64,000 nucleotides of DNA from Pedobacter ginsengisoli (GTDB taxonomy: Bacteria > Bacteroidota > Bacteroidia > Sphingobacteriales > Sphingobacteriaceae): positions 248,001 through 312,000 of the forward strand of contig NZ_JASSYX010000001.1 of assembly GCF_030244015.1 (NCBI RefSeq). Reading direction: 5' to 3'. The position numbers and the translations under genes are program-made. The notes beneath the pieces are model-generated. The model did not search any database. It saw only the letters and a list, made by a program, of their open reading frames with translations, and had not been told where the DNA came from. Positions 1 to 64,000 of this stretch are shown here, piece after piece (position 1 is the stretch's first letter; the number at the start of each line of letters is the position of its first letter).

Positions 1-1
1 A

Positions 2-466
2 AACTTGATCAACGGCCTGTTTGATAAAATAGTTACCGAGATCGTCGCACAGGGCGGCCATGTCGATAAATTTATGGGCGATGCCGTGATGGCCGTATTC
101 AGAGGCGATTTTCACCTTGACCGCGCTATCGATGCTGCGCTCGCTGTAAATGAGCAACTTAATAACGTTGAGGAAATAACGACAGGTGATAAATCCTACA
201 AACCGCAGATCGCTGTTGGTATAAATTCAGGCGAAATGGTATCGGGTAATATCGGTTCAGAATCCCTCAGACGACTGGATTATACAGTAATTGGCGATGC
301 CGTTAACCTCGCCCAGCGTCTTCAATCTGCTGCAAAAGCAGGGCAGATCATCATTACCGAAGAAACGTATCACAAAGCCAAAGAATCGTTTCGCTGTGAA
401 CGGATCGGAGAGGTGACCCTGAAAAATAAAGCAAAACCGGTGACCATTTACCAGGTGCTGGAATAA
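2..466 (+). CDS. Class III adenylate/guanylate cyclase, C-terminal part (5' truncated by window)
   Basis: This is the end of a class III nucleotide cyclase catalytic domain, which makes cAMP or cGMP from ATP or GTP. The reading frame is open to the left edge, so the true start and any sensor domain lie outside; the TTG at position 5 is not a convincing start. The visible domain has the DKFMGDAVMAVF segment with a metal-binding Asp and the TVIGDAVNLAQRL segment that matches the GxxVNxAxR signature of the family. The domain ends about 15 residues before the stop, so nothing follows it. A cyclase is clear; whether the substrate is ATP or GTP cannot be settled from this fragment. Confidence 0.85.
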   Translation, partial: NLINGLFDKIVTEIVAQGGHVDKFMGDAVMAVFRGDFHLDRAIDAALAVNEQLNNVEEITTGDKSYKPQIAVGINSGEMVSGNIGSESLRRLDYTVIGDAVNLAQRLQSAAKAGQIIITEETYHKAKESFRCERIGEVTLKNKAKPVTIYQVLE

Positions 467-496
467 GCCGTCCCGGCCGCATCTTAAATCACCAGC

Positions 497-2869
497 TTAT
501 TCATACTTCAAAGCTTCCACCGGGTTAGCTGTTGCAGCTTTATAAGCCTGAAAACTGACGGTAAGAAAAGCGACGATGACAGTCCCGGCAATGGAGATCA
601 GTACAATAGACAACGAAATAGTGGTCCTGAATTCAAAACCGGTAAGCCACTTGTTCATTAGGTAATAAGCCAAAGGCACACCAATACAGGCCGCTACAAA
701 TACCATTTTAAGGAAGGAGAGTGAAAGAAGCCTCATGATGTTGGCTACGGAGGCACCCAATACACGGCGTACGCCAAACTCTTTTGTTCGCTGTTCTGCA
801 CTATAAGCCACCAGCCCGTAAAGTCCCAGGCACGAAATCAATATGGCTATGCCGCCAAACAAGTTGGCAAGGATACCCAGGATCTTTTCCGATTGCAGTT
901 TTGCAGTATACAGGTCATCAACAAATTTAATTTCAACAGGGTATTGCGGATTGATGCCTTTGGCAACAGCAGAGATCAGCTCGATATTTTTGCTCAAACT
1001 ATTGGCCGGATTTAAGCGCAGATTGATAATTCCGCCTTGATATTTATTAAAATTTATGACCATAGGTTTTCCGCTGTGATAGGGTGAGTCCCATAGAAAA
1101 TCTTTAAACACGCCGATGATCTTTAGCTCGTTATCGAAGAGTGTCACCATTTTTCCGAGCGGATCTTTCAATTTCATCATCTTGACCGCAGTGCTGCTCA
1201 ACAAAATAGCGGCTGTATCCGAGGCAAATTTCTTAGAGAAATCGCGTCCCGCCAATATTTGTATCCCACTCGTCTTTGCTAGATCATACTGTGTCTGCAG
1301 CCTGTTGAACACAATCTCCTCACCCTGCTTTTCCATATCCGGCCATTTTAGCCCATAGAACCAATTGCTCACCCGCGTCATACTTTGGGATGTCTGGTTG
1401 ACTGCAAGAACTGCACCTGTCCTGAGCAACTGTTCTTTAAACAATTCAAATTTTCCATACAATTCTCCATTTTGAGGCATCTCTGCAAGCAAATTGATGT
1501 TGTAACCTACGGGTCTGTTCTTTATAAACTGTATCTGCTTATAGATAACGAGCGTAGCAATGATCAGCATAATGGCGAAACAGAATTGTCCCGCGACCAA
1601 TACCTGTCTCAGGTTAACGGGGATAAGTCTGTCCCTTGATGTTTTCTTTTTTAAAGTCTGAATGGGATTGAATGAAGAGAGAAACAAGGCAGGGTAAATA
1701 CCCGCCAACAAGCCCGTCAGTAATGCAACAGACAAAATGCTCAGCCAGTAGCCCGAACTTGCATAGTCGATCCCGATCTTTAAGTCCAGCAAGTTATTAA
1801 ATAGTGGCAAGCTGACTTCAACGATAGTCAACGCAATCAATACCGCCACTATAGTGAGCACCATCGCTTCAGTAAGGAATTGCGTAACCAAGGAACCTCT
1901 CGTCGCACCGATCGTTTTTTTAATCCCGACTTCCTTTGCCCTGCGCTCAGATTTTGCTGTGGCCATATTCATAAAATTGATACAGGCGATCAGTAAAATA
2001 CCAAGGGCCAGTGCTACCAACAGATAAACGCGTTCGATGTCACCGCCTACACTTTTGCCGTTTATAAATTCGCCGTACAAATGGATGTCTGAAAAGGGGA
2101 ATAAGAAATTTTCATTTCTTTGTGCGGTGTAGGTTTCATTGAACAGTTTTTTTACCTTGGAGTTGATCAGGTCCAGTTTAGCCTTGTCCTTAACTTTTGC
2201 TATGGCCAGAAAGCTAAAATTTCCCCAGCCGGGATTTCTGGCTTCATCGTCCAGGGTCTGATAAAAAGACCAGGGCATGAGGTAATCAAACCCTAGCGAA
2301 GTATTGGCCGGGTGGTCTTTAATGACTCCTGTAACTTTGAGATCAATTTTGTTAGCATACCTTACCGTTTTGTCCAGTACATCTGTCGTACCGAACAACA
2401 GCTTCGCGGTTTCTTCGGTCAATATCACGGAATTCGGCGCATTTAACGCCGCATCTGGATTACCGGCAACGAATTCGTAGTCGAATATTTTCAGAATTTC
2501 CGGGTCAGCAAAAAGATCGACTTTTTTAAAACCATTCTCTTTATTGGCGATGAGCGACTCATCACCACCGGCAATACGTGTGATGGCATCAATCTCCGGG
2601 ATTTTGCTCCTGATGGCCATCGCGATCCCGTTTCCAGGTGCAGGCCCGGTGCTGGTAATCTTTCCTGATGCATCCTGAAAGTTGGTCATCACCCTGTAGA
2701 TCTTGTCCGCATCTTTATAGTGACGGTCAAAACTCAATTCGTATTTGACATAGAGCAACAGGAGCAGGCAGGCCGACAAACCAACCGCCAGTCCAACAAT
2801 ATTAATCACCGAAGAAGTCTTGTTTCTCCAGAGGTTACGCAAAGCGATTTTCAAATTGAGTTTGAACAT
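497..2869 (-). CDS. MacB/FtsX-family ABC transporter permease
   Basis: A 790-residue permease of the MacB/FtsX type common in Bacteroidota. One membrane helix lies near residues 20-42, followed by a large periplasmic MacB-type domain (about 45-270). Three helices follow at roughly 285-405, then a second helix, periplasmic domain and three-helix block. The motif around EVGIKKTIGATRG and its copy FGVRRVLGASVAN mark the two FtsX repeats. No ATPase is encoded beside it, which is usual for these genes, since the ATPase subunit is often elsewhere. Family members are linked to peptide efflux or lipoprotein handling, but the substrate is unknown. It converges with the upstream cyclase gene. Confidence 0.88.
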   Translation of the reverse strand: MFKLNLKIALRNLWRNKTSSVINIVGLAVGLSACLLLLLYVKYELSFDRHYKDADKIYRVMTNFQDASGKITSTGPAPGNGIAMAIRSKIPEIDAITRIAGGDESLIANKENGFKKVDLFADPEILKIFDYEFVAGNPDAALNAPNSVILTEETAKLLFGTTDVLDKTVRYANKIDLKVTGVIKDHPANTSLGFDYLMPWSFYQTLDDEARNPGWGNFSFLAIAKVKDKAKLDLINSKVKKLFNETYTAQRNENFLFPFSDIHLYGEFINGKSVGGDIERVYLLVALALGILLIACINFMNMATAKSERRAKEVGIKKTIGATRGSLVTQFLTEAMVLTIVAVLIALTIVEVSLPLFNNLLDLKIGIDYASSGYWLSILSVALLTGLLAGIYPALFLSSFNPIQTLKKKTSRDRLIPVNLRQVLVAGQFCFAIMLIIATLVIYKQIQFIKNRPVGYNINLLAEMPQNGELYGKFELFKEQLLRTGAVLAVNQTSQSMTRVSNWFYGLKWPDMEKQGEEIVFNRLQTQYDLAKTSGIQILAGRDFSKKFASDTAAILLSSTAVKMMKLKDPLGKMVTLFDNELKIIGVFKDFLWDSPYHSGKPMVINFNKYQGGIINLRLNPANSLSKNIELISAVAKGINPQYPVEIKFVDDLYTAKLQSEKILGILANLFGGIAILISCLGLYGLVAYSAEQRTKEFGVRRVLGASVANIMRLLSLSFLKMVFVAACIGVPLAYYLMNKWLTGFEFRTTISLSIVLISIAGTVIVAFLTVSFQAYKAATANPVEALKYE

Positions 2870-3035
2870 GGCGATATTGGTCTATCAATTAAATACAACT
2901 GATCTGCAATTTACCAAGTTTGTGCCAAGAGCATATATGTGTTTCAATTTACTGTAAAACAACATTTTAATTATAGTTCAATAATAAAACCGTTCATTAT
3001 CGAACGGTAGGCGTACATTGCCGGACAGCAGAGAC

Positions 3036-3425
3036 CTACAGAATTGATCCCTTTAGTTCTTCGGCCATTTTTTTGAAGGTCTGCAAGGTCTGTACAGAAT
3101 TCTTGTCTTTATCGAGCTTTATCTTTAGTTCCCCGGAACTGTGTTCGATATGGAAAACTGTTCTGTTTCGCAAGGTCATTTCGGCATCCAGCTCTGTATT
3201 TACGAATGAGGGATCGTTGCTTTCCCTGAGGTATTTGTCCAGTACCAGCTCAACTTTTTTCCTATTTGCCGGATCATAACCGGCAAAGATGCAGAAACGT
3301 TCTTCGCTTTCTTCCATGGTAAAGGAAATGTTTGCAGATCCGGTGCGTTTTCCGGTTTTGCAATGTATGTTCATACCGCAGCAGCATAAGACCAGGACGA
3401 ACAGAAGATATGTTTTCATTTTCAT
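3036..3425 (-). CDS. Small secreted or lipoprotein-like hypothetical protein
   Basis: I do not recognise this family. The protein begins with a short basic stretch and a hydrophobic segment (MKMKTYLLFVLVLCCCGMN) that looks like a Sec signal. The Cys cluster at its end could hold a lipobox, though no classic L-A/S-G/A-C is present. About 100 charged residues without further membrane segments follow. I chose the ATG at 3425; an in-frame ATG seven codons upstream (3446) would put a polar extension before the signal peptide and is less likely. It is monocistronic, between a permease gene and a divergent oxidoreductase gene. Function is unknown. Confidence 0.6.
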   Translation of the reverse strand: MKMKTYLLFVLVLCCCGMNIHCKTGKRTGSANISFTMEESEERFCIFAGYDPANRKKVELVLDKYLRESNDPSFVNTELDAEMTLRNRTVFHIEHSSGELKIKLDKDKNSVQTLQTFKKMAEELKGSIL

Positions 3426-3556
3426 TTTAAAAATTTGATCAGACAATTATATCAGGTCAGGACATCATAAAATTAAAAAAGTGACAGAACCCCTGAAAAA
3501 AGTGATGAACAGATGAATTCTTATCCTACATCAAGGCATGGTAGTATAGGGTTCGG

Positions 3557-3564
3557 TAATTTTG
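3557..3564 (+). promoter_or_regulatory. Putative -7 promoter element (TAATTTTG)
   Basis: TAATTTTG matches the Bacteroidota -7 consensus TAnnTTTG exactly and lies 25 bp before the ATG of the luciferase-like oxidoreductase. A purine-rich AAGGAGA ribosome-binding site follows at 3577-3582. No clear -33 TTTG is visible. Confidence 0.5.
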
Positions 3565-3588
3565 AACATATAAAAAAGGAGAACCATC

Positions 3589-4617
3589 ATGGAATTAGGA
3601 ATAGGAATGTTTGGCGATTTGTCATTTGATCCAAAAACGGGAAAACCACGTGAAGCAGGAGTGAAACTCCGCGAAATTCTGGAACAGATAAAATTAGCTG
3701 ATGAAGTTGGACTTGACGTTTTTGGCCTGGGCGAGCACCACAGGCCGGATTATGCAGTGTCTGCTCCTGAGATTGTACTGGCGGCAGCAGCGACCATCAC
3801 AAAAAAAATTAAGCTGATGAGTACGGTTACTGTTCTGAGCTCGGCGGAACCAGTAAAAGTATACCAGGATTTTTCGACGATTGACCTGATTTCTAACGGC
3901 CGTGCTGAAATAGGAGTGGGACGTGGAAGTTTTATAGAGTCATTTCCGTTATTTGGTTACAATTTGAGTGATTATGACCGTTTGTTTGAAGAAAAGCTGG
4001 ATCTTCTTTTAAACATCAACAACAATGAAGTCGTGAACTGGGAAGGCAAATTGCGTGCACCCCTTAGAGACCAGGTAGTACTGCCGAGGGCTACCAATAA
4101 CGGAAAGCTGCCGATATGGATTGCCGTAGGTGGAACGCCACAGTCAGTGTTGCGTGCAGCGGTGCTGGGGTTGCCGCTGGTGGTCGCCATTATAGGTGGT
4201 ATGCCCAAACAGTTCCAGCCTTTAATTGATTTCTATAAACAGGAATATATAAAGAATGGCCATGATGTGAGTAAGATGCAGATCGGAATCCATTCTCATA
4301 GCTTTGTAAGCGATAATGAAGCCAATATAGACCAGTATTACCACAATTACGCCGCGCAAATGGACAGGGTCGGTGCATCGCGGGGCTGGGCACCATATGG
4401 TAAGGAGCAGTATGACGGCGGGCGCTCAAAAGAAGGGGCCTTGTTTATGGGGGAAGCAGAGCAGGTGACGGATAAGATTTTGTACATGCATGAATTGTTT
4501 GGCATTACCCGGTTTATCGGTCATATGGATGTAGGCGACCCCTCGCACAAAGAGATGATGAAAGCCATTGAATTATTTGGCACCAAAGTCGCTCCTGAAG
4601 TCAGAAGAGCATTGTGA
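3589..4617 (+). CDS. LLM-class flavin-dependent oxidoreductase (luciferase-like monooxygenase)
   Basis: A 342-residue protein of the bacterial-luciferase-like superfamily, flavin-dependent TIM-barrel enzymes that use reduced flavin supplied by a partner reductase. The pattern GLDVFGLGEHH near residues 39-49 and the conserved segment RAEIGVGRGSF near 103-113 are typical of this class. The length is normal and the protein is cytosolic, with no signal peptide. The start at 3589 has a strong upstream AAGGAGA. The gene stands alone, with its own predicted promoter, so its substrate cannot be inferred from context. It is not a light-producing luciferase on present evidence: no second luciferase subunit gene is adjacent. 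Confidence 0.85.
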   Translation: MELGIGMFGDLSFDPKTGKPREAGVKLREILEQIKLADEVGLDVFGLGEHHRPDYAVSAPEIVLAAAATITKKIKLMSTVTVLSSAEPVKVYQDFSTIDLISNGRAEIGVGRGSFIESFPLFGYNLSDYDRLFEEKLDLLLNINNNEVVNWEGKLRAPLRDQVVLPRATNNGKLPIWIAVGGTPQSVLRAAVLGLPLVVAIIGGMPKQFQPLIDFYKQEYIKNGHDVSKMQIGIHSHSFVSDNEANIDQYYHNYAAQMDRVGASRGWAPYGKEQYDGGRSKEGALFMGEAEQVTDKILYMHELFGITRFIGHMDVGDPSHKEMMKAIELFGTKVAPEVRRAL

Positions 4618-4688
4618 TTTTATACAGTTACACCGTAATTAAGTCTTTACATTATTTCCGGTATCCTTATTTTTAGCACAATTTTCTC

Positions 4689-4696
4689 TAAGTTTG
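4689..4696 (+). promoter_or_regulatory. Putative -7 promoter element (TAAGTTTG)
   Basis: TAAGTTTG is an exact match to TAnnTTTG, 18 bp before the ATG of the secreted cytochrome c fusion gene. This would give a very short 5' leader. It fits the absence of a good Shine-Dalgarno sequence there. Confidence 0.45.
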
Positions 4697-4714
4697 GGTA
4701 AGTAACACACAATT

Positions 4715-7366
4715 ATGTTTAAAATCCAGTTAATTCTAATTTATGCTTTCCTGATCCTTTTTGGATATAAATTCAATGAGAAGCATTCAGGGGTTTCAGA
4801 TGTCCCTAAAAACAAACAACTCCAGGATACGCTTCGCAATGCGTCGAAATGGCCTGCAGAGCTAACCCTGACCAATTTCGCAAGTGCAGATCTGACACCC
4901 AGTCCCGCCTGTCTGGCAGTAGCCGCTACAGGCGAAGTATTTGTAGGTGTCGATAAGATCGGCTCGCTTGGCAAAGATCCCGGCAAGGGAAGTATTGTCA
5001 AGCTCATTGACAGCGACAACGATGGGAAAATAGATAAACACACAGAATTTGCAGCAGTAGACAATCCCCGCGGCATCATCGTTCAGGGCGATAAACTGTT
5101 TGTGCTCCACACGACCTTTTCAAAAGAAAGCAAAATAGCCACGGGTATGGCCCTGGTTGTATTTGAAGACAAAAATCAGGACGGTGTTGCCGATGGCCCT
5201 TCACAACCATTGATCGAAAACATCAGTTCTCCTAAATTTGTTCAGAGCCGTGGTACCGACCATGCCACCAATGGGCTGCGTATGGGCATCGATGGATGGA
5301 TCTATATTGCAGTGGGTGATTTCGGGTTTTACAATGCTGTGGACCGTGACGGGACCAAAATGACCCTTCACGGAGGAGGGATCGTAAGGGTAAGACCTGA
5401 CGGAAGGGAAATGGAACTTTACACACATGGTACACGTAACATCTATGATGTAGCCATAGATCCCTATATGAACATCTTTACCCGTGACAATACCAACGAT
5501 GGCGGTGGCTGGAACATCCGCTTTAGCCACCACATTCAATCCGGTGAGTATGGCTACCCATTACTTTTCAAACACTTTACAGAAGAGATCATTCCCGGCC
5601 TTGTCGATGTAGGCGGAGGATCAGGAACAGGATCCCTTTTTATGGATGAACCTACCTGGCCTGAAAAATATAACCATGTGCCGATGATGGCTGACTGGGG
5701 CAACAGCCAGTTGTACATCCACCGGGTTACTCCGGATGGAGCGAGTTTTAAACAGAAAGATGAAGAGTTCATTAAACTCAACCAGATCACTGACCTTGAT
5801 GTCGATGGCTCCGGCCGTCTTTATCTTGCGGCGTGGGATGGTGCGGGATATTCGGGAAGCCCGGACAAAGGTTTTATTGTGAGGGCAATTCCCAAAGACT
5901 GGAAGTACAAAGCTTTTCCTAACCTAAAAAAAGAATCGGTAAAAGGGCTGACGAATTTGCTAAAGTCGAACAGTGCGGTAGCGCGTCTGGAAGCCCAGCA
6001 GGAACTGCTGCGCCGTTCTGCAAAGGACGCTGCAAAGGCCTCATGGGGCATTGCAGCGGATGAAAGCTTGCCGCTTTACGCACGCGCAGCGGGAATCTTC
6101 ACTTATGCCCAGGCAGCAGGAGAAGAAGGCATCGCCAACCTGGTCAAACTCACATCAGATCAGAAAGTAAAAGAGTTTGCTCTGCGTGCACTTGCCGACC
6201 GCAAAACAGCGGTTAAAACAGTGCCGCTCGACCCATTTCTTAAAGGAATCAATGATGCAGACCAGCGGGTGCAGGCTGCAGCGATTATCGGCCTGGGCCG
6301 TTTAGGTCGTGCCGAAGCCATCCCTGCTTTATTAAAAATAAAAGTGCCGGCTTCCTTTGTCGCTCCGGCCAAAGATACTGAAGGGCCTCACGCAACTCCT
6401 AATTCGGAGATCATACCGGCACACCTGGCAGTGCATTCATTGGTGAATCTTAATGCTTCGGATGCTTGCGTAAAAGCCATCGGAACCGAAAGTTCTGCCA
6501 TTGCACTCTGGGCGTTGCGCTATATGCACGACGAGAACACCGTAGGAGGATTAATCGCAGCCTATAAAAAAGCAGTTGACCCGGCTTTAAAGAACCAGAT
6601 CATGACCACCATATCACGTCTTTATAAAAAAGAAGATGAATATAAAGGACTGACCTGGTGGACAACAAGACCAGACGGACATGGCCCGTATTATGTCGCA
6701 GTAGACTGGGCAGGATCACCGGCCATCAAAAGCTTCCTGAAGGAAGAATGGAACAAGGCAAATACTGCCGGAAAACAGTTTATTACTGACCTGAATGAGA
6801 AGAATCAAATGGGTATCATTGAATTTGGCGGACAAGAAAACCAGACAGCCAAAGAAGAAGTAAAAGTTGATCTGGAAAAGATCAGGAACAAGAAAGGACA
6901 GATCGGCGAATCTTCTATAGAGGACGTAATGCTGGCTATGGCCAAAATTAAGGGAAATCCAACTTTAGGCAAAGGGATCTTTGTAAAGCAGGGATGTGTC
7001 GCCTGCCACAGTCTCAATAAAGGTGAGCCTTTGAAAGGGCCGTTTATGGGGCAGATCGGTTCGATCATGAACCGCGAGCACATTGCTGAATCGATTTTAA
7101 AACCTAATGCTTCGATCTCACAAGGCTTTTCTACCGTAATGATCACCGCAAAAGGTGACAAAACTTATATGGGATTTGTTACTGCGGAAACCGCAGACAA
7201 GATCACAATGAGGGACATTGCCGGACAGGTGACCACAGTAAAAACTGCTGATGTACTGAGCAGAAAAGAGCTGGAAACATCGATGATGCCGAGTGGCCTT
7301 GCCAACTCATTGTCCTATGAAGAATTTGCTTCACTGATTACTTTCCTGTCAGAACAGAAAAAATAA
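4715..7366 (+). CDS. Secreted membrane-bound-dehydrogenase-like protein: beta-propeller, HEAT repeats and cytochrome c
   Basis: An 883-residue protein that begins with a signal or anchor segment (about residues 2-18). A beta-propeller like those of soluble sugar/PQQ dehydrogenase relatives follows (about 55-400), containing a D-x-D-x-DG metal-site-like segment (DSDNDGKID). An alpha-helical HEAT-like region spans about 415-620. The C-terminal c-type haem domain has its haem-binding C761-V-A-C-H765 and a likely axial Met in the SMMPSG segment. Relatives are annotated as PVC-type haem-binding or putative membrane-bound dehydrogenases. The layout suggests periplasmic oxidation of a substrate coupled to electron transfer through haem. 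The substrate is unknown. It converges with glpF across a bidirectional terminator. Confidence 0.8.
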   Translation: MFKIQLILIYAFLILFGYKFNEKHSGVSDVPKNKQLQDTLRNASKWPAELTLTNFASADLTPSPACLAVAATGEVFVGVDKIGSLGKDPGKGSIVKLIDSDNDGKIDKHTEFAAVDNPRGIIVQGDKLFVLHTTFSKESKIATGMALVVFEDKNQDGVADGPSQPLIENISSPKFVQSRGTDHATNGLRMGIDGWIYIAVGDFGFYNAVDRDGTKMTLHGGGIVRVRPDGREMELYTHGTRNIYDVAIDPYMNIFTRDNTNDGGGWNIRFSHHIQSGEYGYPLLFKHFTEEIIPGLVDVGGGSGTGSLFMDEPTWPEKYNHVPMMADWGNSQLYIHRVTPDGASFKQKDEEFIKLNQITDLDVDGSGRLYLAAWDGAGYSGSPDKGFIVRAIPKDWKYKAFPNLKKESVKGLTNLLKSNSAVARLEAQQELLRRSAKDAAKASWGIAADESLPLYARAAGIFTYAQAAGEEGIANLVKLTSDQKVKEFALRALADRKTAVKTVPLDPFLKGINDADQRVQAAAIIGLGRLGRAEAIPALLKIKVPASFVAPAKDTEGPHATPNSEIIPAHLAVHSLVNLNASDACVKAIGTESSAIALWALRYMHDENTVGGLIAAYKKAVDPALKNQIMTTISRLYKKEDEYKGLTWWTTRPDGHGPYYVAVDWAGSPAIKSFLKEEWNKANTAGKQFITDLNEKNQMGIIEFGGQENQTAKEEVKVDLEKIRNKKGQIGESSIEDVMLAMAKIKGNPTLGKGIFVKQGCVACHSLNKGEPLKGPFMGQIGSIMNREHIAESILKPNASISQGFSTVMITAKGDKTYMGFVTAETADKITMRDIAGQVTTVKTADVLSRKELETSMMPSGLANSLSYEEFASLITFLSEQKK

Positions 7367-7412
7367 TCCGGCAGGAGTAACTAATAGCCGTCAGGACAGC
7401 AGGCTGACAACA

Positions 7413-7447
7413 AAAAAAAGCAGGCGTATAGATCGCCTGCTTTTTTT
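7413..7447. terminator. Bidirectional intrinsic terminator
   Basis: A GCAGGCG/CGCCTGC stem with a 7-nt loop is flanked by an A-run on the left and a T-run on the right. It can end both the cytochrome c fusion gene (+) and glpF (-), which converge here. Confidence 0.85.
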
Positions 7448-7483
7448 GTGATATGATATTCATGGTCTTCTACATTCCGGAAA

Positions 7484-8212
7484 TCATTTCATCAAATGAA
7501 AAAAGAATGCAGCAATAGCACAGCCGATAAGTGGCCCTGCCACCGGTATCCAGGCATATCCCCAGTTGCTACCGCCTTTGCCGGCAACAGGCAGGATCGC
7601 ATGCATGATCCGCGGGCCGAGGTCTCTTGCCGGATTGATGGCATAACCGGTCGTGCCGCCCAGAGACAGACCAATGACCCAAACCAGGATTGCTACCGGA
7701 AGTGCGCCGATAGAGCCTAAGCCAATCGGGGTGTTATCAGCGCCCATTTTTGCATCGGTAAAATAATAGATCACAAAGATCAGCACAAACGTCCCGATGA
7801 TCTCGCTGATCAGGTTAGAAACGGTATTTGGAATAGCCGGAGCAGTACAAAACGTTGCCTGTTTAGCCCCCTGGTCTGGTGTTCCGGCGTAGAAGTCTTT
7901 GTAAAACAGCCACACCAGGAAAGCACCGGCCATGGCGCCAATAAACTGGCCGGCGATATAAGTAGGGACCAGCGCCCAGTTGAATTTGTCTGCAAGAGCC
8001 AGACCTACGGTTACCGCCGGATTGAGGTGAGCCCCGCTGTACGGCCCTGCGATGACCACACCAACAAAAACAGCGAAAGCCCAGGCGGTGGTAATGACCA
8101 TCCATCCGCTGTTGTTGCCCTTGGTGCCGTTTAATACTACGTTGGCCACAACACCGTTGCCCAACAGGATCATAAACATGGTGCCGATGATTTCGGCTGA
8201 AAATGGTGACAT
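7484..8212 (-). CDS. glpF: Glycerol facilitator / aquaglyceroporin (MIP family)
   Basis: A 242-residue inner-membrane channel of the MIP family with six predicted helices and both half-helix NPA motifs (N64-P-A66 and N193-P-A195). The Asp after the second motif (NPARD, D197) is typical of glycerol facilitators rather than strict water channels. It lets glycerol diffuse into the cell, where the kinase encoded just upstream traps it as glycerol 3-phosphate. It follows glpK by 26 bp on the same strand and is probably co-transcribed. No glpD or glpA dehydrogenase gene occurs in the window. Confidence 0.92.
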   Translation of the reverse strand: MSPFSAEIIGTMFMILLGNGVVANVVLNGTKGNNSGWMVITTAWAFAVFVGVVIAGPYSGAHLNPAVTVGLALADKFNWALVPTYIAGQFIGAMAGAFLVWLFYKDFYAGTPDQGAKQATFCTAPAIPNTVSNLISEIIGTFVLIFVIYYFTDAKMGADNTPIGLGSIGALPVAILVWVIGLSLGGTTGYAINPARDLGPRIMHAILPVAGKGGSNWGYAWIPVAGPLIGCAIAAFFFHLMK

Positions 8213-8238
8213 ATCTTAAAGATTTAAATGTTTATAAA

Positions 8239-9729
8239 TTATTTCCCTGTGCAGGCTTTGGCCGCCCCTACAGCCCTGTTCCAGCCATTGATCCGTTCTG
8301 CGATGTCGTCCGTGTGGCCTGCATTAAAGTTCTTGTCAATTTGCCACTGGCCGCTGATGTCGTCCATGCTGCTCCAGTAACCTACAGCGAGGCCAGCAAG
8401 GTAAGCTGCGCCCAAAGCAGTTACTTCGGTCACTTTCGGGCGAATAACGGTCGTGTCAAGCAGGTCGGCCTGAAACTGCATCAGCATATCGTTTGCCGTG
8501 GCCCCGCCATCTACTCTTAATTCTTTAATACGGTGCCCCGAGTCTGCTTCCATTGCTTTTAATACTTCCATGGTCTGAAATGCAATGCTTTCAACAGCTG
8601 CTCTTGCGATGTGTGCGGCATTGGTGCCTCTTGTGATTCCGGTAATGGTTCCCCTGGCATCCTGGTCCCAGTGAGGAGCACCCAGCCCCGCAAAAGCAGG
8701 CACTAAATAAACACCTCCCGTATCCGGTACTTTCTGAGCAAGCGCCTCTACTTCGGCAGAAGAACTGATGATACCCAGACCATCCCTAAGCCATTGGACA
8801 ACGGCCCCGCCTATGAAAATACTGCCCTCCAGTGCATACTGCACTTTACCGTTAATTTTCCAGGCAATAGTCGTAACCAGGTTGTTTTGTGAAACGATAG
8901 GTTTATCGCCGATGTTCATCAGCATGAAACAACCCGTTCCATAAGTGTTTTTAACCATTCCCACTTCGGTGCACATCTGTCCGAAAAGTGCGGCCTGCTG
9001 ATCACCGGCTATACCTGCAATTGCTATTTTAGCGGCAAAGACATTTCCCGTAGTTTCCCCGTATACTTCACTCGAAGATTTTACTTCTGGGAGAATGGCG
9101 GCAGGAATGTCAAACAAGTCCATCAAGTCCTGATCCCATTCCAGGCTGTGAATGTTGTAGATCATAGTCCTTGAGGCATTGCTTACATCAGTTACATGGA
9201 CTCTTCCGTCTGTGAGTTTCCAGATCAGCCAGGAGTCTACCGTGCCAAAGGCTATTTCTCCTGCCAGGGCTTTTTCTCTCGCCCACGGTACGTTATCCAG
9301 CATCCACTTGATCTTGGTGGCAGAGAAATAAGCATCGACGATCAGTCCTGTTTTTTCCTGTATATTTTTGGCCAGTCCTTTCGCTTTGAGTTCATCGCAA
9401 TAAGCAGAAGTCCTTCTGTCCTGCCAGACAATGGCATTGTGCAGTGGCTCCCCGGTTTTTCTGTCCCACAATATGGTAGTTTCCCGCTGGTTAGTGATGC
9501 CGATTGCGGCGATGTCAGTTGGAGTGATCCCGGCTTTAATAATGGCTTCAGCAGCTACACTAACCTGTGTTGACCAGATTTCGGCGGCATTGTGCTCTAC
9601 CCATCCCGGCTGCGGGTAGATCTGCTCAAATTCTTTTTGAGCGATGGATATAATGGTTCCTTCTCTGTTAAATACAATTGCCCTCGAACTTGTGGTCCCC
9701 TGGTCAAAGGATAAAATATACTTACTCAT
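8239..9729 (-). CDS. glpK: Glycerol kinase
   Basis: A 496-residue FGGY-family kinase that phosphorylates glycerol with ATP to sn-glycerol 3-phosphate in the cytosol. The N-terminal [13 protein letters not shown] phosphate-binding motif (about residues 7-19), the [13 protein letters not shown] segment and the C-terminal [18 protein letters not shown] segment are all present. The length is normal for GlpK. It is the first gene of a two-gene glpK-glpF unit. The start at 9729 gives the canonical [13 protein letters not shown] beginning. Confidence 0.96.
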
Positions 9730-9855
9730 AGTTTATATTTGGAGTGATGTGTAATAAAACGTAAGTATAAGGAATCGTTTTCGAAAGTAAAAGGAAACAA
9801 TATGAAATTATTACATATTATGATGTTAAATATCCGTGTTTATCAAAAAATAGAA

Positions 9856-11697
9856 TTACTGGTATCCTTTTGCCTGCAGTTTAAACAGTTCTGCGTATCT
9901 GCCTTCACTTTTCAGCAGTTCACTGTGCGTGCCCGATTCCAGTATCATTCCGTTATCGAGTACAAGAATCCTGTCAGCCAGTCTTGCTGTGGAAAAACGG
10001 TGGGAGATCAGTACCGCAGATTTTCCTTTGGTCAGCTCGGCAAAACGCTGAAATACCTCGTATTCTGCTCTTGCGTCTAAAGCGGCGGTAGGTTCGTCCA
10101 GGATCAGCACCTGGGCGTCTTTCATGTAGGCCCGTGCGAGTGCTACCTTTTGCCATTCCCCGCCCGACAGTTCCACACCGTCATTAAACCTCTTACCCAG
10201 CCACTGGTCATATCCTCCGGGGAGCTTTTTGGCCAGTGAATCAGCCAGGCTTTCCCGGGCTGCTTCTTTGATGAGCTCAATGTTATCTGCCTCACTGATT
10301 TTCCCGACTGCAATGTTTTGGGAAAAGGTCATCTGGTATTTGAGATAGTCCTGAAAAATGATGCCCATGTTCAAACGCACATCTTCCAGGTTATACAATT
10401 TCAGGTCCGTGCCATCCAGTAAGATCCTGCCTTCTGTAGGGTCGTAAAGCCTTGCCAGAAGTTTGACCAGTGTCGTTTTTCCGGCCCCGTTTTCACCGAC
10501 CAAGGCCAGTTTTTCGTGCGGTTTCAGCGTAAAGTTCAAATGCCGGTTGGCCCACCTTTCTGAATTGTGGTATTGAAAGCCCACATTTTCAAAAGTAAAT
10601 CCAAGTTTGACCGGGTTGGGAAAAGGCAGTGCATTGGTTTCAACTTTTATTTTGGGTTTGATCTCAAAGAATTCCAGGAAGTCATTTAAATAAATCGCTC
10701 CCTGTGAAACTGAGGTAAACCGACTCAGCATGTTTTCCATAAGGTTGCTCAGCTGCCTGAAGGAACCGGCCAGAAAAGTCAGGCTGCCTACCGAGGCCTT
10801 GCCACTTATGGTCTGATAGATGATGACCGCGTAAGCTGCGTAATATCCGACAGTACCCAAAACAGACAAGAGCGTGCCCCATGCTGACCTGCGAACTGCC
10901 AGTTTACTGTTGTCTTTATAAAATTTGCCGGACAGGGTCCTGAACCTGTTGATGATGAAATCTGACAACCCGAATATTTTTACCTCTTTTGCCGTAGCAT
11001 CGCTTGCCCCCAGGTACCTCAAATAGTCCAGTTCACGTCTTTCCGGTGTCTGGCTTCGTGTTAAAGCATAATTTTTACTGTTAAAATAAGATTCTCCTAA
11101 AAAAGAAGGGATAATTGCAGCCAGTAAAAGCAGGATCAGCCAAGGATTAAAAGCGAGAAGTCCGGTGATCAGAAAGCCCATGGAAATGAAGTCCTGTACC
11201 TGGCTCATGACCTGGGACAATAAAATGCTCCGTCCGACGGTCTGCTGTCTTGCCCGCTCCAGTTTGTCGTAAAAGACAGAATCTTCAAACTGTTCCAGAT
11301 CAAGCGTGGCGGCATGGCGCATGATCTGCATGGAAGTATGGTTTGAAAAAAGATCGCCCAGCAGGCTATCCAGCAAATTGATGAGCCGGTTAAGTCCGTC
11401 GGTAACCACAGCAAGGCCAAATTCCAGCGCCACGAGTTCCCATAACAATTGCTGGTCGCCACCGGCACCCTGATGGGTGAGGTGCACGACTTCGTCAATG
11501 ATCAGTTTGCCTACATAGAGCAGGGCAACAGGCATGGCAGAACGCAGGATACGCAGCAGAAAACTAAAAGTTGTTTTCTGCGGGCTGCTTTGCCATACCA
11601 GCTTAAAAAGTACCGGAAGATTTCTTAAGGCCGAGATGCGCGCTCTAAATGAAATGTCATCATCAGGAATCGTATTGATGTTCCTTTGTTTAGCCAT
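9856..11697 (-). CDS. ABC exporter (fused permease and ATPase, type I half-transporter)
   Basis: This single polypeptide has an N-terminal six-helix exporter membrane domain and a C-terminal ATPase. The ATPase shows Walker A (GENGAGKTT), the LSGGEWQKVALARA signature, Walker B (VLILDEPTAALD) and the H-loop His in LISHRFS. I chose the ATG at 11697, giving 613 residues (MAKQRNINTIPDDD...). An upstream in-frame ATG at 11754 would add 19 residues of weakly supported sequence. It is expected to work as a homodimer or heterodimer in the inner membrane. The substrate (lipid, peptide or drug) cannot be told. The gene is monocistronic, and no accessory HlyD-like protein is adjacent. Confidence 0.88.
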   Translation of the reverse strand: MAKQRNINTIPDDDISFRARISALRNLPVLFKLVWQSSPQKTTFSFLLRILRSAMPVALLYVGKLIIDEVVHLTHQGAGGDQQLLWELVALEFGLAVVTDGLNRLINLLDSLLGDLFSNHTSMQIMRHAATLDLEQFEDSVFYDKLERARQQTVGRSILLSQVMSQVQDFISMGFLITGLLAFNPWLILLLLAAIIPSFLGESYFNSKNYALTRSQTPERRELDYLRYLGASDATAKEVKIFGLSDFIINRFRTLSGKFYKDNSKLAVRRSAWGTLLSVLGTVGYYAAYAVIIYQTISGKASVGSLTFLAGSFRQLSNLMENMLSRFTSVSQGAIYLNDFLEFFEIKPKIKVETNALPFPNPVKLGFTFENVGFQYHNSERWANRHLNFTLKPHEKLALVGENGAGKTTLVKLLARLYDPTEGRILLDGTDLKLYNLEDVRLNMGIIFQDYLKYQMTFSQNIAVGKISEADNIELIKEAARESLADSLAKKLPGGYDQWLGKRFNDGVELSGGEWQKVALARAYMKDAQVLILDEPTAALDARAEYEVFQRFAELTKGKSAVLISHRFSTARLADRILVLDNGMILESGTHSELLKSEGRYAELFKLQAKGYQ

Positions 11698-11930
11698 GTT
11701 CGTAAAGTTAAAAAACTTTGGTATTTGTGTTCCCATGCGCCCGCTATTTAGCAAAATGATTACAAAAGCCTGAAGACAAGCAGGTCTCCTGTATTTGACC
11801 GGATTTTGTCCGGAAACTCAACTGTCATCGGATAAATTAAATACAAGACGCAACCTCCACACAAAAACGAACGTAGAGTGTTATTAGAGCAGGGAGAAAA
11901 ACCAGAATTCCTGCTTATGATTTATCTGAC

Positions 11931-12527
11931 ATGAAGGCTACAGCGTTTCCTTTCTGTACATCCGCTTTTTCAAACGATAAAGCGGCAAATCCTGTCCTCT
12001 GGCCGGAACAGCGGAACAATAGCCGCGCCAGCCTGCTGCCTGCTGTTGCCATTTTGTATAAAGATTATGCGCCGGCGCTGATGCGACTTATTTTAAAAAT
12101 TGTTAAGCGTGATGAAATAGCCCAGGATGTATTACAGGAAACTTTTATCAAAATCTGGAAATCTTCCTTTAAATATGAGGAAATTAAAGGAAGACCCTAC
12201 ACCTGGATGGCAAGACTTGCCACAAATACCGCAATAGACCACCTCAGGCTTAAGGCTGAAATCAGAAGCACTCAAAACAAAGATCTGGCAATCGTTTTTG
12301 AAGAAACGGAAACTAAATTGATGTATCATTTTAATCCGGATACAATCGGCCTCAGGGAATTGACCGAATCCCTTACTGAATCACAAAAACTGGTCCTCGA
12401 CAGGGTTTATTTTAAGGGCTATACCCATGTGGAAGCGGCAGATGAATTGGGTATGTCACTTGGAACTGTTAAATCCAGGGTTAAATCAGCATTGCATGCA
12501 CTTAGGAAAATGTTTGCTGCTGCTTAA
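11931..12527 (+). CDS. ECF-type RNA polymerase sigma factor
   Basis: A 198-residue sigma-70-family factor. Region 2 (about residues 42-105) includes DEIAQDVLQETFIKIW and the promoter-melting segment around RPYTWMARLATNTAIDHLR. Region 4 (about 140-195) has the helix-turn-helix HVEAADELGMSLGTVKSRV. A roughly 40-residue leader precedes region 2, and the first ATG is used. No anti-sigma gene follows; the next 318 bp have no gene, so this is an orphan factor in this context. It resembles the SigK-like ECF branch, where an anti-sigma partner would be expected next door. Regulation and target genes are unknown. Confidence 0.88.
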   Translation: MKATAFPFCTSAFSNDKAANPVLWPEQRNNSRASLLPAVAILYKDYAPALMRLILKIVKRDEIAQDVLQETFIKIWKSSFKYEEIKGRPYTWMARLATNTAIDHLRLKAEIRSTQNKDLAIVFEETETKLMYHFNPDTIGLRELTESLTESQKLVLDRVYFKGYTHVEAADELGMSLGTVKSRVKSALHALRKMFAAA

Positions 12528-12845
12528 TTTAAGGCAAACCTATGCTTATCTGTTTTGTTCTGGTACCTTTTTGCTCCTTTATCTTCACAACCTTTCCTCA
12601 ACCACTGGATAGGGGTTGCATGATCCTTAATAGGTCCAAATGACCGTTCAGGCATTATTTTCCCATTTTAAAACGATCCGCATATTAACTTAAGAAGAGC
12701 GTACCAATAAGGCGTCAGTATCCCCAGACAGGCAGCCCATGACGTTTATGGCCCCTTAATTTGTCGTAGTGCCCCCTGCGGAATCTTATTTATGGTTTCC
12801 ATATTTGTATAGACGAATATTTATTGATCATTAAATCCTAAAACT
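12528..12845. other. 318-bp intergenic region with no recognised feature
   Basis: I found no convincing open reading frame, RNA gene or terminator between the sigma-factor gene and the SRPBCC gene. A sequence CATATTTG with one mismatch to the -7 consensus lies near 12801-12808 and may belong to the downstream promoter. Confidence 0.5.
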
Positions 12846-13286
12846 ATGAAAAAGAAAGAATTCAGGATCACCATCGACGCTCCCCGCGAAAAAGTCTGGA
12901 ATGTAATTATAGGTAAAGACACTTATCCGGTCTGGACTGCTGTTTTTGCAGAAGGCTCAACGGTTGAAACCGACTGGAAGAAAGGCAGCAAGGCATTGTT
13001 CCTTGACGGAAAAGGTTCCGGTATGGTTTCTGAGATCGCCGAAAATATTCCCTTTGAATATTTGTCGATCAGGCATCTCGGAGAAATCATAAATGATAAA
13101 GAGGATACCGACAGCGAAAAGGTGAAAGAATGGGCCGGAGCCTTCGAGAACTATACCCTGACCGAAAAAGACGGGAAGACCGAATGGTTGACGGAGATGG
13201 ATGTCACTGAAGAATTTGAAGATTATTTTGATAAGACCTGGCCACAGGCAATGGAAAAAGCAAGGGAACTTGCGGAGAAAAAGTAA
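12846..13286 (+). CDS. SRPBCC / AHSA1-family protein
   Basis: A 146-residue cytosolic protein with the START/Bet v1-like (SRPBCC) fold. The N-terminal pattern FRITIDAPREKVWNVI and the C-terminal long helix (YFDKTWPQAMEKARELAEK) are typical of AHSA1-type members. These bind hydrophobic ligands or act as small stress-related proteins; a specific ligand cannot be assigned. The length matches the family. It lies 37 bp before the cyclophilin gene on the same strand, so co-transcription is possible but not shown. Confidence 0.8.
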   Translation: MKKKEFRITIDAPREKVWNVIIGKDTYPVWTAVFAEGSTVETDWKKGSKALFLDGKGSGMVSEIAENIPFEYLSIRHLGEIINDKEDTDSEKVKEWAGAFENYTLTEKDGKTEWLTEMDVTEEFEDYFDKTWPQAMEKARELAEKK

Positions 13287-13323
13287 GACTGTTTTTCTAT
13301 CTTAGTACAGTTAAAAGTCTTTG

Positions 13324-13962
13324 ATGAAAAAACTGCTGCTGTTACTGTCCATATTGCTGTGTACGCTCGTGCTCAGCGCCCAATCCGTGCATGTCCTTTT
13401 TGGAACCAGTAAAGGCAGCATCAGGGTAATGCTGTATGACGAAACGCCCGGACACAGGGATATGTTCCTGAAAGCAGTTGAGAAAGGTGTTTATAAAAAT
13501 GCCGCATTCAACAGGGTCATTAAAGATTTTGTAAGCCAGGGTGGTGAACTTGATGATACCATTCTGAACAGGGAAAAAAGGCATCCTCAGTTGGGTGCAA
13601 AACGCTTTCCTGCGGAGTTGAAACCAACACTTTTCCATAAAAAAGGAGCTCTGGGTGCCGGAAGGGATGACAATCCGGACAAGAGCTCTTATTTTACCCA
13701 GATCTATCTGGTGAGTGGCAAAGTACAGACAGATGCACAGTTGGATGCTATCGAAAAGAAAAAGAACAGGAAGATCCCGGCTGAGCAGCGAGAAGTATAT
13801 AAGACAGCAGGCGGCATCCCTTATCTGGATCAGGACTACACTATATTTGGCGAGATCGTAGAGGGCATCGAGGTTGCCGATGCCATCAATGCTGTAGCCA
13901 CCAATAAGGATGATGTGCCGTTAACTCCGGTAATATTCAACATCCGGGTAATCAGAAAATAA
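13324..13962 (+). CDS. Periplasmic cyclophilin-type peptidyl-prolyl cis-trans isomerase
   Basis: A cyclophilin that catalyses proline cis-trans isomerisation during protein folding, here exported. A signal peptide (MKKLLLLLSILLCTLVLSAQS) ends near residue 20. The domain that follows shows RVIKDFVSQGGE, which holds the catalytic Arg and the Q-GG pattern, and a GALGAGRDD...SSYFTQIYLV segment corresponding to the cyclophilin active-site strand. An insertion with a lysine-rich segment (about 145-165) precedes the FGEIVEGIEVADAI motif. The ATG at 13324 is preferred over the TTG at 13321. It converges with the AraC gene, only 3 bp separating the two. Confidence 0.88.
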   Translation: MKKLLLLLSILLCTLVLSAQSVHVLFGTSKGSIRVMLYDETPGHRDMFLKAVEKGVYKNAAFNRVIKDFVSQGGELDDTILNREKRHPQLGAKRFPAELKPTLFHKKGALGAGRDDNPDKSSYFTQIYLVSGKVQTDAQLDAIEKKKNRKIPAEQREVYKTAGGIPYLDQDYTIFGEIVEGIEVADAINAVATNKDDVPLTPVIFNIRVIRK

Positions 13963-13965
13963 TAC

Positions 13966-14829
13966 TCAGAGGTCTTTTCTGAATTCCTTCCTGTATTTTA
14001 ACGGGCTTAACTTCATTTTCCTTTTGAATAGTTTATAGAAATGGGAGAGATCGCCAAAGCCGTTATCAAAACAAATGTCGGAGATGGACCTGTCTGAATA
14101 GATGAGCTGCTGTATGGCATAGTTGATCCGGTAATCAGTGACTGTTTCTATGAAGGTCTTTTTGGTCGTCTTTTTATAATATTTGCAAAAAGCATTTGGG
14201 GTCATGCTGACCAGTGCCGCGGCTTCATCCAGTAAGATCTCGTTCTTGTAATTGTCTATAATATAGCCAAGCACGGTATTGATCCGTTCCGATCTGGCAC
14301 CGGAGGCATGGGAACTCAGGCCTTGCTGGTCGAGCAGTATATAGTCTTTTGACGTGGCAAGCGCGTAAAGTATATCCAGAAGCCCCAATAATCTCTTAAA
14401 CGAATTTTCTTCAAGTGTCAGGACCAGTATTAGTTCATTGATGACCCTTGCCGTTTGTCCGGTGAACTGAATGCCATGCATGCTTTTTTGAAGGAGGTGG
14501 GCAATCAGTGAAAGTTCAGGTTTGCCCAGGAAATCATTGCCCAGGAAATCGGGTGCAAACTGGATCACCACAGCTGATACGTTATCGTCCTCAGCTGTTA
14601 ATGGCTCATTTTTCCAGCAATGCGGCAAATTGGAACCGAGCAGTACCAGGTCGCCATCCCCGTATGCTGCCATATGATTGCCGACATAACGATTACCTTT
14701 GCCCTTTACAATCAGGGTAAGTTCATATTCCGGATGAAAGTGGTACGGTGCTGTAAATTCGCTAAACTGGCGCAGCAAAAAAGAATGAGTGGTGTAGGGA
14801 TTTAGGGCTTCGAATGACGCTTTTGCCAT
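13966..14829 (-). CDS. AraC-family transcriptional regulator
   Basis: A 287-residue regulator with an N-terminal cupin-like sensing domain (His-containing FTAPYHFHPEYELTLI near residues 27-42) and a C-terminal double helix-turn-helix domain of the AraC/XylS type (about 185-285). The last part, with ISDICFDNGFGDLSHFYKLFKRK, is the family signature. It is divergent from the PhyH-type dioxygenase gene with 147 bp between the two starts, so it probably controls that gene and itself. The inducer is unknown. Cupin-AraC regulators of this layout commonly respond to sugars or related small molecules. Confidence 0.9.
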   Translation of the reverse strand: MAKASFEALNPYTTHSFLLRQFSEFTAPYHFHPEYELTLIVKGKGNRYVGNHMAAYGDGDLVLLGSNLPHCWKNEPLTAEDDNVSAVVIQFAPDFLGNDFLGKPELSLIAHLLQKSMHGIQFTGQTARVINELILVLTLEENSFKRLLGLLDILYALATSKDYILLDQQGLSSHASGARSERINTVLGYIIDNYKNEILLDEAAALVSMTPNAFCKYYKKTTKKTFIETVTDYRINYAIQQLIYSDRSISDICFDNGFGDLSHFYKLFKRKMKLSPLKYRKEFRKDL

Positions 14830-14976
14830 ACAGATTAGTTCATATTTTCATAAAGTTAGTGTTTGGATTTTGTAAATGGATAAAAAAAACCATTAAAAGA
14901 CCAATTTCCTCCTTTTGCAAATTCCGGTTTAACCTTTATTTAGCGGTAACCAAATATAAACACTGAACGCATTGCT

Positions 14977-15792
14977 ATGTCAACAATAAAACTACCTGAA
15001 CTCAGCACCCGCTATCCGATCACGTCTGCACAGGCTGCGGCATTCCGTGAAAACGGACACATCCTGACCCCTGGTATTCTGGATGTAGAAGAAATGGTGG
15101 TCTACCGCGATGTGATCAACCAGGCGGCCCTGCAATACAATACAGAAAAACGGGATATAGAAGAACGTGATACCTATGGAAAGGCTTTTCTGCAGATCAT
15201 GAACTTGTGGGAAGTCGATGAGGCCGTAAAGCAGTATACCCTGGCTAAACGAATGGGTGGCATCGCAGCTGACCTGCTGGGCGTGGACAATGTGCGGATC
15301 TATCACGACCAGGCTTTGTTTAAAGAACCGGCGGGTGGCCCGACACCCTGGCATCAGGACCAGTATTACTGGCCGCTTGATACGTCCGACACTGTAACGA
15401 TGTGGATGCCCCTGGTAGACATCAATGTAGACATGGGGATGCTTACGTTTGCCACAGGCTCCCATAAGAAAGGGGTAGTATTTGACTATGAAATTTCTGA
15501 TGAATCTGAACAGGAATATGAAAAATACGTAAAGGAAAACGGTTTTCCGATAGCCCGTTCTGCTACCATGAAGGCCGGCGACGCCACCTGGCATTATGGA
15601 AATACCATCCATAGCGCGCCGGGCAACAAGTCGGGAACCATGCGTGAAGTGATGACCATCATTTATATGGCCGACGGTGCAAGGGTGGCCGAACCTAAAA
15701 ACAGCTGGCAGGTCAATGACCGCGAACGCTGGCTGATGAACACGCCTGTAGGTCAGCTTGCTGCTTCGGAGATCAACCCGAAGGTATTATAA
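14977..15792 (+). CDS. Phytanoyl-CoA dioxygenase (PhyH) family protein
   Basis: A 271-residue Fe(II)/2-oxoglutarate-dependent oxygenase of the PhyH family. The facial triad is visible as H126-Q-D128 in PWHQDQYYWP and H212 in NTIHSA, and R223 (TMREV) is the likely 2-oxoglutarate ligand. The length fits the family. Bacterial relatives hydroxylate many small molecules, so phytanoyl-CoA should not be assumed as substrate. It is divergent from an AraC regulator, which suggests inducible catabolic use. The protein has no signal peptide. The gene is separate from adk downstream, which has its own promoter. Confidence 0.87.
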   Translation: MSTIKLPELSTRYPITSAQAAAFRENGHILTPGILDVEEMVVYRDVINQAALQYNTEKRDIEERDTYGKAFLQIMNLWEVDEAVKQYTLAKRMGGIAADLLGVDNVRIYHDQALFKEPAGGPTPWHQDQYYWPLDTSDTVTMWMPLVDINVDMGMLTFATGSHKKGVVFDYEISDESEQEYEKYVKENGFPIARSATMKAGDATWHYGNTIHSAPGNKSGTMREVMTIIYMADGARVAEPKNSWQVNDRERWLMNTPVGQLAASEINPKVL

Positions 15793-15857
15793 ACGGCTTT
15801 TTAACTGCCTGGGGGATATTTCATGAAGTTGTAGGAACTGAAACTCAATTAAAATCC

Positions 15858-15865
15858 TATATTTG
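15858..15865 (+). promoter_or_regulatory. Putative -7 promoter element of adk-obgE (TATATTTG)
   Basis: TATATTTG fits TAnnTTTG exactly. Transcription would start near 15872, about 60 nt upstream of the adk ATG at 15932. This argues against an adk start at the upstream in-frame TTG at 15863, which lies inside the element. Confidence 0.6.
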
Positions 15866-15931
15866 CAGCCTGAAATAGATTTGGATCCTGGTCTGATGAC
15901 ACAGGATCTTTTACACTTAAAGACAACCCGA

Positions 15932-16501
15932 ATGCTGAATTTTGTTCTCTTTGGCCCACCGGGTGCAGGCAAAGGCACCCAATCAGAGAAATTGATTGAT
16001 AAATATCAATTGGTTCACATTTCAACCGGCGACCTTTTCAGGGCCCACATCAAAAACCAATCTCCATTAGGACAAAGAGTAAGTGCTTTAATTGCTGAGG
16101 GACAGCTGGTTCCGGATGCGATCACTATTGAGATGCTGGAAGAGGAAGTGGACAAAAACCCGCAGGCCAAAGGTTTTATCTTTGACGGATTTCCGAGAAC
16201 TGTGCCCCAGGCAGAGGCGCTTGATGAATTTTTAGAGGGTAAAGGCAGTTCCATCGCGGGTGTGATCGCACTGGATGTAGATCAGGATGAACTGACCAAA
16301 CGGATCGCCCAGCGTCAGCTGGAAACAGGACGTGTGGACGATCAGGCAGACAAGCTGCAAAAAAGAATTGAAGAATATTTTAGCAAAACTATACATGTTT
16401 TGCCATACTATGAAGGTCAGGGCAAGTTGAGTAAGGTAAACGGTATCGGCAAGATCGACGATATTTTTACTGAGCTCTGTGCGGTTGTAGACCAGTACTA
16501 A
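15932..16501 (+). CDS. adk: Adenylate kinase
   Basis: This cytosolic enzyme interconverts ATP + AMP and 2 ADP. The start [17 protein letters not shown] carries the P-loop at residues 8-16. FDGFPRT holds the AMP-binding motif, and [16 protein letters not shown] gives the C-terminal catalytic Arg/Asp region. The 190-residue length without a zinc-binding LID is the short form usual in Bacteroidota. I used the ATG at 15932, because the 23 codons upstream read through the predicted promoter. It is followed 7 bp later by obgE, so the two are likely co-transcribed. Confidence 0.95.
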
Positions 16502-16508
16502 TCAGGTT

Positions 16509-17513
16509 ATGTCCCAGGGTTCTAATTTTGTTGATTATGTAAAAATATGCTGCCGCTCCGGTAAAGGAGGAGCGGGATCGGCGCATTTGCACCGTGATGT
16601 GAGGACCGCTACCGGCGGACCCGATGGGGGTGACGGTGGCAGGGGCGGACACATTATCCTTCGCGGTAATGCACAGTTCTGGACTTTGCTGCACCTGAAA
16701 TACCGCAAGCACATCATTGCGCAGGATGGTGCTCCGGGTTCCAGTGCAACCTCTACCGGTAAGTCCGGTAAAGATGAGATCCTCGATGTACCTTTGGGTA
16801 CCATCGCAAAAGATGCGGAAACCGGCCATGTCCTGTTTGAAATCACAAAAGACGGAGAAACCAAAATATTGACCCCCGGCGGAAGGGGCGGGCTGGGCAA
16901 CTGGCACTTTAAAACGCCGACCCAGCAGACACCAAGGTTTGCGCAGCCCGGCGAACCAGGTAAGGAAGAATGGATGGTGCTGGAATTAAAAGTGCTTGCA
17001 GACGTCGGACTGGTAGGTTTTCCAAATGCAGGTAAATCTACATTGCTGTCTGTACTTTCGGCAGCAAAACCTGAAATTGCCGATTATCCCTTTACCACTT
17101 TAGTCCCTAACCTGGGCATTGTTTCCTATCGCGACAGCAAGTCATTTGTAATGGCCGATATTCCTGGAATTATTGAAGGTGCTTCTAACGGTAAAGGATT
17201 AGGATTCAGATTTTTGAGGCATATTGAAAGGAACTCAGTGCTGTTGTTTATGGTGCCTGCGGATACTCATAGGTCCATTACTGAAGAATACGAAATCTTA
17301 AAGTCAGAGCTGAAAGATTACAATTCTGAACTGATGCAGAAACCACATTTACTGGCCATCACCAAATCTGATCTGCTGGATGAGGAACTGGTGGCTGAAA
17401 TGAAAAAAGAGCTTCCTGCAAATATACCTGCCATCTTTATTTCGTCCGTTGCCCAAAAGGGCATGGTAGAATTGAAAGATATGCTTTGGTCAGCGATTAA
17501 CGCGCCGGTTTAA
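16509..17513 (+). CDS. obgE: GTPase ObgE/CgtA
   Basis: A 334-residue Obg GTPase that binds the 50S ribosomal subunit and takes part in ribosome assembly and stress signalling. The glycine-rich Obg fold occupies about residues 1-158 ([17 protein letters not shown]). The G domain starts at about 160, with G1 GFPNAGKST, the switch II motif DIPGIIEGA and the NKxD-equivalent TKSD. No C-terminal OCT extension is present, as in other short family members. The gene follows adk and ends 18 bp before the convergent efflux gene. Confidence 0.95.
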
Positions 17514-17531
17514 GCGGGTGCGTTTTCAACA

Positions 17532-18755
17532 TTACAATGTCTTTTTTTCCTGGCTCAGTACTCTGTAGGTAATAAAAATGCTCATCAGCATGCATGCTGC
17601 GCCAATCAGAAAATGTATGCCCGGAAGATAAAACGGTGCCTTATCAGAGGTGAAGTAAGCAAATGTGCTGTTCATGATCAGAGGGCCTATGATTGTGGTG
17701 AGGCTCATCAAACTCGTAAGTGCACCCTGCAGCTCGCCCTGTTGGTTTGAAGGGACATGTCCGGATATGATAGATTGCAGTGACGGACCGCATATACCAC
17801 CCAGGCAATAGGGGATTAAAAATGCAAACATCATCCAGCCTTCGGTGGCAAATGCAAACAGGACCAGGCCCAGTGCATATAGAGACAGGCCCAAATAAAT
17901 ACTTTTTTCATTTCCGATTTTCGGGTTGATGACCCTGGTCAGTCCTGCCTGTACAGCACCTACAAGTACGCCCACGACTGCCAGGGAAATGCCAACCATT
18001 TTCTCACTCCAGTTGAAACGGTAGATCGTAAAGAAATTCCAGTTGCCCTGTACGGCCTGTGCTCCAAGGTAGATCAGGAAAAAACCAAGGGCAAGCCCGC
18101 CGATTTCCGGGTGACGGGTCAGGAATTTCAGGGAACCAAAAGGATTTGCACGTTTCCATTCAAAGGGTCTGCGGTTTTCCCTGCTTAAAGATTCAGGCAA
18201 AAAGAAATATCCGAAAATACAGTTGAGCAGACATAGTGTAGCAGCAGCATAAAAAGGTGCCCTGATGCCCCAGGTAGCCAGTAATGCGCCCAGCGCAGGG
18301 CCGAGTACGAAACCGAGTCCGAAAGCTGCGCCGATCAATCCAAAATTCTTGGCCCTGGTGGTTTCGTCCGTGCTCACATCAGCAATGTAAGCTGTCGCTG
18401 TCGTAAAACTGGCACCGGTGATGCCAGCAATAATTCTGCCTATAAACAGCCAGCCGTAAGTTGGCGCCAGTGCCAGGATGATGTAGTCAATCCCAAAACC
18501 CAGCAGTGAGGACAGCAATACCGGTCTGCGGCCAAATTTATCACTCAGATTTCCGATTACCGGTGAGAACAGGAACTGGGTGATCGCAAAAACAGAAAGC
18601 AACAGGGCACCGTAGGTGCTGGCCTCATTAACAGGTATGCCCTTTAGCTGGGCGATGAGGTCTGCCATTACAGGGATGATCAGGCCCCAGCCCATTACAT
18701 CAATCAGTAAAGTGATAAAAATGAAGCCTAACGCGGCTTTACGGGGAGCTGCCAT
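17532..18755 (-). CDS. MFS efflux transporter, TetA-like (DHA1 family)
   Basis: A 407-residue major facilitator with about twelve predicted membrane helices. Motif A between helices 2 and 3 (GNLSDKFGRRPVLLSS) and the motif C-like GAAFGLGFVLGPALGALLA point to the DHA1 drug:proton antiporters, with closest resemblance to the TCR/Tet group. It would extrude a small molecule in exchange for protons. Resistance to tetracycline is not implied, since chromosomal Bacteroidota members of this group are common and uncharacterised. It lies 59 bp downstream of the polysaccharide operon on the same strand, but its function does not suggest membership. Confidence 0.85.
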   Translation of the reverse strand: MAAPRKAALGFIFITLLIDVMGWGLIIPVMADLIAQLKGIPVNEASTYGALLLSVFAITQFLFSPVIGNLSDKFGRRPVLLSSLLGFGIDYIILALAPTYGWLFIGRIIAGITGASFTTATAYIADVSTDETTRAKNFGLIGAAFGLGFVLGPALGALLATWGIRAPFYAAATLCLLNCIFGYFFLPESLSRENRRPFEWKRANPFGSLKFLTRHPEIGGLALGFFLIYLGAQAVQGNWNFFTIYRFNWSEKMVGISLAVVGVLVGAVQAGLTRVINPKIGNEKSIYLGLSLYALGLVLFAFATEGWMMFAFLIPYCLGGICGPSLQSIISGHVPSNQQGELQGALTSLMSLTTIIGPLIMNSTFAYFTSDKAPFYLPGIHFLIGAACMLMSIFITYRVLSQEKKTL

Positions 18756-18814
18756 ATGGAAATAAAATGTTTAAGGGCTTGCAAGGTAAGGCTTTTGCTT
18801 TATCTTCTGAAATT

Positions 18815-19360
18815 TTAATGTCGCCTGCGTTTCGCCCTGGCCGGATTGCCCTGGTAAATGGTATTCGGCGCAAGGTCATTTGTTGCTACCGATCCGGCGA
18901 TCAAAACGGATCCGGCCCCCATCCATACACCGGGCCCTACCGTTGTGTTGGCGCAGATCCAGGCTCCGGTTTCAATAAGAATAGGCTTTGTGATGAGATC
19001 GAATTCCGGCGATCGGTAATCATGGTTGCCCGTTAAGAGCATTGCGCGCTGAGAGACGCAGACATGAGTTCCTATATGGACCTGATCGAGGTTCTCAATG
19101 TAACAATCGGCCAGCCAGGAATGATCTCCAATGCTTAGTTTCCAGGGATATTTTATATAGATATGTGGTTTGATCCTGACATTTTTTCCTATCTGCGCTC
19201 CAAAGCACCTCAATAGGATGACCAGTAAACTGCTAAAAGGAATTACACCGCTGCGGAATAACAATAAACTGGTCAAATACCAGAATGCCTGTTTAAATAC
19301 AGAGGCCCCTGTTTGAAATTCTTTCTTATCAAAGTTCTTTTTTAGCCGGGTAGTGTGCAT
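18815..19360 (-). CDS. WcaF-like acetyltransferase (left-handed beta-helix)
   Basis: A hexapeptide-repeat acyltransferase resembling WcaF of colanic acid synthesis, expected to O-acetylate the polysaccharide repeat with acetyl-CoA. The repeats run from about residue 60 to the end (IGKNVRIKPHIYIKYP, IGDHSWLADC, IGTHVCVSQRA, TVGPGVWMGAGSVLIAGSVA), with the catalytic-type His in LTGNHDYRSPEF. I chose the ATG at 19360 (MHTTRLKKNFDKKEF), which overlaps the end of the preceding gene by 32 bp; an ATG at 19426 would give 203 residues and a 98-bp overlap. It is the last gene of the polysaccharide operon. Confidence 0.82.
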   Translation of the reverse strand: MHTTRLKKNFDKKEFQTGASVFKQAFWYLTSLLLFRSGVIPFSSLLVILLRCFGAQIGKNVRIKPHIYIKYPWKLSIGDHSWLADCYIENLDQVHIGTHVCVSQRAMLLTGNHDYRSPEFDLITKPILIETGAWICANTTVGPGVWMGAGSVLIAGSVATNDLAPNTIYQGNPARAKRRRH

Positions 19361-20729
19361 AGTAGTTTGTCCAGGTATAAACAGAGATGGCAAGGGTGAG
19401 GTATAATGAATAATTAAAAAGATCATGATGATCTATGGCAGTTCTTTTATGGGTATAAAAAATAGCCAGGAGCACAAATCTTAAGGTGTTCAGCACCTGA
19501 ATTCCGGCAAGTCCGAACAGCAGGAATTTGATCCGGGATGTTAAATCCGACGGGAAAGAAATTACAAACGCGGCAAAACAGCTCATCACACCATATCCAA
19601 GGCAGGAATAGACGATTTTGAAACCTGAATGGTCTTTGACCGTAAGTCCGTAAGAAGTAGTGTGGACTAAATATCCGAGGGATTTTAAAATTCCGGCGGT
19701 TGAGCTGATGCTGAATTTTCTCCAGGAAGAGATGTAATTTAAATGCAGGTCTGCGAACTCAGAATAGTACCCTCCTGGTGTGATAATGGCAATATGAACA
19801 ATATTAAATATATAAAAAATGAGGAAGAGGCTGAGAAAGGTAATTAGGAATTTAAGAGGACCCGGTTTGTAGATTTTATTGATGGAATTTTTCTCTTCTA
19901 TTTTGATATCGACTATCAGCCTAAACCAGAAAGCCTGCAAAAAATGAAATATAATTCCTGTCTTGCCGTCGAGAATTCCCAATTGAAAAGTCATCCGATA
20001 GCTGAAATATAAAAAAGGCCTGAGGTAAACTGGCAGTTGAAACCATATCTTTTTTAACCAGGCGTTGTGTTCATTTGGCGAACCCCACAATCTAGGTCTT
20101 ACAAGGTTGTTTATCTGTCCGCCCCTTCTCGCAAGATCTTCGTCTGCCAGCAGGTCACTATACCGGTTGTGCTTGTCTATCCAGAAACTGATCTGGTTTT
20201 CCTTTAAGTTTTCTTCAATGAGATAAGCCTCTTTCCAAAGTATTGTTTTTCCCGGAACCTGGAAACGATGATCCATATTTTCCGTCAGATCGGAGTATCC
20301 GGCATCATATCTGAACATTTTCAGAAGAAACTTGGGGTAATAGCCACCATACCTGATCCATTTGCCTTTGAAGTAGTTTTTCCGGTTGAAATAAATGCCG
20401 TCAAGATCAGCATAGTGTTCATCTTTAAATTGCCGCAGTCGCATGAGCAGTTGGGGAGAAACGATCTGGTCAGCATCCAGGCAGACTACCCAGGGTGTGC
20501 TGATCTCAAATGAGGTTAGAGCCGCATTCCATTGCCTGGGATGATTGATAAACGGGTGATGCTTTGTGTTTACTCCATATTCCTGACAAATGTCCAGTGT
20601 TTTGTCTTGACTTCCTGAGTCCAGCACGCAGGTTTGGGCGTTTAACGGAGCTATGGAATCCAGCAGACGCCTGATGTTGAGTTCCTCGTTGAATGTCAGT
20701 ATGATAAATGATAAATGGGGATTGGTCAT
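19329..20729 (-). CDS. GT2 glycosyltransferase fused to an exosortase-family membrane domain
   Basis: Residues 1-275 form a WaaE/KdtX-type GT2 glycosyltransferase. It has NEELNIRRLLDSI near the start, the sugar-nucleotide D85-A-D87 motif (LDADQIV) and the ENLKENQ...DKHNRYSDLLA segment. After a linker, residues 290-466 carry several membrane helices. Their pattern matches archaeosortase/exosortase enzymes: LKSLGYLVHTTSYGLTV before the conserved Cys375 (VYSCLGYG), then Arg417 in NTLRF and His434/435 in AIDHHDLFNYS. These would be the Cys-Arg-His catalytic set of that family. Exosortases cut and transfer C-terminal sorting signals of exported proteins. The stop-free join shows a real fusion, 4 bp overlapping the upstream GT4 gene. 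The sorted substrate is not visible in the window. Confidence 0.8.
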   Translation of the reverse strand: MTNPHLSFIILTFNEELNIRRLLDSIAPLNAQTCVLDSGSQDKTLDICQEYGVNTKHHPFINHPRQWNAALTSFEISTPWVVCLDADQIVSPQLLMRLRQFKDEHYADLDGIYFNRKNYFKGKWIRYGGYYPKFLLKMFRYDAGYSDLTENMDHRFQVPGKTILWKEAYLIEENLKENQISFWIDKHNRYSDLLADEDLARRGGQINNLVRPRLWGSPNEHNAWLKKIWFQLPVYLRPFLYFSYRMTFQLGILDGKTGIIFHFLQAFWFRLIVDIKIEEKNSINKIYKPGPLKFLITFLSLFLIFYIFNIVHIAIITPGGYYSEFADLHLNYISSWRKFSISSTAGILKSLGYLVHTTSYGLTVKDHSGFKIVYSCLGYGVMSCFAAFVISFPSDLTSRIKFLLFGLAGIQVLNTLRFVLLAIFYTHKRTAIDHHDLFNYSLYLTLAISVYTWTNYYAHYPAKKEL

Positions 20730-21883
20730 AATGCATGCTTGTATAAACTTAAGTATTGCTCAATTATTCCTTTTGAAGAGAAGTGCGCCCTGATTAGTGC
20801 AGGGGCAACCCGGTTTATTTTTTTTCTTTTTTCAGTGTCGTTAAAGGCCTGGTTTAGTGTTTCTGCGATTGCTTCGGCGTTCAATTCCGAGACCCAGCCT
20901 AAATCGTGTTTAAGAATAAATGGTGCAAGTCCTACTTCTCTGGAAATGGCGACGGGTGTGCCCATTATCAGGCTTTCTGCTATGACATTTGCAAAGTTCT
21001 CGTTGTAGGAGAAAAGTACTAAAAGATCATTTTCAGCAATCACCTGATATTTATCACAATCGTTGATATGACCCTTCCAGATTATCGAATCAAAGATTTT
21101 TAATTCCAGGGCAAGGAGCTTCATCTTTTTTAGGTATCCTTCCCGTCCGGTGCCCGCTATAGTGAGCTGCCACGGGAAGTCTGCTTTATGGAGTGCTTTG
21201 AACAGGAGTTCGAGCCCTTTTTTTTCTTCAATTCTGGAAAGAAACAGCAGGTTGAATTGATCCTTGCTGCGCGCATAATTACCTGCTGAAACACTTTTGG
21301 CTACGGTGGAAGGGAAATGTACCAAATTGGGTATTACTGTAATATTCGTCTGATTTTGAAGCTTTAAAAGGTCTTTGTGCTCTTTTTCGCTGGTCGCATG
21401 AATCTTGCAGTAGTTGACCAGTGTTTTTCCAATAAGAAGATGTATAAGCGCTTTAAACAGCTTATTTCTGTTGCCGAGCGTGTATGGGCTGAGCATACCC
21501 CGGGGCGAAAGTACTACTGGTATGTTTTTATATTTTGCAATCAGGCAGGAGAATAAGGAGGTAAGGTTCCACCATGAGTGAATATGTATGATCAGTTCTT
21601 TTTGGTTTTTTGTTGTTGTATTGAGCATATGCCATAACAATGATGGTGAAAAGTGCGTGTGGTCTTTGGTATACCTGTTAAAATGTGTGATGCTGACACC
21701 GCCAATGGTGTGCGCTTTTGCAGTCTGGAAAGAAAGCTCCTCTTTCCCGTTGGCAGTTGTGGTGATTACTTCCACGTCCTGATTTGATTTGGTTAAGGCC
21801 TCGCACAATTGAGCAATAGCAGAAATGGTACCTCCATAGATAAACGCAGGTTTGTAGGAAGGGGTAATGTGTATTATTTTCAT
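20726..21883 (-). CDS. GT4-family glycosyltransferase
   Basis: A 385-residue GT-B fold transferase of family GT4. The N-terminal acceptor domain starts MKIIHITPSYKPAFIYGGT, with the glycine-containing turn of the family. The C-terminal domain has the SRIEEKKGLELLFKAL nucleotide-sugar segment and the E-x7-E motif in NENFANVIAESLIMGTPV. It probably adds a sugar to the lipid-linked repeat unit on the cytosolic face. The gene overlaps its neighbours by 1 bp (Wzy-like) and 4 bp (GT2-exosortase), so it is translationally coupled. Donor and acceptor are unknown. By position next to exosortase and Wzy-like genes it may be the XrtY-associated glycosyltransferase I recall from family names. Confidence 0.88.
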   Translation of the reverse strand: MKIIHITPSYKPAFIYGGTISAIAQLCEALTKSNQDVEVITTTANGKEELSFQTAKAHTIGGVSITHFNRYTKDHTHFSPSLLWHMLNTTTKNQKELIIHIHSWWNLTSLFSCLIAKYKNIPVVLSPRGMLSPYTLGNRNKLFKALIHLLIGKTLVNYCKIHATSEKEHKDLLKLQNQTNITVIPNLVHFPSTVAKSVSAGNYARSKDQFNLLFLSRIEEKKGLELLFKALHKADFPWQLTIAGTGREGYLKKMKLLALELKIFDSIIWKGHINDCDKYQVIAENDLLVLFSYNENFANVIAESLIMGTPVAISREVGLAPFILKHDLGWVSELNAEAIAETLNQAFNDTEKRKKINRVAPALIRAHFSSKGIIEQYLSLYKHAL

Positions 21884-23301
21884 TAGTATATAGGTGTTAA
21901 TGTCTTTGTCCTTCTTAAAATCCAGTGAATGATCATCATCAGTATATAACTATAGAGGATATTGTTTAATAAGAATTCAAATGTATTTCCACGCCACAAT
22001 GACTGGAACAGACTGTTGAAAATGACGACGCAGCCCAGGTCATATCCGCCAAATAATTTCTCCGCCCTGTTGCAAATGGATTGTGCCAGAATTCCATAAA
22101 TGAGCATTGCAATGAAAACACCAGAGGGACCGGCTATGAGATAGGCATCAACTACTGGCCTTGTTTTGGCTGAAACGGATGAGGCTCTGCTGGCAACGCC
22201 GGCTTCATATACCCTTTCCATGGCAAGACGTTCTGTATTTGGTTTTTCATGCCATAATGCCCTTGGGACAAGGGCGGTAATTGAATTTTCAATGATCTGC
22301 AATCCATAATACGGATGTTGTGATGGCACCTGCTTTACGTATACTGTAAACATCCCGATTTCACTGAAACGATTGGTCAGAAATTCCCAGTTGTTGCTGA
22401 TGATCTCATTCTCATTGTGTTCGTCAAAAAAAGTCTGGTAAGCTTTTGCACCGGCCTGCTGCCTTGTCTTTTTTTGTATCCACGATTGATTACGGATCAC
22501 GGTAGTAAACGTGGGTAAAACATACAACAAAATATAAATGCCGGGAACTGCAAGTACAAGAACGGTTCTTTTAAAATATGGATAAGCGAGGAAAGCGATC
22601 AGGATTACATTAAGGATGACAGCCTCTTTAAAACCGCTGAGTGTAGCAGGGATGATATTTAAACCAAATGTAGTGATTCCGAAAAGGATGCAAAATCGGT
22701 GTTTGTCTGCGATTCCAAGTATAAAAAGATATGCGCTGCAGCTGAGTGCAATATTTAACAGCGGCTGTTTAAACTGAAGGAGTTCAGGGGTTAGGGTCAG
22801 AAAGGATGCGGTGAGGTGTGTCAGAATGCAGATTTTTATGAGCAGCAGAATCTGCGCAGCGGAGACTCCATATTTCACCGGCGGAGCGTATTTGGTCATT
22901 GACAGAATCCCGGTCGAAAGGGCAATGTGACCAAGCAATGCCAAACGCTGACATTTGGCAATTCTCGCTGTTTGCTCGCCGGCCTGAAAGGCTTGCCCGT
23001 TTATATCTGTCAGGTATTCGTATCCGAGGTGGTCAAAAAAGTAAAAAATAGAGGTGCAGCACATGAAGCCGGCAAAAATGAGCTGGATCAGTACAATTGG
23101 CCTCATGGCCTGCTGCCTTTTAGGACGATCCGCGCTAAATTGACTAAACGGAGAGGCAATGGTTAAATAGAAGATAAGAAATGAACCCAGCCAGGCAACA
23201 AAATAGGACAGCACAGGGTGATAGCTGACCAGCTCTGAGATGATCCAGGGAATGTATAAAAGAACAATTACATTTTTGGTTAAATTATATCGATAGCGCA
23301 C
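21883..23301 (-). CDS. Wzy-like polysaccharide polymerase (multi-pass membrane protein)
   Basis: A 472-residue integral membrane protein with roughly ten to twelve hydrophobic segments spread over its length. A large loop between about 285 and 375 contains ENEIISNNWEFLTNRFSEIG. Such a layout is typical of Wzy/O-antigen polymerases, which join repeat units on the periplasmic face. Sequence identity to known polymerases is low, as expected for this group, so the call rests on topology and on the setting between two glycosyltransferase genes. It overlaps both neighbours. I recall Wzy-like proteins named as partners of exosortase Y in Bacteroidota, which would fit the fused exosortase gene nearby. 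Confidence 0.7.
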   Translation of the reverse strand: MRYRYNLTKNVIVLLYIPWIISELVSYHPVLSYFVAWLGSFLIFYLTIASPFSQFSADRPKRQQAMRPIVLIQLIFAGFMCCTSIFYFFDHLGYEYLTDINGQAFQAGEQTARIAKCQRLALLGHIALSTGILSMTKYAPPVKYGVSAAQILLLIKICILTHLTASFLTLTPELLQFKQPLLNIALSCSAYLFILGIADKHRFCILFGITTFGLNIIPATLSGFKEAVILNVILIAFLAYPYFKRTVLVLAVPGIYILLYVLPTFTTVIRNQSWIQKKTRQQAGAKAYQTFFDEHNENEIISNNWEFLTNRFSEIGMFTVYVKQVPSQHPYYGLQIIENSITALVPRALWHEKPNTERLAMERVYEAGVASRASSVSAKTRPVVDAYLIAGPSGVFIAMLIYGILAQSICNRAEKLFGGYDLGCVVIFNSLFQSLWRGNTFEFLLNNILYSYILMMIIHWILRRTKTLTPIY

Positions 23302-24415
23302 GTAATATACCTTTTACTTGTGTTTCAAAATTCCAATTCTGTATGATGACTTTGGATGATTGTCCTTTTTGTGTGAGTTTGGCTTTGCTGTGCGTTAATT
23401 TGACCAGTTTTTGTTTAAGGTCCGCGATGTTGTTGCTTTGGAAGATCATTCCGTTAGCAGGTTTTATAAGGTCTGCCGCTGAACCGACCATGTCTGAAGC
23501 CAGTATGGCTTTGCCTGCTGCCATTGCCTCATTAATGGCCAGACCCCATGATTCACTTTTGGAAGGCATACAAAACAGATCACAGGATTGATAAACTGCG
23601 GGCATATCTGACTGGTTTTGAAAAGGGAGAAAATGAATTTTCTCATGCTGGTACGCACTTCTGAGATTGGCGGCTAATGGCCCATCTCCCACTAGCAAGA
23701 GATGCGTGTTGGTGAGTTGAAGCGCTGAAAAAGCTTTGATGAGCATTTCAGGATTTTTAGTTGCTGTAAATTTTCCGGAAAATAAGATGAGTATCTCGCT
23801 CTCTTTGATCTGAAATATTTCCCTGATGAGAAGTGTGGCCCTAGTGCAGGCAAACCGTTTATTGTCCACTGCATGGGGCGCAAAAATGAGCTGGTTGTTT
23901 TTGAACCCGTAGTTTTTGAAGTAGCGCTTATTGTTGATCCCGGTATAAAGGGCGTGATTTACACGGCTGTATATGTATTTCAATATTACTTTCTTCGTCA
24001 GCGATTTCAGCAGATGGTGTTGCCGGAGTGCTGTGGAGTCCCCGCGAAATAATATTCTGACTTTTCCGCTAAAATAATTTAAGATCTTAAAATGACTGTA
24101 ATGTGCCCATCCGAAGATAAGGATGTGACTGGGTTCAAACTGCTGGACATTCCTAATCGCATCAGGATTTATTGTTCCAAAAAAATGGCTTGTGCTGTGT
24201 TTTCTTGCATTGTTAATTAGAAATTGAAAATCGTAGCCGTCCAGCAATGGAATATCCCATTGAATATTTAGTCCAAAACCTTTGTCGAAACTGATTTTTT
24301 CTCCTGCAGTGTAAAATACTTTTAATTCAATTACCTCTGCCAGCTGTTTAAAAACCGGGACGTAATATTGGATCGGGTGGGTGCAAATTATTGCGAGTCT
24401 GGGTTTTATTGACAT
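23285..24415 (-). CDS. GT4-family glycosyltransferase
   Basis: A 376-residue GT-B glycosyltransferase. The C-terminal half holds LFSGKFTATKNPEMLIKAF and the E-x7-E motif within PSKSESWGLAINEAMAAGKAI, which mark GT4. The N-terminal half starts MSIKPRLAIICTHPIQYYVPVF, a beginning often seen in exopolysaccharide transferases. It is expected to act on the cytosolic side of the membrane during repeat-unit assembly. The start overlaps the ATPase gene upstream by 10 bp, and the end overlaps the Wzy-like gene by 17 bp. Confidence 0.88.
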   Translation of the reverse strand: MSIKPRLAIICTHPIQYYVPVFKQLAEVIELKVFYTAGEKISFDKGFGLNIQWDIPLLDGYDFQFLINNARKHSTSHFFGTINPDAIRNVQQFEPSHILIFGWAHYSHFKILNYFSGKVRILFRGDSTALRQHHLLKSLTKKVILKYIYSRVNHALYTGINNKRYFKNYGFKNNQLIFAPHAVDNKRFACTRATLLIREIFQIKESEILILFSGKFTATKNPEMLIKAFSALQLTNTHLLLVGDGPLAANLRSAYQHEKIHFLPFQNQSDMPAVYQSCDLFCMPSKSESWGLAINEAMAAGKAILASDMVGSAADLIKPANGMIFQSNNIADLKQKLVKLTHSKAKLTQKGQSSKVIIQNWNFETQVKGILRALSI

Positions 24416-25158
24416 GACAGTTGTCCGTTAGTGAGTTTGATCTCTTTATGGCATAGAGACTTGATGTTTTCCGAGTTGTGGCTCACCAGGATAATCGTTT
24501 TACCCTCATCGCGGCTTAGTGATTTTAGTTTTTTTATACATTTTAACTGAAATGCATGGTCACCAACGGCGAGTACTTCATCAATAATGAGGACATCAGA
24601 ATAGAGGTGGCTTGCTATCGAGAAGGCCAGCCTGGTATACATCCCCGATGAATACCGCTTTACAGGAACATCTATGTATTTCTCCACTTCTGCGAAAAAA
24701 AGTATGGCATCTATTTCCCTTTTAATTTCTGATTTACGCATGCCCAGCATTGCTCCGTTTAAGTGTATGTTTTCTCTCCCGGTCAGTTCCGGGTGAAAGC
24801 CGGAACCGGTTTCTAACAGGCTGATGATATGTCCTGTTCCGGTGATTTTACCAGACGTAGGTGTGGTGATCCTGCTAAGTATCTTCAGTAATGTGCTTTT
24901 TCCGGCACCGTTATGCCCGACCAGGCCGACAACCTCAGCCTGGTTAATCTCAAAACTAATGTCCTTTAGTGCCCAGAAAACTTTTTGGGAGGCATTGAAG
25001 TTATTTTCAGAATTGGGTTCTGCCGGCAAATAGGGGTCGGCTTTTCCCCGGATCCCGGCAAGCCAGCGCTCAAAATCACGGGTAACCGTTCCTGTGCCGA
25101 TTTTATCCGTAAAATAAGCTTTGGAGATTTTTTCTGCTTTTATGGCAATTTTCGTCAT
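24406..25158 (-). CDS. Polysaccharide ABC exporter ATPase (Wzt/TagH-like)
   Basis: A 250-residue ATPase with Walker A (GHNGAGKST), the signature VKRYSSGMYTRLAFSIA, Walker B (VLIIDEVLAVGD) and a switch His in ILVSHNSENI. The SSGM signature and the short AYFTDKIGTG...N-terminal region are typical of polysaccharide and teichoic-acid exporters. The C-terminal carbohydrate-binding extension of full Wzt proteins is missing, so this is the short form. It pairs with the permease gene 4 bp upstream and should energise export of a lipid-linked glycan across the inner membrane. Confidence 0.9.
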   Translation of the reverse strand: MTKIAIKAEKISKAYFTDKIGTGTVTRDFERWLAGIRGKADPYLPAEPNSENNFNASQKVFWALKDISFEINQAEVVGLVGHNGAGKSTLLKILSRITTPTSGKITGTGHIISLLETGSGFHPELTGRENIHLNGAMLGMRKSEIKREIDAILFFAEVEKYIDVPVKRYSSGMYTRLAFSIASHLYSDVLIIDEVLAVGDHAFQLKCIKKLKSLSRDEGKTIILVSHNSENIKSLCHKEIKLTNGQLSCQ

Positions 25159-25162
25159 GGTA

Positions 25163-26011
25163 TTAAAGCGTGTCTATAAAGTTTTTTTCGGCCTTATGAA
25201 AGGCGAGGAGTCCGGCAAAGAGCAGTGCAATTGTGGTCGCAGCTGACCCGAGCAGGTTTATCCAGCTGAAGCTGCCGCTGCCAAAAAAAGAAAACCGGAA
25301 GGTTTCTACGATGGCTGTCATCGGGTTCGCCAGTATGAGCCATCTCAGGTTGACAGGGACAGCAGACAGCGGATAGATTACCGGCGTTGCATACATGAGC
25401 AGTTGTATGGAAAAGGCCAGCAGAAAAGTGAGATCGCGGTACTTTGCAGTTAATGCGGCCATTAAAATTCCGATTCCCAGGCCCTGAAAGGCCATTAAGA
25501 GGGTAATCAGCGGAAGTAAAGCAATTGTCCACCTGTATTGAAAGTCGGTGCCATGTTCATGGAAAATGAAAATGCCTGTACATAGCAGTAATAATTGGAT
25601 CGAAAATCTGAAAAGAAGGGAAAGTGCAATGCTTATCGGGATGATCAGCCGTGGAAAATATACTTTTTCAAAAAGTACCCTGTTGTCTTTAAAGACAGTT
25701 GATGTCCTGTTCAGACACTCGGCGAAATAGTTCCATGTGATGATGCCGGACAGGTAGAATAACGGCCGGAAAATGCCGTCTGCGGGTATTTTTGACAGCG
25801 TCCCAAAAATGAGGGTAAATACGCCCGTTGTGAGCAAAGGCTGGATTAAAAGCCATAGCGGACCAAGTATGGTCTGTTTGTATAATGCTGTTATATCCCT
25901 GTGCACCAGGCAGTAGATCAGGTATCTGTAATTCAATATTTGTTTTAGTTTAAAGTCAGTAACTGATCTTGTTGACTGAATAGTCCAGGATTGACTATTG
26001 TTGTTCTTCAT
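25163..26011 (-). CDS. Polysaccharide ABC exporter permease (Wzm-like)
   Basis: A 282-residue ABC-2-type membrane protein with about six helices. The motif YKQTILGPLWLLIQPLLTTGVFTLIFG near residues 43-70 is the characteristic amphipathic N-terminal part of Wzm/TagG permeases. It forms the channel for a lipid-linked polysaccharide with the ATPase encoded immediately downstream. A gap of 63 bp separates it from the GT4 gene upstream, the largest gap inside this operon. Confidence 0.9.
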   Translation of the reverse strand: MKNNNSQSWTIQSTRSVTDFKLKQILNYRYLIYCLVHRDITALYKQTILGPLWLLIQPLLTTGVFTLIFGTLSKIPADGIFRPLFYLSGIITWNYFAECLNRTSTVFKDNRVLFEKVYFPRLIIPISIALSLLFRFSIQLLLLCTGIFIFHEHGTDFQYRWTIALLPLITLLMAFQGLGIGILMAALTAKYRDLTFLLAFSIQLLMYATPVIYPLSAVPVNLRWLILANPMTAIVETFRFSFFGSGSFSWINLLGSAATTIALLFAGLLAFHKAEKNFIDTL

Positions 26012-26074
26012 CTGTTTATATTTTTCATTGGTGGAAAGCTATCCTAATCGTGATGGTTTCATTAGTCTGACGGA

Positions 26075-27181
26075 CTAGCGGAACAGCATATGTTTAATTT
26101 TTCTTCTGTATCGGGGATAGCCAAAATGCTTTAGCGTCAGCGTTTGCATTGTTTTTCTAGTTTGTGCATCGTTTTGAAAGGTTAGATTTTGCCGTATGGC
26201 CAGATACAGCTCATTTTGAGCTGCTGGGTTAACCATTGTCCCGAGTTTCCCTTTGAGCATTGCATCGGAACTGCCATCGGCATTTCCGGAAATGATGCGG
26301 CAGCCGCATAATGCAGCCTCTATAAGTACCAGCCCAAATCCTTCCTTTTGACTGGGAAGGATAAAAATGTCGGCCAGTAGATAGTGGTCCAAAAGCTCTT
26401 CTTCAGGGATAAAACCGGGAAGGGAGACACTTTGACCAAGGCTATTCTTTAGAATGAGGTGGTTCAGCCGGTCAAATTCCTGTTGGTCCGATTCGCCGCA
26501 AAGCAGGTACCTGACGTCAGGAAAATCAACTGATAAACTTTTCATCAGAAGGATCACCTGATCGTATCCCTTGAAATGTTCGTGTTGACTAAGCCTGCAT
26601 ATGGTCAGCAATACAGGCTGGTCTTCAGACAAGGCATACCGCTCAATAAGATACGCAGGCTTATCAAAATTGGCTGGGGGCTGAAGAAAAGGATCCAGGC
26701 AATTGTTGATCACGCAGCTGGATTTTCGAATGCGGTGCCGTTTGTCAAGCATTTGTTTGGTATAATTGCTCACAGACCAGATGTGTACATGTCTCTTAAT
26801 AAACCATTTTTTCCATATTGGTAAATTTCTCCAGACTTCGGTGCCATGAGCAAGCATGACAATTTTAGATCTTTTGTTGAAAACCCTGATGAGTAATGCG
26901 ATTGAAATCAAATTGATATGGCTGATGATGATTGCCGGACTGGTTACCCCGGTGATCAGAGAATTGAATGTAAATGCGATTTTACTGCCCTTAAAAGCTT
27001 TGAACTGCAAACTGTTAATATATTTTGGGTCGGATTTTTCTCCGTGAAGACAGAATGCATTGAAATTGCGGCCAAGGATATCCTTAAAACAGTAACATAA
27101 TGTTCTGCAGACTTTTTGGACACCGCCAGTACTGTCAAATGTATTTAATGCCAGAAATAAAACTTTTGCTGTCTCATTCAT
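26075..27181 (-). CDS. GT4-family glycosyltransferase
   Basis: A 368-residue GT-B transferase. The N-terminus shows FDSTGGVQKVCRTL, the glycine-rich acceptor-domain loop of GT4 proteins. The C-terminal domain has ICRLSQHEHFKGYDQVI and the E-x7-E motif in PSQKEGFGLVLIEAALCGCRII. It would add a sugar during repeat-unit synthesis. Its ATG overlaps the stop of the Wzc-like kinase gene by 4 bp, so the two are co-translated. It is the second gene of the operon. Confidence 0.88.
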   Translation of the reverse strand: MNETAKVLFLALNTFDSTGGVQKVCRTLCYCFKDILGRNFNAFCLHGEKSDPKYINSLQFKAFKGSKIAFTFNSLITGVTSPAIIISHINLISIALLIRVFNKRSKIVMLAHGTEVWRNLPIWKKWFIKRHVHIWSVSNYTKQMLDKRHRIRKSSCVINNCLDPFLQPPANFDKPAYLIERYALSEDQPVLLTICRLSQHEHFKGYDQVILLMKSLSVDFPDVRYLLCGESDQQEFDRLNHLILKNSLGQSVSLPGFIPEEELLDHYLLADIFILPSQKEGFGLVLIEAALCGCRIISGNADGSSDAMLKGKLGTMVNPAAQNELYLAIRQNLTFQNDAQTRKTMQTLTLKHFGYPRYRRKIKHMLFR

Positions 27182-29535
27182 GACCGAAGATATTCTTTAT
27201 GATATGCGCCATATGTTTGATTTGGATAGTAATAGGAGCCTGTCGTTTGTTTTTCCTTATAGAAACTACCGCGATAACCATCTTCTTTATAGTCATTTAA
27301 AATGATGGCGAAATTGGAGACGCCAAATTCTTTTTCCAGGGTTTTGGGACTCAGCGCAAAATAATGCCGGGAAACACCATAACGTAAAATAAAGAGGTTG
27401 ATGTCAGCCATTTTAATCAGCGGTTTTCCATCTGTTACCAAACCAACAGGGGCAGAATCAAGGATGATAAAATCGTATCTGGCCTCCATTTTTTTTAACA
27501 GCTGTTCCATTTTCAGGCTGTGCAGCAGTTCTGCAGGATTTGGAGGGATTGGGCCAGATGGTATAAAGTCAAGGTCGGGCAGGGAGGTTCGTTTAATGAT
27601 GCTTTCTAAATCACTTTGGTCAGAGAGGTATTGGCTTAACCCCATATTGTTACTGAGATCGAATGCGTGATGGAGTTTTGACTTTCTCATATCTGTTGCG
27701 ATTAACAGTACGCTCTTTTTAACCAGCGTGAGTGATGCTGCAATATTTAACGATACAAATGACTTGCCTTCACCGGAGACCTCGGAAGTAATGCATATGA
27801 TCTTGTTTTTTTTCCCTGATGCCAGGAAACTTAAATTACTTCTGACTGATCTTACTGATTCCGTAAAAATTGATCTCAAATCGTTTAGTATGGGAATTTT
27901 TTCCCCGCTTTCTCCGGATGAATATTTTCTAATGATCCCGATTACAGGGACGTCAGTATATTCTTCAATCCCCTGCCTTGTATAGATGCAGGAATCAGAT
28001 ATCCGCAGGAAAAAGATCAGGCTTACTCCAAGAACAAGGCTGATGAGTACAGATGAAGTATAAACTTTTAGAGGAATTGGTGATATCGCTTCTGCAGGGA
28101 GGACTGCATTGTCGATAATAACAGCGCCTGAGGTTACTGCGGCTCTGGAAATCTGCGCCTCCAGCTGTTTTTCAGAGAGATAATTGTATATTTTTTGGTT
28201 AACATCAAATCTGGATTGTAAATTTATGAGTTCCCGCTCTGTCTTTGGCAGGCCAATAAGATTATTGCGGATGCTGTCAATTTGTATATTTAGTAAGGCA
28301 TGTGTCTTAATATTGTTCTTAAGTTTTGAGGATATGTTATTGCCAATGGCTTGCGTAAATGTGTTGATCTCTTCACTGGTCCTTTTTACTTCGGGTGAAC
28401 TTACAGTATAAAAATTGAGCAGTTGTTGTTTCTTAATAATCAGATCATTGCATTTGGATATTAAAATGTTCAGTTGTGGATCTGAAATGTCTTGCGGGCC
28501 GTAGTTCAGGTTATCCGGCCCCCCGGGTTTATGCAGGCTTTTTTCAAATTCGGTTACCATTATGGTCTGAATACCCAGGGCATGTTTCTGGGTTTCAAGC
28601 GTAGTTAAAAGGTTGGAAGTCGTGTTTAAAGCCGAAGAAATAGTTAATAAGCCGTTATTTTTTTTAAATTTCTGGATCGCCTGTCCGGATGCCGTTACTG
28701 CTTCAGACATTGTATCCAATAAAGAACCGATGAAAGTTTCAGTTTGAATCACAGAAGCTGCCCGTTGTAATTTGTCAAATTTGAGGTACTGACAGAGGAT
28801 TGCGTTCAATATGTCCCTTGCGAAATAAGGATTTGCTGCGGTAATCTTTAGATTTATAATATTGGTATTTTCTGTGTCTTCGATACTCAGCTCATTTACA
28901 AGCTTTCGTAATGACTTTTCAGCAGCGTTAATCCTGAAGATGTATATTTTTTCTTTTAAAATACTTGCGGGCCTTTCAATTTTGAATTCGAAATTACCTG
29001 CACAAACTGTTTTGCCATATTCGAAATATTTTGATTGTTTTTGACCCCCGTTTAAAAAGGTCAATTGATACCCGTCCTTATTGATGTGTTCAAATTCAAA
29101 ATCGGAATTTGCATTTTGTCCTTCATTGCTCTTAATAATGTGTATGCGCAGGGGCTTTTCCGGATAGACATCTATAATGCGGAATCTCTCCTTTTTGAAA
29201 TAGGCGATATCGTAATGAATCGAGGCCAGGGCCTGCTGCAGGACATTTCTCGATTTAAGTATAAATCGTTCTGACTCTGCTTTATTCGTCCGGTCATAGA
29301 TGTTCCTGACATTTATGAGTTCGGATAGTTCCGAACGTTTTTCCTCAACTTTTACAGATGCGGAAGCTGAATATAATGGTTGCTGATAATGGATATATAT
29401 GGTTCCTGCAAGCAGGCCAAGAAGCAACGACCCAACTAACCAATACCATCTGCTAAGGACGATCATCCCTACTTTCCTGTAGCTAATGTTTCCTGGCATC
29501 TGAAAATGGGTAACCCTGGCGATTTCTTTTTGCAT
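27178..29535 (-). CDS. Wzc-like polysaccharide co-polymerase and tyrosine autokinase
   Basis: A 785-residue inner-membrane protein that sets polysaccharide chain length and export through cycles of tyrosine phosphorylation. TM1 lies at about residues 31-50, a Wzz-type periplasmic domain with long coiled regions follows, and TM2 lies near 490-510. The cytoplasmic BY-kinase domain has Walker A GEGKS at 588-592, Walker A' (LLIATDMRKSKL) and Walker B (YDFIILDSAPVG). Its last 40 residues contain nine Tyr, including a YYY run, the expected autophosphorylation cluster. It is the first gene of the operon. No Wza-type outer-membrane export gene precedes it here. Confidence 0.93.
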   Translation of the reverse strand: MQKEIARVTHFQMPGNISYRKVGMIVLSRWYWLVGSLLLGLLAGTIYIHYQQPLYSASASVKVEEKRSELSELINVRNIYDRTNKAESERFILKSRNVLQQALASIHYDIAYFKKERFRIIDVYPEKPLRIHIIKSNEGQNANSDFEFEHINKDGYQLTFLNGGQKQSKYFEYGKTVCAGNFEFKIERPASILKEKIYIFRINAAEKSLRKLVNELSIEDTENTNIINLKITAANPYFARDILNAILCQYLKFDKLQRAASVIQTETFIGSLLDTMSEAVTASGQAIQKFKKNNGLLTISSALNTTSNLLTTLETQKHALGIQTIMVTEFEKSLHKPGGPDNLNYGPQDISDPQLNILISKCNDLIIKKQQLLNFYTVSSPEVKRTSEEINTFTQAIGNNISSKLKNNIKTHALLNIQIDSIRNNLIGLPKTERELINLQSRFDVNQKIYNYLSEKQLEAQISRAAVTSGAVIIDNAVLPAEAISPIPLKVYTSSVLISLVLGVSLIFFLRISDSCIYTRQGIEEYTDVPVIGIIRKYSSGESGEKIPILNDLRSIFTESVRSVRSNLSFLASGKKNKIICITSEVSGEGKSFVSLNIAASLTLVKKSVLLIATDMRKSKLHHAFDLSNNMGLSQYLSDQSDLESIIKRTSLPDLDFIPSGPIPPNPAELLHSLKMEQLLKKMEARYDFIILDSAPVGLVTDGKPLIKMADINLFILRYGVSRHYFALSPKTLEKEFGVSNFAIILNDYKEDGYRGSFYKEKQTTGSYYYPNQTYGAYHKEYLRS

Positions 29536-29700
29536 TCAGTTTCTATTATTGAATAAGCAATTCTGTGCAGTCTATCAAAATTTGATGTGGAAAATCAAAA
29601 TCTTTATTTTTCCTTTAAAATATTGATAATTACTTCAAAATATTTGTAATTGTTATTTATGGTTGATTTTACTATCATTGTGGCAAATATATATATTAAT

Positions 29701-30459
29701 ATGAAAGTCACAATAATAACTGCTGTTTTAAATTGTGTGGGATATATAGAGGATTGTATGATCTCCGTCCAGAGTCAGGGTTATAGAAATTTGGAGCATA
29801 TTATTATTGACGGAGGGTCGGTAGACGGGACTCTCGATGTTATAGAAAAACATAAAGATTGTAGAACTTTTGTCTTAAGTGAGGCTGATCTCGGAATGTA
29901 CGACGCTTTAAATAAAGGAATAGCAATCGCGGAGGGAGATATATTGGGAATATTAAGCGCTGATGATAAGCTTGCGGATGATAATGTTTTATCGGCCATT
30001 GCTGATCGTATCAAGATTGGCGATTGCGACGCTGTTTACGGACATCTTAATTATGTCTCCAGAGATGGGCGGGGAGTCATAAGAAGAAAATGGAAATCAA
30101 AGCCTTATTTTCGCAGCTGTCTTGAAAATGGCTGGATGCCGCCGCATCCCACTTTTTATGTCAAAAAAAGCGCACTTGAGGGCAATACTTTTTATGCGCT
30201 GAATTACGGTACCTGCGGAGACTACGATTTCATATTAAATTTGCTATACAGGAAGCAGATCGAGGCAGTATGTATTGACAAAACACTGGTATACATGAGG
30301 AAGGGCGGCATGAGTAACGGACCGCTCCTGAATGTTTTGATGTCGTGGGTGCATGACTACAGAATCCTTTCAGATCATCAAATTCCCAGACCGTTGCGTG
30401 CAGTTTTTCTAAAAAAGATCCGGAAGTTAAAGCAATTCAGAATATCAGCTTTCAACTAG
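29701..30459 (+). CDS. GT2-family glycosyltransferase
   Basis: A cytosolic GT2 (GT-A fold) transferase of 252 residues. It begins MKVTIITAVLNCVGYIEDCM, followed by IIDGGSVDGTLDV and the metal-binding DD in LSADDKLADD, typical of the WcaA-like group. The HPTFYVKKS and CGDYDFILNLL segments match the acceptor side of the same group. I used the ATG at 29701; an in-frame ATG at 29650 would add 17 hydrophobic, poorly conserved residues. It is divergent from the polysaccharide operon, with 165 bp between starts, and likely serves the same pathway. Confidence 0.87.
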   Translation: MKVTIITAVLNCVGYIEDCMISVQSQGYRNLEHIIIDGGSVDGTLDVIEKHKDCRTFVLSEADLGMYDALNKGIAIAEGDILGILSADDKLADDNVLSAIADRIKIGDCDAVYGHLNYVSRDGRGVIRRKWKSKPYFRSCLENGWMPPHPTFYVKKSALEGNTFYALNYGTCGDYDFILNLLYRKQIEAVCIDKTLVYMRKGGMSNGPLLNVLMSWVHDYRILSDHQIPRPLRAVFLKKIRKLKQFRISAFN

Positions 30460-30501
30460 CCGACTAAGCAGGGATACCCGCCGGCGTTTGTGATTTGTTG
30501 C

Positions 30502-30517
30502 TAATGCACCTGCATTA
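30502..30517. repeat. Perfect inverted repeat TAATGCA-cc-TGCATTA
   Basis: Two 7-bp arms are separated by 2 bp. It lies 43 bp after the GT2 stop codon. There is no T-run, so it is not a normal terminator. It could be a dimeric regulator site. Confidence 0.5.
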
Positions 30518-30550
30518 ACACTAGGTAGTATCTGCCTTAACCTCATAAAC

Positions 30551-30648
30551 GCAGCACACCCATATCCGATACACATCACACCCGGGGTTGATAGGGTCTC
30601 GAACTTGTCAACCCCGGCTAAGTTCCGTGTCAGGTATGGGTGCGCTGC
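30551..30648. repeat. Long imperfect hairpin, about 98 nt
   Basis: The outer arms at 30551-30574 and 30627-30648 pair over about 18 bp, with one A-C mismatch and a small bulge (GCAGC-n-CACCCATA on the left). Inside them is a perfect 10-bp stem, CCGGGGTTGA at 30582-30591 with TCAACCCCGG at 30608-30617, around a 16-nt loop. No T-run follows. It could be a REP-like repeat, a small structured RNA or a mobile-element scar. I cannot tell which from this window. Confidence 0.6.
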
Positions 30649-30740
30649 AGGTTTTGGGGTAAGGGCACAGCTGTTCCGGACAATACTTTAAGAAATGTCA
30701 TTTCCCAAGGTAAAATTAACGTTGCTACTCAGAATATCGG

Positions 30741-30748
30741 TACTTTTG
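30741..30748 (+). promoter_or_regulatory. Putative -7 promoter element of gap (TACTTTTG)
   Basis: TACTTTTG is an exact TAnnTTTG match 23 bp before the gap ATG. A GTTG at 30721-30724 is near the expected -33 position. Confidence 0.55.
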
Positions 30749-30770
30749 CAGCCAGAGCAAAACAAGGAAA

Positions 30771-31766
30771 ATGAACATCGCAATTAATGGTTTTGGAAGG
30801 ATAGGACGCATATTTTTGCGTACTGCTATTGAAAAAAACATCAATATTATAGCCATAAACGATCTGGGTGATCCGGCCGCTTTGGCCCACCTTTTTAAGT
30901 ATGATACGGTGCACAGAGGTTTCAAAGGTACGGTCAGTGCCGAAAAAGACGGTCTGGTCATTAATGGCAAAAAGATTCTTGTTTATGCTGAACCTAATCC
31001 TGAAAACCTGCCCTGGAAGGAATTGAAAGTTGACCTGGTACTGGAGTCGACGGGTAAATTTGCAAGCAGGGCAGGAGCAGAGCTCCACTTGCAAGCCGGT
31101 GCAAAACAGGTACTGCTGTCTGCGCCGTGCGGAGATAAGGATGTACAAATGGTAGTACTTGGGGTAAATGATGAGCAGGTCGACCTGAAAGCGCAAGTGC
31201 TGTCCAATGCATCCTGTACTACAAACAATGTGGCGCCGATGGTAAAAATACTGGATGACAATTGGGGCATCCTGGACGGATATATCACTACGGTACATTC
31301 AATGACGGGAGACCAGAACCTTCACGATGCCCCCCATAAGGATTTGCGCAGAGCAAGGGCGGCTTCTGCCTCCATTATTCCAACCAGTACAGGAGCGGCA
31401 AAAGCCATTACCAATATATTTCCTCATTTGGATGGTAAATTGGGCGGGGCTGGGATCAGGGTTCCGGTTCTGAACGGATCCTTAACGGATTTTACCTGTA
31501 TTCTTAAAACCGAAACTACCATAGAAAAAATCAATCAGGCTTTCAAAAGAGCGTCAGAGCTGGAAATGAACCAAATTCTGGAGTATACTGAGGATCCGAT
31601 AGTATCGGTTGATATTTTGGATAATCCCCATTCCTGCATCTTTGACAGTCAGCTTACTTCTATAGTGGGCGACCTGGTAAAAGTGGTGGGCTGGTATGAC
31701 AATGAATCCGGATATTCGGCCCGTCTGGTTGATGTCGTTGAGAAGATCATCAAAAGCAATGGTTAG
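30771..31766 (+). CDS. gap: Glyceraldehyde-3-phosphate dehydrogenase
   Basis: A 331-residue glycolytic enzyme that oxidises glyceraldehyde 3-phosphate with NAD and phosphate to 1,3-bisphosphoglycerate. The Rossmann start MNIAINGFGRIGR, catalytic Cys149 in SNASCTTNNVAP and the partner His in TTVHSMTGDQ are all intact. The acidic residue in AINDLGD favours NAD over NADP. It is followed by pgk, 116 bp away with a separate promoter, giving two consecutive glycolytic steps. The length is normal. Confidence 0.96.
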   Translation: MNIAINGFGRIGRIFLRTAIEKNINIIAINDLGDPAALAHLFKYDTVHRGFKGTVSAEKDGLVINGKKILVYAEPNPENLPWKELKVDLVLESTGKFASRAGAELHLQAGAKQVLLSAPCGDKDVQMVVLGVNDEQVDLKAQVLSNASCTTNNVAPMVKILDDNWGILDGYITTVHSMTGDQNLHDAPHKDLRRARAASASIIPTSTGAAKAITNIFPHLDGKLGGAGIRVPVLNGSLTDFTCILKTETTIEKINQAFKRASELEMNQILEYTEDPIVSVDILDNPHSCIFDSQLTSIVGDLVKVVGWYDNESGYSARLVDVVEKIIKSNG

Positions 31767-31807
31767 ATAAATTTTGCTTTTCCGCATGGACATCCGCTAA
31801 TGGTTCT

Positions 31808-31815
31808 TATATTTG
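31808..31815 (+). promoter_or_regulatory. Putative -7 promoter element of pgk (TATATTTG)
   Basis: TATATTTG matches TAnnTTTG exactly, 68 bp before the pgk ATG. It suggests pgk can be transcribed independently of gap. Confidence 0.55.
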
Positions 31816-31882
31816 GCACGATACCAAACAAGGGTTGGAGCCCGTAATTTTAAACCAATCGATACAAAACAAAAATTAAAGA

Positions 31883-33076
31883 ATGAGAACAATAGATCAA
31901 TGCAATTTTGCCAATAAAAAGGCTTTAGTCAGAGTAGACTTTAATGTCCCTTTGGATAAAGAGTTTAATATTACTGATGACAAAAGAATGCGTGCAGCAC
32001 TGCCGACAATTAATAAGATTCTTAATGATGGCGGAAGCGTGATATTGATGTCTCATTTGGGAAGGCCGAAAGGCGGTCCTGAAGATAAATACTCTTTGAG
32101 GCACATTCTTGGTGATTTGTCAAGGATGCTTGACCTGGAAGTGAAGTTTGCCGATGACTGCATTGGGGCTGAGGCGGTTGAAAAGTCAAAAAATCTAAGC
32201 CCGGGACAGGTCCTTCTGCTTGAAAACCTGCGCTTTTACAAAGAAGAAGAAAAAGGGGACAGGGATTTTGCTGAGAAACTGGCTGCCCTTGGAAATGTTT
32301 ATGTAAACGATGCTTTTGGTACTGCGCACAGGGCGCATGCTTCCACCGCGATTGTGGCTGAATTTTTTCCTAAGGACAAATATTTTGGCTATCTGATGGC
32401 TGAGGAATTGAAAAATGCGGAGAAAGTCAATCATGGGGCTGATAAACCATTTACTGCAATTATGGGCGGCGCCAAGGTGTCAGATAAAATTTTGCTGATT
32501 GAAAGTCTGCTGGATAAAGTGGATAACCTGATCATTGGTGGTGGTATGGCCTATACTTTTGCCAAGGCTCAGGGAGGAGAAATCGGAACTTCATTGCTGG
32601 AAGCTGACAGGATGGAATTGTGTTTGGAGCTGATGGAAAAAGCTAAAGCGAAAGGTGTAAATTTAATTTTGCCTGTGGATACGGTCATCGCTGACAAGTT
32701 TGATAATGACGCACAAAAAGGAAATGTTGATGCTGGTCAGATCCCGGCGGACTGGATGGGTCTTGATATCGGCCCGAAAACGGTAGAATTGTTTTCTAAA
32801 GTGGTCGCAGAATCTAAAACTTTGTTGTGGAACGGACCGATGGGCGTGTTTGAGATGGCTAATTTTGAGCAGGGAACACGTGCTATAGCTGATGCTGTAG
32901 TGGCTGCTACTCAAAACAATGGGGCATTTTCCCTGATCGGCGGTGGTGATTCTGCTGCGGCAATCGCTAAGTTCAATTTAGAAGATCAGGTGAGTTATGT
33001 ATCAACAGGTGGCGGTGCGTTACTGGAGTACATGGAGGGTAAAGAATTGCCTGGTGTCAAAGCAATAAATGATTAA
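31883..33076 (+). CDS. pgk: Phosphoglycerate kinase
   Basis: A 397-residue cytosolic enzyme that transfers the phosphate of 1,3-bisphosphoglycerate to ADP. The RVDFNVPL motif near residues 17-24, SHLGRPKG near 57-64, the GGAKVSDK nucleotide-binding region and the C-terminal GGGDSAAAI motif are typical and complete. It follows gap on the same strand and ends at a strong terminator that separates it from the dcw operon. Confidence 0.97.
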
Positions 33077-33097
33077 TCAATTTGATTAGTTTTAAGG

Positions 33098-33135
33098 ACA
33101 GGCGTTTCGTTTTTTACGAAACGCCTGTTTTTTTT
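33098..33135 (+). terminator. Intrinsic terminator after pgk
   Basis: A perfect 13-bp stem (ACAGGCGTTTCGT with ACGAAACGCCTGT) around a 5-nt loop is followed by seven Ts. A weaker hairpin with 6-bp CCCACT/AGTGGG arms (33146-33164) and a T-run follows directly. Confidence 0.92.
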
Positions 33136-33188
33136 ACCACCTTCTCCCACTGCGGTTTAGTGGGTTTTTGAATCAAAAATGGGGTAAA

Positions 33189-33246
33189 GTGGTAGCATTT
33201 TAATATGTGGAAAACTTTTTGTGGTAGGATGTGGTAAAAAGTGGTA
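33189..33246 (+). promoter_or_regulatory. MraZ operator-like GTGGTA repeats upstream of mraZ
   Basis: GTGGTA occurs at 33189, 33221, 33231 and 33241, the last three at an exact 10-bp spacing, and the variant GTGGAA occurs at 33207. An inverse copy (TACCAC) is at 33135. MraZ proteins bind short direct repeats at 10-bp spacing before the dcw operon, so these are the likely autoregulatory sites. A TATTTTTA at 33255-33262 may be the -7 element they control. Confidence 0.7.
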
Positions 33247-33289
33247 GAAGTACCTATTTTTACACTACATAAAAAGTGCACATATTATT

Positions 33290-33763
33290 ATGGTTCAATT
33301 GTTAGGAGAGTTTGATTGTAAATTGGATGCGAAGGGACGCCTGATGGTGCCTTCGAGTCTGAAAAGACAATTGCCTAATGTTGAGCAAGAGGGACTTGTG
33401 ATTAACCGCGGTTTTGAGAAACACCTGGTGATCTACCCTAAAAAAGTATGGGAAAAGATAGTGGAGGATTTGAGTAAGCTGAATCCGTACGAACCGAAGA
33501 CAAGAGAATTTATCCGTTTATTTACCAGGGGTGCTACAGAATTGGTCCTGGATGCCACTGGCAGGGTGAATTTACCTAAAACTTTAATGGAGTCTGCCGG
33601 TATCGAAATAAATGCCGAACTGGTATTGGCTTGTCAGATCGATAAAATAGAGGTTTGGTCCAAAAAAGCATACGATTCTTTATTTGATAAAGATCCTGCT
33701 GATTTTGCGCTGCTGGCGGCTGAAGTTATGGGTGGTAAGAACAGGAGGGAAGATGGAGAATAG
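33290..33763 (+). CDS. mraZ: Transcriptional regulator MraZ
   Basis: A 157-residue DNA-binding protein with two SpoVT/AbrB-like domains. The first copy starts at about residue 5 (GEFDCKLDAKGRLMVPSSLK) and the second near 78 (GATELVLDATGRVNLPKTLM). It forms a ring and represses its own dcw operon through repeats in the promoter, which are visible upstream. It is the first gene of the dcw operon. Its end overlaps the rsmH start by 11 bp. Confidence 0.95.
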   Translation: MVQLLGEFDCKLDAKGRLMVPSSLKRQLPNVEQEGLVINRGFEKHLVIYPKKVWEKIVEDLSKLNPYEPKTREFIRLFTRGATELVLDATGRVNLPKTLMESAGIEINAELVLACQIDKIEVWSKKAYDSLFDKDPADFALLAAEVMGGKNRREDGE

Positions 33764-34658
33764 CTATCATGTTCCTGTTTTGTTAAAGGAGTGCATCGAT
33801 GGGCTAAACCTGAAGCCTGACGGTGTTTATGTTGATGTTACTTTCGGTGGCGGGGGACATTCGAGAGAGATTCTTAAAAATTTAGGCAAAGATGGTGTGC
33901 TGATTGCTTTTGATCAGGATCCCGATGCCCAGAGGAATAAGATAGACGATCCGCGTTTCCATTTTGTAGATCAGAATTTCGCCTTTCTTAAGAATAATCT
34001 TCGTCTGCTGGGTTATAGGTCTGTTGATGGCATTTTGGCTGATCTGGGTGTTTCTTCGCATCAGTTTAATGAGCCTGAAAGGGGATTTTCAACAAGATTC
34101 GAATCTGCTCTGGATATGCGTATGGACAAGCAGGGTTCATTAACTGCAGCTGATGTACTGAATACCTATTCGGAGGATCAGCTTCACAGGATCTTTGGGA
34201 TATACGGGGAGGTAAAAAATGCTAAATCGCTGGCCAGGTCCATTGTCTCTGGTCGCGTTGATCAGCCTATCCTGACACTTTCCGATTTCAAAAAGGTTGC
34301 GGCTGCGCACATTCCAAAAGGTAAAGAGCATAAATATATGGCACAGGTGTTTCAGGCATTAAGGATCGAAGTGAACGCCGAGATTAAAATGCTGGAAGAT
34401 TTTTTAGTGCAAACTGCGGATGTATTGAAAAGCGGCGGCCGTTTGGTGGTCATGTCTTATCATTCTTTAGAGGACAGGCCTGTAAAGAATTTTTTGGCTA
34501 AAGGCAAATTCAGAGGGGAAGTGGAAAAGGATTTTTTTGGAAATGAGCAAAAGCCATTTAAAGTCATCACCAGAAAAGCGGTGACGGCAGATGCTGCCGA
34601 ACTGGAACGCAACAGCAGGGCAAGAAGTGCAAAATTAAGAATTGGGGAAAAGATATGA
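33753..34658 (+). CDS. rsmH: 16S rRNA (cytosine1402-N4)-methyltransferase RsmH
   Basis: A 301-residue SAM-dependent enzyme that methylates C1402 in the ribosomal decoding centre. It starts MENSYHVPVLLKECIDGL and has the SAM-binding DVTFGGGGHSREIL and the GILADLGVSSHQF and DMRMDK motifs. I chose the ATG at 33753, since the in-frame extension back to 33684 lies inside mraZ and is not conserved in character. It overlaps mraZ by 11 bp and ftsL by 4 bp. Confidence 0.95.
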   Translation: MENSYHVPVLLKECIDGLNLKPDGVYVDVTFGGGGHSREILKNLGKDGVLIAFDQDPDAQRNKIDDPRFHFVDQNFAFLKNNLRLLGYRSVDGILADLGVSSHQFNEPERGFSTRFESALDMRMDKQGSLTAADVLNTYSEDQLHRIFGIYGEVKNAKSLARSIVSGRVDQPILTLSDFKKVAAAHIPKGKEHKYMAQVFQALRIEVNAEIKMLEDFLVQTADVLKSGGRLVVMSYHSLEDRPVKNFLAKGKFRGEVEKDFFGNEQKPFKVITRKAVTADAAELERNSRARSAKLRIGEKI

Positions 34659-35062
34659 ATAACCGGTTCAGAGAACATATTGATGATGAGCCTGAAATGG
34701 AAGAGGAAATTGAACTGAAGGTGAAGAAAAGTACACCGGAAAGTGAAAATTTATTCTTTAAGAAGCTGTTTACTGAAGGGGTCGTAAGCAAGGAGTATGC
34801 TACTCAGATGCTTCCCTACATCATATTTTTATCCATGTTGTGTATGCTGTATATCGCCAACAGTCACATGGCCATTAAAAATATCAGAAAGATCGATCAG
34901 TTAAATAAGGAAGTTAAGGAATTGAGCTGGGAATATAAGTCGCTTAAGGCTGATCTGATGTTTAAAAGCAAGCTTACTGAGGTTGCTAAAAAAGTAGACA
35001 CCCTGGGAATTAAAGAATTGACTGAGCCGCCAAAAAAAATACTAGTTAACAACAACCAATAA
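34655..35062 (+). CDS. ftsL: FtsL-like cell division protein
   Basis: A 135-residue bitopic protein with an acidic cytoplasmic N-terminus (about 1-50), one membrane helix near residues 50-68 and a short periplasmic coiled-coil segment. This layout and the position between rsmH and the division transpeptidase identify FtsL, a scaffold of the FtsQLB-type divisome complex. Sequence identity in this family is low, so the call rests largely on synteny and topology. It overlaps both neighbouring genes. Confidence 0.8.
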   Translation: MNNRFREHIDDEPEMEEEIELKVKKSTPESENLFFKKLFTEGVVSKEYATQMLPYIIFLSMLCMLYIANSHMAIKNIRKIDQLNKEVKELSWEYKSLKADLMFKSKLTEVAKKVDTLGIKELTEPPKKILVNNNQ

Positions 35063-37155
35063 TGAGTATCAGAGCAAACATATTATTGCGTGTTTATTTG
35101 TCTTTTGGGCTGATCGTGCTGTTTGCCGTGGCAGTACTGGTCAGGCTTTGTGACGTACAATTTGTAGAGGGACAGAAATGGCGTGCCATGGCCGATAGTC
35201 TCTCTACAAAGTATGTCTCTGTGGAAGCTGCCAGGGGGAATATCTATTCTGTGGACGGAAGTTTGCTCGCTACTTCGATACCTGAGTATGAACTGCGGAT
35301 GGATACCTACGCTGGGGGTATAAGTGATAAGGAGTTGTTTGACAGTAAGGTTGATTCTTTGGCATTTAGTCTTTCCAGGTTTTTTAAGGATAAGTCTGCA
35401 AAAGAATATTCCCGATATCTGAGGGCTGCGAGGAGGGACAGTGCCCGTTATTTATTAATTAGAAGAAAGGTTGGTTATCAGGAGTTAAAGACGATCCGGA
35501 CATTCCCGCTTTTTAACGTGGGAAAATATACGGGCGGTTTGATCGCTGTTCAGCAGAATAAGCGGATTTTGCCGTTTAAATACCTTGCGGCAAGAACAAT
35601 AGGATATAAAAATGAAAATGTAAGCAATGGTGTAGGCCTGGAGGGTGCATTTGGTGAGTATATTAACGGAGAAAGCGGAAAAAGGCTTGTGCAAAGGATA
35701 TCCGGAGGCGTCTGGATGCCGGTTAATGACGAAGCCGAAATTGCCCCGAAAGAAGGGGCAGATATCATTTCTACGATAGATATTAACATGCAGGACCTGG
35801 CGCAGAATGCGCTGGAAAAACAGTTAAAACTTAGTGATGCACATCATGGTGCCGTTATTCTGATGGAAGTGGCGACCGGCGAAATCAGGGCAATTGCAAA
35901 TTATACCAGGGTAGCTAAGGGAGAGTACAAGGAAACTTTTAACTATGCGATTGCCGGAAATCAGGATCCGGGATCGACCTTTAAACTGGCATCCTATATG
36001 GCTTTGCTCGAAGATGAAAAGGTGGATACAAACTCGATGATCGGAACCGGTAACTATCAGGTTCCTGGCAAGCTGATCAAGGATTCGCATGGAAGTATCG
36101 GTGTAGTCACGGTAAAGAAGGCATTTACCGAATCTTCCAATGCGGCCATAGCGCAAATGGTCAACACACATTATAGAAATGATCAATCCGCCTTTACAGA
36201 CCATTTATATAGATGGCATTTGAACGAAAAACTAGGTCTGCAAATTCCTGGTGAGGCCCAGCCGGTTGTGAAAAATCCAAACAACAAAAGCTGGAATAAG
36301 AATATGACGCTAGCTCAAATGGCTTATGGCTACGAAATGCAACTGACTCCGTTGAAAATGCTTTCGTTTTACAACGCAGTCGCCAACAATGGAAAATATG
36401 TCGCACCCATCTTCGTAAAAGAGATCAGAAAACTCGGGAACCCTATTGAACAGTTTAAGGCCCGGGTCATTAACGAGAAGATCTGTTCAGATGCAACTTT
36501 AGGAAAGTTAAGAGCAATGCTGGAGGGTGTATTCACTGAAGGAACAGGCAAAAGTCTGGCATCAAAGTTTTATAAGATTGCCGGTAAGACTGGTACTGCC
36601 CAAGTTGCTGATGACAACAAAGGCTATGCTAAAAAGCAATACCAGAGTTCTTTTTGTGGTTATTTTCCGGCCGATAATCCAAAGTATTCACTGATTGTGG
36701 TGATCAATGAACCGAAGGGTGCATATTACGCAGCTGCAGTTGCAGGCCCGCCTTTTAGAGAGATTGCAGACCGCATTTACGCGAGAGATGCTCAAATGTA
36801 CAATGCTGTTGAAGAACATCTGGTTGGGAACACCCAAAATCCGGAGGCGAAGGCCGGACAAAGTAAGGCTGTGAAAAAAGTGTATAATGCGTTTGGGATT
36901 AAAACACTTTATGCTGCCAAATCAGATTATTTTAATGCTGTTGATACCAATAACGGAGTAGTATACGAAGACCTGAGCATGTTGAAAGGTGTCATGCCTA
37001 ATGTTAAGGGAATGGGACTTAAAGATGCACTATATCTTCTTGGAAATGCCGGTTTAAAGACAAGGGTAAAAGGAAGCGGAAAAGTGATGGGGCAGTCTAT
37101 ACTGGCCGGCAGTAAAATTGGAAGGGGATTGTTAGTGCAAATAGAATTACAATAA
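35062..37155 (+). CDS. ftsI: Division-specific transpeptidase (PBP3/FtsI) with C-terminal PASTA domain
   Basis: A 697-residue class B penicillin-binding protein that cross-links septal peptidoglycan. It has an N-terminal membrane anchor (about 10-28), a PBP dimerisation domain (about 50-215) and a transpeptidase domain. The catalytic motifs are S305-T-F-K308, S358-S-N360 and K509-T-G-T512. A single PASTA domain fills about residues 640-697 (SMLKGVMPNVKGMGLKDALY). PASTA modules are absent from Proteobacterial FtsI but usual in this phylum. The ATG overlaps the ftsL stop by 1 bp. Confidence 0.95.
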   Translation: MSIRANILLRVYLSFGLIVLFAVAVLVRLCDVQFVEGQKWRAMADSLSTKYVSVEAARGNIYSVDGSLLATSIPEYELRMDTYAGGISDKELFDSKVDSLAFSLSRFFKDKSAKEYSRYLRAARRDSARYLLIRRKVGYQELKTIRTFPLFNVGKYTGGLIAVQQNKRILPFKYLAARTIGYKNENVSNGVGLEGAFGEYINGESGKRLVQRISGGVWMPVNDEAEIAPKEGADIISTIDINMQDLAQNALEKQLKLSDAHHGAVILMEVATGEIRAIANYTRVAKGEYKETFNYAIAGNQDPGSTFKLASYMALLEDEKVDTNSMIGTGNYQVPGKLIKDSHGSIGVVTVKKAFTESSNAAIAQMVNTHYRNDQSAFTDHLYRWHLNEKLGLQIPGEAQPVVKNPNNKSWNKNMTLAQMAYGYEMQLTPLKMLSFYNAVANNGKYVAPIFVKEIRKLGNPIEQFKARVINEKICSDATLGKLRAMLEGVFTEGTGKSLASKFYKIAGKTGTAQVADDNKGYAKKQYQSSFCGYFPADNPKYSLIVVINEPKGAYYAAAVAGPPFREIADRIYARDAQMYNAVEEHLVGNTQNPEAKAGQSKAVKKVYNAFGIKTLYAAKSDYFNAVDTNNGVVYEDLSMLKGVMPNVKGMGLKDALYLLGNAGLKTRVKGSGKVMGQSILAGSKIGRGLLVQIELQ

Positions 37156-37156
37156 G

Positions 37157-38614
37157 ATGCAGCTGCAGGAATTATTATATGGAATAGCAATAACCAACCT
37201 CATTGGTACAACCAACAGGGAAGTCAGTGAATTGGTTTTCGATTCCCGCCAGGTACGGGAAGGCGATGTTTTCTTTGCCATCAGGGGAACTTTGTCTGAT
37301 GGGCATGATTACATTTCTTCAACCATTGAAAAAGGAGCATCTGTCGTAATTTGTGAGCAAGTCCCTCGGGAGCTCAAGGCATCAGTTACTTATATTGCTG
37401 TTGCAGACAGCGCTGTCGCCCTGGGGATCATGGCTGCTAATTTTTGTGAAAATCCGGCTTCGAAATTAAAGTTAATTGGAATTACCGGGACAAACGGTAA
37501 GACTACTATTGCTACTTTATTGTTTAAGCTTTTTCGTGGATTAGGGTTTAAGAGCGGGTTAATATCTACGGTGCAGAATCACATTAATGAGCAGGTTATT
37601 CCGGCTACACACACTACGCCCAATCCGATAGCTTTGAATAAGCTTTTGAAAGACATGGTGGATGCCGGCTGCAGTTATTGCTTTATGGAGGTCAGCTCCC
37701 ACGCAATAGTTCAGCACAGGATTGCGGGCCTGACTTTTTCAGGAGGCGTGTTTTCCAATATAACCCACGACCATTTAGATTTTCATTTAACTTTTGACAA
37801 TTACCTTAAGGCTAAGAAGCAATTTTTTGATTCGTTGCCGAAATCAGCGTTTGCGCTAACGAATACCGACGATAAAAATGGCATGGTGATGCTGCAAAAT
37901 ACCAGGGCATCAAAGAAAACCTATGCCTTGAAGCAACTGGCTGATTTCAAGGCCAGGATTATCGAAAATAGTTTTAGAGGATTGCATCTGGATGTTAACG
38001 GTGCTGATGTTTTCTTTAAGCTGGTCGGTTCTTTTAACGCTTATAATTTGCTTGCTGTTTATGGTACGGCAATGCTGCTCGAACAGGATCCGCTTGATGT
38101 GTTGACCATATTAAGTAACCTTGACGGTGCGGAGGGAAGATTTGACTATATCCTGTCGCCTCAGAAAATCATAGGGATAGTGGATTACGCACATACCCCT
38201 GATGCTGTACAGAATGTCCTGAGCACCATTCAAAATATAAGAAAGGGAAATGAGCAGGTGATTACTGTAATTGGCTGCGGGGGTGACAGGGATAAAAGTA
38301 AAAGACCGGTCATGGCGCAGGTGGCCTGTGACTGGAGTGATAAAGTTATCCTGACATCTGACAATCCAAGAACAGAAGATCCGCAGGTAATTGTGAATGA
38401 TATGGAAGCTGGCGTTTCACCTACAAACAGGCGTAAGACCTTAGTCATACTGGACAGAAAAGAGGCCATTAAAACTGCTTGTCTTCTGGCCAAACCGGGA
38501 GACATTATTCTCCTTGCGGGAAAAGGTCATGAAAAATACCAGGAAATCAATGGAGTTAGAAACCATTTTGACGATAAAGAGATATTAACCGAACAATTTA
38601 ACCTAATCAGCTAA
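37157..38614 (+). CDS. murE: UDP-MurNAc-tripeptide synthetase MurE (meso-DAP adding)
   Basis: A 485-residue Mur ligase that adds the third residue of the peptidoglycan stem peptide. The ATP-binding motif [13 protein letters not shown] lies near residues 111-123. The DNPR motif at 402-405 is the signature for meso-diaminopimelate rather than lysine, in line with the dapA gene in this window. It sits 1 bp after ftsI and overlaps mraY by 1 bp. Confidence 0.96.
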
Positions 38615-39861
38615 TGTTGTATTATTTATTTGAATATCTGAATCGCCATTACGATTTTCCGGGACTGGGAGTATTTCAATACATCACTTTCCGTACCTCT
38701 TTAGCTGTTATCATCTCTTTGATCATCACGACGGTTTACGGACGAAGAATTATCAATTACCTGCAGAAAATGCAGGTTGGGGAAACGGTAAGGAATCTTG
38801 GCCTTGAAGGGCAAATGCAGAAGCAGGGTACTCCAACTATGGGTGGGATCATGATTTTGCTCGGAATTTTAGTCCCGACCTTATTATTGGCCAATCTTTC
38901 AAATATTTATGTCATACTCATGATCGTGACAACGATATGGATGGGTGTAATTGGTTTTGTAGACGATTACATTAAGGTATTCAGAAAAAATAAAGAAGGT
39001 CTGGCCGGCAGGTTCAAGATTGTTGGCCAGGTTGGGCTTGCTGTAATTATCGGCTGGACCATGTATTTCAATCCAAATATCGTAGTCCGGCAAACTGTCG
39101 ACGATGCTGGCATTTTAACAGCTAAGGCGCCTATGGTGTTGAGGCAGAAGGGAGAACATTTTTATTATACCCAGGATGTAAAATCCACGTTGACCAATGT
39201 GCCTTTTTATAAAAATAATGAGTTTGACTACGCTAAGGTTCTTAAGTTTTTAGGTCCCGGATATGAGAAGTATGCGGTTTTTGTTTTCTTACTGGTTGTG
39301 ATCATCATTGTGACCGCTGTTTCTAATGGGGCTAATATTACCGATGGAATAGATGGTCTGGCGACGGGTACTTCTGCCATAATTGGGGTTACACTGGGTT
39401 TACTGGCTTATGTATCCGGTAATACTGTCATCGCTGATTACCTGAATATCATGTATATACCCAATTCGGGGGAGCTGATGATATTTGCGGGGGCATTTGT
39501 AGGTGCATGTGTTGGATTTCTATGGTACAACTCTTACCCTGCACAGGTGTTTATGGGCGATACCGGAAGTCTTGCAATAGGTGGGGTTATAGCCGCTTTT
39601 GCGATCATGATCCGCAAAGAGCTGCTGATCCCGGTACTCTGCGGGGTATTTCTGATCGAGAACATCTCCGTTATGCTGCAGGTAGGATGGTTTAAATATA
39701 CCAAAAGGAAATACGGGGAGGGACGCAGGGTTTTCCTGATGGCACCGCTACATCACCACTATCAGAAAAAAGGGTATCACGAGGCTAAGATCGTAACACG
39801 GTTTTGGATCATAGGGATATTGCTGGCTATTATCACTATCGTCACTTTAAAACTAAGATAA
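38614..39861 (+). CDS. mraY: Phospho-MurNAc-pentapeptide transferase MraY
   Basis: A 415-residue inner-membrane enzyme that makes lipid I from UDP-MurNAc-pentapeptide and undecaprenyl phosphate. The motifs [21 protein letters not shown] with the catalytic Asp pair, [12 protein letters not shown] and [12 protein letters not shown] are present among about ten helices. An insertion between about residues 160 and 210 ([15 protein letters not shown] region) makes it longer than the roughly 360-residue Proteobacterial form. That is usual for Bacteroidota. Confidence 0.96.
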
Positions 39862-41204
39862 TGGAGCGGCAAAAAATAGTGGTTTTAGGTGCCGGTGAAA
39901 GCGGTGTAGGAGCAGCGATTTTAGCTCAGAAGAAGGGGTTTGATGTCTTTGTGTCGGACTTCGGAACTATAGGCAATCAGTATAAAGAAAGTTTAAAGGA
40001 ATTGAAGATCCTGTTTGAAGAGAACCAACATACACAGGACCGGATTTTAGACGCGGCGGAAGTGATTAAAAGTCCGGGTATCCCTGATACGGCAGGAATA
40101 GTTAAAGAAATAAAGAGAAAAGGCATTCCTGTTATATCGGAAATCGAGTTTGCTAAGAGGTATACAAATGCTAAAACCATCTGCATAACGGGGTCAAACG
40201 GCAAGACGACAACTACAATGCTGACTTATCATATTTTGAATCGCGCGGGATTAAAGGTAGGGCTTGCCGGTAATATTGGAAATAGCTTCGCGGCTTTAGT
40301 GGCGGCTGAAGAATTTGATTGGTTTGTGCTGGAACTGTCGAGTTTTATGCTGGATGATATGTTTGATTTCAGAGCAAATATTGCTGTTCTGCTAAACATC
40401 ACACCTGATCACTTAGACAGGTATGACTATAAAATTGACAATTATGCTGCATCAAAAATGCGGGTAACCAGGAATCAAACTGCGGAAGATACTTTCATTT
40501 TCTGCGCAGACGATGAGGAAACATTGAAAGTTCTGAATCATGATCAGATAAAGTCGAAGAAATATCCATTCTCCATCAGAAGAAAGATTGAAAATGGAGC
40601 ATATCTGGAGAACAACAACATACATATAAATATAAACCTTAACGATCAATTGACCATGTCCATAACAGAGTTAGCCCTACAGGGTAAGCATAATATTTAC
40701 AACTCTATGGCTTCTGGCATAGTAGCTAAAGTATTAGACATCCGCAATACTACCATCCGGGAGAGTATGGGCGATTTCAAAAATATTGAACACCGGCTGG
40801 AACATGTTGCCAAAATTTCTGGTGTAGACTATATCAATGATTCGAAGGCTACAAATGTAAATTCTACATGGTATGCTCTGGAAAGTGTCGGGACCGATGT
40901 GATCCTGATTATGGGCGGCGTTGATAAAGGTAATGATTATAGTATGTTGAAAGATATGGTTCATCAGAAGGTCAAGGCCATTATATGCCTGGGAAAAGAC
41001 AATAAGCGAATTCATGAAGCATTTGAAGACGATGTAGAAATTATTGTCAATACATTTTCAGCACATGAAGCTGTACAGGTGGCCTATCACCTTGCAAAAA
41101 AAGGGGACACAGTACTGTTGTCGCCTGCCTGTGCAAGTTTTGATTTATTTAAGAATTACGAAGACAGGGGCAACCAGTTTAAGGCGGCTGTTAAAGAATT
41201 ATAA
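39861..41204 (+). CDS. murD: UDP-MurNAc-alanine:D-glutamate ligase MurD
   Basis: A Mur ligase of 447 residues that adds D-glutamate to UDP-MurNAc-L-Ala. The N-terminal Rossmann start [21 protein letters not shown] and the ATP motif ITGSNGKTTTTML are visible, and the C-terminal domain has ILIMGGVDKGNDY. I chose the ATG at 39861, which overlaps the mraY stop by one base in the TAATG pattern used elsewhere in this operon. Codons further upstream lie inside mraY. Confidence 0.95.
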   Translation: MERQKIVVLGAGESGVGAAILAQKKGFDVFVSDFGTIGNQYKESLKELKILFEENQHTQDRILDAAEVIKSPGIPDTAGIVKEIKRKGIPVISEIEFAKRYTNAKTICITGSNGKTTTTMLTYHILNRAGLKVGLAGNIGNSFAALVAAEEFDWFVLELSSFMLDDMFDFRANIAVLLNITPDHLDRYDYKIDNYAASKMRVTRNQTAEDTFIFCADDEETLKVLNHDQIKSKKYPFSIRRKIENGAYLENNNIHININLNDQLTMSITELALQGKHNIYNSMASGIVAKVLDIRNTTIRESMGDFKNIEHRLEHVAKISGVDYINDSKATNVNSTWYALESVGTDVILIMGGVDKGNDYSMLKDMVHQKVKAIICLGKDNKRIHEAFEDDVEIIVNTFSAHEAVQVAYHLAKKGDTVLLSPACASFDLFKNYEDRGNQFKAAVKEL

Positions 41205-41207
41205 TTT

Positions 41208-42377
41208 ATGATTGCAATTAATACACTTCTGGATAAGACAAAAGGTGATCGCTGGATCTGGCTGATCATTATTTTGTTGTCTATAATTTCTATTATGGTC
41301 GTGTATAGTTCCACCAGTACACTGGCCTTCAAAAGAGGTGTGGGCGTGGAAAAGTTATTGCTCACTAAACATGTTATTTTTGTGCTGATCGGTATTGCAA
41401 TGATATACATTGCGCACCTGCTGGACTACCGGTATTATGCCGGGATCTCTAAAATATTAATGCTCATTACCATTCCCTTGCTGGTGTATACGCTCATTTT
41501 TGGGGCTAACGTAAATGAAGCTTCCCGCTGGGTAAAAATACCGGTGATAGGTTTGACGTTCCAAACCTCAGATTTGGCTAAACTGGCTTTGATTACTTTT
41601 CTGGCTAGAATGCTCACGAAGAAACAGGAAAATATAAAGAATGTAAAGGAAGCATTTGTCCCGATAATGGGCTCGGTTTGTGTTGTGTTTGTTTTGATAG
41701 CATGGGCCAATCTATCTACGGCACTAATGCTGTTCGGAGTAAGTATTCTGCTGCTGATCATCGGAAGGATCAGTATCAAGCAGATTTTGCTGGTATGTGC
41801 CGGCGGATTTATATTGTTAGTGTTTGTGGCTTTTTTAGGCCCGAGAAGAGAAGTGTACAAGTCCCGTATCAATACATACCTGCATCCTGAACTGCAGAAT
41901 TCTGACAAAACATTTCAGTCTGACCACTCAAAAATTGCTTTGGCTTCCGGTGGGTTTTTCGGTAAAGGACCCGGCAACAGCATAGAGAAGAATTTTCTGC
42001 CGCATCCATATTCAGATTTTGTTTTTGCAATGATCATCGAAGAGTATGGTACTATCGGGGGCATTACTGTAATGGTGCTGTACCTGATATTGCTTTACCG
42101 GTGTATAAAAATTGTAACTAAAGCTCCTAAAGCTTTTGGGGCTTTGCTGGCTGCGGGTTTAAGCTTTAGTCTCACTATACAGGCTTTTGCTAACATGGCA
42201 GTTGCGGTCGGGTTGGGCCCTGTTACAGGTGTTCCACTGCCCCTGGTAAGTATGGGAGGGACATCGTTGTTATTCACGAGTATAGCATTTGGAATCATAT
42301 TGAGCGTGAGCAGAGATGTGGAAGAACATGACAGCAATAAAAAAATAATTATCGGTGAGATACCGGCAATGGCATAA
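41208..42377 (+). CDS. ftsW: Septal glycosyltransferase FtsW (SEDS family)
   Basis: A 389-residue SEDS protein with about ten membrane helices, which polymerises glycan strands from lipid II at the septum together with FtsI. Conserved SEDS features include the MVVYSSTS region, ASRWVKIPVIGLTFQTSDLAK near residues 105-125 and the GLGPVTGVPLPLVSMGGTS motif near the end. Its position next to murG, in the dcw operon with ftsI, favours FtsW over RodA. Confidence 0.93.
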   Translation: MIAINTLLDKTKGDRWIWLIIILLSIISIMVVYSSTSTLAFKRGVGVEKLLLTKHVIFVLIGIAMIYIAHLLDYRYYAGISKILMLITIPLLVYTLIFGANVNEASRWVKIPVIGLTFQTSDLAKLALITFLARMLTKKQENIKNVKEAFVPIMGSVCVVFVLIAWANLSTALMLFGVSILLLIIGRISIKQILLVCAGGFILLVFVAFLGPRREVYKSRINTYLHPELQNSDKTFQSDHSKIALASGGFFGKGPGNSIEKNFLPHPYSDFVFAMIIEEYGTIGGITVMVLYLILLYRCIKIVTKAPKAFGALLAAGLSFSLTIQAFANMAVAVGLGPVTGVPLPLVSMGGTSLLFTSIAFGIILSVSRDVEEHDSNKKIIIGEIPAMA

Positions 42378-42388
42378 TTAAGAAAATA

Positions 42389-43501
42389 ATGGAACCAACA
42401 AGGATTATAATTTCAGGTGGAGGGACAGGCGGACATATATTTCCGGCTATATCCATTGCTAATGCGCTTAGACGCATTGAGCCTGGATGTGATATTTTAT
42501 TTGTTGGGGCAACCGGCAGAATGGAAATGGAAAAAGTTCCGGCTGCAGGCTATAAAATTGTCGGTTTAAACATCAGCGGAATCCAGAGGGGGTCTATCGC
42601 CAAAAACCTGACTCTGCCGTTTAAAATGCTGGGAAGCCTTAGAAAGGCGATGCAGCTTATTGATGATTTCAGACCTGACGTGGTTGTCGGCGTGGGTGGA
42701 TATGCTTCTGCCCCGGTGTTGTTTGCAGCATCGTTAAAGGGCGTTCCTTATTTGATACAGGAACAAAATTCTTATGCCGGTATCACTAATAAATGGTTGG
42801 GCAAAAAAGCAGCGAAGGTTTGCGTTGCTTTTGATGGAATGGATCAGTTTTTTCCATCGGCTACTTTGCTGAAAACGGGAAACCCTGTAAGAAAGGATGT
42901 TGTTGACATCTTTAATAAGCATCATGCCGGAGCGGAGCTGCTTAAGCTTGATCCGCTTAAAAAAACAATCTTGGTTACTGGCGGAAGTCTGGGTGCGGGG
43001 ACATTAAATAAAAGCGTCGAAAAACATATTTCCAAATTGATCAGAGAGGATGTGCAGCTGGTATGGCAGACAGGGAAATATTATTATAAAGGAATTATCG
43101 AAAGACTGGGCCCGAATTTTCATCCAAATGTTCGTATTCTGGAATTTTTGAATAAAATGGACATGGCATATGCTGCTGCGGACGTGATCATTTCAAGGGC
43201 AGGTGCCGGGACAATCGCTGAACTTTGTATCATTAAAAAGCCGGTTATTTTGGTTCCTTCTCCAAATGTAGCGGAAGATCATCAAACCAAGAATGCGCTG
43301 GCTTTAGTTAAAAACAACGCGGCAGTTTTAATTTCGGACCGTTCTGCGGAAGATGCGCTTATTGTAGAGGCTCTGAATCTGTTAAAAGACGAGAATAGGA
43401 GCAAAATGCTTTCTGAGAATATTGGCAAAATGGCCCTTCCGGATGCAGACAACATTATTGCAAAACAGGTTTTGAATTTAACCAGGAAGGAGGGCAGGTA
43501 A
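42389..43501 (+). CDS. murG: Lipid II synthase MurG
   Basis: A 370-residue GT28 glycosyltransferase on the cytoplasmic face of the membrane. It transfers GlcNAc to lipid I to make lipid II. The N-terminal G-loop ISGGGTGGHIFPAISIA, the second G-loop VVGVGGYASAPVL and the donor-binding SRAGAGTIAELC motif are intact. It is 11 bp after ftsW and 2 bp before murC. Confidence 0.96.
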   Translation: MEPTRIIISGGGTGGHIFPAISIANALRRIEPGCDILFVGATGRMEMEKVPAAGYKIVGLNISGIQRGSIAKNLTLPFKMLGSLRKAMQLIDDFRPDVVVGVGGYASAPVLFAASLKGVPYLIQEQNSYAGITNKWLGKKAAKVCVAFDGMDQFFPSATLLKTGNPVRKDVVDIFNKHHAGAELLKLDPLKKTILVTGGSLGAGTLNKSVEKHISKLIREDVQLVWQTGKYYYKGIIERLGPNFHPNVRILEFLNKMDMAYAAADVIISRAGAGTIAELCIIKKPVILVPSPNVAEDHQTKNALALVKNNAAVLISDRSAEDALIVEALNLLKDENRSKMLSENIGKMALPDADNIIAKQVLNLTRKEGR

Positions 43502-43503
43502 TA

Positions 43504-44856
43504 ATGGAACTGAAAAACATTCAAAGGGTTTATTTTATTGGAATAGGTGGGATTGGTATGAGTGCGGTCGCCCGTTATTTCATGAGCAGGGGGTGCAAAG
43601 TTTTCGGCTATGATAAAACACGTACGCATCTGACAATGGCTCTGGAAGAGGAGGGGGTTTCAGTTACTTATGACGATGACAAGGGGGCAATACCCGCTGA
43701 TTTTCTGATTGACAGTAACAAGAATCTGATTGTTTATACTCCTGCTATTCCTAAAAATTCTGAAATTATAAGGTATTTTAGAGAAAATGGACTGAAAATG
43801 CGGAAGCGGTCTGAAGTTCTGGGTATTATCAGTAAAGGACAGTTCTGTATCGCAGTAGCCGGAACACATGGGAAAACTACAACTTCAAGTATTATTGCGC
43901 ATATCCTGACGGACACCGGATATGGATGTACCGCGTTTTTAGGCGGAATAGCCACTAATTATAATACTAATTTTTTGATTGGTAATAATGATGTGGTTGT
44001 AGTTGAAGCTGATGAATACGATCGTTCTTTTTTGACTTTGCACCCGGATATCACTGTGATTACGTCAATGGATGCGGATCATTTGGATATTTATGGTGAT
44101 GCTGCCCAGCTCAGTGAATCGTTCTGTTTGTTTGCGTCGCAATTAAAGGCCGGTGGTGCATTGTTCGTTAAAAATGGCTTGCCTATTGATGGTATAAGTT
44201 ATAGCGCAGGAGGTAATTCGCCGGTTAGGGGTGATAATATAAGAATTGAAGGGTCAAATTTCTTATTTGATTATACTGATCATAAAGTCAATATTGAGGG
44301 CATACAGTTGATGTTGCCGGGAAGACATAACGTGGAAAATACAGTGGCAGCTATTGCTGTCGCCCTTGAAATAGGGATAGCCAGTGATAAAATAAAACGA
44401 GCTATCTCTAATTTTAAAGGAGTTAAAAGAAGATTTGAATATATTGTAAAAACTGATCAGCATATATATATTGATGATTATGCGCATCACCCTAAAGAAC
44501 TGGAAGCATGTTTTCATGCGGTGAGGCAGCTGTATCCGAACAGGAAGCTAACCGTGATTTTTCAACCACATTTATTCTCGAGAACAAAGGATTTTGCAGA
44601 TGAATTTGCCGCAGTATTGGGTACAGTGGATGAACTGATGCTATTGGAAGTTTACCCCGCCCGGGAATTGCCACTTCCTGGTATCGATGCTCAATTCCTG
44701 CTGGATAAGATCAGATTGAAAGAGAAGCAGATTTTTGAAAAAGAGGCAGCGCTTAAAAAGATACAGATGAACAAACCCGCTTTACTTTTAACCGTGGGCG
44801 CGGGAGATATTGATACATTGATACAACCACTTAAAACTTTGTTGACAGATGCTTAA
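43504..44856 (+). CDS. murC: UDP-MurNAc:L-alanine ligase MurC
   Basis: A 450-residue Mur ligase that adds the first amino acid of the stem peptide. The GIGGIGMSAVARYFMSRG N-terminus, the ATP motif AGTHGKTTTSSI and DDYAHHPKELEA are diagnostic of MurC. It overlaps ftsQ by 8 bp, so translation is likely coupled. Confidence 0.96.
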   Translation: MELKNIQRVYFIGIGGIGMSAVARYFMSRGCKVFGYDKTRTHLTMALEEEGVSVTYDDDKGAIPADFLIDSNKNLIVYTPAIPKNSEIIRYFRENGLKMRKRSEVLGIISKGQFCIAVAGTHGKTTTSSIIAHILTDTGYGCTAFLGGIATNYNTNFLIGNNDVVVVEADEYDRSFLTLHPDITVITSMDADHLDIYGDAAQLSESFCLFASQLKAGGALFVKNGLPIDGISYSAGGNSPVRGDNIRIEGSNFLFDYTDHKVNIEGIQLMLPGRHNVENTVAAIAVALEIGIASDKIKRAISNFKGVKRRFEYIVKTDQHIYIDDYAHHPKELEACFHAVRQLYPNRKLTVIFQPHLFSRTKDFADEFAAVLGTVDELMLLEVYPARELPLPGIDAQFLLDKIRLKEKQIFEKEAALKKIQMNKPALLLTVGAGDIDTLIQPLKTLLTDA

Positions 44857-45763
44857 AAGGATTAATTGGAAACTGGTATTTAAATGTTTTGGCTGGGTAG
44901 TCTGCCTGGCTGGTCTTGTTGCGCTCATGAGTTTCATAGGTATCAAAAAGAAAGATATTTTGTGTAATGACATTAAAGTACTCATTCCAGGGGCTGATAA
45001 TTTTATAGAAAGAGAAGAAATTGATGCCATTTTAAAGCAGGGACAGGGATCACTGATAGGCCGGCGTTTAAATGACATCAACTTTGAGAAAATAGAAAGA
45101 ACGATTAAAAGCAATCCTTTTATTGCTTTTGCCAAGGTTTATGCGGATATGGACGGAACGGTTCATATTGAAATTCAACAGCGACAACCAGTTTTAAGGG
45201 TCGTCAATGCAAATGATCAGGATTTCTATATCGATATGAACGGTTTGAAAATGCCTGTATCGTCCAATTTTACTGCAAATGTCCTGGCGGCTAATGGTAA
45301 GATACTGGAACATTTTAGTGGCAAAGTAGATACATTGATAACTGCAACTGCGAAAGACCTGTATAAGGCTGCACTTTATATCAAACAGGACACATTGTGG
45401 GAAGCGCAGATAGAACAGATTTTTGTAAATGACAAGAATGATATAGAACTGATCCCCAGGGTAGGGAATCAGCGGATCATATTAGGTACTGCTGACTCGC
45501 TTGATGTTAAGATGAGGAATCTGCTGGCTTTTTATAAACAAACTATGCCTAAGGTTGGATGGAACACTTACAAAACAATAAATATCAAGTATACCAATCA
45601 AATTGTCTGCGAGAAAGCCAGGACAGATACGCTGTCTTCAGGCGTTGACAAAGAGATCCCTGTAAAGGACAACGATGATGAGGCAAGGGAAATAGGACAG
45701 GATTCTGTGGCTAACCACATATCTGGAAAAACAAATAGTAATAAACTCAACAAATCAATATAA
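44849..45763 (+). CDS. ftsQ: Cell division protein FtsQ/DivIB
   Basis: A 304-residue bitopic divisome protein. One helix near residues 12-30 is followed by a periplasmic POTRA-like domain (about 43-118) and a beta domain. The C-terminal tail of about 45 polar residues is unusual in length but low in complexity. The call rests on topology, on the ...QRQPVLRVVN... segment typical of FtsQ and on position between murC and ftsA. Together with FtsL it would recruit FtsW/FtsI. Confidence 0.87.
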   Translation: MLKRINWKLVFKCFGWVVCLAGLVALMSFIGIKKKDILCNDIKVLIPGADNFIEREEIDAILKQGQGSLIGRRLNDINFEKIERTIKSNPFIAFAKVYADMDGTVHIEIQQRQPVLRVVNANDQDFYIDMNGLKMPVSSNFTANVLAANGKILEHFSGKVDTLITATAKDLYKAALYIKQDTLWEAQIEQIFVNDKNDIELIPRVGNQRIILGTADSLDVKMRNLLAFYKQTMPKVGWNTYKTINIKYTNQIVCEKARTDTLSSGVDKEIPVKDNDDEAREIGQDSVANHISGKTNSNKLNKSI

Positions 45764-45765
45764 TC

Positions 45766-47124
45766 ATGGGCAAAGAAAAATTAACCACTCAGTCTCCAAT
45801 AGTTGTAGGATTGGACATTGGTACCACCAAAATTTGTGTGATTGTGGGCCGCAGAACACAGCATGGGAAAATAGAAGTATTGGGCATTGGTAAGGCTGAA
45901 TCTGCTGGTGTAACAAGAGGCGTAGTATCCAACATTCAAAAAACAGTTCAGGGAATCTCACAGGCAGTAGAACTTGCAAGCGGGCAATCCAACGTTGAAA
46001 TCCGCGTTGTTAATGTAGGGATTGCCGGACAGCATATCAAAAGCTTGCAGCATAGAGGCATTCTGACCAGAAGAGAATTAAATAATGAGATTGGCAAGAA
46101 AGATATTGACAAATTAATAGATGATATGTTTAAACTGGTTATGCCCCCCGGTGAAGAGATCATCCATGTTTTGCCGCAGGAGTTTACAATTGACAATGAG
46201 CCGGGGATTAAAGATCCTATAGGCATGGCGGGCGTCCGTTTAGAAGCCAATTTCCATATCATTTCAGGTCAGGTGACAGCTGTTAAAAATATCATGAGAT
46301 GTGTAACCAATGCCGGGTTGCAAACTCAGGAACTGATACTTGAACCTTTAGCTTCTTCTGAATCGGTGTTGAGTGACGAAGAAAAAGAAGCTGGGGTAGC
46401 TTTGGTTGACATAGGGGGTGGTACAACAGATATTGCAATATTTCATGAGGGAATCATTCGCCATACTGCGGTAATTCCTTTTGGTGGAAATAGTGTTACC
46501 GAGGACATCAGGGAAGGCTGTTCGGTAATGAGAAATCAGGCGGAGCTGCTGAAGACCCGGTTTGGATCTGCGCTTGCTGAAGAGAACAAAGAAAATGAAA
46601 TCATTTGTGTGCCTGGTTTAAGAGGTCGTGAACCTAAGGAGATCTCGGTAAAAAACCTTGCTTATGTGATCCAGGCCCGTATGGAAGAAATCATTGAGCA
46701 CGTATATTATGAGATCAAATCCTCAGGATATGAGAAGAAATTGATTGGCGGTGTAGTGATCACCGGAGGTGGTGCGCTGTTAAAACACCTCTCTCAATTG
46801 GTAGAATATGTAACAGGGCTGGACTGCCGGGTAGGATATCCGAATGAGCATTTATCTAAATATGATGAAATGCCTAAAACAGTTTACGACGACCTGAAAA
46901 GTCCGATGTATGCAACAAGTGTCGGCCTGCTGATCAAGGGAATCCAGAAAGCGGAGGAATTGCTTGAAGAGATGAAACAGCCAGGCGTTTTTGTAGAACG
47001 GCCTAAAGATAAAGAAAAATCGAAACGGTCAGGCGGGGGGCTGTTTGATAAGCTCCTGGCTAAAACCAAGGATTTTATCAAGGATGACATGAATGTAAGT
47101 GATGAGGATTATATAAAACCTTAA
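45766..47124 (+). CDS. ftsA: Cell division protein FtsA
   Basis: A 452-residue actin-like ATPase that tethers FtsZ filaments to the membrane. The phosphate-1 motif VGLDIGTTKICVIVG, the phosphate-2 motif VALVDIGGGTTDIAIF and the adenosine motif IGGVVITGGGALLKHL are present. The 1C (SHS2) domain lies at about 85-165. A basic, glycine-rich C-terminus (SKRSGGGLFDKLLAKTKDF) forms the likely membrane-targeting helix. It is 2 bp after ftsQ, while ftsZ follows only after a 128-bp leader. Confidence 0.95.
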   Translation: MGKEKLTTQSPIVVGLDIGTTKICVIVGRRTQHGKIEVLGIGKAESAGVTRGVVSNIQKTVQGISQAVELASGQSNVEIRVVNVGIAGQHIKSLQHRGILTRRELNNEIGKKDIDKLIDDMFKLVMPPGEEIIHVLPQEFTIDNEPGIKDPIGMAGVRLEANFHIISGQVTAVKNIMRCVTNAGLQTQELILEPLASSESVLSDEEKEAGVALVDIGGGTTDIAIFHEGIIRHTAVIPFGGNSVTEDIREGCSVMRNQAELLKTRFGSALAEENKENEIICVPGLRGREPKEISVKNLAYVIQARMEEIIEHVYYEIKSSGYEKKLIGGVVITGGGALLKHLSQLVEYVTGLDCRVGYPNEHLSKYDEMPKTVYDDLKSPMYATSVGLLIKGIQKAEELLEEMKQPGVFVERPKDKEKSKRSGGGLFDKLLAKTKDFIKDDMNVSDEDYIKP

Positions 47125-47145
47125 TATTTTTCAACAAACTATGAT

Positions 47146-47174
47146 TTTTCCACATTATTAACATTTGTGGAAAA
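47146..47174. promoter_or_regulatory. Inverted pair of DnaA-box-like sequences in the ftsZ leader
   Basis: TTTTCCACA (47146-47154) and TGTGGAAAA (47166-47174) are exact inverted copies separated by 11 bp. Each matches the relaxed DnaA-box consensus TTWTNCACA. They could also form a hairpin in the ftsZ leader. No promoter with a clear -7 element was found here. Confidence 0.5.
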
Positions 47175-47252
47175 CGCCTGTTAAAAATCCTTAATATTAC
47201 ATAGAGAGATGAACAGGTAAAACGAATTTTTAAATAACTGATTCATAAAGAT

Positions 47253-48884
47253 ATGCAGTTCGAAATGTTAAAAGATAAGTCATCAATCATCAAGGTAATT
47301 GGTGTTGGTGGCGGTGGCGGTAATGCGGTGAACCATATGTACCGTCAGGGGATTACAGGTGTTGATTTTATCATTTGTAATACGGATGCTCAGGCACTGG
47401 AATCAAGTCCAATACCTAATAAGGTGCAGCTTGGAGCCAGTTTGACTGAAGGAATGGGTGCGGGATCAATTCCAGAAGTGGGCAAGAATTCGGCGATCGA
47501 GAATATTGACGATATTAAACAGATGCTGGGCAGCACTACTAAGATGTTGTTCATCACGGCCGGAATGGGCGGTGGTACCGGAACAGGTGCGAGCCCGATT
47601 ATTGCTAAAGCTGCTAAAGAACTTGATATACTTACTGTTGCTATAATCACAACGCCTTTTGCCTTTGAGGGTAAAAGACGTAAGATGCAGGCAAATGATG
47701 GTCTGGAGGAGCTAAAAAAATATGTAGATTCCTATCTTGTCATTTCTAATGACAGGTTGCGTGAGATCTTTGGTAACCTGACTTTGGGCTCGGCATTTGC
47801 GCAGGCAGATGATATATTGACCACTGCTGCTAAAGGAATAGCAGAAATCATAACTGTACCTGGCTACATCAATGTTGATTTTAAAGATGTGCGTACAGTG
47901 ATGAAAGAAAGCGGAGTTTCCATCATGGGCAGCTTTGCATGTGAGGGTGAAAGCAGAGCTTTAAATGCTGTTGAAGGGGCCTTGGCCTCACCTTTGTTAA
48001 AAGACAATGAAATTGAAGGCGCACGATACATCCTGTTGAATATCAGCTCCGGACTGCGGGAAGTTACGATGGACGAGGTCACCATTATCACTGATTATAT
48101 CCAGGACAAAGCTGGATTATCTGCTGATTTGATCTGGGGTAACTGTATTGATGAAAATCTTGGTGATAAATTGTCTGTTACCATTATTGCTACCGGATTT
48201 CAAACTAAGGAGCAACGTGAAGAGGATAAGAAAAATGTAAAGAAAATATCCCTGCTTACGCCTGAAGAAGCCCCTTTAATAAGACCTGTTGAGGCTGTTA
48301 ATTCATTTATTGAACAAAAGCCCGAAGTAGCTCTTGAGCCTGTTTTAAAAGCTAAAGAGGAAACCAAACAATCAGACCTTTTTGGTGATCTTTTTAATGG
48401 AAATAGGAATAAATCCGGCCAGGAACCCGAAAATTCTGTGATCAGACATACGCTGATAGAAGAGGAAGCTCCTGTTCAGGAAAATAAACAGGAAACTGGA
48501 TTTGAATTTGAAATTAAGGTTGCTGAAACTGATTTTGTATTTGAAACACCAGCGGAGGTTTTTAATAATGATGCAGAACCCCTGGCAGAAGAGACCATCG
48601 AACCTGGTGCAGATGACGATAAAAGTGACGATTCGATAGAAGATCAGCTTAAAAAGTCGAAGGAAAGAATTTTAAGGTTAAAGGACCTTAGCATGAAATT
48701 AAGAACAAGTAATGGCCTGCAGGAACTGGAAAATGAACCGGCCTACAAACGTAAGCAAATGCAATTGCAGCAGGTTCAGCATTCTTCCGAGTCCCAGGTA
48801 TCAAGGTTTACTTTGAGCAACGATGAAGACGGATCTACAGAGATCAAACCGAATAATTCTTTTTTGCATGATAATGTCGACTAA
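47253..48884 (+). CDS. ftsZ: Cell division GTPase FtsZ
   Basis: A 543-residue tubulin homologue that forms the division ring. The GTP-binding signature GGGTGTGASPI lies near residues 109-119, and the T7 loop NVDFKDVRTVM lies near 208-218. The globular domain ends at about residue 325. A long, acidic, proline-poor linker of about 190 residues then leads to a basic helix and a short C-terminal peptide ending FLHDNVD. The long linker makes it much larger than the roughly 380-residue Proteobacterial FtsZ, as is usual in Bacteroidota. It is the last gene of the dcw operon. Confidence 0.96.
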   Translation: MQFEMLKDKSSIIKVIGVGGGGGNAVNHMYRQGITGVDFIICNTDAQALESSPIPNKVQLGASLTEGMGAGSIPEVGKNSAIENIDDIKQMLGSTTKMLFITAGMGGGTGTGASPIIAKAAKELDILTVAIITTPFAFEGKRRKMQANDGLEELKKYVDSYLVISNDRLREIFGNLTLGSAFAQADDILTTAAKGIAEIITVPGYINVDFKDVRTVMKESGVSIMGSFACEGESRALNAVEGALASPLLKDNEIEGARYILLNISSGLREVTMDEVTIITDYIQDKAGLSADLIWGNCIDENLGDKLSVTIIATGFQTKEQREEDKKNVKKISLLTPEEAPLIRPVEAVNSFIEQKPEVALEPVLKAKEETKQSDLFGDLFNGNRNKSGQEPENSVIRHTLIEEEAPVQENKQETGFEFEIKVAETDFVFETPAEVFNNDAEPLAEETIEPGADDDKSDDSIEDQLKKSKERILRLKDLSMKLRTSNGLQELENEPAYKRKQMQLQQVQHSSESQVSRFTLSNDEDGSTEIKPNNSFLHDNVD

Positions 48885-48898
48885 TCTCAAATCAGAAT

Positions 48899-48940
48899 AA
48901 AACTAAGGCCTTAGCAATTTTTTGCTAAGGCCTTAGTTTT
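48899..48940 (+). terminator. Strong intrinsic terminator after ftsZ
   Basis: A 19-bp perfect stem (left arm 48899-48917, right arm 48922-48940) surrounds a 4-nt loop, ending in TTTT followed by ATTTAT. It closes the dcw operon. Confidence 0.92.
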
Positions 48941-49048
48941 ATTTATCTTATTGAACTTTCTGTAGAAGAGACAATTGACAAGAATTGTTTATCCGTTCTA
49001 TAAAACCTAAATTTGCAAAAAAAATAAAAGAACTAAATACATATAACA

Positions 49049-50290
49049 TTGGATATTTTTGAAAAGATAGCGAAGCATATGGGCCCAATCGGGCAACATC
49101 AGAAATGGTCTCACGGATATTTTTCATTTCCTAAATTAGAAGGTGATATTGCGCCTCATATGAATTTTCGGGGTAAAGAACATTTGGTATGGAGTTTAAA
49201 CAATTACCTTGGATTGGCAAATCATCCTGAAGTTAGAAAAGCGGACGAACAAGGTGCAGCAGATTTTGGAATGGCTTATCCTATGGGCGCCAGGATGATG
49301 TCCGGAAATTCTAAATATCATGAGCAACTGGAACAGCAGCTGGCAGCTTTTGTGGGTAAGCCCGATGCGTTTCTGTTAAATTATGGATATCAGGGCATGG
49401 TCTCCATTATAGATAGCCTGGTCGACAGGAATGATGTGATTGTTTATGATGGTGAGTCGCATGCATGTATAATTGATGGCCTGCGTTTACACATGGGTAA
49501 ACGTTTTGTCTACAAACACAATGATATTGAAAGTGCAAAAAAGCAATTAGAGAGGGCTACTAAACTGGTTGAACAAAGTGGCGGGGGAATTCTGGTTATT
49601 ACTGAAGGTGTGTTTGGCATGTCCGGTGCGCAGGGTAAATTAAAAGAATTAGTTGATTTAAAAAAGGAATTCAACTTCCGGCTACTAATTGATGACGCGC
49701 ATGGATTTGGCACAATGGGGCCGACAGGTGCCGGTACCCATGAAGCGCAAAACTGTATAGACGGAGTTGATGTGTATTTTGGTACGTTTGCAAAATCAAT
49801 GGCCGGCATAGGGGCTTTTGTAGCGTCTTCGGAGGAGATTACCAATTTTTTCAGGTATAATATGCGCTCACAAACATTTGCCAAAGCTTTGCCTATGCCT
49901 ATGGTTATTGGATTATTAAAACGCCTTGATCTGCTAAAAAATAATCCGGAGCTCAGAGAAAGATTGTGGAAGATTGCCACTACCCTTCAGAATGGACTGA
50001 GAGAACGGGGATTTGATCTGGGGGTTACAGATACTATGGTAACTCCGGTGTTTTTAAAAGGTGAGTTGCTGGAGGCTACAGCTTTAACTATGGACCTCCG
50101 TGAGAACTATAGCATATTTTGCTCAATAGTTGTCTATCCTGTCATCCCTAAAGGATTAATTGAGCTGAGGCTGATACCAACTGCTGCTCATTCCCTGGAC
50201 GATGTACAGCGCACGCTGGATGCCTTTAGTGAAGTTTCTGATAAGTTGCAAAATGGATATTATAGAGATAATCAGTTTGTAGCTGATTAA
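49049..50290 (+). CDS. Alpha-oxoamine synthase, probably serine palmitoyltransferase
   Basis: A 413-residue PLP-dependent enzyme of the alpha-oxoamine synthase family, which joins an amino acid to an acyl-CoA. The PLP lysine is K249 in GTFAKSMAGIG; H138 (GESHAC), D215 and H218 (IDDAHGFG) complete the cofactor site. Serine palmitoyltransferase, the first step of sphingolipid synthesis, fits best because Sphingobacteriaceae are rich in sphingolipids. KBL, BioF and the related sulfonolipid synthases cannot be excluded. It starts at a TTG, with MDIFEKIAKHMG preserved; the next ATG (49079) would remove ten residues. Confidence 0.75.
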   Translation: MDIFEKIAKHMGPIGQHQKWSHGYFSFPKLEGDIAPHMNFRGKEHLVWSLNNYLGLANHPEVRKADEQGAADFGMAYPMGARMMSGNSKYHEQLEQQLAAFVGKPDAFLLNYGYQGMVSIIDSLVDRNDVIVYDGESHACIIDGLRLHMGKRFVYKHNDIESAKKQLERATKLVEQSGGGILVITEGVFGMSGAQGKLKELVDLKKEFNFRLLIDDAHGFGTMGPTGAGTHEAQNCIDGVDVYFGTFAKSMAGIGAFVASSEEITNFFRYNMRSQTFAKALPMPMVIGLLKRLDLLKNNPELRERLWKIATTLQNGLRERGFDLGVTDTMVTPVFLKGELLEATALTMDLRENYSIFCSIVVYPVIPKGLIELRLIPTAAHSLDDVQRTLDAFSEVSDKLQNGYYRDNQFVAD

Positions 50291-50302
50291 AGATAAAATG
50301 GT

Positions 50303-50336
50303 AAAAGCCCCTCAACGCGTAATTGAGGGGCTTTTT
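50303..50336 (+). terminator. Intrinsic terminator after the alpha-oxoamine synthase gene
   Basis: The stem AAAAGCCCCTCAA/TTGAGGGGCTTTT with a 7-nt loop and a T-run ends transcription 13 bp after the stop codon. Confidence 0.9.
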
Positions 50337-50546
50337 ATATGCCTTATTTTTTGTAATGGTTTAATTATCAGCGGCATGCGCGTTAAAGCCTCAAATAAAT
50401 TGTTTATAAACCGCCATTATGTGGAAAAAAACAGGATTTAGGGCATCTATTTCTTATTCTAAAAGTTTCATTATTAAAATAAACATCTTACTTTAGTAAT
50501 GGAGTATTAATCAAAACCTTAAAAACCTAAAAGGAGTAAATTAACG

Positions 50547-50723
50547 ATGAAAAAATTTAATGAAGTAAAAGAACTTGTTGCATCTTTAGAAGCTGACGCT
50601 GATAAATTTTACAACAAAGCCAACAGCGCTGCAGGAACACGTGTACGTAAAGGCATGCAAGACCTTAAAAATTTAGCTCAAGCAATTCGTCTGGAGGTTC
50701 AGGAAACAAAAAATAAAGGTTAA
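50547..50723 (+). CDS. Histone H1-like DNA-binding protein (Hc1 family)
   Basis: A 58-residue, lysine-rich protein (MKKFNEVKELVASLEADADK at the start, ending in QETKNKG). It matches the short histone H1-like proteins of Bacteroidota related to Chlamydia Hc1, which bind DNA. The central GTRVRKGMQDLKNLAQAIR segment is the conserved part. A strong AAGGAG site lies 10 bp before the ATG, and TACTTTAG at 50489-50496, preceded by TTTC, is a plausible promoter. It is monocistronic and ends at a bidirectional terminator. Its small size makes it easy to overlook. Confidence 0.85.
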   Translation: MKKFNEVKELVASLEADADKFYNKANSAAGTRVRKGMQDLKNLAQAIRLEVQETKNKG

Positions 50724-50748
50724 AATAATTTTTATTTTTTGTTTTGAT

Positions 50749-50782
50749 AAAAAAGGCGCCCCGATTATGGGACGCCTTTTTT
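50749..50782. terminator. Bidirectional terminator between histone H1-like gene and dapA
   Basis: A GGCG/CGCC stem with imperfect inner pairing (GGCGCCCC against GGGACGCC) is flanked by an A-run and a T-run. It serves two converging genes and overlaps the last codon of dapA. Confidence 0.75.
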
Positions 50783-51662
50783 ATGACGCTATTTTTTTAG
50801 ATTGAATTATTATCGCTTTTCGAAGATCTGATGAAACTGGCACCAAAGGTAATCTCACATTGTCATCGCAGACTCCAAAGTGTTTTAATGCAGCTTTTAC
50901 ACCTGCAGGATTGCCCTCATTAAACATTAACCGTGTAAATTCAACAAGGCTTAAATGTAATGGCAAAGCGGCTTTGAAATCGCCGTTCAAACACAACCTT
51001 ATCATGTCAGAAAGTTGTCCAGGTAAGGCATTTCCAATAACAGAGATTACACCAACTGCACCGAGTGAAATCATCGGTAAAGCAACGGGGTCGTCCCCGG
51101 AGATTAAAAGGAAACCCTCTGGCTTATCTCTCATGATTTGATTAAACTGATCAAAATTACCGGAAGCCTCCTTAGTGCCAATTATATTTTTAAAATCAAC
51201 AGCCAGTCTGCAGGTAGTTTCAGGACTTACATTGCTTGCTGTACGTCCTGGTACATTATACAAAAAAACCGGCAGCGCACTGCTTTCGCTTATTGCTTTA
51301 TAATGTTGATATATACCTTCCTGAGTAGGCTTGTTATAGTAGGGGCTGGCAGATAAAATCGCATCATAACCATTTGTTTCAAACGTTTTAATACTGTTTG
51401 CGGTCTCCCTGGTGTCATTGCCGCCAATGCCGGCAATCAGAGGTAGACGGCCGTTGTTGATTTCCGCAGTAAATTCCCAGATCTTTTTCTTTTCGTCCTT
51501 ATTGAGTGTTGAAGCTTCACCAGTGGTGCCGAGAGACACCAAATATTCTACCTTGCCGTCTATCAGGTAATTAATCAGGTTTTTTAGCCCTTCATAATCT
51601 ACTGATCCATCTGCGTTAAAAGGCGTAACTAACGCCACGCCCGTTCCATGAAATTTTTTCAT
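50781..51662 (-). CDS. dapA: 4-hydroxy-tetrahydrodipicolinate synthase
   Basis: A 293-residue TIM-barrel aldolase that condenses pyruvate with aspartate semialdehyde, the first committed step to diaminopimelate and lysine. Schiff-base Lys164 (IGTKEASGN), Tyr135 (FLYNVPGRT) and the GTTGEA motif near residues 45-50 are present. The product feeds the meso-DAP used by MurE in this window. It lies 9 bp downstream of ligA on the same strand and may be transcribed with it. Confidence 0.96.
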   Translation of the reverse strand: MKKFHGTGVALVTPFNADGSVDYEGLKNLINYLIDGKVEYLVSLGTTGEASTLNKDEKKKIWEFTAEINNGRLPLIAGIGGNDTRETANSIKTFETNGYDAILSASPYYNKPTQEGIYQHYKAISESSALPVFLYNVPGRTASNVSPETTCRLAVDFKNIIGTKEASGNFDQFNQIMRDKPEGFLLISGDDPVALPMISLGAVGVISVIGNALPGQLSDMIRLCLNGDFKAALPLHLSLVEFTRLMFNEGNPAGVKAALKHFGVCDDNVRLPLVPVSSDLRKAIIIQSKKIAS

Positions 51663-51671
51663 CTTTAATTA

Positions 51672-53684
<2,013 letters not shown>

Positions 53685-53704
53685 TTAGCGAAGATACAAA
53701 TTAG

Positions 53705-54403
53705 CTATTGCAGCTTATGGAGATTTAGTTGATTTATTTGTAATTCAATTTCATCAAATATTGTAGGATAGCTCCCGGCAATAGAATCTTTAAAAACATT
53801 TAATCCATCAGTCAGTAAAACCAGTTGCCGGTTGGTAAAAGGATTGTCCCACAACCGCATGCAAATGCGGTTCAGCGCATACGATATGTTCTCAATCTTT
53901 TGATAACTAAGTAAGTATTTACCGGAAATAAAACTGTTCAGAAAATGGAAAAAGACCGCAGTATCCGCAACCTCACAATTTTGCAGAAAAGCATCGAGCG
54001 ATCCCTGATCAGCTTTGGCCAGATGTTCGTAAAATGCATGGATGCTGACAATCCCATCAGTAATCAGAAGGTGGTCCAAAAGCAGTTCCAGACCTATGTG
54101 TGCCAGGAAAAAAGGCTTTACAGGACTATTCTCAAATACAGGAAGCAGGATCTGCTTTAACGTATTTGTCTGCAGTTTAAAAAAACCGGAAGAATGAAAA
54201 ATGGCATCAACCTGTATATGCCTTTCCCAGCCTTTAAGTATGGAAAGCTGTTTTGGATCTTCCTCAAAGCGTTGCCTATCCTTGAGAGGATAGAGGTTGC
54301 CATCTTTTTGGGCATTTTTTACTAAATCAGGCAAAACAACACCCATTACCATGTTTTCATCATGGCTGTCCTTCTCAAAATAAAAATGCGACAAAAAGTT
54401 CAT
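53705..54403 (-). CDS. Acyl carrier protein phosphodiesterase-like protein (AcpH/DUF479)
   Basis: A protein of about 232 residues related to AcpH, which removes the 4'-phosphopantetheine arm from acyl carrier protein. The MNFLSHFYFE start and the GVVLPDLVKN and ERHIQVDAIFHSSGFF segments contain the conserved His and Asp residues of this HD-like family. I used the ATG at 54403; an ATG six codons upstream (54421) is possible. Activity has been shown for few members, so the enzyme name is provisional. It is divergent from tyrS. Confidence 0.75.
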   Translation of the reverse strand: MNFLSHFYFEKDSHDENMVMGVVLPDLVKNAQKDGNLYPLKDRQRFEEDPKQLSILKGWERHIQVDAIFHSSGFFKLQTNTLKQILLPVFENSPVKPFFLAHIGLELLLDHLLITDGIVSIHAFYEHLAKADQGSLDAFLQNCEVADTAVFFHFLNSFISGKYLLSYQKIENISYALNRICMRLWDNPFTNRQLVLLTDGLNVFKDSIAGSYPTIFDEIELQINQLNLHKLQ

Positions 54404-54481
54404 TGCTTTAAAAGTAACCATTTTAGTTCAGTTCATCAGTTTTTCAATGCCATTCAATTTAACGGATACCGTACCTTTTCC

Positions 54482-54489
54482 TATATTTG
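54482..54489 (+). promoter_or_regulatory. Putative -7 promoter element of tyrS (TATATTTG)
   Basis: TATATTTG matches TAnnTTTG exactly and lies 18 bp before the tyrS ATG at 54508. It favours that ATG over the TTG at 54487, which falls inside the element. Confidence 0.6.
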
Positions 54490-54507
54490 CGCCAAAAGGA
54501 TATTAGA

Positions 54508-55794
54508 ATGACCAATTTCGTTGAAGAATTACGCTGGAGAGGTATGCTGCAAGACATCATGCCAGGTACTGAAGAAAAGCTGAATGAAGGAATGACCTCA
54601 GGATATATCGGATTCGACCCGACCGCAGATTCTTTACACGTTGGCCATTTGACCCAGATCATGACCCTTATCCACTTTCAGCGTGCGGGCCACAAGCCTT
54701 ATGCCCTCGTTGGAGGTGCCACAGGCATGGTCGGAGATCCGTCCGGCAAATCTGCCGAGCGAAATCTTCAGACGGAAGAGATGGTAGAACACAACCTCAA
54801 TGAACTCAGGAAACAACTGACGAGATTCCTGGTGTTTGATGACAAGGGGAATGGTGCTGTAATGATAAACAATGCGGACTGGTTTAAAGATATGAGCCTT
54901 TTTACCTTTATCAGGGACATCGGCAAGCACATTACGGTCAACTACATGATGGCTAAAGATAGTGTCAAAAGACGCCTTGAAGGAGATTCCGGTCTTTCCT
55001 TCACAGAGTTTTGTTATCAGCTGATACAGGGTTACGATTTCTATTACTTATGGAAACACCACAACTGTCTTGTGCAGATGGGCGGTTCAGATCAATGGGG
55101 AAACATTGTTACCGGGACGGAACTGATCAGGAGAAAAGACGCAGGTACAGCATTTGCAATCACCACGCAGCTCATCAAAAAAAGCGACGGCACTAAATTC
55201 GGTAAAACGGAAAGCGGAGCAGTTTGGCTTGATGCAGCCAAGACATCACCCTATAAATTCTACCAGTTCTGGCTGAACGCATCCGATGATGATACCAAAA
55301 AATGGATTCGGATCTTTACCCTGAAAACCCGGGAGGAAATAGAAGAACTGGAACGCCGGCACGATGAAGCCCCGCATTTGCGCGTGCTGCAGAAAGCCCT
55401 GGCCGAAGACATCACCATAAGGACACACTCAGCCGAAGCGCTGGAAACGGCGATAAAGACCTCAGAATTCCTGTTTGGTAATGGATCACTGGAGTTCTTT
55501 AAAACTTTAACAGAGGAGCAGGTACTGGAAATATTTGAAGGTATTCCTCAGTTTACCATTTCCGGAACAGAACTCGGACAAGGTATAGATGCCGCAACAC
55601 TGCTTGCAGAAAAATCAGCGGTGTTCGGATCTAAAGGAGAGGCAAAGAAACTGATTCAGGGCGGTGGAGTATCTGTAAATAAAGAAAAGTTAAATGATCC
55701 CGCACAGCAGATTACCGGCGCTGATCTTTTAAATGACCAGTTTATTATTGTCCAAAAGGGTAAGAAGAACTATTTTCTGCTCATCGCAAAGTAA
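54508..55794 (+). CDS. tyrS: Tyrosyl-tRNA synthetase
   Basis: A 428-residue class I aminoacyl-tRNA synthetase. HVGH at residues 44-47 is the HIGH motif, and KFGKT near 231 is the KMSKS equivalent, in the form used by TyrRS. The S4-like RNA-binding domain occupies about the last 70 residues (EAKKLIQGGGVSVNKEKL). The ATG at 54508 is chosen because the TTG upstream overlaps the promoter element. It converges with the LuxE-like gene. Confidence 0.96.
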   Translation: MTNFVEELRWRGMLQDIMPGTEEKLNEGMTSGYIGFDPTADSLHVGHLTQIMTLIHFQRAGHKPYALVGGATGMVGDPSGKSAERNLQTEEMVEHNLNELRKQLTRFLVFDDKGNGAVMINNADWFKDMSLFTFIRDIGKHITVNYMMAKDSVKRRLEGDSGLSFTEFCYQLIQGYDFYYLWKHHNCLVQMGGSDQWGNIVTGTELIRRKDAGTAFAITTQLIKKSDGTKFGKTESGAVWLDAAKTSPYKFYQFWLNASDDDTKKWIRIFTLKTREEIEELERRHDEAPHLRVLQKALAEDITIRTHSAEALETAIKTSEFLFGNGSLEFFKTLTEEQVLEIFEGIPQFTISGTELGQGIDAATLLAEKSAVFGSKGEAKKLIQGGGVSVNKEKLNDPAQQITGADLLNDQFIIVQKGKKNYFLLIAK

Positions 55795-55842
55795 AAGTAA
55801 TTGCTATAACCTATCCTGCAAATCAATCAGGCAGTTACCGGT

Positions 55843-56832
55843 TTAATTCACAAGCAGGTTGCAGCCCCTGATGTCTGCATTGTCAAAACGTCCAAGGACT
55901 TCAAAAGAACCGCCGGGAAACACACGCCCAAGATCCTGGGTAGCTATAAATGAACAGGAATTGATGTTGGCCAGGTCAATCACATTGATTCCACCGGTTT
56001 TATTTGCAGCCAATAGACTTAAAGGGTCGTTCGTGTCCCTCAGGGTTATCCTCATCCAGGGCGGACAATTGAAGGTCCCGTTACCTTTAGAATAGGCCTG
56101 AGATAACAATTCAGTCATTCCATATTCGCTGTGAATCACATTTACACCAAATCCCTTCTGCAGTTCCGAATGCAGTTCTTCCCTGACCATCTCCTTCCTT
56201 TTGCCCTTCATCCCGCCTGTTTCCATCACGATGAGCTCAGGGAACTCCATCCTGTATTTTTCAATAAAATCCAGTAAAGCATAAGTAACCCCTATCAGAA
56301 TTGTTTTCTGACCGGTTAGCTGAAGCGCTTTTAGTCTAAGATAAAGTTCATCATGATTGTGCAGGAAATATCCGCTGTCCGGATGCCTGCTCTGCCGGAT
56401 CAGCGCATCTACCATATAGATCAAAGATGAACCCTCCCTTTCCAGGTAAGAGGGAAGTAAAGCCAGAAAACAAGTATCTTCAACGCTGCCGTAAAACAGC
56501 TCAAACGCCTGGTTGAAACTTTGATCGTAAATGCCGGTATCAGTTACCAAATGTCTGCTCTGTGCCATTCCGGTAGTTCCCGAGCTGCTAAACACAATCT
56601 CAATAGGATCTGAAGAAGTCAGTACATCATGTGTCTTGAAAAAGGCAATTGGCAGGTAGGGTATTTGCTCTAAATGTTTTACATCATACGGATTGATGCC
56701 CAAATGACCGATAAACTGTTTGTAGACCAGGCAATTTTCAGCCTGATGACCGAATACCTGCAAGGCCAGCTGCTCAAAAGATCCTGAATTGTTTATAGAG
56801 AAAATCTGCCTGATTAAATGCTTCACAGGCAC
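55843..56832 (-). CDS. LuxE-like acyl-protein synthetase / acyltransferase
   Basis: A 329-residue member of the LuxE/PaaK-like adenylate-forming group. The nucleotide-binding FSSSGTTG motif lies at residues 81-88, and later motifs such as VMETGGMKGKRKEMVREELH and NVIHSEYGMTELLSQAY support an acyl-activating enzyme. In luminous bacteria LuxE activates fatty acids, but no luxC, luxD or other lux gene is present, so a different acyl substrate is likely. The downstream ends converge with tyrS. The small membrane-protein gene lies 22 bp upstream on the same strand. Confidence 0.75.
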   Translation of the reverse strand: MPVKHLIRQIFSINNSGSFEQLALQVFGHQAENCLVYKQFIGHLGINPYDVKHLEQIPYLPIAFFKTHDVLTSSDPIEIVFSSSGTTGMAQSRHLVTDTGIYDQSFNQAFELFYGSVEDTCFLALLPSYLEREGSSLIYMVDALIRQSRHPDSGYFLHNHDELYLRLKALQLTGQKTILIGVTYALLDFIEKYRMEFPELIVMETGGMKGKRKEMVREELHSELQKGFGVNVIHSEYGMTELLSQAYSKGNGTFNCPPWMRITLRDTNDPLSLLAANKTGGINVIDLANINSCSFIATQDLGRVFPGGSFEVLGRFDNADIRGCNLLVN

Positions 56833-56854
56833 AAAAATACATACAAATCTTTAA

Positions 56855-57205
56855 TTAGACCTGAGCTTTCTTAGAAAGCAATGCTTTTCTGAAGTGATAG
56901 CCGCAGTATCCGCTCAGTCCGGCAGCAGCAGCACCAAGCAAAGCACTCAACACCAGGATCACCCACCACAGCTTTACCCCAAACATCTCTGCGACACGCA
57001 TCGCCAGAACATTATCGTTGGGGATGCTTTTAAACAATGCCACTCCAGTCCACAAGACCAGTATTGCCAAAAATGGCGACCAAAAAGCGATCTTCCCGGT
57101 TTTACCCACCAGTCCGCAGGCGGCAAATGAAATGACCACAACTACCCACCAGGGTAAAACCATTTGCAATAAGAAAGACGCGATTAAAACTATCAGGAAT
57201 ACCAT
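56855..57205 (-). CDS. Small hydrophobic membrane protein of unknown function
   Basis: A 116-residue protein with three or four membrane segments (about residues 3-30, 35-58 and 75-100) and a basic C-terminus. I do not recognise the family. It lies 3 bp after the penicillin-acylase gene and 22 bp before the LuxE-like gene, so these three are probably one transcript. It may be a small chaperone or accessory, but nothing in the sequence shows a function. Confidence 0.65.
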   Translation of the reverse strand: MVFLIVLIASFLLQMVLPWWVVVVISFAACGLVGKTGKIAFWSPFLAILVLWTGVALFKSIPNDNVLAMRVAEMFGVKLWWVILVLSALLGAAAAGLSGYCGYHFRKALLSKKAQV

Positions 57206-57208
57206 AAG

Positions 57209-59647
57209 TTATTTTTTGGAGATTTTTAGCCTGGAGATTATTTTAGCCGACGGGTCATCCGCAGATTGCATAAAGAAAAGATCATAAAGCTGCCCGTTGG
57301 CCCAGGTATCGATCATGTTGTCGTAAAATTTACTGCCCGGATTGCCGGATTGTCCGCCGGGGAATACACCGTGTCCCTTAGGGGATTTCCCCAGCTCCAC
57401 CACCATCCTCCAGGACGGGCCATTACTTTCGCTCAAAGCATTGATGGTCATTTTTCCACCGCCGATCATCAAAGGTTTAGAACCAAAACCAGGCACCTTG
57501 GCCAGGTGCGGCACATTGGTGTGCTTCACATTTGCCCATTCCCAATCTTTCCCAATGGGCCCAAACCGCCTTTCCAGCGTATCACAGGCAAACTTAAAGG
57601 ACTCCAGGACAAGATCATTTAACGTTTCCTTAGCAGGCGTATTGATGTTATCAATCCACTTGGAATTTGGCTCATTTAGGATCAGCTGGACCGTTCTGTC
57701 TCTTGACGGATACTTCATGGGGACGTTCGCTATTGTAAACTCATCATTCCATATGTCGTCCTGAAGTCTTTTGGTCCAAAAGTCAAATATACTGGCGCCA
57801 ACCGAATTTGCGTTGTAATATTTATCCCATTTTCTGACCATCGTCAACCCTTCCTTTTGCGTCGCATTGAGTTTGCTTTCATCCACCATATGAAGTACCG
57901 CAGGCAGGATGTTCTGCGCATGAATGCTGTAGTTGTCCGTTTGCATCCTTCTAATGCTGTCTGCTGTAGCCCGGGTCATCACTGTGAGCCGGTCATTTAT
58001 CCTTTTTCCACGTTCATACGGACTAAACTCCCAGTTGATGTAATACGGGTAAGACTGATCTGTTGAAGACTGGTTGGCCGAGCTTACAAAGCCCCGTGCA
58101 GGGTTTTTAACTGTGGGGTTCTGTGCTGCCGGGATCCAGCCATGCCAGTCGTTTTTAGGGTCAGACCCATCCAGGATGAACTTGCCCTGATCTTTCCATT
58201 TTAAAGGAAACTTACCATTGGCTGTAATGGCAATATCATTATCAGCAGACGCGAATATAAAATTCTGGGCAGGCGCAGTATAATAGGTCAGCGCTTTGCG
58301 GTAATCATTATAATTGCTGCCACGGTTCAGCAGGTAGAATGTCTTTAATTCGTTTGACTTCTCGTGGGCGATCCAGCGAAGTGCATTTCCGACAGGAATA
58401 TTTTTGGACCTGGAGAAGTCTTTCGGTTTTTGCAGGTAAACCACCGGCCCCTGATGCGTATAGAACACCGTATCAACCTCCGTAGCACCACCTCTTATTT
58501 TAATTTTCTCAATCCGGGAAGTTGTTTTCTTCCACTGGTTGTCATACCAGTAACTGGCATGTGTATTGTCTTTAAACCTGATCTGATAAAAATCAAGCAC
58601 ATCAGCCGCAACATTTGTTACACCCCAGGCAATTTTTTGGTTGAACCCGATGATGATCCCCGGTGCCCCGGGAAGTGAAACACCATACGCATTCAGTCCC
58701 GGCGCATGCAGCTGGATCTGGTACCATATTGAAGGAAGAGATAAATCAAGATGAGGGTCATTGGCCAGGATAGGAAACCCCGAAGCCGTCTTGCTGCCGC
58801 TCAGCGCCCAGTTGTTACTTCCTATCCCTTCTTCTTTCTCTTTAGTTCTGATATTCCCGGTACCTATTGAAGAATCCGGGGCTGGGGCCGGTGGCACAGG
58901 CAAAGCATTAAAATCCCATTTAGTGCCTGCCGGAATGATCGGGTCTTCCTTAAACGGATAATCCGGGAACAGGTCTTTGACCACCTCTGTCCCAAATTTG
59001 TTCCTGATGTTGGTCATGTAAAACTCATCAGAGCCCATCGCCAGCACAGCAGACATCTGTTTCAGCAACAATGCACACTTTATGGGCGTCCAGTTTTCCG
59101 GTTTAAAATCCAGCAGTTTATACTCAAGCGGGATCTTTGCCGCAGATAAAGAACGGATATAATCATTGATACCCTGAGTATAAGCAAGGATCATTACTTT
59201 CGACTGAGGATCTGCCATCATTCCCTCCAGCGACTTTTCCGCACCATACACCATACCCATTCTGCGCTGGTACCTGTCCAGCTCCAATGCCTTCTTACCA
59301 ACTACCTCAGACAATCTTCCCGCGGCAAACCGGGTTTGAAAGTCCATTTGCCACAACCGGTGCATCGCAGTAACATAACCCTGTGCATAATAAGCATCAT
59401 GGTCATTCTGCGCGAAAATATGAGGGATCATGCGGTCGTCAAAAGCGATGTCAACATTTTGACCAGCGCCTTTCAGCATTATTTTTTTGTTCGGCTTCAC
59501 CGCAGTCGCTTCAGCATTCTGCCAAAAACCTGTAAAGGGGTTCAGGAACTTCAAAAGCGGGGGCGTGTCTCCAAACTTTGTATTCAGTGCATAGGCTAAT
59601 AATATAGGGACAATAACACAAATAAGGGCCTTTGTTTTATTCATCAT
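57209..59647 (-). CDS. Penicillin acylase family (Ntn-hydrolase) precursor
   Basis: An 812-residue precursor of the N-terminal-nucleophile hydrolases that cleave amides such as beta-lactam side chains or acyl-homoserine lactones. A signal or anchor segment spans about residues 6-21. Self-cleavage is expected just before Ser277 (GIGSNNWALSG), which would become the nucleophile of the beta chain. The region after it (LANDPHLDL, FNQKIAWGVTNV) is typical. The natural substrate is unknown, and penicillin hydrolysis should not be assumed. It is the first of three closely spaced minus-strand genes. Confidence 0.88.
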   Translation of the reverse strand: MMNKTKALICVIVPILLAYALNTKFGDTPPLLKFLNPFTGFWQNAEATAVKPNKKIMLKGAGQNVDIAFDDRMIPHIFAQNDHDAYYAQGYVTAMHRLWQMDFQTRFAAGRLSEVVGKKALELDRYQRRMGMVYGAEKSLEGMMADPQSKVMILAYTQGINDYIRSLSAAKIPLEYKLLDFKPENWTPIKCALLLKQMSAVLAMGSDEFYMTNIRNKFGTEVVKDLFPDYPFKEDPIIPAGTKWDFNALPVPPAPAPDSSIGTGNIRTKEKEEGIGSNNWALSGSKTASGFPILANDPHLDLSLPSIWYQIQLHAPGLNAYGVSLPGAPGIIIGFNQKIAWGVTNVAADVLDFYQIRFKDNTHASYWYDNQWKKTTSRIEKIKIRGGATEVDTVFYTHQGPVVYLQKPKDFSRSKNIPVGNALRWIAHEKSNELKTFYLLNRGSNYNDYRKALTYYTAPAQNFIFASADNDIAITANGKFPLKWKDQGKFILDGSDPKNDWHGWIPAAQNPTVKNPARGFVSSANQSSTDQSYPYYINWEFSPYERGKRINDRLTVMTRATADSIRRMQTDNYSIHAQNILPAVLHMVDESKLNATQKEGLTMVRKWDKYYNANSVGASIFDFWTKRLQDDIWNDEFTIANVPMKYPSRDRTVQLILNEPNSKWIDNINTPAKETLNDLVLESFKFACDTLERRFGPIGKDWEWANVKHTNVPHLAKVPGFGSKPLMIGGGKMTINALSESNGPSWRMVVELGKSPKGHGVFPGGQSGNPGSKFYDNMIDTWANGQLYDLFFMQSADDPSAKIISRLKISKK

Positions 59648-59698
59648 AACTCATTTAATCAGCGGACCCATCAAATTTTGGCGGGCTTTTTTTTGCAT

Positions 59699-59732
59699 TT
59701 GCAATTTAACATAAAACTTAAACCAATTGCAA
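59699..59732. repeat. Inverted repeat TTGCAATT-n18-AATTGCAA
   Basis: Two perfect 8-bp arms at 59699-59706 and 59725-59732 lie in the 190-bp region between the divergent penicillin-acylase and TonB-receptor genes. It could be a regulator site for either gene. It has no T-run, so termination is unlikely. Confidence 0.35.
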
Positions 59733-59837
59733 TGAAAATTAGATTTTGGCAATTAATTATTACCCGGAATTCAGTTTGGATAAAGGAAAATTTGTATTAG
59801 ATTTATGTAGGCATTAACAGATATAAATCTTTTTCGT

Positions 59838-62744
59838 ATGAGCAGAACTTTTACCAAAACAATCGTCACGCTAATTATTTTATGCACTACCTGCATATCA
59901 TTATATGCGCAAAGTGTAGTTATAAGCGGCACGGTCGTCGACAAGACAACAAGAGAACCGATACCCGGTGCAGGCATTACGGTCAAAGGTACCGCCTCTG
60001 CGACAGCTACCGATGCAAATGGCAAGTATCGGTTAAACACTACACAAAAACCGCCATTTACACTGGTGATCTCCTATATCGGTTTTAATACGGTAGAAAA
60101 AGAAGTCACCGGCAATACCGCCAATCTTGATTTTGAACTGGAGTCCGGAGTTATATTAGGGCAGGAAGTAGTAATCTCCGCCTCAAGAACACCGGAACGT
60201 ATCCTGGAATCTCCGGTTTCAGTCGAGAGAATGGGCGCCGCTGCATTAAAAGAAATATCAGCACCTTCTTTTTATGACGCACTGAGCAATTTGAAAGGCG
60301 TGGAAACCAGTACACAGAGTTTAACCTTTAAATCGATCAATACCAGGGGCTTCAACTCCAATGGCAATACCCGTTTCAACCAGTTTGTGGATGGAATGGA
60401 CAACCAGGCCCCGGGCCTGAACTTCTCGGTCGGAAATATCATAGGTATCAATGACCTCGATCTGGACAACGTAGAGCTGCTGCCTGGAGCGTCCTCGGCC
60501 CTGTACGGAGCAGGAGGTATCAGTGGTACCATGCTGATGACCTCAAAAAACCCATTTGATTATCAGGGCGCCAGCTTCCAGCTGAAAACCGGTATCAACC
60601 ACATTGACGACAACAACACCGGCAACCAGGAATACAAACAGCTGGATGTGCGTGTCGCCAAAGCATGGAACAATAAATTTGCCTTTAAAGCCACGTTTTC
60701 ATTCCTCCAGGCAAAAGACTGGCAGGCAGACAACTACTCCAACTTTGACCGCAATGCCCGCGCCTTTAAAACAGGCGACAGAGCATCCGATCCGGGGTAT
60801 GACGGCATAAACGTATATGGTGACGAAAGCGCCCAGAACATGAGGAGCGTGGTCCAGCAAAGCATAGAACCTACCATTCGCGCAGGCATTCTGGCGGCTA
60901 CAGGCAATGCGTTTGATCCCAGGGCCGCACTCGATCAGCTACCTGCAGGAACAAGTTACGCCACCTATTTAGGAGCCATCGCCGGCCTCCCGGGCTTGCC
61001 GCAGCAATTGAAGACCGCATTGAGCAGTCAGTACCTGCCATTCTATTTCGGCTTAAAGAATCAGGCGATTCTCCCAAATCAGAACGTTACCAGAACCGGA
61101 TATAACGAAAACACAGTTGTAGACTACAACACACAATCTCTGAAGACTTCCGGATCACTGCACTACAAGTTCAGCCCGACCATAGAGGCCATTGCACAGA
61201 TCAACTGGGGAACAGGAACCTCGGTTTATACCGGGTCAGACCGCTATTCACTGCGTAATTTTAGCATAGGCCAGTACAAACTGGAATTAAAAGGACAGGA
61301 CTTCTTTTTAAGAGGCTATACCACCCAGGAGCGGTCAGGTGACTCCTATATCTCTTCAATTTTAGGCGCATTTATAAATGAAGCAGGTAAGAAATCACAG
61401 GACTGGTATCCGCAGTACATCGGCACGTACATCGGCGCAAAACTTTCCAATCCCGGAGTCACCGATGCGCAGGCACATGCCGCTGCGCGGGGTGTGGCAG
61501 ACCAGGGGCGCCTTGTACCCGGTACGCCGCAATTTGAAGCAGCGAAAAACAGCATCACCAAAAACACCATCGCTTCCGGAACAGGAGCAAAATTTGACGA
61601 CAAGACCAACCTGTACCACTATGAAGGCATGTATAATTTCTCCAATGCACTCAACAACGCAGTAGAGCTGCAAGTTGGCGGATCATACCGCATCTACCAG
61701 CTCCGTTCAGGAGGAACGATCTTTGACGACCTTACCGACGACATCCACATCAATGAGTACGGCGCATTCGCACAGCTCGGCAAAAAGCTGTTCGACGACA
61801 AATTTAAACTGTCCTTATCCGGAAGGTACGACAAGAGCACCAACTTCGACGGCCGTTTCACCCCAAGGATCTCCGGAGTATACACAGTAGCCAAAGACAA
61901 CAACATCAGGTTATCCTACCAGACCGGTTACCGCAACCCTACGACTCAAAACCAATACATCGATCTGTCGGTTGCAGGTGGTTTACAGCGCCTGATCGGC
62001 GGAATCCCGAGCATGCTGAACAAATACAATATGCTGACCACCAACAAACCCTATACTGACGTAAGCTACCGCGCATTTCTGGCATCAGTCGCTGGCGGAG
62101 CGCCGAACCCCACACTGCTGCAGCAATATGAGTTCGATCCGAAAGGAGTAGTTCCGGAAAGCGTCAAAGCTTATGAAATCGGTTATAAAGGCTTGCTTGG
62201 GCCTAAATTCCTGATCGACGCTTACGCCTATTACAACACCTATAAAAACTTTATTACAGCCGTGGACGTATTCCAGCAACAAGCAAACGGCTCTTTCTCC
62301 AAATTTGGTGTACCTGTAAACGCCAAAGGCAAGGTGACCACCTACGGCGGCGCCCTGGGAATAGACTACTTAATTGCCAGCTTTAACCTGAGCGGCAACG
62401 TATCCTATAATAAACTGAAAGACCTTCCAGTCGATTATGTCAATGATTTCAATACCCCGGATATCCGTTATAACCTGGGATTAGGAAACAGAGAGATCAT
62501 CAAAAACGTAGGCTTCAATGTCAATTACCGCTGGCAGGACGCCTTCTACTGGAACTCATCATTTGCTTCAGGAGACGTTGCAGCATTCGGTACAGTTGAC
62601 GCACAGGTGAACCTGAAAATCCCTTCGGTAAAATCCATGATCAAAGTCGGGGGCAGCAATATCCTGAATAAATACTATTATACATCATACGGTAATCCAT
62701 CCATTGGCGCGTTATACTATATAGGCTTTACCTACAACCCTTAA
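59838..62744 (+). CDS. TonB-dependent outer-membrane receptor with carboxypeptidase-D-like N-terminus
   Basis: A 968-residue outer-membrane receptor. A signal peptide (about 1-25) precedes a carboxypeptidase-D regulatory-like beta domain (about 28-110). A plug domain follows (about 115-235), and a 22-strand barrel fills the rest, ending in ...YYIGFTYNP with a terminal-strand aromatic pattern. It imports a ligand with energy from TonB. The ligand is not clear. No SusD-type lipoprotein gene is adjacent, so it is not a SusC/D pair. A terminator follows before the GH31 gene. Confidence 0.9.
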   Translation: MSRTFTKTIVTLIILCTTCISLYAQSVVISGTVVDKTTREPIPGAGITVKGTASATATDANGKYRLNTTQKPPFTLVISYIGFNTVEKEVTGNTANLDFELESGVILGQEVVISASRTPERILESPVSVERMGAAALKEISAPSFYDALSNLKGVETSTQSLTFKSINTRGFNSNGNTRFNQFVDGMDNQAPGLNFSVGNIIGINDLDLDNVELLPGASSALYGAGGISGTMLMTSKNPFDYQGASFQLKTGINHIDDNNTGNQEYKQLDVRVAKAWNNKFAFKATFSFLQAKDWQADNYSNFDRNARAFKTGDRASDPGYDGINVYGDESAQNMRSVVQQSIEPTIRAGILAATGNAFDPRAALDQLPAGTSYATYLGAIAGLPGLPQQLKTALSSQYLPFYFGLKNQAILPNQNVTRTGYNENTVVDYNTQSLKTSGSLHYKFSPTIEAIAQINWGTGTSVYTGSDRYSLRNFSIGQYKLELKGQDFFLRGYTTQERSGDSYISSILGAFINEAGKKSQDWYPQYIGTYIGAKLSNPGVTDAQAHAAARGVADQGRLVPGTPQFEAAKNSITKNTIASGTGAKFDDKTNLYHYEGMYNFSNALNNAVELQVGGSYRIYQLRSGGTIFDDLTDDIHINEYGAFAQLGKKLFDDKFKLSLSGRYDKSTNFDGRFTPRISGVYTVAKDNNIRLSYQTGYRNPTTQNQYIDLSVAGGLQRLIGGIPSMLNKYNMLTTNKPYTDVSYRAFLASVAGGAPNPTLLQQYEFDPKGVVPESVKAYEIGYKGLLGPKFLIDAYAYYNTYKNFITAVDVFQQQANGSFSKFGVPVNAKGKVTTYGGALGIDYLIASFNLSGNVSYNKLKDLPVDYVNDFNTPDIRYNLGLGNREIIKNVGFNVNYRWQDAFYWNSSFASGDVAAFGTVDAQVNLKIPSVKSMIKVGGSNILNKYYYTSYGNPSIGALYYIGFTYNP

Positions 62745-62782
62745 CACCTACCGGTAAATAATACCCGCATCTAAATTAACAG

Positions 62783-62811
62783 GTCCTGGCGATACCGTCA
62801 GGACTTTTTTT
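62783..62811 (+). terminator. Intrinsic terminator after the TonB receptor gene
   Basis: A 9-bp stem with one G-U pair (GTCCTGGCG/CGTCAGGAC) around a 4-nt loop is followed by seven Ts. It separates the receptor from the GH31 gene. Confidence 0.88.
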
Positions 62812-62870
62812 GTGTCCTCAGGTTTATCTCATAATAATCCTTTGCATTTAATAGAAATTTTAACACTTTA

Positions 62871-62885
62871 GTGTATAAATTACAC
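62871..62885. promoter_or_regulatory. 15-bp palindrome upstream of the GH31 gene
   Basis: GTGTA-taaat-TACAC has perfect 5-bp arms and ends 39 bp before the GH31 start codon. It resembles an operator for a dimeric regulator, but no regulator gene is adjacent. Confidence 0.35.
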
Positions 62886-62924
62886 AGGGGCGTTGAGCAG
62901 CTAAAATATATAAACAGATTTTTC

Positions 62925-64000
62925 ATGGAAGAGATAAATGAACCAGATAAAGGGATCATAGCCAATATAGATAAAGAAGAGACCGAAGAACTCATACAGC
63001 ATTTAAATAACCCTGTTACTGATCTAAAGCCCATAGTAAAGAAATACCTCAGCGGAGTGCAGAAGGTGACAGCGCAGGGCAACAAGTTCTTTTTCGCCGA
63101 CGGAAGTGCAAGGGTAGAGGTGCGGGTAGTGAGCGATGAGATCATCCGGGTGCGCCTGGCACCACACGGAGTCTTTCTCGACGAATTTTCATATGCAGTA
63201 CCCGTCGTAGACCAGAAGGTGACCACCTTCAAAATGGAAGAACACGACGAGGATTATACCATATCGACAAACACCATTACCTGCAAAATAAGAAAGAGCG
63301 ACTTCTTCATTTCATTCGTCGAAAATCAAAGCCAGATGGTGATGAGTGAAGATGCCACACCAATGCACTGGGAAGAGAACAGTGAATACGGCGGTTACTA
63401 CGTCTACGCGACCAAGAACTGCCTGCCGGAAGAGAACTTTTTCGGCCTTGGCGATAAATCCGGCAACATGAACCTCAGAGGGCGCAAGTTCCAGAACTGG
63501 AACACCGACGCCTACTCATTCGGATGGGACCAGGACCCGCTTTACCGCACCATCCCATTCTATATCGGCGTGCACCAGGAGGCAGCCTACGGAATATTCT
63601 TTGACAATACCTTCCGGTCGTATTTTGATTTCGGCAGGGAAGACAACACCAAGACCAGCTTCTGGGCCGATGGCGGAGAGCTTCAATACTACTACATCCA
63701 CGGGCCGCATCTGATGGACGTAGTTAAAAGATATCAAACCCTTACCGGTACACATCCGATGCCGCCGAAATGGGCATTGGGCTACCACCAGTGCAGATGG
63801 AGCTATTATCCTGAAAAGAAAGTAAAAGAGATCGCCGATGGGTTCAGGTCAAGGAACATCCCTTGCGATGCCATCTACCTCGACATCGATTATATGGACG
63901 GCTACCGTTGCTTTACCTGGAACAAAAGCCACTTTCCTGACCCTAAACGGATGATCAAGGAACTGTCCAACGACGGCTTCAAAACCGTGGTCATGATAGA
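62925..64000 (+). CDS. GH31-family alpha-glucosidase, N-terminal part (runs off window)
   Basis: At least 358 residues of a glycoside hydrolase of family GH31, which cleave alpha-linked glucose or xylose. It begins MEEINEPDKGIIANID, without a signal peptide. An N-terminal beta-sandwich domain contains FFGLGDKSGNMNLRGR near residues 172-187, and PPKWALGYHQCRWSYYPEKK near 283-302 marks the start of the catalytic barrel. The DAIYLDIDYMDGY segment (about 322-334) is typical. The catalytic Asp region lies beyond the window. The gene follows the TonB receptor across a terminator and may be separately regulated. Confidence 0.9.
   Translation, partial: MEEINEPDKGIIANIDKEETEELIQHLNNPVTDLKPIVKKYLSGVQKVTAQGNKFFFADGSARVEVRVVSDEIIRVRLAPHGVFLDEFSYAVPVVDQKVTTFKMEEHDEDYTISTNTITCKIRKSDFFISFVENQSQMVMSEDATPMHWEENSEYGGYYVYATKNCLPEENFFGLGDKSGNMNLRGRKFQNWNTDAYSFGWDQDPLYRTIPFYIGVHQEAAYGIFFDNTFRSYFDFGREDNTKTSFWADGGELQYYYIHGPHLMDVVKRYQTLTGTHPMPPKWALGYHQCRWSYYPEKKVKEIADGFRSRNIPCDAIYLDIDYMDGYRCFTWNKSHFPDPKRMIKELSNDGFKTVVMI

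Follow-up and report, generated by a model that had tools for sequence, protein, structure and literature searches.

A probable DnaA-box array upstream of ftsZ in Pedobacter ginsengisoli and other Sphingobacteriaceae

DnaA boxes and the control of ftsZ

Direct activation of ftsZ by DnaA has been described in Caulobacter, at a promoter with two DnaA boxes (accessible parts of PMC3193534; activation also in PMC8203912). The locus studied here resembles that of Caulobacter crescentus in having DnaA boxes directly upstream of ftsZ, and with them a route from the replication initiator to division. However, C. crescentus has two boxes according to PMC3193534, with binding shown, whereas the four or five boxes with near-fixed spacing described here are predicted from sequence; also unlike C. 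crescentus, the array lies inside a gap of the dcw operon and is, among the genomes sampled, limited to the Sphingobacteriaceae. In E. coli, three boxes are found upstream of ftsZ, within ftsQA, which the available text of PMC8203912 presents as shown not to act on ftsZ. These too are located upstream of ftsZ in the dcw cluster, but as far as that text goes they lie in coding sequence and are inactive, whereas the boxes described here form a conserved, phased array in a non-coding leader. The inactive E. coli boxes should nevertheless be regarded as the main warning against over-reading the array.

Autoregulated dnaA promoters and DnaA titration sites contain strong and weak 9-mers in both orientations, either near a promoter or in a dense cluster. 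The mix of boxes is alike here, the target being ftsZ. Strong and weak boxes in both orientations are likewise found at oriC, from which the present array differs in lying away from the GC-skew minimum and before a promoter-like element. No description of DnaA boxes or of ftsZ control in Bacteroidetes or Pedobacter was found in titles and abstract openings, in which subscription journals are sparsely covered. What is new relative to these precedents is the probable control of a division gene by DnaA through a phased array of four or five boxes. The transcriptional coupling of replication initiation to division is an old question, and the array before ftsZ likely represents a direct link between chromosome copying and cell division in soil bacteria of the Pedobacter family. 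As mutations in the boxes would spare both flanking coding regions, this coupling is directly testable in bacteria that are culturable and harmless.

Layout, statistics and conservation of the array

The window, i.e. the whole stretch of DNA that was analysed, comprises 64,000 nt of Pedobacter ginsengisoli (GCF_030244015.1, NZ_JASSYX010000001.1, positions 248,001-312,000), and all coordinates are those of the window unless a genome is named. Neighbouring genes from mraZ to ftsA either touch or overlap, or are separated by no more than 11 bp, so that the ftsZ leader is indeed the only sizeable gap of the dcw operon, as the earlier note had stated. That note had singled out TTTTCCACA and TGTGGAAAA at 47146-47174 as exact inverses with a spacing of 11 bp, both matching TTWTNCACA; the positions, the arms and the spacing were confirmed, and both 9-mers (boxes 2 and 3 in Table 1) fit this consensus exactly. 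The count of two boxes was too low, however: the pair is present, but further boxes at 47128 (TTTTCAACA), 47155 (TTATTAACA) and 47179 (TGTTAAAAA) had been overlooked. The full array consists of four 9-mers (two forward, two reverse) and a weak abutting fifth, together spanning 47128-47187.

Table 1. Features of the ftsZ leader and its flanking genes (window coordinates).
Feature	Position	Strand	Basis or conservation
ftsA, gene upstream of the leader	45766..47124	+	ORF
ftsA-ftsZ intergenic leader, 128 bp	47125..47252	+	ORF ends; aligned with leaders of relatives
Box 1, TTTTCAACA	47128..47136	+	TTTTC[C/A]ACA or TTATC[C/A]ACA in 71/80 array leaders
Box 2, TTTTCCACA, left arm of the pair	47146..47154	+	TTTTCCACA in 65/80 array leaders
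Weak fifth box, TTATTAACA, adjoining box 2	47155..47163	+	AACA end nearly invariant in 58-row alignment
Box 3, TTTTCCACA, right arm of the pair	47166..47174	-	TTTTCCACA in 64/80 array leaders
Box 4, TTTTTAACA (plus-strand reading TGTTAAAAA)	47179..47187	-	most variable box
TAATATTAC, TAnnATTAC element, candidate -7 promoter element of ftsZ	47192..47200	+	in 87/92 leaders
ftsZ, gene downstream of the array	47253..48884	+	ORF

Single TTWTNCACA 9-mers occur at chance level within the window (10 versus 8.42 expected), which makes one box uninformative, whereas the arrangement is informative: TTTTCCACA-N5-25-TGTGGAAAA has one occurrence in the whole genome (4,832,171 bases). Boxes 1 and 4 of this leader have A at position 6 and fit only the relaxed form TTWTN[CA]ACA, of which there are five sites in the 128 bp, compared with a shuffled mean of 0.135; none of 20,000 dinucleotide shuffles reached five. 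Among 96 stretches (1.92 Mb, a few of them overlapping) sampled from this genome and two relatives, G041 and G058, the relaxed four-box array was found at ftsZ leaders only, two of which were covered.

The same pair arrangement was matched by 57 of 60 genomes of the genus (the present one included). The three exceptions are an assembly without an ftsZ match (G021), a genome with one change in box 3 (G059) and one in which box 3 is lost (G056), while the match in G018 runs through a longer arrangement because its box 3 reads TTATCCACA. Positions were obtained for 30 pair-matching genomes, and in 29 of them (again including the present one) the pair lies between ftsA and ftsZ; the thirtieth is G096, a genome from outside the family. 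FtsA itself was matched in all 151 genomes of the family. For a view that does not depend on the motif, 60 of these genomes, covering 23 other genera, were hand-picked before any leader had been seen, and their leaders were taken as the DNA that follows ftsA (or, where the end of ftsA could not be placed, i.e. in L133, L134, L135, L137 and L157, the 200 bp before ftsZ). Together with 29 leaders of the genus found by motif and those of G059, G056 and G018, these make up a set of 92. An array was called when boxes 2 and 3 each scored at least 7/8, by which it is present in 80 of the 92 leaders, in 49 of the 60 from other genera and in 18 of the 24 genera.

Because the placement picks the best pair in each leader, it is biased towards finding one, and the spacing therefore serves as a check. 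Box 2 starts 18 bp after box 1 in 64 of the 80 array leaders and 19 bp after it in 13 (77 together); the spacer between boxes 2 and 3 is 11 bp in 67, 10 bp in 12 and 12 bp in one; and box 4 starts 13 bp after box 3 in 77. Counted without placement, in 58 of the 60 leaders from other genera (two that were too short being omitted), 23 leaders had four boxes, 17 had three, 7 had five, another 7 had two and 4 had none, and shuffles of all 90 leaders reached three boxes in 3 of 9,000 cases and never more. Conservation of the pair upstream of ftsZ in related genomes, which had been put forward as a check, thus extends family-wide and beyond close relatives. Pair 2-3 is best conserved and the outer boxes vary more, box 4 reading TTTTCAACA in 21, TTTTCCACA in 18, TTTTACACA in 12 and TTTTTAACA in 11 of the 80 array leaders.

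The full array is absent from 12 of the 92 leaders. Five have the forward pair alone (L107, L108 and L109 of genus g44, L116 of g47 and L154 of g60), six contain no array boxes (two each from g42 and g50, one each from g48 and g62), and the last is that of G056, without box 3. The leaders of g44 and g47 are natural half-arrays, in which the two forward boxes and TAnnATTAC are kept while boxes 3 and 4 are gone. With 18 of 24 genera having the array and the others having lost half or all of it, the family is a good natural system for the coupling question.

Outside the family, the pair was matched in one of the 39 genomes that represent other families of Bacteroidia (G096, with another spacing and away from ftsA and ftsZ), although FtsZ was matched in all 39. 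Of their leaders, taken as the 250 bp before ftsZ (shorter for L178), the best 30 of 39 comprise 27 without a TT[AT]TC[AC]ACA box and three with one. A pattern scan of a species-level genome collection returned at least 119 stretches, 80 of which were listed; among the matches listed, all 80 lie at ftsA/ftsZ (75 with both genes, four with ftsA only and one with ftsZ only), under the titles Pedobacter, Parapedobacter, Olivibacter, Desertivirga, Daejeonella and Arcticibacter, as well as MAGs titled merely Sphingobacteriales, Sphingobacteriaceae or Bacteroidetes. From this distribution the array looks like a trait of the Sphingobacteriaceae that arose within the family and was lost, or reduced to half, in some lineages.

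Probable DnaA sites and a candidate promoter

The consensus of the DnaA box is TTWTNCACA, which is degenerate at positions 3 (W) and 5 (N). Of the 320 box cells in the 80 array leaders, all but 3 have T or A at position 3; box 4 shows every base at position 5, and the terminal ACA hardly varies across the boxes. Position 6 is C or A, the A being found in roughly every second copy of boxes 1 and 4, unlike the consensus. The boxes vary independently within TTWTN[C/A]ACA, which is close to the degeneracy of the DnaA box. By the Bac_DnaA_C model the genome encodes one DnaA, bearing GGRDHSTV in the DNA-reading part of the protein, and the leader of its own gene contains TTATCAACA and TGTTGATAA. Likewise, TTATCAACA or TTATCCACA (the latter being the highest-affinity DnaA box; PMC8287927) occurs together with TGTTGATAA in the dnaA leaders of G003, G041 and G058, and those of G241 (two genes), G127 and G233 have at least one box each. 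The reading of the array as DnaA boxes is thus well supported by comparison, if indirectly, and the DnaA reading proposed for the pair is borne out in part: the sites are conserved family-wide before ftsZ, but the pair is just the centre of an array of four or five boxes that is phased to a promoter-like element.

Two further observations concern the replication genes themselves. G241 (CP060294.1, L317/L318) has two full-length dnaA genes, encoding 503 and 502 aa, with TTATCCACA in each leader, whereas the six other genomes searched have one dnaA each. Upstream of dnaX (L369-L375), a possible additional target, TTTTC[CA]ACA is present in 7 of 15 genomes compared, doubled in G003; in this comparison it was not found before dnaX of the present genome.

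The promoter-like element, TAnnATTAC, is present in 87 of the 92 leaders (letter shuffles: 156 of 4,600), namely in 79 of the 80 with the array and in 8 of the 12 without it. When the start of box 4 is set 13 bp beyond that of box 3, a gap of 5 bp separates this box from the element in 76 of the 79 leaders and one of 4 bp in the other 3, including the present one, while the distance from the element to the ATG varies from 20 to 146 bp. An element that is tightly tied to the boxes, loosely tied to the gene and persists after loss of the boxes fits a core promoter with its operator. Compared with TAHHTTTG, which the available part of PMC6847099 gives as the -7 consensus of F. johnsoniae, the element has T, A, T and T in common and differs in the remainder; TAnnATTAC is therefore put forward as a candidate -7 promoter element of ftsZ. 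It was also considered as a DnaA-trio, i.e. an unwinding element. However, it is kept in the 8 of 12 leaders mentioned above, of which L101, L102 and L117 are boxless, and this retention without boxes makes a promoter element the likelier reading.

Taken together, we consider it likely, on the comparative evidence, that 47128-47187 is a DnaA operator (four boxes, or five with the weak one) of an ftsZ-specific promoter, the -7 element of which would probably be TAATATTAC. The best reading is that this operator is specific to the Sphingobacteriaceae and would work like that of Caulobacter ftsZ, with a different build. Binding of DnaA would begin at the strong central pair (boxes 2 and 3) and extend to the weaker flanking boxes with increasing active DnaA, giving a graded occupancy in which the core is filled at modest DnaA levels and the outer boxes at high levels of active DnaA only. 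If transcription starts a few bases past the element, box 4 would fall between -33 and -7 and box 3 at about -33, with boxes 2 and 1 further upstream. Since boxes 3 and 4 are located just upstream of the candidate -7 element, i.e. at the site of RNA polymerase, their occupancy would alter ftsZ transcription: DnaA on box 4 would be expected to hinder the polymerase, whereas the upstream boxes could help it, and ftsZ transcription would thereby be tied to the DnaA level through the cell cycle. We lean towards a dual mode, with the core boxes being permissive or activating and full occupancy being repressing.

A more far-reaching version of DnaA control, which we regard as rather doubtful, is that the array forms a cooperative DnaA switch with a strong centre and weak flanks, origin-like in layout and at the same time a titration site, so that ftsZ expression would count replication rounds and act as a replication-to-division timer. 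As ftsZ lies far from the origin, passage of the replication fork would double the sites and reset their occupancy by DnaA. If true, this would be a hard-wired timer unlike the two-box Caulobacter promoter.

Other readings of the leader

The array could also be a DnaA titration site, a sink that tunes replication initiation, with its placement before ftsZ being incidental and transcription little affected. It would fit a sink that the relaxed four-box array was found nowhere else in the 1.92 Mb sampled and that the strict pair is unique in its genome, as well as that the boxes upstream of E. coli ftsZ play no role in ftsZ transcription (PMC8203912, in the text available). However, a sink needs no phasing, whereas the array is phased to the promoter-like element while the distance to the gene is free, and titration by itself seems unlikely.

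Somewhat harder to accept is that a regulator other than DnaA recognises the 9-mers and controls ftsZ. The C/A at position 6 of boxes 1 and 4 departs from TTWTNCACA, and the origin candidate indicated by GC skew (see below) lacks a cluster of canonical boxes, both of which would be in line with another protein. Against this, the mixed orientations at distances of 18, 20 and 13 bp suit a monomer on asymmetric 9-mers over a dimer, the same kind of site is present before dnaA in the seven genomes read, and the freedom at positions 3 (W) and 5 (N) is that of the DnaA box. Such a regulator is thus improbable.

The earlier note had also allowed for the arms forming an mRNA hairpin. In the transcript of the ftsZ leader, such a stem could be regulatory or act as an attenuator. 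The predicted fold of the present leader does pair the arms (-20.2 kcal/mol, z -2.29), as is expected of an inverted repeat, and read-through transcription from ftsA would carry the stem. Pairing was compared over 58 distinct leaders of equal spacing (59 minus one duplicate), in which the inner stem beats most letter shuffles (10-16 of 500 reach it), an outcome that relatedness alone could produce. Two cells are compensated in these leaders (L118 and L139) versus 12 unpaired; departures break the pair in 7 of the 8 cases at position 3 and in 4 of the 5 at position 6, and the 80 array leaders contain 27 broken, 4 wobble and 5 compensated cases. For boxes 1 and 4, pairing does not exceed that of shuffled letters (494 of 500 shuffles being at least as good) and covariation is absent, and at gathering thresholds Rfam gave no matches within the window. 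As most substitutions in the arms have no compensating partner, the hairpin is disfavoured and appears very unlikely.

Several boxes in both orientations beside AT-rich DNA also look like an origin of replication, and the leader was therefore considered, for its box density, as oriC or part of it. In the closed genome of G058 (6,446,024 bp), which was covered by 60 samples of 20 kb concentrated around the switch, the cumulative GC skew reaches its minimum near 4.96 Mb and its maximum near 1.3-1.7 Mb; some samples on each side have a sign contrary to this profile. The ftsZ gene is located at 3.517 Mb, about 1.4 Mb from the minimum, which means that the ftsZ leader is not oriC. The coarser profile of G041 (closed, 6,404,843 bp; 20 samples, with the minimum placed roughly) agrees: its minimum falls at ~0-0.9 Mb, and ftsZ, at 5.236 Mb, is no less than 1.17 Mb distant. 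An origin at ftsZ is thus ruled out by the skew of both genomes for all practical purposes.

Near the skew minimum of G058 lies the gap between nadB and nadA (L359, G058:C1:4975144-4975580; in the present genome G000:C4:781451-781815, L362). It is conserved non-coding DNA, with matches, a few of which are short or weak, in 9 of the 12 genomes searched, and on these grounds it is a candidate origin. In this gap, the best origin candidate, a canonical DnaA-box cluster was not found, and the DnaA box of the Sphingobacteriaceae can therefore not be read from the origin.

The operator of MraZ consists of three or more direct repeats of GTGG with a 10-bp period. With mraZ in the same operon and GTGG inside box 3 (and inside box 4 in part of the family), MraZ operators were considered for the ftsZ leader and rejected as next to impossible, since the leader has no 10-bp direct repeat, box 4 is often without GTGG, and boxes 18, 20 and 13 bp apart in two orientations have a geometry unlike such a repeat. 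The mraZ leader, on the other hand, holds GTGG at 33221, 33231 and 33241 (33221-33244), a 10-bp direct repeat that resembles an MraZ operator, together with a single TGTGGAAAA at 33206, the latter being a point in favour of the MraZ reading.
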